Positions 1 through 22,996 of a stretch of 22,996 nt of DNA are shown here, one piece after another. Each line of letters begins with the position of its first letter. Position 1 is the first letter of the stretch. Under the pieces are notes generated by a model. The model searched no databases, was not told where the DNA came from, and worked only from the letters and a program-made list of their open reading frames with translations. Source of the DNA: Candidatus Atribacteria bacterium (GTDB taxonomy: Bacteria; Atribacterota; JS1; SB-45; 34-128); NCBI GenBank assembly GCA_003451675.1, contig DMCY01000001.1, forward strand, positions 1-22,996. Reading direction: 5' to 3'. Made by a program: the position numbers and the translations under genes.

Positions 1-348
1 AATCGGATGGATACAGGCGATCGCGGTGCCTCCGCCTACGGTTATGACTTTTCCGTAAGTTGCAATCTCGGTTGCCTTACCTAAGGGTCCGATAAAGGAG
101 AATAGCTTAGCTCCTTCTTCCAGGGTGGAAAGCTCTTCACTGGTCTTGCCCGCTTTCTGAAATGCGATGCGGATTAGTCCTTTTTCCCAGTTAAAATCAG
201 CAACAGTTAGAGGGATGCGTTCTCCCTTTTCCTTGATCATCAGAATGATAAATTGTCCGGGTTGGACAGAGGAAGCCACCTCTGGGGCTTCTATCCACAT
301 CGAATAGATAGTTTTGTGTAATTTTTGTTTATTGAGTACTTTGTACAT
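1..348 (-). CDS. NfnA-like FAD/NAD-binding reductase subunit, N-terminal part (cut by window edge)
   Basis: This is the first 116 codons of a sulfide/dihydroorotate-dehydrogenase-like flavoprotein subunit of the PyrK / GltA-cofactor / NfnA family. It starts at an ATG behind an excellent TTAGGAGGTAAA ribosome site and runs off the left edge. The FAD-binding stretch PGQFIILMI is followed by ERIPLTVADF, the R-x-P-L-T pattern of this family. The start of the NAD(P)-binding lobe is GKVITVGGGTAIACIHPI. NfnA partners with a glutamate-synthase-like NfnB to couple ferredoxin and NADH to NADP; the partner gene would lie beyond the edge. It sits 29 bp after ackA in the same direction, probably as the last visible gene of the kor-ackA operon. 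Its GC content (about 50% in the first 120 bases) is clearly above that of its neighbours. The family is secure; the exact physiological role is inferred. Confidence 0.85.
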   Translation of the reverse strand, partial: MYKVLNKQKLHKTIYSMWIEAPEVASSVQPGQFIILMIKEKGERIPLTVADFNWEKGLIRIAFQKAGKTSEELSTLEEGAKLFSFIGPLGKATEIATYGKVITVGGGTAIACIHPI

Positions 349-377
349 TTTACCTCCTAAATTTTACCCAATTACTA

Positions 378-1580
378 CTATAGACTTACTGAAATTTCTG
401 CTGTATCTTTAGCAATCATCAACTCTTCATTAGTAGGAATTACCATAACTTTTACTCTTGAATTATTATTACTTATAATGGCTTCCTTACCACAAACTTT
501 ATTTTTTTCTTGATCAATCTTTACCCCTAAAAATTCTAATCCTTCACAGGCCTCAGCTCTAGTCTCTTGAGAATTTTCTCCAATTCCAGCTGTAAAAACA
601 ATTACATCAAGCCCTCCCATAGCTGCTGCGTAAGCTCCGATATATTTTTTTATCCCGTAAGTAAAAACAGAAATAGTTCTTATAGCTCTTTCATCACCCT
701 GATTTGCTTTCTCTCTTAAATCTCTCTTATCACTTGAAATTCCTTCTGATAGACCCAAGAATCCACTTTCTTTGTAGATAATTTTATTAATTTCTTCGAC
801 AGTGAGTTTTTCTTTATCCATTAAAAAGGGGATGATTGCCGGATCGAGATCTCCGCAACGAGTTCCCATAACTATACCTGCAACTGTCCCAAATCCCAAG
901 CTGGTATCAACTGAAACTCCATTTTTTACCGCTGTAATACTCGAACCATTTCCCAGGTGGCAGGTAATTATTTTAAGCTCATCTATAGGTTTTTTTAAAA
1001 TTTCTGCTACTCTTTGAGCCACGTATTTATGTGAGGTTCCATGGAATCCATATCTTCTTATTTTATACTTCTTATAAAATTTATAAGGAATACCATAGAG
1101 ATAAGCACATTCCGGAATAGTCTGATGAAAAGCAGTATCAAATACTCCCACTTGGGGTACTCCGGGCATTAGCTCTTTACAGACTTCTATCCCTAAAATA
1201 TTAGGCGGGTTATGTAAAGGAGCAAGTTCGATACATTCTTTTAAGGCATCCATAACTTCATCGGTAAGTAAAACTGAGCCGGAAAATTTTTCCCCAGCAT
1301 GGACTACTCTATGGCCTACTGCTACTATTTCAGAGATATCCTTAATTACACCATAATCTGGATGAAGTAAGGCATCCATCATTAATTTAATCCCAACCCT
1401 ATGGTTAGTAATATCCTGATGGGTTATAACCGGTTCCCTGTCAGAAGGATAATGATTAATAATTGAATCAGAAATTCCAATCCTCTCCACTAAACCTTTA
1501 GCCAGTACCGACTCATCAGTCATATCAAATAACTGATATTTTATAGATGAACTGCCGCTATTTACCACTAAAACTTTCAT
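378..1580 (-). CDS. ackA: Acetate kinase
   Basis: This is full-length acetate kinase (400 aa, the usual length), which converts acetyl phosphate and ADP to acetate and ATP in the cytoplasm. The ASKHA-fold signatures are all present: VLVVNSGSSSIKY near the N-terminus (phosphate 1), the GNGSS loop around residues 210-214, and GIGEN at 332-336. The catalytic and substrate residues known from the family fall at the canonical positions: Arg91 (HRVVHAGE), Asp148, His180 (GFHGTSH) and Arg241 (MGTRCGDLDP). The start ATG has an AAAAGGAGAT ribosome site. It follows korC by 30 bp and precedes the NfnA-like gene, which ties substrate-level phosphorylation to the 2-oxoacid oxidoreductase. No phosphotransacetylase is visible. 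Propionate or butyrate kinase activity cannot be excluded, but the sequence looks like acetate kinase. Confidence 0.96.
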   Translation of the reverse strand: MKVLVVNSGSSSIKYQLFDMTDESVLAKGLVERIGISDSIINHYPSDREPVITHQDITNHRVGIKLMMDALLHPDYGVIKDISEIVAVGHRVVHAGEKFSGSVLLTDEVMDALKECIELAPLHNPPNILGIEVCKELMPGVPQVGVFDTAFHQTIPECAYLYGIPYKFYKKYKIRRYGFHGTSHKYVAQRVAEILKKPIDELKIITCHLGNGSSITAVKNGVSVDTSLGFGTVAGIVMGTRCGDLDPAIIPFLMDKEKLTVEEINKIIYKESGFLGLSEGISSDKRDLREKANQGDERAIRTISVFTYGIKKYIGAYAAAMGGLDVIVFTAGIGENSQETRAEACEGLEFLGVKIDQEKNKVCGKEAIISNNNSRVKVMVIPTNEELMIAKDTAEISVSL

Positions 1581-1610
1581 TTTATTCTTAATCTCCTTTT
1601 TCGCAAATTT

Positions 1611-2186
1611 TTATTTTTTATTACTTGCTTTCCTATTTTTTTGTTTTAAATCTTTAGCAATATCAAACCCCAAGAGTAATGCTTTTTCGTTTACTTCCTT
1701 TGCCTTAACTGGAACCTTAGAACACACTGCCTTTTGAATAGCTTCTTGGGAAACCACTTCAGTTAACCCTACAATTATTCCTAATGAAATAATATTGGTA
1801 ACCAACTTTGTGCCAAATTTTTTTTTAGCTGTTTCGGTAATGGGAAATAAATATGTTTTATTTGAGATATCAGGAACCTCTGTTACTAATGTAGAATCAG
1901 CAACCAAGATACCGTCTTTATTTAAATTTTTGACATATTTATCACAAGCAGTCTGAGTTAGAGCTAAAAGAATATCCGATTTTATTACTTTAGGATAATC
2001 TATCATATTATTACTTATAACCACTTCTGATCTACTAGCTCCTCCTCGGGCTTCTGGCCCGTAAGACTGGCTTTGAACAGCTTCTTTTTTATCATATATA
2101 GCAGCTGCTTCGGCTAAAATTATTCCAGCCAAAATTAACCCTTGGCCTCCGGAACCACTTAAACATATTTCAAGTCTTTCTTCCAT
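1611..2186 (-). CDS. korC: 2-oxoacid:ferredoxin oxidoreductase, gamma subunit
   Basis: This 191-aa protein is the gamma (POR catalytic gamma domain) subunit of a four-subunit 2-oxoacid:ferredoxin oxidoreductase. The family motif GSGGQGLILAGIILAEAA lies at residues 11-28, followed by YGPEARGGASRSEVVIS, the conserved strand-loop that contacts CoA in this family. Its ATG overlaps the korB stop as TAATG, so the two are translationally coupled. The delta-alpha-beta-gamma gene order seen here is typical of 2-oxoglutarate (Kor) enzymes, but branched-chain 2-oxoacid enzymes (Vor) use similar orders, so the substrate is not settled by sequence reading. The C-terminus is Lys/Asn-rich and unremarkable. 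Confidence 0.9.
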   Translation of the reverse strand: MEERLEICLSGSGGQGLILAGIILAEAAAIYDKKEAVQSQSYGPEARGGASRSEVVISNNMIDYPKVIKSDILLALTQTACDKYVKNLNKDGILVADSTLVTEVPDISNKTYLFPITETAKKKFGTKLVTNIISLGIIVGLTEVVSQEAIQKAVCSKVPVKAKEVNEKALLLGFDIAKDLKQKNRKASNKK

Positions 2187-3013
2187 TATTTATTGCCTCC
2201 CATCTTCTGAGCTTTTTTGATAATTTCTTTATATCGTTCGGTATAGTCTGGCCTATCTTTGCTTAAAAATTCACCTATAGCATATTTTCCCTTCTTTTCA
2301 TCAGAGGAAAGCCCTTCCCATACTTTTTTGGAAACTGCTATATCTTTTATCCATTTTAACATATCAACCGGTGATTTCATTTTATTCATCTTACCATAAG
2401 ATACAGGGCAATCAGATATCATTTCTACTACCGAAAATCCTTTCTTATCTAAAGCCTTTTTTATCAAAGAAGTTGACTGCCGAACATTATACACCGTTCC
2501 TCGAGCCACATAACTTGCACCTGCTGCAATAGCCAGTTCAGCTAAATCAAAGGATTGATCAATATTTCCATAAGGTGCAGTAGAACCAAACTTTCCAGTT
2601 GGAGTAAGAGGTGAATATTGACCTCCGGTCATTCCATATATCATATTATTAATAATTATAGCAGTTAAATCAATATTACGCCGGGCTGCATGGATAAAAT
2701 GGTTTCCTCCAATAGCTGAACAATCTCCATCTCCCATAACTACTATTACTTTTAAATCAGGGTTGGCCATTTTTATGCCGGTAGCGAAAGGCAAAGCTCT
2801 CCCGTGGGTAGTATTCATGGTACAAAAATCTACATATCCGGTAATTCGACTGGAGCAACCTATACCAGAAACCGCCACAATTTTATCTTTATCCCAATTT
2901 AAATCATCTATGGCTCGCAGTATGGTACCTAATACAATGCCGTTTCCACATCCTGGGCACCATATATTGGGAAACATCTCTTCTCTAATATAATTATCAA
3001 TTACTGTCCTCAT
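2186..3013 (-). CDS. korB: 2-oxoacid:ferredoxin oxidoreductase, beta (TPP-binding) subunit
   Basis: This 275-aa beta subunit binds thiamine pyrophosphate and, in this family, contributes cysteines to a proximal 4Fe-4S cluster. The sequence shows CPGCG at residues 19-23 and GIGCSS near 51-56. The TPP/Mg motif GDGDCSAIGGNHF starts at 94, and INNMIYGMTGGQYSP near 121-135 supplies the NN and GMTGGQ segments typical of KorB. It is 4 nt overlapped with korA (ATGA) and 1 nt with korC, so the stoichiometric subunits are coupled. The complex decarboxylates a 2-oxoacid, transfers the acyl group to CoA and reduces ferredoxin. Length and motifs are complete. Confidence 0.93.
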   Translation of the reverse strand: MRTVIDNYIREEMFPNIWCPGCGNGIVLGTILRAIDDLNWDKDKIVAVSGIGCSSRITGYVDFCTMNTTHGRALPFATGIKMANPDLKVIVVMGDGDCSAIGGNHFIHAARRNIDLTAIIINNMIYGMTGGQYSPLTPTGKFGSTAPYGNIDQSFDLAELAIAAGASYVARGTVYNVRQSTSLIKKALDKKGFSVVEMISDCPVSYGKMNKMKSPVDMLKWIKDIAVSKKVWEGLSSDEKKGKYAIGEFLSKDRPDYTERYKEIIKKAQKMGGNK

Positions 3014-4164
3014 TTCTTTATCTCCTCCCGAATCTTCCCTAATATTTCTATAGGATTAATTAATTCACCATCTACCCGACCATAAGGCACAACCCGACAT
3101 TTTCCCTGGGATGCTCTTTCTACTTCTAAGACCATTTGACCTAAATTCATTTCCGGAACTATAATTAGATCTACCTGCTGAGCCAGCTTGTTTACTTCTT
3201 CAAAACAGAAAGGCCAAATAGTTAATAATTTCAATAAACCTATTTTTAACCCTTCTACTCGAGCTAATTTTACCGTTCTCTCAGCAGCTCTTGCTACTGA
3301 ACCATAAGCAATTAAAGCAATTTTAGCATCATCTAAAAAATATTTTTCGTTAATTATTATATCTTTAATATTCTTCTGAATCTTATTATGTAAATGCCTT
3401 ATGAAAGCATCTATTTCTTGGGAGTTAGAAGTAGGTAAACCTTTATAATTATGAACCAACCCGGTTATATGATAACGGTATCCTTCTCCAAAGTTTGCCA
3501 TAGGAGGAACTCCGTCTTCATCAGGTTTAAAGGGTAAGTATTCTTCGGGGGGAACGGTAGGTTTTTTTCGGTTTATCACTTCAATATCTTCCGGAGCAGG
3601 AATTTCTACCTTTTCCCGCATATGGGCGATTACTTCATCCAGGAGTAAAATAACCGGGGTTCTATATTTTTCACTAAAATTAAATGCTTTGATAGTTAAG
3701 ATAAGTATCTCATTAACGGTGGAAGGAGCAAATGCTATGATAGGGTGATCTCCATGAGTTCCCCATCTTGCCTGCATCATATCACCTTGAGAGGGTTTAG
3801 TGGGTAACCCGGTGCTTGGTCCTCCTCTTTGAGCGTTAACTACTACACAGGGTATTTCGTTAATAATAGCAAAACCTAAATTTTCTTGTTTCAAGCACAT
3901 TCCGGGACCTGAAGTAGCAGTCAGAGATTTTAGTCCAGCTATAGAAGCACCAATTACCGCTGCCATACTGGCAATTTCATCCTCCATCTGTATAAATTTT
4001 CCGCCAATTTTAGGTAATTTACGCGCCATATTTTCAGCTATTTCTGAAGAGGGAGTTATGGGGTAGCCGGCAAAAAATCTAACTCCGGCTAATAATGCTC
4101 CTTCAGCACAGGCTTCGTTTCCTTGCAATAATTTTATATTTTTCCCCCTTTTTTGATTATTCAT
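3010..4164 (-). CDS. korA: 2-oxoacid:ferredoxin oxidoreductase, alpha subunit
   Basis: This 384-aa alpha subunit carries the pyrimidine-binding domain and transketolase C-terminal domain of the 2-oxoacid oxidoreductase. The N-terminus shows the diagnostic GNEACAEGALLAGVRFFAG followed by YPITPSSEIAE. Further on are MEDEIASMAAVIGAS (the glutamate-containing TPP-contact region) and ATSGPGMCLKQE. A GLPTKPSQGDMMQARWGTHG stretch is typical of KorA/VorA. The C-terminal region (VPEMNLGQMVLEVER) fits the transketolase C-like domain. It starts within the end of korD (8-nt overlap) and overlaps korB by 4 nt. Substrate (2-oxoglutarate versus branched-chain or aryl 2-oxoacid) is undecided. Confidence 0.93.
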   Translation of the reverse strand: MNNQKRGKNIKLLQGNEACAEGALLAGVRFFAGYPITPSSEIAENMARKLPKIGGKFIQMEDEIASMAAVIGASIAGLKSLTATSGPGMCLKQENLGFAIINEIPCVVVNAQRGGPSTGLPTKPSQGDMMQARWGTHGDHPIIAFAPSTVNEILILTIKAFNFSEKYRTPVILLLDEVIAHMREKVEIPAPEDIEVINRKKPTVPPEEYLPFKPDEDGVPPMANFGEGYRYHITGLVHNYKGLPTSNSQEIDAFIRHLHNKIQKNIKDIIINEKYFLDDAKIALIAYGSVARAAERTVKLARVEGLKIGLLKLLTIWPFCFEEVNKLAQQVDLIIVPEMNLGQMVLEVERASQGKCRVVPYGRVDGELINPIEILGKIREEIKK

Positions 4165-4399
4165 CTTTCTCTTCCACTCCTCCTACTGTGATAGCAAAAT
4201 CCGGACATCTCAATTCACAAAGGCCGCACTTTATACAAGCATCAATATTTTCAGGAATAGGTTTTCCTTGATCATCAGGGACTAATACATCCTTCGGACA
4301 AAATTCAATACAGAAACCACATGCTTTACACCATTCTCTGCGAACTGATATCTTTACTGAATTATTTTGATAAACTTCGAATAACTTTTTTTGCTTCAT
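4157..4399 (-). CDS. korD: 2-oxoacid:ferredoxin oxidoreductase, delta (2x 4Fe-4S ferredoxin-like) subunit
   Basis: This 80-aa ferredoxin-like subunit has two CxxCxxCxxxCP cluster motifs, CKACGFCIEFCP and CIKCGLCELRCP. They hold two 4Fe-4S clusters that carry electrons from the TPP site to free ferredoxin. The separate small delta gene in front of alpha is the usual layout of KorDABC-type enzymes. Its start ATG overlaps the GntR stop as ATGA, which couples the enzyme genes to the regulator gene. Nothing is missing or truncated. Confidence 0.93.
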   Translation of the reverse strand: MKQKKLFEVYQNNSVKISVRREWCKACGFCIEFCPKDVLVPDDQGKPIPENIDACIKCGLCELRCPDFAITVGGVEEKDE

Positions 4400-5394
4400 A
4401 TCTTTTCTAGTGTGCCTCCTTCTCTCTTAATATCTAAAATGGCTAATTTTAACATACTCATAGAACCTTTATCGGGAACATAAATAAACTCAATGAGGGG
4501 AATTTGGGGGGAAATTATTTTTTTTACTTCGTTCTTTCTCCCCGGAGATGTTATCACAATATCTGTGTTGGCTAAGAATTTTTTTACTTCGTTTTCATCA
4601 TGAGAAATGGTAAATTTAAAACTTAAGAATTTTATTCCTGCCTGTTTTATAGATCGGAAAACTCTTTGGGCAAACTTATCGGTAATACATACCAAACCAA
4701 TATTTTTATCTTTGGTAGATAAATGAGCAATGTTTACCATAGTTTCCATTAGAGGATCTAAGGCGATGGCGAGAACCCTCTGTTTTTGATCGACAAGAAA
4801 TTTTTTAACTTCATCATAATGAAAAAAGGTAGTAACTACTAAATCTATAGATTTAATCCTTTCTCTAAAAATATCTGGTTCTTTATAAATCTCGTCTATT
4901 AATATGGGAATTATGGAAATACCGGTTCCTAATTCTATCCCTTTGGAAAAAAAATACAATTGCTCCTGATTACATTCAATAAAAGCTATGTTAATGTTTT
5001 TTAATAATTTTTCTTTTTCTTTTATTTTCTTATCTACTAATTTTTTGAACTCGCCTAACTCAAAATTTAACTCCAGGGCTTCATTAATAGTAACCTCAAT
5101 AATCTCTTCTATCTTTGGTAGATTATTGTTTATTTTGGTTTTGCTAAACTTAGAGGTTTTTGGATTAGGGAAAGTTCCCCTCCCCGGGATAGATAGTATT
5201 GTATTCTCCAACACCAATTCTTTGTAAGCCATACTTACTGTATTTCTGCTAACTTGCAATTTTTCTGATAAATCTCTTTCGGTAGGTAGTTGTTCTCCCT
5301 CTTTCAAATCGCCGTTTTCTAACAACTTTTTAATTTGATGTTTTATCTGAAGATATAAAGGAATTCCGCTTTTCTTGTCAATCTCAATTTTCAT
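4396..5394 (-). CDS. GntR-family transcriptional regulator of the kor operon
   Basis: This 332-aa regulator has an N-terminal GntR winged helix, roughly residues 1-75: SGIPLYLQIKHQIKKLLENG, then ERDLSEKLQVSRNTVSMAYK as the helix-turn-helix and SIPGRGTF as the wing. The C-terminal 250 residues are not the common FadR, UTRA or aminotransferase-like types. They alternate alpha/beta segments (NINIAFIECNQEQL, LVVTTFFHYDEVKKF, NIGLVCITDKF, DIVITSPGRKNE) in a way that suggests a periplasmic-binding-protein-like sensor. It is the first gene of the operon and overlaps korD by 4 nt, so it probably autoregulates and controls kor-ack expression. The effector is unknown. The ATG is the first in-frame start after a gene-free gap. 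Confidence 0.88.
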   Translation of the reverse strand: MKIEIDKKSGIPLYLQIKHQIKKLLENGDLKEGEQLPTERDLSEKLQVSRNTVSMAYKELVLENTILSIPGRGTFPNPKTSKFSKTKINNNLPKIEEIIEVTINEALELNFELGEFKKLVDKKIKEKEKLLKNINIAFIECNQEQLYFFSKGIELGTGISIIPILIDEIYKEPDIFRERIKSIDLVVTTFFHYDEVKKFLVDQKQRVLAIALDPLMETMVNIAHLSTKDKNIGLVCITDKFAQRVFRSIKQAGIKFLSFKFTISHDENEVKKFLANTDIVITSPGRKNEVKKIISPQIPLIEFIYVPDKGSMSMLKLAILDIKREGGTLEKI

Positions 5395-5424
5395 AAAAGA
5401 CTTCCTCTTTAAAACGATAAATCT

Positions 5425-5444
5425 TTATTCCAATATTGGACTAA
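5425..5444. promoter_or_regulatory. Candidate operator of the GntR regulator (20-bp palindrome)
   Basis: A perfect 12-bp palindrome TCCAATATTGGA (5429-5440) is flanked symmetrically by TTA and TAA, giving TTA-n-TCCAATATTGGA-n-TAA. It lies 30 bp upstream of the GntR start and just downstream of a plausible promoter, a position suited to repression. The half-site word GGACTAA recurs once next to it as GGACTGA. Binding by the adjacent regulator is inference. Confidence 0.45.
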
Positions 5445-5469
5445 TGGACTGATTGATTAATCTTTTTAA

Positions 5470-5497
5470 AGAATAACATATACTTTAAAAAAGTCAA
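5470..5497 (-). promoter_or_regulatory. Candidate promoter of the gntR-kor-ack operon
   Basis: Read on the minus strand, TTGACT (5497-5492) and TATTCT (5475-5470) are spaced by 16 bp. A start near 5463 would place the TCCAATATTGGA palindrome within the first 40 transcribed bases. The surrounding DNA is very AT-rich, so chance matches are possible. Confidence 0.4.
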
Positions 5498-5499
5498 TA

Positions 5500-6088
5500 G
5501 ATTTTTAAGAAAAATATATTAATTCTAAAATTGACCAATTAACCGATTTACTAATTGAATAGTTAGGAAAGAAAAGATAGGATGCAGAAAGCAGAAACTA
5601 GAATATAAAATAGTGAATGGTCGATAGTATTTAACTAAGCGTTTAGCGTATAGAAAAATAGTATATATACTATGATGATTTAAAACTGAAAGTGGAAAGA
5701 GAAAAGCCTAATTAAAAATTCAAAACTTTTTTGATAAAGTATTACTTTTAATGTAAAGAGCGGATTTATCCGCCCCATTTTGTTTTAGCAATTTTTCTAT
5801 GAGATTCGATAAATCGAACCCCTTGCTCATTAGGGCCAGACACAAGATCTGCCCCTACATCTTTTCATTTCTATTTTCGCGATACGCAATACTCGATACT
5901 CGATACTAATTATGTTTCTAACTTCTATTTTCTTTACTAAATACCATTCACTATTCACTAACCACTATTTAGTTATTTTCGGTTTTGTCTTGATTTTAAA
6001 TTTTAAGTTATGGCTTTGCTTTACGCTTTTATTTTCTTTCTATACGCTCTACGCTAAACGCTATATCACACGATACGAGATACGCTTT
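5500..6088. repeat. Gene-free mosaic repeat region (copy 1 of a dispersed family)
   Basis: I see no gene in this gap. It is a patchwork of short repeated words. At 5530-5560 there is an AATTGACCAATTAACC-type stretch also found near 14150. GCGTTTAGCGTATAG (5639-5653) has an inverted partner CTATACG-n7-CTAAACGC at 6040-6061. AATAGTGAATGG (5609-5620) has an exact inverted partner at 5944-5955. Three blocks recur in the same order in the gap at 13440-13716: GCGTTTAGCGTATAG, AAAATTCAAAACTTTTT (5715-5731) and TTCTATTTTCTTTACTA (5923-5939). Tandem-like ACTCGATACTCGATACT (5890-5907) and CGATACGAGATACGC (6071-6085) complete it. REP-like hairpins sit in the middle. The origin is unknown. Confidence 0.75.
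5760..5855. repeat. Cluster of three REP-like hairpins
   Basis: Three palindromes follow one another: GCGGAT-tt-ATCCGC (5760-5773), TTCGAT-aa-ATCGAA (5805-5818), and GGGCCAGA with TCTGCCCC (5833-5855, one mismatch, 7-nt loop). On the minus strand the last reads GTAGGGGCAGATCTTGTG. This is the same design as the hairpin near 12539 (GTAGAGGCACAGCGTGCC), which suggests a dispersed REP-like element. It lies downstream of the TRAP operon end and could also act as a transcript end. Confidence 0.5.
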
Positions 6089-8107
6089 TTATTCGGCTAT
6101 TCTTCCAAAACTACTGTTTTTTTGTTGTTTAAACAAAAACTGGGATACTAAGACCCCTCCTATTAAGGCAAGTCCAGCTAAATTTATTATATAATTTGCT
6201 GGTACTATCATAAAAGAACCTGCTAAGAGCATCATTCTTTCATAAAATTTAGTCTCTCTAATTAGGTAACCCTGCATACCTCCAGCTATACCAATCGACA
6301 TTGCTGTAGCTAATAATAAGAAAAACCCCAATTTAGCTAAATTCAAATCCGGAGTAAAATTCCAGGAAATTAGCTCAGGGTGAAATATAAACATAAAAGG
6401 TAATGTATATCCTGGAATAGCTAATTTAGTAGATTCTATCCCTACTTTCATTGCTGGAGCTCTGGCTATTGCTGCTCCGGCAAATACTGCTAACATTACC
6501 GGTGGAGTAATATCAGCCAATATACCGTAATAAAAAACGAACATATGAGGCAAAATAAGATGAGTATTTTCAGACATTAATCTGATTAATGCGGGAGCAA
6601 TCAAAGTAGCCATTATAATATAGTTAGCAGTAGTAGGTATCCCCATTCCTAAGACCAGAGAAGCTAAGGAAGCTAAAATTAAGGCTATGGGTAAAATTCC
6701 CCGCGAAACTTCAAATACGATTCCGGTAAATTTTAGTCCTAATCCGGACATAGTAGTAATTCCTACAATTATTCCTGCTGCAGCACATGCTACCGCTACC
6801 GTAGTAGCAGAAACACCTGCTTCAGTTATAGCTTCTAAAAATTTCTTAGGGGTCAGTCTGGTCTTTTTGCTAAACATGCTAACTATAATTAACACTACAA
6901 TACTAAGTACTACTGATTTTTGTGGGGAATAACCCTGGACTAATAAATAAATTAAAGCAAAGATTGGGGCTAATAAAATCCATCCTGTTTTTAAAGTCTT
7001 TAATAGATTGGGTAACTGCTCTCTGGAAAGACCGCGTAAACCAATTTTTGCAGCCTTAAAATCTACAGCCATAAATAAGGCAAAATAATAAAATAAGGCA
7101 GGAAAAATTGCCGCTTTAGCAATTTCAATATAAGGAACTCCTAAAAATTCAGCCATGATAAAAGCAGCAGCCCCCATAATGGGTGGCATTATCTGACCAC
7201 CAGTAGAGGCAACCGGTTCTACCGCTCCAGCAAAGACTGAACTATACCCCACACTCTTCATTAAAGGTATCGTAAAACTACCTGTAGTCACTGTATTGGC
7301 GGTTGAACTACCTGATACAGTTCCCATCATACCACTGGAAACTACTGCCGCTTTGGCCGGCCCGCCTCTGGTATATCCGGTTAAGGCGGTTGCAAAATCA
7401 ATAAAAAACTTACCTGCCCCAGTCTTATTTAATATCGATCCAAATAAAATAAAAAGGTAGACAAAACTTGCTGAAACACCCAAGGGAGTTCCAAAAATTC
7501 CGGCATCAGTAAGGTAAAGATAATAGGCTACTCTCTTTATAGAAAAGGTCCCATGAGAAAATCTTCCCGGCATATAAGGTCCAAAGACTAAGGCGTATAA
7601 AAGAAAAAATGCTGCCACTAACATTAAAGGAAGACCTACTGCTCTTCGGGTTGCTTCTAAAGTAAGTAAAACTAAAATAACTCCTAAAAAAACATCCATG
7701 GAATTTGCAGCACCCGCTCGCCAGACCAATTCTTTATAATTAGTAAGTATGTAATAACATAAAATTATAGATATGCCAACAAATATCAAATCGTAAAATT
7801 GTATTTTATCTCTGGGAGTTTTTTTACTACGGGCAAAAAGACTAAAGGTTAAAGTTAAGATAAACATAAAATGGATAGAACGTTGGATTAAGCTAAAATA
7901 TGCTCCAAACCATCCGGTATACATATGAAAAATAAATAATCCGATAGAAGCAACTATGATAGGAATAGACCATAAACCAGTTAAATTTCTTTTATTTTTG
8001 GTTTCGATTTCCTCTATTTCTTTTAATATTTTTTCATCAACTTTTACTTCAATTTCGTCATTATTTTCTTTATCAGTCTGTAAATTTTCTTTTTCCTTAA
8101 TTATCAT
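6089..8107 (-). CDS. TRAP transporter permease, fused 4TM/12TM subunits (TAXI-associated)
   Basis: This 672-aa integral membrane protein fuses the small (DctQ-like) and large (DctM-like) TRAP subunits, the form normally paired with TAXI binding proteins. An acidic, lysine-rich cytoplasmic N-terminus (residues 1-42) precedes many hydrophobic segments starting near residue 46. The large-subunit signatures are present: GGPAKAAVVSSGMMGTVSGS at 248-267 and STGGQIMPPIMGAAAFIMAE at 301-320. A second half repeats the fold (GMGIPTTANYIIMATLIAPAL and DITPPVMLAVFAGAAIA). It should use the Na+ gradient to import the ligand delivered by the binding protein. The start overlaps the DUF1850 gene by 11 nt, with its ribosome site GAAGGAGG inside that gene. 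The substrate is not readable; TAXI systems are linked to amino acids and organic acids. Confidence 0.95.
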   Translation of the reverse strand: MIIKEKENLQTDKENNDEIEVKVDEKILKEIEEIETKNKRNLTGLWSIPIIVASIGLFIFHMYTGWFGAYFSLIQRSIHFMFILTLTFSLFARSKKTPRDKIQFYDLIFVGISIILCYYILTNYKELVWRAGAANSMDVFLGVILVLLTLEATRRAVGLPLMLVAAFFLLYALVFGPYMPGRFSHGTFSIKRVAYYLYLTDAGIFGTPLGVSASFVYLFILFGSILNKTGAGKFFIDFATALTGYTRGGPAKAAVVSSGMMGTVSGSSTANTVTTGSFTIPLMKSVGYSSVFAGAVEPVASTGGQIMPPIMGAAAFIMAEFLGVPYIEIAKAAIFPALFYYFALFMAVDFKAAKIGLRGLSREQLPNLLKTLKTGWILLAPIFALIYLLVQGYSPQKSVVLSIVVLIIVSMFSKKTRLTPKKFLEAITEAGVSATTVAVACAAAGIIVGITTMSGLGLKFTGIVFEVSRGILPIALILASLASLVLGMGIPTTANYIIMATLIAPALIRLMSENTHLILPHMFVFYYGILADITPPVMLAVFAGAAIARAPAMKVGIESTKLAIPGYTLPFMFIFHPELISWNFTPDLNLAKLGFFLLLATAMSIGIAGGMQGYLIRETKFYERMMLLAGSFMIVPANYIINLAGLALIGGVLVSQFLFKQQKNSSFGRIAE

Positions 8108-8609
8108 TCATGCCTCCTTCATCAGTAGTAATAATTACATCTACAGGATCTCCTCCATCAGCCAAAGAAGATAAAATATATTCTTCCCCATTACATCTTA
8201 TCTTTTGCTCTACAGTAAAAGCCACCCGTAAAGGAAGTATCTTCATCTCCCTGTTTACGTTTACTATTACTAATTTATCTGAGTATTTTATATCTTTAGA
8301 AGCATGGAATTCTTGCCCTACGCCATACCAGGGATATTCCTCAGTAAGTAGGCAAAATATTCCGTCCTCTCTTATTTTAAAAGTATCATATACCGGATTT
8401 AAATCTTTTGAATTTATATAGTCTAAATAAAATTTATCACCAACAGCAACTTCAATTTTAACTAATATAGAATCATTCTTCCTGTTAATAACCTCTAAAT
8501 AATATTGTGTCTGGTGATTTTCTTCATTGTTTATAAAAGATGATATTATGATAATAAAAAAAATAATCAGGGAAACCATAAAGGTTCCCCTGATTATTCT
8601 ACTAAACAT
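8097..8609 (-). CDS. DUF1850 protein of the TAXI-TRAP operon
   Basis: This 170-aa protein has one N-terminal hydrophobic segment (about residues 9-26, MVSLIIFFIIIISSF), acting as a signal anchor or signal peptide, followed by a soluble domain. The domain reads like DUF1850: a beta-rich module with NPVYDTFKIREDGIF and EEYPWYGVGQEF, both recurrent in that family. DUF1850 genes are commonly found between the TAXI binding protein and the fused permease, exactly the arrangement here. The start overlaps the TAXI stop by 1 nt, and the end overlaps the permease by 11 nt. The role is unknown; an extracytoplasmic accessory of the transporter is inferred from context. Confidence 0.8.
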   Translation of the reverse strand: MFSRIIRGTFMVSLIIFFIIIISSFINNEENHQTQYYLEVINRKNDSILVKIEVAVGDKFYLDYINSKDLNPVYDTFKIREDGIFCLLTEEYPWYGVGQEFHASKDIKYSDKLVIVNVNREMKILPLRVAFTVEQKIRCNGEEYILSSLADGGDPVDVIITTDEGGMNDN

Positions 8610-9559
8610 TAAAGTAGTCCCTTCTCCTTGAAGTATTTTACTGCGCCAGGATGCATCTCAATACCTACTTTCACGCCATTTTCAGGAATTAATTTCTTTG
8701 CAGAAGGATGTACATTGAATATATCTTCTGCATTTTCAAATAGTGTTTTTACTAATAAATATGCAGTATTTTCATCAATATCCTTATTTATTACCACATC
8801 ATTTCCATCTTGAATAGCTACGACATCATAATCTTGCCCCTTATAAGTATTGGCAGGTATTTTACCTTCCTTGTAATAAGTATATTTAGAAGTCAATTCT
8901 TCAACAATATCTTTATCCACTGATATAAAATAGACATCTCTTACTGCAGTAACTTCACTTACAGCAGAACCTGGAAGGGAGAAATTCCAAAATACAACAT
9001 CAACATTCCTATCTTTTAAAGCCTGAGCTGCCTCAGGTTGAGAGTAATAACTTACTTTCATATCATCGTAAGTCAAACCGGCAGTTTCAATAATCAGTCG
9101 AGCTATAGTCTCGTTTCCGCTCCCCGGTGCACCCACTGAAACCTTCTTTCCTTTTAAATCTCTAATAGATTTAATATTGGGGTCTAAAGTTAAAATATGT
9201 TCGGGTGCAGGATACATGGAAAATAATCCCAGTATAGGTTGGGGAGTGCCTTTAAACGGATCTACTTCTCCTTTGTAAGCTTTAAAGGAAACACTGGACA
9301 TTGCCATTCCAATTTGGATTTCTCCACTGCCTGCCAATCTACAATTTTCTACTGAAGCTGCGGTTGATTCAGCGGTTACTTCAATTCCTTCTGCTTTCAA
9401 TAATTTCGTCCAGAGATCAGCCATCGCCCCACCTAAAGGATAGTAAGTCCCTCCGGGGCTTCCGGTTCCAAAAGTAATATGAGTAACAGCTAAACTAATC
9501 CCGGAAAACATAAATATCATTAAACTAATCATTAATATTAAGCTCAAATATTTTTTCAC
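8609..9559 (-). CDS. TAXI-family TRAP transporter solute-binding protein
   Basis: This 316-aa extracytoplasmic binding protein of the TAXI (TRAP-associated extracytoplasmic immunogenic) family has a clear signal peptide at residues 1-25 (KKYLSLILMISLMIFMFSG, then ISLA). It is followed by the family hallmark TFGTGSPGGTYYPLGGAMAD. Further TAXI features are GKKVSVGAPGSGNETIARLI, in which a ligand carboxylate is usually bound, and DVVFWNFSLPGSAV. It starts at GTG, not ATG: the ribosome site GGAGGTATTAAG sits directly in front of it and no better start exists. It is first in the TAXI - DUF1850 - permease operon and 135 bp after the aminomutase gene, so the two units may be cotranscribed. The known TAXI ligand from Thermus is glutamate/glutamine; whether this applies here is untested. 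Confidence 0.94.
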   Translation of the reverse strand: MKKYLSLILMISLMIFMFSGISLAVTHITFGTGSPGGTYYPLGGAMADLWTKLLKAEGIEVTAESTAASVENCRLAGSGEIQIGMAMSSVSFKAYKGEVDPFKGTPQPILGLFSMYPAPEHILTLDPNIKSIRDLKGKKVSVGAPGSGNETIARLIIETAGLTYDDMKVSYYSQPEAAQALKDRNVDVVFWNFSLPGSAVSEVTAVRDVYFISVDKDIVEELTSKYTYYKEGKIPANTYKGQDYDVVAIQDGNDVVINKDIDENTAYLLVKTLFENAEDIFNVHPSAKKLIPENGVKVGIEMHPGAVKYFKEKGLL

Positions 9560-9693
9560 CTTAATACCTCCATTTTTTAATTTTTAAAATTCACTACATC
9601 TACTAACTAAAAATCTGCCCTAAACTACGAGCTCAACTCACCTTTATTTTTTATATCACCTCCTATAGTCAATTTTTCTTCTCGAGAGTTTAT

Positions 9694-11523
9694 TTAATAG
9701 TAGTACCAAATTGACTTGTATTCCTCGATATCTTCTCCTCTTTTAGCAAGTTCCTGGAGATATTTATAAATAGGGAGATCTTTATAAACATAAGGTTCAA
9801 CTAAAGCAATTCCCTTTTCCCAGGGATGCCATAAGTAAATTCTTCTTCCTTCCTTATTTAGAGCAATTAATTCTCTATCTTGCCAGGCCCTAATATGATT
9901 TTTACCTAAACGAGGGACGTTAAAAACCGGTTCATCTGTTCTGAATTGACCGGGTAACAACCTTGCTTCCTCTTTTCTTTCCTGCCACAGGCGGGCAACG
10001 GGGACAAGATAATCTTTCGTTTCTTCTTTCCCTTTAGGATAAAAAGTATAATAGGGATCTACTCCTGCCTTCTTCATCGCTATCCTCGCTGCTGCATTTT
10101 GAAATCTTCTACTGGTTTCCAGAGTATATACTAATTGATTATAAACATATATACCCTGTCTTCTAAACTTCATCACTGCCTCAGCTAATTCCGGAGTAAC
10201 TTCAGAGGCCCCCTCAATATGAGTAACAACGCAGATATTTCTCTTCCCTGGCTTCAAATAACTCCCAATTAATTTAGTTAATTCATCAGTTATTCTCATG
10301 GGAAGAGTAACTGGAGTTCTACTGGCCCACCGAATATTTATTACATGGTCCATCTCACATAATCTATTCATTATATATTTTATTAGCTCATCGTTTAAGG
10401 CTAAGGGATCACCACCAGTAATCAATACATCTTTCATAGAGGTATGTTCAGCAAACCAATCTAATGCTTTATCCAATGCCTCTTTACTTACCATCCCTTC
10501 GGGCATCATCGGACCGGTTATTTCCCAATTCCTCTGGCAATAGACACAAATTTGCGGACAAGTATCGTAAGGCTTTAGGATAGATATCATAGGATATCTT
10601 CTGGTAATTAATTCTTCCGGTGAAGTATCATGTTCACCCATGAAATCAAAGTAATATGATCTTTCTTTACGATGTTCTTTCATTAAGGTCACATAGTGCA
10701 TGGGAGGAATAACTTGAGATCTTACCTGATAGTCGTATTTTCTATCACTATGGGAAAAATCGAATAAAGAAAGATAATAGGGTGTAATACCAAAGGGTAT
10801 TTTATTTTCAATAGCAATTTCAATAGCTTCGATATCTTCCTCAGTAAGAGGAACTAATTTCTTGAGATGCTCTAAATCATCCATACTATGAAAAATATGT
10901 TTTAAGTGCCATCGGTAGTCATCCCAATCATCATTAGTGGCAGCAAAATATTCTAATATCTTCTGTCGATTTTCTTTCCTCTCCTTAATCAGTTCATCAT
11001 CACATCCAGAAGGATAACGGCCGATAAAATTATGAACTTTTTCATAAAGTTTATCTAGATAATTAGAGCGAGATATTCCCGCTTCTCTGCCTTTAATCTT
11101 GGCAAAATCTGTTATTTTAACTCCATCTTTTTCCAGTAATGGCCTTAGCCATCCTGAAGAAATATCTGCTTTTCCCTTCATTGCCTTAAAAAGATGGATA
11201 ACCTCTTCCAAAAAACCTTCATCAATTTCATGGATAATTTCCTGATTTTCCTTAGCAACTTGCCTTAAATAGTCTAAAGTACTAAAACCAGCAATCTTCT
11301 CATTTCGGAGGGAAATAAGATTATTAAATACCTTTATCGCTTCTAATGCGGTAGCATATTCTAATTTATGTAAAACTTCTTCCCCTTCTCTATATTTCCA
11401 TTCTAAGTCTTTAGAAAATTTAAAAAGTCTTTGTCTAGCTTCTTCTAAATTCTCACTTTCCTTTAATAATTTAAAAATTTCTGGATTTTCTCTCCACAGC
11501 TTTTCAATTAAGCTCTTATTCAT
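9694..11523 (-). CDS. KamA-family radical-SAM 2,3-aminomutase with long N-terminal extension
   Basis: This 609-aa protein has three parts. Residues 1-195 are an unrecognised, mostly helical extension. From about 199 it follows lysine 2,3-aminomutase closely (DWDDYRWHLKHI, PLTEEDIEAI, ITPYYLSLFD). The radical-SAM cluster motif is C322-x3-C326-x2-C329 in TCPQICVYCQRNW, where the usual TRR following the motif is QRN. GGDPLALND (about 370-378) and RWASRTPVTLPMRITDEL (398-415) also match KamA. The PLP lysine is likely Lys541 (PRLGKNH). At the two positions where lysine aminomutase has Asp293 and Asp330 to hold the lysine side chain, this protein appears to have Lys497 (YYTFYPK) and Asn535 (EPVFNVP). 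That is the pair reported for glutamate 2,3-aminomutase. A beta-amino-acid product is therefore likely, with glutamate as the best-guess substrate. The ribosome site is weak and far from the ATG. Confidence 0.85.
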   Translation of the reverse strand: MNKSLIEKLWRENPEIFKLLKESENLEEARQRLFKFSKDLEWKYREGEEVLHKLEYATALEAIKVFNNLISLRNEKIAGFSTLDYLRQVAKENQEIIHEIDEGFLEEVIHLFKAMKGKADISSGWLRPLLEKDGVKITDFAKIKGREAGISRSNYLDKLYEKVHNFIGRYPSGCDDELIKERKENRQKILEYFAATNDDWDDYRWHLKHIFHSMDDLEHLKKLVPLTEEDIEAIEIAIENKIPFGITPYYLSLFDFSHSDRKYDYQVRSQVIPPMHYVTLMKEHRKERSYYFDFMGEHDTSPEELITRRYPMISILKPYDTCPQICVYCQRNWEITGPMMPEGMVSKEALDKALDWFAEHTSMKDVLITGGDPLALNDELIKYIMNRLCEMDHVINIRWASRTPVTLPMRITDELTKLIGSYLKPGKRNICVVTHIEGASEVTPELAEAVMKFRRQGIYVYNQLVYTLETSRRFQNAAARIAMKKAGVDPYYTFYPKGKEETKDYLVPVARLWQERKEEARLLPGQFRTDEPVFNVPRLGKNHIRAWQDRELIALNKEGRRIYLWHPWEKGIALVEPYVYKDLPIYKYLQELAKRGEDIEEYKSIWYYY

Positions 11524-11612
11524 TTTAATTTATTTTTCCCCTTTCTAAAAAATAATTTGTTTACAATATTTATTTCTTTAATATTAAGTTAAAATAATTT
11601 ACAACATAAATC

Positions 11613-12485
11613 TTAATAAAATACCTTATACTTTTCCCAAATTTCTTCTAATTCAGATAAAGATTCTAAGTTCTGCTTTCTTCTTTTTACTCCTACTGCA
11701 GTTACTAAAGCATTTATTAAACTAAGAGGAGCAGTAAAAGAATCGATAAAAGAATTAAGATTGCTTTCAGCAAATACGCTAACATCGGCAAGTTGAGCTA
11801 AAGGAGATAATACACTATCGGTAATTGCAGCTGTCTTTGCTCCTTTCTTTTTGGCATATTCCATAATTTCCACAGTCTGTAGAGTATATCGAGGGAAAGT
11901 AATACCTATTATCAGATCTTTTTCATTTATATTAATCAACCTTTCAAAGAGATCGCTAACTCCAAAAGTTATGGTAGTTACATTTTTTAAAATCAAATGG
12001 AGGGTGTAACCCATAAAGTAAGCTAAGGAGGTGGCAGTTCGAAGACCTACAATATATATACAATCTGCATTCAACATTTCTTCTACTAATTTATTAAAAG
12101 ATTCTCGAGATATATTATCCATAGTTTTTTGGATATTATCAATATCATTACGGAAAACTTCGTATAAAATGCTTTCCCCGCTGTTAGCTATTTTTATAGA
12201 TCTTTTTAGCCGACTAACGGTATTTAATTTGTTTTTGATTCTATTCTGTAAGTCTTTTTGTAAGGCTGGGTAACCTTTGTATCCTAAAAAATCAGCAAAT
12301 CTTACAACAGTAGACTCGCTAACTCCCACTACTCTACCTAATTTCGCAGCAGTAAAAAAAGCAGCTTTATCGGAATATTTCAATAAGTAGGTAGCAATTA
12401 ATTTTTGACCTTCACTAAATTTTCTAAAATTGCCTTTTATGCGGGAGGACAAATCAATATAATTTTTCTCTTTTTCAGGGTTCAA
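11613..12485 (-). CDS. MurR/RpiR-family transcriptional regulator (HTH + SIS)
   Basis: This 290-aa regulator has an N-terminal RpiR helix-turn-helix (AAKLGRVVGVSESTVVRFAD, then FLGYKGYPALQKDL). Its C-terminal SIS domain (about 125-265) carries ADCIYIVGLRTATSLAYFMG and KDLIIGITFPRYTLQTVEIM, the sugar-phosphate-type isomerase fold that binds an effector. It begins at TTG, which is preceded by an AAGGGAG ribosome site at normal spacing; no ATG is available nearby. Many RpiR members sense phosphosugars, but RpiR proteins next to TRAP or amino-acid genes are also common. Here it heads the aminomutase - TAXI/TRAP stretch, so control of those genes is the simplest reading. Confidence 0.9.
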   Translation of the reverse strand: MNPEKEKNYIDLSSRIKGNFRKFSEGQKLIATYLLKYSDKAAFFTAAKLGRVVGVSESTVVRFADFLGYKGYPALQKDLQNRIKNKLNTVSRLKRSIKIANSGESILYEVFRNDIDNIQKTMDNISRESFNKLVEEMLNADCIYIVGLRTATSLAYFMGYTLHLILKNVTTITFGVSDLFERLININEKDLIIGITFPRYTLQTVEIMEYAKKKGAKTAAITDSVLSPLAQLADVSVFAESNLNSFIDSFTAPLSLINALVTAVGVKRRKQNLESLSELEEIWEKYKVFY

Positions 12486-12526
12486 TTTATAACTCCCTTA
12501 AATTAGTCGTTAGTACAAAAAGACAC

Positions 12527-12539
12527 GGCACGCTGTGCC
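12527..12539. repeat. REP-like hairpin in front of the rpiR-type gene
   Basis: GGCAC-gct-GTGCC forms a short GC-rich stem. On the minus strand it reads GTAGAGGCACAGCGTGCC and is followed by GTGTCTTTTT, so it can also serve as an intrinsic terminator or attenuator in the leader of the RpiR gene. The GTAG-A/G-GGC design matches the element near 5855. Confidence 0.45.
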
Positions 12540-12581
12540 TCTACTTTTTTTTGTAGGGGTACACATTGATGATAATGCAAG

Positions 12582-12612
12582 AATTGCACCATTTTATTAT
12601 TTTAGTGCAATT
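12582..12612. promoter_or_regulatory. Inverted repeat upstream of the RpiR-family regulator (candidate operator)
   Basis: AATTGCAC (12582-12589) and GTGCAATT (12605-12612) form a perfect 8-bp inverted repeat separated by 15 A/T-rich bases, about 100 bp upstream of the RpiR start. The right arm with its flank, TTATTTTAGTGCA, occurs again near 12773-12785, close to the end of the cyclodeaminase gene. A regulator site is plausible; which protein binds is unknown. The rest of the 12486-12805 gap is A/T-rich, with one terminator. Confidence 0.4.
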
Positions 12613-12704
12613 TATCCATCTATTATCTACTATACAACATAAAATTGAAAAATCCTTCTTTTTTTTAAAAAAAATTAAATATTTTTTAGAATATATATAA
12701 AAAT

Positions 12705-12739
12705 AGGGTTAGATGTATTTTTAAAATAAAACTAACCCT
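12705..12739 (-). terminator. Intrinsic terminator after the cyclodeaminase gene
   Basis: Downstream of the stop at 12806, the minus strand forms AGGGTTAG ... CTAACCCT (8-bp perfect stem, 12739-12732 with 12712-12705). TATTTT/AAAATA can pair inside it, and ATTTTTATATAT follows. The stem is modest in GC but its position and T-tract fit a Rho-independent terminator. Confidence 0.65.
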
Positions 12740-12805
12740 CTGGATTTTTCACTATCTAGACTGAGGTTCTTTTATTTTAGTGCACTCTTCTCTTTAAGCA
12801 ATTTT

Positions 12806-13432
12806 TTATCTTATTTTCTGCTCCACTATTTTTAATACTTTTTCTTTCTGTCCTTTTTCTTTTAACAATAATTCTTTTATAGAAGAGGAAAGTTCTTCTC
12901 TTATTTTCTCATCTTTAATCATTCTCAAATTTATCTTCACATTTAGTATAGCACTTTCCAATGCTGCTTCTGCCATTAAGACAGCGACTCCGGCATCACT
13001 TATTACGTTAACATTACCTTTTTCAGCAACCTCCTGGGAAAGAATCATGATATCCAAACATTTATAAGCTACCCTAAGAGGAACTTTTGCTGCTTTAATT
13101 AGTGATTCTTGTATCTTCTCTGCTCTTACCTTTTTTTCATCTTCAGTGTCCTTGGGCATTTTGTAAGTAGCCATAAAATTATTAAAAACTTTAACATCCT
13201 CTTCTATTAAGTGACTTAATTCATAACGTAATTTTTCCGAAGAGCTTACAATTTTCTTAATATCTTCTTCTACGTCTTCATATTTTTTCTTGCCCACGGT
13301 TAAATTGCCAACCATAGAGATTAAAGCTGCCCCAAGTGCACCGGCTAATGCAGACACACTTCCACCACCGGGAGTTGGTGAATTAGAAGCTAACTCATCT
13401 AAAAAATTACTGACTTTTTTATCGATTAACAT
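12806..13432 (-). CDS. FTCD-type cyclodeaminase/cyclohydrolase (FchA-like)
   Basis: This 208-aa stand-alone protein belongs to the formiminotransferase-cyclodeaminase C-terminal family, which includes methenyltetrahydrofolate cyclohydrolase FchA. The hallmark SNSPTPGGGSVSALAGALGA is at residues 14-33, followed by VGNLTVGKKKY and a helical body. The start chosen is ATG at 13432, with AAGGAGGGAG in front. A longer reading to 13480 would run into the repeat region and has no ribosome site. In the family it acts on folate one-carbon units (methenyl-THF hydrolysis or formimino-THF deamination). No other folate gene is adjacent, and a terminator follows, so it looks monocistronic. The split between FchA and FtcD activity is not resolved. 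Confidence 0.88.
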   Translation of the reverse strand: MLIDKKVSNFLDELASNSPTPGGGSVSALAGALGAALISMVGNLTVGKKKYEDVEEDIKKIVSSSEKLRYELSHLIEEDVKVFNNFMATYKMPKDTEDEKKVRAEKIQESLIKAAKVPLRVAYKCLDIMILSQEVAEKGNVNVISDAGVAVLMAEAALESAILNVKINLRMIKDEKIREELSSSIKELLLKEKGQKEKVLKIVEQKIR

Positions 13433-13439
13433 TGATCTC

Positions 13440-13716
13440 CCTCCTTTATTTATTAGTATATAGTATATCGTATTAGGCATAGCGTATAGCGGGTAGCGTT
13501 TAGCGTATAGTGTGAAAGGCTAAAAACTTAAAGCGAAAAGCTAAAAACCATAATTCAAAATTCAAAACTTTTTCCAACTTCTTCTTTCTTTAATATATGC
13601 TAAATGCTATATAACTAATAACATTCTAACTCCTAGATTCTGGATTCTGTATTCTATTTTCTTTACTACATACTATATACGATATACGATATACGATATG
13701 CGATATACGATATAGC
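13440..13716. repeat. Gene-free mosaic repeat region (copy 2 of a dispersed family)
   Basis: AGTATATAGTATATCGTAT (13455-13473) opens the gap, and tandem CGATATA/CGATATGCGATATA words (about 13680-13712) close it in inverted sense, so the ends can pair. AGCGTTTAGCGTATAG (13495-13510), AAAATTCAAAACTTTTT (13557-13573) and TTCTATTTTCTTTACTA (13652-13668) are shared, in the same order, with the gap at 5576-6088. A decayed inverted version of the first word (TATATGCTAAATGCTATATA) lies near 13595-13614. There is no coding potential apart from chance open frames. Confidence 0.75.
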
Positions 13717-13717
13717 T

Positions 13718-14110
13718 TCATTTCATTAAATCAGGATTTTCGCTTTTTATATAATCTACTAATTTATTTAAATCAACTGTATCAATAAATATTTTTCTGC
13801 CTTTCCACCCTCTCATAAAATATACTAAAGATTTTTCTACACCCTCTTTAATCTCTACAGAGTCCATCTCTTTAAAATTAAGTCTATCTTTTCTTTTCAT
13901 TAAAAACAAGGTCTTTGTAGTTATCAATATCCCTTTCTCATCAATAATTATTTCAGTTTTATTAGACACAACTAATACAAAGAAGAAACCTAAAACTAAT
14001 AAAATGGTTTGATGACTGATAACTCCCCATATTATTATAATAATTCCCACCAATAAAGAAGAATATTCCAACCACTTCTTGGTTTCTTTGGGATTATAAG
14101 TTTTAATCAT
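13718..14110 (-). CDS. Small membrane protein of unknown function
   Basis: I do not recognise this 130-aa protein. The first 12 residues are polar, then two hydrophobic segments (about 15-30, LLVGIIIIIWGVIS, and 33-48, ILLVLGFFFVLVV) likely form a membrane hairpin. The remaining 80 residues form a soluble beta-rich domain (KTEIIIDEKGILITTKTLF, LNFKEMDSVEIKEG, RKIFIDTVDLNKLVDYI). The pattern of two membrane spans, then strands, then a C-terminal helix is like bacterial PH-domain (YdbS/YdbT-like) proteins, but this is only a resemblance. The start has a good AAAGGAGAT ribosome site. It is isolated between a repeat region and prfB. Confidence 0.7.
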   Translation of the reverse strand: MIKTYNPKETKKWLEYSSLLVGIIIIIWGVISHQTILLVLGFFFVLVVSNKTEIIIDEKGILITTKTLFLMKRKDRLNFKEMDSVEIKEGVEKSLVYFMRGWKGRKIFIDTVDLNKLVDYIKSENPDLMK

Positions 14111-14124
14111 TTTTATCTCCTTTA

Positions 14125-14175
14125 AGCCAAATTAATTACCCAATTTACCAATTAGCCAATTGACCAATTAATAAA
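14125..14175. repeat. Quasi-tandem AATTGGnn-type repeat
   Basis: Between prfB and the small membrane protein the DNA reads as degenerate copies of ATTnnCCA: ATTACCCAATTTACC, then AATTAGCCAATTGACC, then AATTAAT. The same words (AATTGACCAATTAACC) occur at 5530-5545. I see no gene or clear hairpin terminator here. Confidence 0.55.
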
Positions 14176-14226
14176 AAGATGAGAAAAGAGAACCAAGACG
14201 AAACTTCCCTACCTTAGCTATATAAT

Positions 14227-15328
14227 TTAATCTTTTTTCCTGCTCTTTAAGTAGGCTTCAATAAAGCAATTTATTTCGCCATCCATAATCGCTTGCAAAT
14301 TTCCACTTTCTACTTCTGTTCGATGGTCTTTCACCATCTGGTAGGGATGAAATACATAAGAACGTATTTGACTTCCCCAGGCAATGTCTTTCTTTTTCCC
14401 TCTAACCTCTTTTAAATCTTTTTCCTTTTCTTGCTGGTAATGTTCAAACAATCTTGCCCGTAAAATTTTCATTGCAGTCATCTTGTTACTGTATTGAGAT
14501 CTTTCATTTTGACATTGTACTACAATATTGGTGGGTAAATGGGTTACTCTTACTGCAGAATCAGTAGTGTTAACATGCTGACCCCCTGCTCCTGTAGCTC
14601 TATAAGTATCTATCCTTAAATCTGATTCCTTAATCTCAATCTCTACTTCTTGATCAATTTCGGGAATAACTTCTACCGAGGCAAAAGAAGTGTGTCTCCT
14701 TCTATTAGCATCAAACGGAGAAATTCTAACCAGACGATGTATTCCTTTTTCTGCTTTTAAATATCCAAAAGCATGGTTTCCACTAATTGTAAAAGTAACA
14801 TTCTTTATCCCGGCTTCCTCACCGGGTGAGATCTCTATTATTTTAGCGATATACCCATTTTTTTCTGCCCATCTTAAATACATACGGAGCAACATTTCTG
14901 CCCAATCTTGAGATTCTGTACCACCGGCACCTGGCCGAATAGTAACTATAGCATTGTTAGTATCATATTTACCATCAAACAAAACAATTAATTCTTGCTT
15001 TTCAATATCTTTCTCTAAAATCTGTACCTTTTGCTCTATCTCCTCCCAAATTTCTTTTCTACCTTCTTCCAGATTGAGCTCTAAGAGTATTGCTAATTCT
15101 TCTAAGTTATTTTTTAACTCATTAAATTCGCCTATAGTGTCTTTTAATCCCTTAACTCTTTTTGTAACTTCCTGAGCTTTTTCTTGATTAGACCAGAAAG
15201 ATCCTTGGGACATTTCTTTTTCTATTTTTTTTACTTCTCTTTCTTTTGCAAATAAGTCAAAGATAAGTCCCCATTTCGTCAATTTTTTTATGAAGTTGCT
15301 CCAGCTTATTTTGTAATTCCTCTATCAT
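14227..15328 (-). CDS. prfB: Peptide chain release factor 2, expressed through a programmed +1 frameshift
   Basis: RF2 reads the UGA and UAA stop codons. The true start is ATG at 15328 behind GAGGAAGGTGG. Codons 1-23 ([12 protein letters not shown] ... GTYL) end at an in-frame TGA (15259-15257), and translation continues after skipping one base into [11 protein letters not shown]. The joined product is 366 aa, essentially the length of E. coli RF2. The anticodon-like SPF tripeptide ([12 protein letters not shown]) is at about 203-205 and the catalytic GGQ ([12 protein letters not shown]) at about 248-250. Annotation from the internal ATG at 15282 would give a false N-terminus. It lies 36 bp behind secA, as in Firmicutes, and is probably cotranscribed with it. 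Confidence 0.95.
15256..15262 (-). other. prfB +1 recoding site CTTTGAC
   Basis: On the minus strand the slippery sequence is CTT TGA C: Leu codon 23 followed by the stop that RF2 itself reads. When RF2 is scarce the ribosome slips forward one base to GAC. A GGGG run (in GAAATGGGGACTTAT) lies 6 nt upstream of CTT, somewhat farther than the 3-nt spacing of the internal Shine-Dalgarno in E. coli prfB. Confidence 0.93.
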
Positions 15329-15364
15329 TTTATCCACCTTCCTCTCTATTTTTATCTAATTGTA

Positions 15365-17914
15365 TTATATGTTTTTTCCGCAACAATGTTTGTACTTTAA
15401 TCCACTACCACAAGGGCAAGGGTCATTTCTCCCTATCTTTTTCTTCTTTTTCCCTTCTTCCCGTCCTAATCCTTTCCTTTTAACAAAAGGTGATTTTTTT
15501 GTTTGACTGCTAACCATAGGAGCAGGTGTTTCTCTTCTTGCCTGGCGAACCCCTTGAGACTCTTCTTTTTTAAGCCTGACTTTATAAATAAATTTTACTA
15601 CTTCTTCTTTTATGCTGTTGACCATATCTTGAAACATATTATGGGCTTCAAAATGATATTCCATCAATGGGTCTTTCTGTCCATAAGCCCTTAGTCCTAT
15701 ACCTTGTTTTAATTCATCTAAACGTCGTAGATTGTCTTTCCATTCCCGATCTACCACCCGAAGTACAATCATCGTTTCAATTTGTCTCATCAAAGGTGGC
15801 GTAAATTCTTTTTCCCGTAATTCATATATTTCAAAAGCTTTTTCTGTTAAAATGTCCTGTAATTTAGGAATAGACAATTTAAGTATTTCTTCCTTAGGAA
15901 TAACCAATGGAATAGAGAAGATTTGCATAAAATGATCTTTAAGCCCTGACCAATCCCATTCTTCAGGATAAATTTCTTTATTAGTATAATTTTTCAAGAT
16001 ATTTTCTATAGTGTCTTTTACCATTTCTAAAACATGTTCTTTAACATTTTTACTCTCTAATACCATCCTCCGTTGTTCATAGATTACCTTCCTCTGGTAT
16101 TCCATTTCATTATCAAAATCTAAAAGCTGTTTTCTTATCTCAAAATTTCTTCCCTCTACTTTTTTCTGAGCACTCTCTATCGATCTGGTAACTAAAGGAT
16201 GCTCAATAGGAACATCCTCATCCATGCCTAACTTTTCCATAATTCCAGAAATTTTATCAGAACCAAAGAGCCGCATGAGATCATCTTCTAAAGAAAGGAA
16301 AAAGCGAGAAGAACCGGGATCACCCTGTCTTCCCGATCTACCCCTTAACTGATTATCAATACGTCTGCTTTCGTGTCTTTCCGTTCCAACTACATGTAAA
16401 CCTCCTAATTTAGCTATCCCTTCACCCAAGACAATATCAGTTCCTCGTCCAGCCATATTAGTAGAAATAGTTACATTTTTACCCTGACCTGCTTGAGCTA
16501 TAATTTCTGCTTCTTTCTCGTGATTTTTTGCATTCAAGACATTGTGTCTAATATTCTCTTTCTTTAATAGCCTACTCAACGTTTCTGATTTATCAATCGA
16601 TACCGTCCCTACTAAAATAGGCCTTCCCATCTTATGAACTTCAACTATCTCTTTAATGACTGCCTTAAATTTTTCTCTTTCAGTCCTATAGATAACATCT
16701 GCATAATTATGCCTGATCAATTTTTTATTGGGAGGAATAACCACTACCGGTAGATTGTAGATATGGATAAATTCCTCTTCTTCAGTCTTAGCCGTACCTG
16801 TCATGCCACTAAGTTTCTTATATAATCTAAAATAATTCTGGAAAGTTATAGTAGCTAGAGTCTGATTTTCCCGAGCAATTGCTACCCCTTCTTTTGCCTC
16901 AATAGCCTGATGAAGTCCATCACTGTATCGTCTCCCAAACATTAATCTTCCAGTAAATTCATCTACAATAATCACTTCTCCGTTTTTTACTATATAATCA
17001 ACATCTCTTTTAAATAATCTTTGTGCCTTTAGGGCCTGGATAATATGATGTTGCACATTCATATTTTTCTCATCATATAGATTCTTTATCTGCAACAACC
17101 CTTCGATGCGGGAAACACCCACTTCGGTTAGAGCAACCGTCTTTTCTTTTTCATATATCTTATAATCTACTTCCTCCTGTAAGCGAGTGGCAATTCTGTT
17201 TACCTGTTGATATATTTTAGTCGATTCATCAGAAGGACCAGAAATAATTAAAGGAGTCCTAGCTTCATCGATTAAAATACTATCCACTTCGTCAACAATA
17301 GCAAAATGATAACCTTTTTGAACCACATCTTCCAGACGAACTGCCATATTATCTCTTAAATAATCAAAACCAAATTCATTATTAGTCCCATAGGTTATAT
17401 CTGCTTCATAAGCTTTCTTCCGTTCATCGATTCTCATATCATGCTGGATTAAACCTACTTTTAATCCTAAGAATTCATAAATTCCACCCATCCAATATCT
17501 ATCTCTTTTAGCCAAGTAATCATTTACTGTAACAATATGTACACTTCCACCACTTAAAGCATTTAGGTAAGCGGGCATGGTAGCCACTAAAGTTTTACCT
17601 TCTCCGGTAGCCATCTCGGCTATCTTGCCCTGATGTAAAACAATTCCTCCTATAAGCTGAACATCGAAAGGCCTCATCTTGGTAACTCGTTTAGCTGCTT
17701 CCCGAACGACTGCGAAAACTTCAGGAAGAATATCATCCAGAGTTTCCTCTTTGTTTAATCTCTCTCTAAATTCAGGGGTCTTGTTTTTTAATTCCTCATC
17801 ATTTAATTTTGAAATATCTGGTTCATAGCTGTTTACCATTTCTACAATAGGTTGTAATCTTTTTAATTCCCTTTCGTTAGGGTCACCAAATATCTTTTTT
17901 GTCCAATTAAACAT
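15365..17914 (-). CDS. secA: Protein translocase ATPase SecA
   Basis: This full-length SecA (849 aa) is the motor that drives preproteins through SecYEG. Walker A GEGKT is at 104-108 ([20 protein letters not shown]) and the DEVDS Walker B at 208-212. The helicase-type second motor domain shows [20 protein letters not shown] and [13 protein letters not shown]. The C-terminus ends in a SEC-C zinc motif, C833-x-C835-x8-C844-C845 ([17 protein letters not shown]), preceded by a lysine-rich linker. The start ATG has an AAAAGGAAAAG ribosome site. It sits between the DUF5317/HD-GYP pair and prfB. No second copy or anomaly is seen. Confidence 0.97.
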
Positions 17915-17984
17915 AATTATCTTTTCCTTTTCATTCTAAAATCTGAAATTTTGTTTTTACTTTATGAACTATTAACTTACAATA

Positions 17985-18112
17985 GTTGTTAGTTGGTTAC
18001 TTAGTTAACTGGTTAATTAGTTAAGAAAACAAAAGATATAATTAAAAAAATAGAAATATCATTGCAATTGAACCAGATAACCAGGTAACCAATTAACTAA
18101 TCAAGATACTAA
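17985..18112. repeat. Inverted pair of GGTTAnn-type quasi-tandem repeats
   Basis: AGTTGGTTACTTAGTTAACT and continuing GGTTAATTAGTTAAG words (17991-18025) are mirrored by AACCAGATAACCAGGTAACC and AATTAACTAATCAAG (18071-18105). The two halves can form an imperfect long stem around an A-rich centre. It lies between the DUF5317 gene and secA, within the secA leader on the minus strand. Confidence 0.6.
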
Positions 18113-18718
18113 TCAGGCTTCTGGATTCAGCTCTTTATCTTCTGAATTCTTTTCTCTCTCTTCTGAATTCTGTTTTTTCACCATTGCATTTTGGATTAAG
18201 CTGAACACTCCATAAAACATTAAAAAATCTCCCGCGCTTACCACTGAAGGATCAGGTAAAGGGGGAGACAAGGGTATAACATCGGCTAAAAATCTAAATA
18301 AGGTCTTTTCAGTTATCAGGGTATGGGTAACATAGGTACCTTCTTTTAACACCAGAGCAAAATCATCTAATCCTGCTTTATATAAACTGCTCAACAATAC
18401 CGGCATATGGCCGCCATTGGCGATAATAACTACAAAATTAAAGATTATCCCCAGAGTGATAAAATTCATTCCTTTTAGCTCTTTATTATACCAAACTGCC
18501 AACAGAAGAACAATATAAGAGAAAATTATCATATAAGAACTATAATCGAGAACAAATTTTACTTTTTTTGGCTCCAGAAAAACTAATCCAGCCTGAATTA
18601 AACAGGCTAATACTATTAATTCTATTCTCTTTAGTGAAATCTGGCTCAAACTGCTTAACTTACCATTACGAGCCAGTCCTATTATAATGGAAATAATTAT
18701 AATATAGGCATATAACAT
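18113..18718 (-). CDS. DUF5317 family membrane protein
   Basis: This 201-aa integral membrane protein has about five hydrophobic segments: residues 2-15, 31-47, 60-74, 85-100, and 163-178 near the C-terminus. It carries the DUF5317 pattern, notably NFVVIIANGGHMPVL in the fourth segment region, LADVIPLSPPLPDPSVVSAG, and a terminal GDFLMFYGVFSL. The last 20 residues are a charged tail (SEEREKNSEDKELNPEA). It starts directly after the HD-GYP stop with no gap, so the two are translationally linked. DUF5317 proteins frequently accompany HD-GYP or diguanylate cyclase genes, but the function is unknown. Confidence 0.8.
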   Translation of the reverse strand: MLYAYIIIISIIIGLARNGKLSSLSQISLKRIELIVLACLIQAGLVFLEPKKVKFVLDYSSYMIIFSYIVLLLAVWYNKELKGMNFITLGIIFNFVVIIANGGHMPVLLSSLYKAGLDDFALVLKEGTYVTHTLITEKTLFRFLADVIPLSPPLPDPSVVSAGDFLMFYGVFSLIQNAMVKKQNSEEREKNSEDKELNPEA

Positions 18719-19957
18719 TTATTCTTCTCTTTCTCTATCAAGAACCAAAATAAGAGCTTTAACTACTTCGGGGTCAAATTGTTTTCCGGATTGATCTGTT
18801 AGCTCCTTTAATATCTTGTCTTTATCTAACTTTTTTCGATAAGGGCGATCAGAGTTCATGGCATCATAGGCATCAGCTACGGCAATTATTCTGGAAAATA
18901 TGGGTATATCCTTACTTTTTACTCCATCAGGATAGCCTTTACCATCATATCTTTCATGATGGTGATAGATTGCTTCATATGAATTTTTTAAAAAATCTAC
19001 CGGTTCTATGATATTAGCTCCCATAATCGTATGTTCTTTTATTTTTTCATACTCTTGATTTGTCAAACTATCTTTTTTTCCTAAGATTTTATCCGCTATG
19101 CCAATCTTTCCTATATCATGCAGTAAAGCGGTATATTCTATATTCTCAATGTCCCTATCAGATAAATTTAATTCTTGAGCTAAAGCTACAGAAGTTTCCG
19201 CCACTCTTTCTGAATGACCTTTAGTATAGGGATCTTTGGCATCAATGGCTGCTGCTAAAGCACGAATAGTATCCAAATATACTTTGCGCATCTTGGTATA
19301 TAATTCAAAAGAACGACGGGCCAGTAATAAAGGGAGAAAGAATAATAAAATACCCACAATGCCAACCTGTGTATAGACGATAGCCATAAGAAAACCCATG
19401 GGGGCTTCTGCTATATAACTAAGTACCGTATCCTTGATACTCGTCCTCCAAATTGTTCTTATTCTAACATTTTTAGCAAATGATACAACTAAAATAAATA
19501 ATGTTATGTTTATAATACAATAAGTTAAAGCGCAGATAGTAGCAGGAAAAATAAACCTAAAAATATTTTGTGCTCCCACAACTCCTCCTGCTTGTTGATA
19601 GGCAATACCAGCAATACCAGCTGTTAAAGCATATTGAGAGGTATTAAATATTATTTTATACCACGACACTTTCCTCTCAATTATTTCACCTATTAATGCA
19701 CCCAAAGCAGTTATTAACATGGCTAAGGCCGGTCCATAGACCAAAATCAGCACAAAATCTATAGGAAAACCGATGCTTACAACTCCTCCTATAGGCAAAT
19801 CAACCGGAATAAATTCAGCAAAGGTGGATATAGTAAGAAAAAAAATAATTGCCAACCAAGTATTAGAAAATGAGGGTAAAGAAGGTGATAAATATGTAAA
19901 AAGAGCGATAGCTAATGTTGTTATTACTATAATGTATATTTTTAATTTTAAAGACAA
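18719..19957 (-). CDS. Membrane-anchored HD-GYP domain protein (predicted cyclic-di-GMP phosphodiesterase)
   Basis: This 412-aa protein has an N-terminal membrane domain of about seven or eight hydrophobic segments (residues 7-215) with no recognised ligand motif. A short helix (YLDTIRALAAAIDAKDPYT) then leads into an HD-GYP domain (about 240-405). The catalytic HD pair is H280-D281 (LLHDIGKIGI), HHHER is at 331-335, GKGYPDG (the GYP signature) at 339-345, and ADAYDAM at 361-367. All metal-binding motifs are intact, so c-di-GMP hydrolysis is likely. It starts at TTG behind a GGGGGGG run; the only upstream ATG is in another frame and stops at once. It is followed without a gap by the DUF5317 gene and preceded by a tiny membrane-peptide ORF. 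Confidence 0.9.
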   Translation of the reverse strand: MSLKLKIYIIVITTLAIALFTYLSPSLPSFSNTWLAIIFFLTISTFAEFIPVDLPIGGVVSIGFPIDFVLILVYGPALAMLITALGALIGEIIERKVSWYKIIFNTSQYALTAGIAGIAYQQAGGVVGAQNIFRFIFPATICALTYCIINITLFILVVSFAKNVRIRTIWRTSIKDTVLSYIAEAPMGFLMAIVYTQVGIVGILLFFLPLLLARRSFELYTKMRKVYLDTIRALAAAIDAKDPYTKGHSERVAETSVALAQELNLSDRDIENIEYTALLHDIGKIGIADKILGKKDSLTNQEYEKIKEHTIMGANIIEPVDFLKNSYEAIYHHHERYDGKGYPDGVKSKDIPIFSRIIAVADAYDAMNSDRPYRKKLDKDKILKELTDQSGKQFDPEVVKALILVLDREREE

Positions 19958-19990
19958 ATCATATTACCCCCCCTTGAGTATAAATAAATT

Positions 19991-20004
19991 AGGCCGGCAG
20001 GCCT
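19991..20004 (-). terminator. GC-rich hairpin between the small ORF and the HD-GYP gene
   Basis: AGGCC-tgcc-GGCCT (minus strand) lies 14 nt after the small ORF stop and is followed by AATTTATTTAT. It may terminate or attenuate transcription before the HD-GYP gene, whose start is 34 nt further on. The tail is T-poor for a strong terminator. Confidence 0.35.
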
Positions 20005-20017
20005 CTATTATTCTATA

Positions 20018-20107
20018 TTATCTCCAGCTATATTTAGCGCCACCGGCTAATAACAGAGCCATGACACTAATTAATAAGCTGATTAGTTTTGCCTTATTAA
20101 TCTTCAT
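20018..20107 (-). CDS. 29-aa hydrophobic small peptide
   Basis: This is a small ORF with a very strong ribosome site (GGAGGTGCAAAAG then ATG). The product is MKINKAKLISLLISVMALLL followed by AGGAKYSWR: a basic start, a single hydrophobic segment of about 13-15 residues, and a basic aromatic end. It looks like a single-span membrane peptide or a bare signal-like peptide. An in-frame ATG 39 nt upstream (20146) exists but lies in repeat-like DNA with no ribosome site. It immediately precedes the HD-GYP - DUF5317 pair and is bounded by an inverted repeat. The function is unknown; coding status rests on the ribosome site and peptide character. Confidence 0.6.
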   Translation of the reverse strand: MKINKAKLISLLISVMALLLAGGAKYSWR

Positions 20108-20237
20108 CTTTTGCACCTCCACGGTTTCTATTTGTTTTTCCAACATTCAAAACCGCTTCGCTTCGCTCAATGATACTGCTACATCTTTTATTATATTATT
20201 AGTTCAAAATACAGGCCTCACCGACCTAATTTTTTAT

Positions 20238-20945
20238 TTATTTTTCTTTTGTTAAAATTCTACGATTAGTAGCTTTAAGGATTGCTTTTACTACTGCCTT
20301 ATTGAAGTCATCTTTAATTACCGTAGAACCTACTAAATTTTCCTTTCTTTTTGAATCGATTAGATTAATAGAAACTACCATTATTTCTTTACTATCTAAC
20401 TCAATCTTTTTTATTTCATCTACCTGAAAGAAAATTGAGCCCTCTAAATAAGAGCTTATCCCCTCTAAGGCAGCTTTAGCCACTAAATATTCCTGATTTT
20501 CGCCCCAATTTTTTCCAGATACTTTACCTTCATATATTTTTCCGTTATTTTCTAATTTTACACAAACTTCAAACTGATTACCGATAGTTCCCACTTTAAC
20601 ATCAGAGAATTTAAGTCTTAAAGAAGGTTCTGATTCTTCTTCCTTTATTTGCTCATCTCTTATTTCTTTATCCTTTACTTGCGCTATACTAATTTTTCTA
20701 TAATCTACTTGAATATTATATTTAGCTAATAAAAACGATTCTATATCTCGGGTGATTCTTTTGGGATTAGAAGAATCTTTAGTAATTATATGAATTTCTT
20801 TTATATCTCTATCCTCTGATAATACTATTTTCGCAAATAGAATATCACTTATATCTTTTAACGATTTTTCTATATCTTCTACTTCGTAATTAAAACGTCG
20901 GGGAATTATAAAATTACGAAATGCATGTAATTTATTTTTCTCCAT
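20238..20945 (-). CDS. Conserved protein of unknown function next to hpf
   Basis: This 235-aa soluble protein starts at ATG 20945, where AAGGAGGAATCT overlaps the hpf stop. A TTG at 20972 would extend it into hpf and has no ribosome site. The N-terminal half (about 20-90) contains EDIEKSLKDISDILFAKIVL, IKEIHIITKDSSNPKRITRD and IESFLLAKYNIQVDYRKISI. This resembles an alpha/beta module I associate with hypothetical proteins of Firmicutes-like anaerobes. A charged linker (EIRDEQIKEEESEP) leads to a second alpha/beta domain (LRLKFSDVKVGTIGNQFEV, YLVAKAALEGISSYLEGSIF, VIKDDFNKAVVKAILKATNR). No catalytic motif is evident. The 10-nt spacing from hpf suggests cotranscription with the hibernation factor. 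Confidence 0.75.
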   Translation of the reverse strand: MEKNKLHAFRNFIIPRRFNYEVEDIEKSLKDISDILFAKIVLSEDRDIKEIHIITKDSSNPKRITRDIESFLLAKYNIQVDYRKISIAQVKDKEIRDEQIKEEESEPSLRLKFSDVKVGTIGNQFEVCVKLENNGKIYEGKVSGKNWGENQEYLVAKAALEGISSYLEGSIFFQVDEIKKIELDSKEIMVVSINLIDSKRKENLVGSTVIKDDFNKAVVKAILKATNRRILTKEK

Positions 20946-20955
20946 AGATTCCTCC

Positions 20956-21495
20956 TTAAAATTCCGGCTCAATCAGTCCGAAATTCCCGTCTTTTCTTTT
21001 ATACAGAACATTAACTTTGTTGGTATTATCATTTGCAAAAACAAAAAAATTGTGTCCCAATAAATCCATTTGCATTGCCGCTTCTTCTACTGACATCGGT
21101 TTAATAGCAAATCTTTTAGTCTTTACAATTTTGGCAATCTTATCCGGCTCACTATCTTCAGCATTAATCCCTTTGTTAGCTAACCCTATTTTTTCTGTCC
21201 CGGGGTGGGGTTTCTGAAAATATTTTTCCTTATATTTCTTTATCTGTCTTTCTAATTTATCTGCTACTTTATCTATGGAAGTATACATATCATCTGTTTC
21301 TTCTTCTGCTCTGATCAAAGCCCTTCTTGCCTGCAAGGTTGCTTCAACAATTTGCCTATTTTTCTCTACACTTAAAGTTACTATTACTTCTAAGATATGA
21401 TCAAAATGTCTCTCGATCTTGCTTAACCTTTTTTCAATATAACTACGCATCGCATCTGTCACTTCAATATGTTTTCCTTTGAAAGTAATCTTCAT
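20956..21495 (-). CDS. hpf: Ribosome hibernation promoting factor, long form
   Basis: This 179-aa long HPF (also called RaiA/YvyD type) pairs ribosomes into inactive 100S dimers. The N-terminal domain (about 1-100) carries MKITFKGKHIEVTDAMRSYI, EKRLSKIERHF and TLQARRALIRAEEETDDMYT, which in the family binds the 30S decoding region. A linker leads to the C-terminal dimerisation domain (about 120-179; KRFAIKPMSVEEAAMQMDLL, HNFFVFANDNT, and the terminal DGNFGLIEPEF). The start has an AAGGAGGAAAGAG ribosome site. In Firmicutes the gene lies between comF and secA, as here. A structured raiA-like RNA lies upstream. Confidence 0.95.
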   Translation of the reverse strand: MKITFKGKHIEVTDAMRSYIEKRLSKIERHFDHILEVIVTLSVEKNRQIVEATLQARRALIRAEEETDDMYTSIDKVADKLERQIKKYKEKYFQKPHPGTEKIGLANKGINAEDSEPDKIAKIVKTKRFAIKPMSVEEAAMQMDLLGHNFFVFANDNTNKVNVLYKRKDGNFGLIEPEF

Positions 21496-21660
21496 ATCTC
21501 TTTCCTCCTTAGTAATAGTTTATTTTACTTAATATATATATTCTCCGTCTAAACAAAAAACCCTTTTTTATTTTAAATTTTTTTAAAAATATTTTTAATT
21601 TATTTTTTCCTTTTAATTTCTAATTGTTTTCCCTTCGTTAGCTATCTAAATATATTCTAT
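21496..21660. other. AT-rich leader between the raiA-like RNA and hpf
   Basis: This 165-bp stretch is almost pure A/T with no ORF. On the minus strand TTGTTT and TATTAA with 16-bp spacing (in the 21529-21557 area) could serve as an hpf promoter. An AAAAAAGGGTTTTTT word just upstream could end the RNA. Neither is strong. Confidence 0.3.
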
Positions 21661-21889
21661 CCGCCTTTCCTCAGACTGACCTGGTCTTTGCCCCCACACT
21701 CGCCTGCTGAGAGGTTTGCTTAGGAACTTTATCCTTTACTACTACTCTTCTCTTATTGTTCTAACCTGTTAAGGTTAAGGCAGGACTTACTCCAAAGCCG
21801 CACCATGCTCAGTAACCAAAGTTACCTTACGTGGGTCGTTTCGCCTGCGACTGGCTTCGACTTTCAACCACAGCTCTAAGGAGAGGCGG
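21661..21889 (-). ncRNA. Candidate raiA-type structured noncoding RNA
   Basis: This 229-nt element has roughly half G+C inside very A/T-rich DNA, lies between comF and hpf (raiA), and contains no usable ORF. Its ends pair: CCGCCTTTCCTCAGA (21661-21675) with TCTAAGGAGAGGCGG (21875-21889), 15 positions with one mismatch and one G-T pair. Inside are GTAAC-caaa-GTTAC (21812-21825), TAACC/GGTTA near 21762-21777, and GTCG/CGAC around 21836-21851. A TATAAA box on the minus strand (21904-21899) sits about 10 nt before the 5' end of the stem, supporting transcription toward hpf. Size, compact multi-stem form and location upstream of hpf match the raiA RNA motif described from Firmicutes and Actinobacteria. 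The identification rests on context and structure plus remembered sequence likeness (GGTAACTTTGGTTACTGAGC). A mobile element with terminal inverted repeats is the alternative. Confidence 0.72.
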
Positions 21890-21899
21890 TATATGAGCT

Positions 21900-22655
21900 T
21901 TATACGGTTCGGGCTAAAGTTAAAACGAATATATTCTTTGCTCGAGCTTTTATTAATTCCTTAGCACATTCTTCTACAGTAGCTCCGGTAGTAAAAACAT
22001 CATCTAAAATCAGAATATTTTTCCCTTTAATTTCTTCTGTTTTTTCTACCGAAAAAGCCCTAAGAATATTTTTTACCCTTTCTTTCTTAGATAAATTAAC
22101 CTGAAAAGGGGTTAACTTTTTCTTTATTATAATCTTTTCTCCAACCGGGATAGAAAAATAATCTCCTATGACTTTACTCAACAAAACGCTCTGATTAAAT
22201 CCCCTTCTCTTTAAATCATTCTTATGTAAAGGAACAGGAATAATTATGTCAAATTTATTTTCAAATTCATTATTTTTTAATAAATAATCCACCATTAACT
22301 TTCCTAATGCTTTAGCCAACTTTTTCTCTCCATAGTATTTAAAGAGATGAATGCATTTTTTTAATACCTTATCGTATACTCCAGTAGAACGAGAGAATTC
22401 AAAAGAATATTTTTTTCTTTTACAATCAAGGCATAGGATTTCTCTGTTTTGCTTAAAAACATCAGTAGGTATTAAAGGTTTTCCGCACTTTACGCAATAA
22501 GGTCGTTCGATTAATTCAATGGTTTTAAAACAATCTTCACAAATCGAGAATCCTTTAGATTCTCGGATAGGTTTTTCGCATATCTTACAATCTAAGGGAA
22601 AAACAAAATTAAGCAACCCTTCTTTTATATATTCTATCATACTTTGATTATTCAT
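21900..22655 (-). CDS. comFC: ComF family protein (phosphoribosyltransferase fold)
   Basis: This 251-aa ComF/ComFC protein is required for DNA uptake in competent bacteria and is also widespread in non-competent ones. The N-terminus holds four Cys pairs that bind zinc (C23/C26, C39/C42, C54/C57, C75/C78; e.g. CKICEKP, CVKCGKP, CLDCKRK). The phosphoribosyltransferase-like core follows: VPLHKNDLKRRGFNQS at 141-156 and the PRPP-loop-like ILDDVFTTGATVEECAKEL at 216-234. The start ATG is preceded by TTAAGGTTAGT. It ends just ahead of the raiA-like RNA, whose probable -10 box overlaps its last codons. The comF - hpf neighbourhood is typical of Firmicutes-like genomes. Confidence 0.93.
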   Translation of the reverse strand: MNNQSMIEYIKEGLLNFVFPLDCKICEKPIRESKGFSICEDCFKTIELIERPYCVKCGKPLIPTDVFKQNREILCLDCKRKKYSFEFSRSTGVYDKVLKKCIHLFKYYGEKKLAKALGKLMVDYLLKNNEFENKFDIIIPVPLHKNDLKRRGFNQSVLLSKVIGDYFSIPVGEKIIIKKKLTPFQVNLSKKERVKNILRAFSVEKTEEIKGKNILILDDVFTTGATVEECAKELIKARAKNIFVLTLARTV

Positions 22656-22671
22656 ACTAACCTTAATTTAT

Positions 22672-22746
22672 TAGGTCTGTGTCAACTCTTTGGGGGTAGT
22701 TTTCTTTGGTGAAAAAAATTCTTCTGGTTTTGGGCAGACCTACCCC
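22672..22746. repeat. Competing inverted repeats upstream of comF (possible mobile-element end)
   Basis: The segment CAGACCTACCCC (22735-22746) can pair either with TAGGTCTG (22672-22679) or with the GGGGGTAG word at about 22692-22699, so two mutually exclusive stems exist. The minus-strand words AGTTGACACAGACC here and AGTTGATACCGATG near 22773-22786 are near-repeats and resemble the ends of some insertion sequences. No transposase is identified with certainty. Confidence 0.35.
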
Positions 22747-22807
22747 TTATTTTATTTAGGTTATGATAATACATCGGTATCAACTTTCTTATATTTTCTT
22801 TAACTGA

Positions 22808-22996
22808 TTAATAATATCCTGCTTCCGTGAGTTTACGCAAAACACCTACCCAGGGTTTACCCTGATCCGGTCCGGAAAGAGCGGGTATGGTTACCTCGAT
22901 AAGAGGAGAAGTCTCTGTCTCTTTCTTAAAGCAGGAAGCAGATAGAGGTGGTTTGTATTTGCCTACTTTAATATTTCGTTCTCTTTCGGTCTCCCA
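22808..22996 (-). CDS. C-terminal 62 codons of an unrecognised protein (cut by window edge)
   Basis: The minus strand is open from the right edge to a TAA at 22808. The peptide begins WETERERNIKVGKYKPPLSA, includes ETSPLIEVTIPALSGPDQGK and ends PWVGVLRKLTEAGYY. I do not recognise it. The codons are richer in G+C than those of most genes here, similar to the left-edge gene. The flanking repeats could mean it is the end of a transposase, but nothing in the peptide proves that. Confidence 0.5.
   Translation of the reverse strand, partial: WETERERNIKVGKYKPPLSASCFKKETETSPLIEVTIPALSGPDQGKPWVGVLRKLTEAGYY

Follow-up and report, generated by a model that had tools for sequence, protein, structure and literature searches.

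A short GC-rich stretch between comF and hpf in a draft genome of Candidatus Atribacteria bacterium folds strongly enough to raise the question of what it encodes, how it came to this phylum and what it might do there. An earlier note, made from the letters of the window alone (the whole 22,996-nucleotide stretch of contig DMCY01000001.1 analysed here), took it for a raiA RNA outside the classical phyla of that family. According to the available text of PMC11706538, raiA RNA acts in trans in Clostridioides difficile and Clostridium acetobutylicum and is among the most abundant RNAs during growth; its loss alters sporulation and, depending on the species, stationary-phase entry or aggregation, and in C. 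difficile it raises c-di-GMP. The same text gives the range of the RNA as Bacillota and Actinomycetota, with a 'mostly' in one place. The available parts of PMC11706538, PMC11751092, PMC12286853, PMC11477304, PMC12452182 and PMC11701678 do not place raiA RNA in Atribacterota, and we found no literature that does, nor any on noncoding RNA or sporulation in Atribacterota; a listing among the Rfam members, in Weinberg 2017 or in Soares 2024 may exist. Here we demonstrate, by comparing sequences, that the RNA belongs to the raiA family, keeps a conserved fold with pseudoknot pk-1, occurs as a single copy in a constant place after comF and descends within one clade.

A cmscan search of the whole window gave a single match above cut-off, a full-length match on the minus strand to the Rfam raiA model RF03072 (21883-21667; model positions 1-209 of 209; E 2.1e-43) that scores 170.0 bits against a cut-off of 101.3, as the earlier note had anticipated for this model and strand. 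ARAGORN found no tRNA in the window. The GC content is 48.6% at 21660-21879 and 22.7-35.5% in the surrounding 220-nt steps (21000-22539) that overlap the RNA by less than 12 nt or not at all, which bears out the impression of a GC-rich island in AT-rich DNA. The minus strand of 21661-21889 folds at -79.6 kcal/mol (z = -3.42), and 0 of 200 shuffles was equally low. The terminal stem thought to close the island is also present: positions 21882-21875 pair with 21668-21675, and an extension of helix P1 pairs 21889-21884 with 21661-21666.

Features of the raiA RNA locus (positions of the window)
Feature	Position	Strand	Basis or remark
hpf, long-form ribosome hibernation promoting factor (HPF/YfiA family)	20956..21495	-	PF02482 and PF16321; TIGR00741 above cut-off
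raiA RNA including extended outer stem P1	21661..21889	-	Fold and covarying pairs, 21 Atribacterota sequences
raiA (ModT) structured RNA core, RF03072 positions 1-209	21667..21883	-	cmscan
pk-loop, 3' half of pseudoknot pk-1	21796..21802	-	7/7 pairs standard in 21/21 rows
P3 loop, 5' half of pseudoknot pk-1	21846..21852	-	7/7 pairs standard in 21/21 rows
TATAAA box, overlapping the comF stop codon (21902-21900)	21899..21904	-	Sequence; promoter role doubtful
comF/comFC-like (double zinc ribbon and phosphoribosyltransferase)	21900..22655	-	PF18912 and PF00156 above cut-off

Conservation in relatives supports this fold. A 62-pair structure, combining the published pk-1 with the fold of the window and the Rfam alignment, was counted on MAFFT alignments. 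Across 21 Atribacterota rows (window included), 98.7% of 1302 cells are paired, a count that leans towards the structure because the window's own fold was one of its sources; versions of the structure slid along the alignment pair just 27-43%. Two-sided changes occur at 13 of the 62 pairs (shuffled mean 5.8) and the covariation score is 0.149 versus 0.094 when shuffled, each reached by 0 of 500 shuffles, which do not keep the relatedness of the rows; further pair types, one of five measures, were as many in 8 of 500. When seven Bacillota RNAs were added, 96.1% of 1736 cells were paired and 26 of the 62 pairs had two-sided changes, so that the proposed check for covariation supports the fold in both sets. 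Both sides have changed in some relatives at 9 of the 17 pairs of P1, the three outermost of which show two-sided changes yet are unpaired in 4-5 of the 21 rows. Core positions are invariant at 129 of 217 across the Atribacterota rows and at 100 of 217 across all 28 RNAs. The Rfam match, the neighbouring comF and hpf genes and the covariation all agree on membership of the raiA family.

The RNA shares helices P1 and P3-P8, pk-1 (as drawn) and a strongly conserved core with raiA RNA as defined by RF03072/ModT. The available text of PMC11751092 describes pk-1 between the P3 loop and the pk-loop, and in both C. acetobutylicum structures (9CXF, 9ELY; PMC11751092 and PMC12286853, in the parts available), which cryo-EM found to be a compact monomer, it likewise has seven pairs. 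Here all seven are standard pairs in every one of the 21 Atribacterota rows, and with the seven Bacillota rows 98.5% of pk-1 cells are paired; as the changes within pk-1 are one-sided only, its support from covariation is weak. Under an inferred numbering offset, A28, A44 and A45 of C. acetobutylicum, which form P1-P3 base pairs, correspond to positions identical in 28 of 28 RNAs, whereas the stacking A43 and A46 fall on variable positions. A further difference from the C. acetobutylicum RNA is that P7 and P8 vary in length among the rows here.

We then asked how widely the RNA occurs. Among the best 80 of 171 hpf relatives, the first eight, all titled Atribacteria or Atribacterota, are 93-70% identical to the window's hpf over 179 residues, and the ninth, from Desulfitobacteriaceae (Bacillota), is 56% identical; the titles of these nearest hpf relatives assign the window to Atribacterota. 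The RNA lies upstream of hpf at 8 of 8 of these closest Atribacterota loci, and all eight genomes have exactly one copy. Altogether 20 of 50 Atribacterota genomes (these eight included) carry the RNA, again once each and with RF03072 scores of 166-180 bits; it was found in none of the other 30 and in 0 of 14 control genomes. The carriers are, we assume, of the JS1 kind. An hpf match was found in 22 of the 30 non-carriers and in none of eight (G014, G018, G027, G032, G035, G037, G039 and G040). We also considered that non-carriers might have a degenerate or low-scoring raiA RNA close to hpf, but RF03072 matched at 0 of 10 such loci with E up to 5.

Outside Atribacterota, 7 of 40 genomes (drawn from 40 of 72 non-Atribacterota loci) have the RNA, all of them with Bacillota-titled loci, and within the stretches examined it was found at 0 of 10 loci titled outside Bacillota and Atribacterota. 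Our large-scale search outside Atribacterota covered three phyla, and absence elsewhere is not claimed. With at most nine candidates scored per genome, the RNA was found in 0 of 245 genomes in the phylum of L031 (Nitrospiraceae) and 0 of 247 in that of L078 (titled Deltaproteobacteria), in scans in which no control genome gave a signal; the same setting, applied to the phylum of L010 (Natronincola), put 19 of 249 genomes over the cut-off and 26 at E up to 0.001. Seven further matches from this last phylum (L178-L184) lie below the cut-off at 42-57 bits, six of them being 113-120 nt long with model ends 1-209. They may be shortened raiA RNA variants and were excluded from the RNA tree and the promoter counts. 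One exact RNA pattern had no match in viral contigs, which shows little about carriage by phages. The Atribacterota RNA is a genuine member of the raiA family from a phylum beyond those named in the available text of PMC11706538, and the range of the family is widened as the earlier note had proposed.

To place the carriers among their relatives, we built a quick RpoB tree from 42 of the 50 genomes with nine outgroup rows. Seventeen carriers group with two non-carriers (G037, G039) in one clade, and 21 other non-carriers make up a second, each with support 100; the non-carrier G034 branches beside the second clade. The partial row of G040 (L228) has a false long branch and place; another partial row with a false long branch (L159, from G022) was left out, the split pieces L229-L234 were unused, G002 was left out of both RpoB searches, and G027, G029, G035 and G041 had no RpoB match. 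Because neither G037 nor G039 has an hpf match, the locus may be missing from their assemblies, an explanation that is not certain, as hpf is also unmatched in four non-carriers that either belong to the other clade or have no place in the tree. In the RNA tree, 21 Atribacterota RNAs lie on one side of a branch and 25 Bacillota RNAs on the other (support 99/97), and the Atribacterota RNAs split into two less well supported groups (93/86 and 93/87), each with a counterpart in the RpoB and hpf trees. The hpf tree took the 20 of 24 non-carrier hpf loci that were long enough. Its 35 Bacillota rows make up one side of a branch (96/92) with the carriers outside; the carriers fall into two groups that are unjoined in the best tree and joined in 56% of bootstrap trees.

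These trees bear on whether the RNA, comF and hpf were transferred together from Bacillota into this Atribacterota clade and so are not ancestral to the phylum, a reading that we entertain but tend to doubt. It would fit the absence of the RNA from all 22 non-carriers that RpoB places outside the carrier clade, the identity of the window's hpf, which reaches 56% with Bacillota hpf versus 39-46% with the 20 longest non-carrier hpf matches, and the failure to find comF in the stretches read around the hpf of non-carriers. Against it, the carrier hpf is not nested in Bacillota, whose rows keep to one side of the hpf tree, and a single branch sets the Atribacterota and Bacillota RNAs apart. The trees are not rooted well enough to decide between an ancient transfer and ancient inheritance followed by loss in the other clade.

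The neighbouring genes show what the RNA has kept company with. Its position between comF and hpf, with comF upstream, hpf downstream and both on the same strand, was read correctly in the earlier note and holds in relatives: comF is the immediate upstream neighbour in all 21 Atribacterota copies, the window's among them, with 7-34 nt (median 16) between its stop codon and the RNA, and hpf lies downstream in 20 of 21. The window's comF-like gene also matches the NCBIfam models TIGR00201 (comF) and NF008616 (GntX), below their own cut-offs. The order of comF, RNA and hpf is frequent but not obligatory in the RF03072 family, for which comF upstream (74%) and hpf downstream (66%) are the commonest neighbours (Soares et al., cited in PMC11706538, available text). 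Of 25 Bacillota copies (7 from Bacillota-titled loci and 18 from the phylum of L010), three had a comF in the 1.5 kb upstream, at 50-84 nt, a looser spacing than in Atribacterota, and seven an hpf downstream, counts that may miss distant neighbours since these were sought with profiles from Atribacterota proteins.

A cis-acting leader or riboswitch controlling the translation or transcription of hpf would suit the gene order, since hpf follows the RNA on the same strand in 20 of the 21 copies, and Rfam classes RF03072 as cis-regulatory, riboswitch; we nevertheless find this reading improbable. The distance from RNA to hpf ranges from 80 to 319 nt in 19 copies (326 nt in L084, a run of N counted in), and in one copy (L090, a 3054-base contig of G038) no hpf was found within 1500 nt downstream of the RNA, comF and the RNA being kept and another gene on the same strand, which we take to be nucleoside phosphorylase-like, starting about 300 nt past the RNA. 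This gene order reflects either a rearrangement or a misjoin of the 3-kb draft contig. The variable distance and this one absence argue against a switch of hpf, and if the contig is correctly joined, comF is the more strictly kept neighbour of the RNA. No terminator-like hairpin was found in 21400-22000, a weak test given a shuffled mean of 0.5. In the available text of PMC11706538 the clostridial phenotype was complemented in trans, and in that of PMC11477304 family members often lie hundreds of nucleotides from, or opposite to, the next gene. The GC-rich island with its closing inverted repeat might also suggest a mobile repeat, MITE-like or other, but this reading is rejected in the relatives and strikes us as extremely improbable, since the multi-copy test that the earlier note had set for it found one copy in each of the 20 carrier genomes, in a fixed place after comF, with the Rfam match and with covariation beyond the outer stem too.

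Several smaller observations concern the surroundings of the RNA. In L084, positions 1718-2044 hold the run of N followed by a repeat of the 3' end of the RNA before hpf, which looks like a scaffolding overlap and not a true repeat. Between the RNA and hpf, in window 21496-21620, AATAAAAAAGGGTTTTTT and later GAGAATATA...AAACTATTACT recur in close relatives and are possibly an hpf promoter or a weak terminator. Upstream of comF, window 22670-22996 contains inverted GGGGTAG/CTACCCC words and, at the window edge, a 62-amino-acid open frame without a Pfam or NCBIfam match; a 19-letter exact pattern from this stretch, possibly a mobile-element remnant, was found in 0 of 254 loci.

We also looked for a promoter of the RNA itself. 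The TATAAA box that the earlier note had pointed out is present on the minus strand (21904-21899), but conservation does not support a promoter role for it: it overlaps the comF stop codon, and only 9 of the 21 Atribacterota copies have a TATAAA in the 45 nt before the RNA, which makes it weak evidence for a promoter. A sigma-70-type scan of the 60 nt upstream and the first 5 nt of the RNA gave mean best scores of 7.8 of 12 in Atribacterota (n = 21; 7.7 shuffled) and 9.8 of 12 in Bacillota (n = 25; 7.6 shuffled), where four copies (L160, L169, L175 and L177) score at most 8. This contrast is suggestive only, because control upstreams score near their shuffles and the scan is low-powered in these genomes: 148 Atribacterota gene upstreams of 110 nt each averaged 8.47 (8.38 shuffled) and nine Atribacterota tRNA genes 8.44 (7.83 shuffled). 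The C. difficile RNA has a housekeeping-type promoter, whereas no clear sigma-70-type promoter was found here, with the same weak control. Part of the short gap after comF is taken up by the outer stem, which would place any promoter of the RNA largely within comF. The closeness of the comF stop codon and the lack of a standout sigma-70-type promoter in this low-powered scan suggest that the RNA derives from the comF transcript.

Genes beyond hpf were inspected for a link to c-di-GMP. Directly after hpf lies a gene for a 244-amino-acid protein (20238-20972) without a Pfam or NCBIfam match, present in all 18 carrier loci and in 9 of 10 non-carrier loci. Two genes past hpf, window 18719-19957 encodes an HD-GYP type protein with HD_5 and MASE9 domains and the motif HHERYDGKGYP, which we take to be the HD-GYP signature. 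The order of hpf, the 244-amino-acid gene and HD-GYP is found in 17 of 18 carrier loci, L006 stopping short of HD-GYP, and DUF5317 follows in 16 (L006 and L239 end early). As a pointer to c-di-GMP, however, HD-GYP is non-specific and was rejected, since the same order, DUF5317 included, occurs in 9 of 10 non-carrier loci; in the tenth (L254), secA directly follows hpf. GGDEF (PF00990) was found in 50 of 50 Atribacterota genomes, including those without the RNA, and so does not correlate with it. With HD-GYP in the clade that lacks the RNA and GGDEF in every genome, neither is evidence for a c-di-GMP link.

Our preferred account, which we consider likely, is of a raiA (ModT) RNA gene of an Atribacterota bacterium that is very probably functional. 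Its product would work as in clostridia, as a free and compact RNA that acts in trans and takes part in controlling growth phase, and would not be a switch for hpf. Less surely, comF and the RNA would share a transcript from which the RNA is then cut out at the long outer stem, as the comF reading frame leaves hardly any space for a promoter outside it. Markers of sporulation were sought in all 50 Atribacterota genomes: Spo0A (PF08769) was found in none, with Bacillus subtilis the sole positive of 14 controls, and SpoIVA (PF09547) likewise in none, with signals in the controls B. subtilis and Thermotoga maritima, one of them over the cut-off. The carriers differ in this from the spore-forming clostridia with raiA RNA, and the role of the RNA need not be tied to sporulation. 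To judge from gene content, a role in sporulation is unlikely in Atribacterota and the clostridial sporulation phenotype probably cannot apply to this copy; a growth-phase or c-di-GMP role is possible.

Tentatively, we suggest that one clade of Atribacterota carries a promoterless raiA RNA, cut from the comF transcript at its outer stem, whose growth-phase role, perhaps through c-di-GMP, would predate sporulation and be independent of it. The phenotypes that the available text of PMC11706538 describes for this RNA come from spore-forming clostridia, and Atribacterota separates the RNA from sporulation. The RNA has been retained in 20 genomes of one clade, and its 21 covarying sequences can be used to map what the fold must keep.
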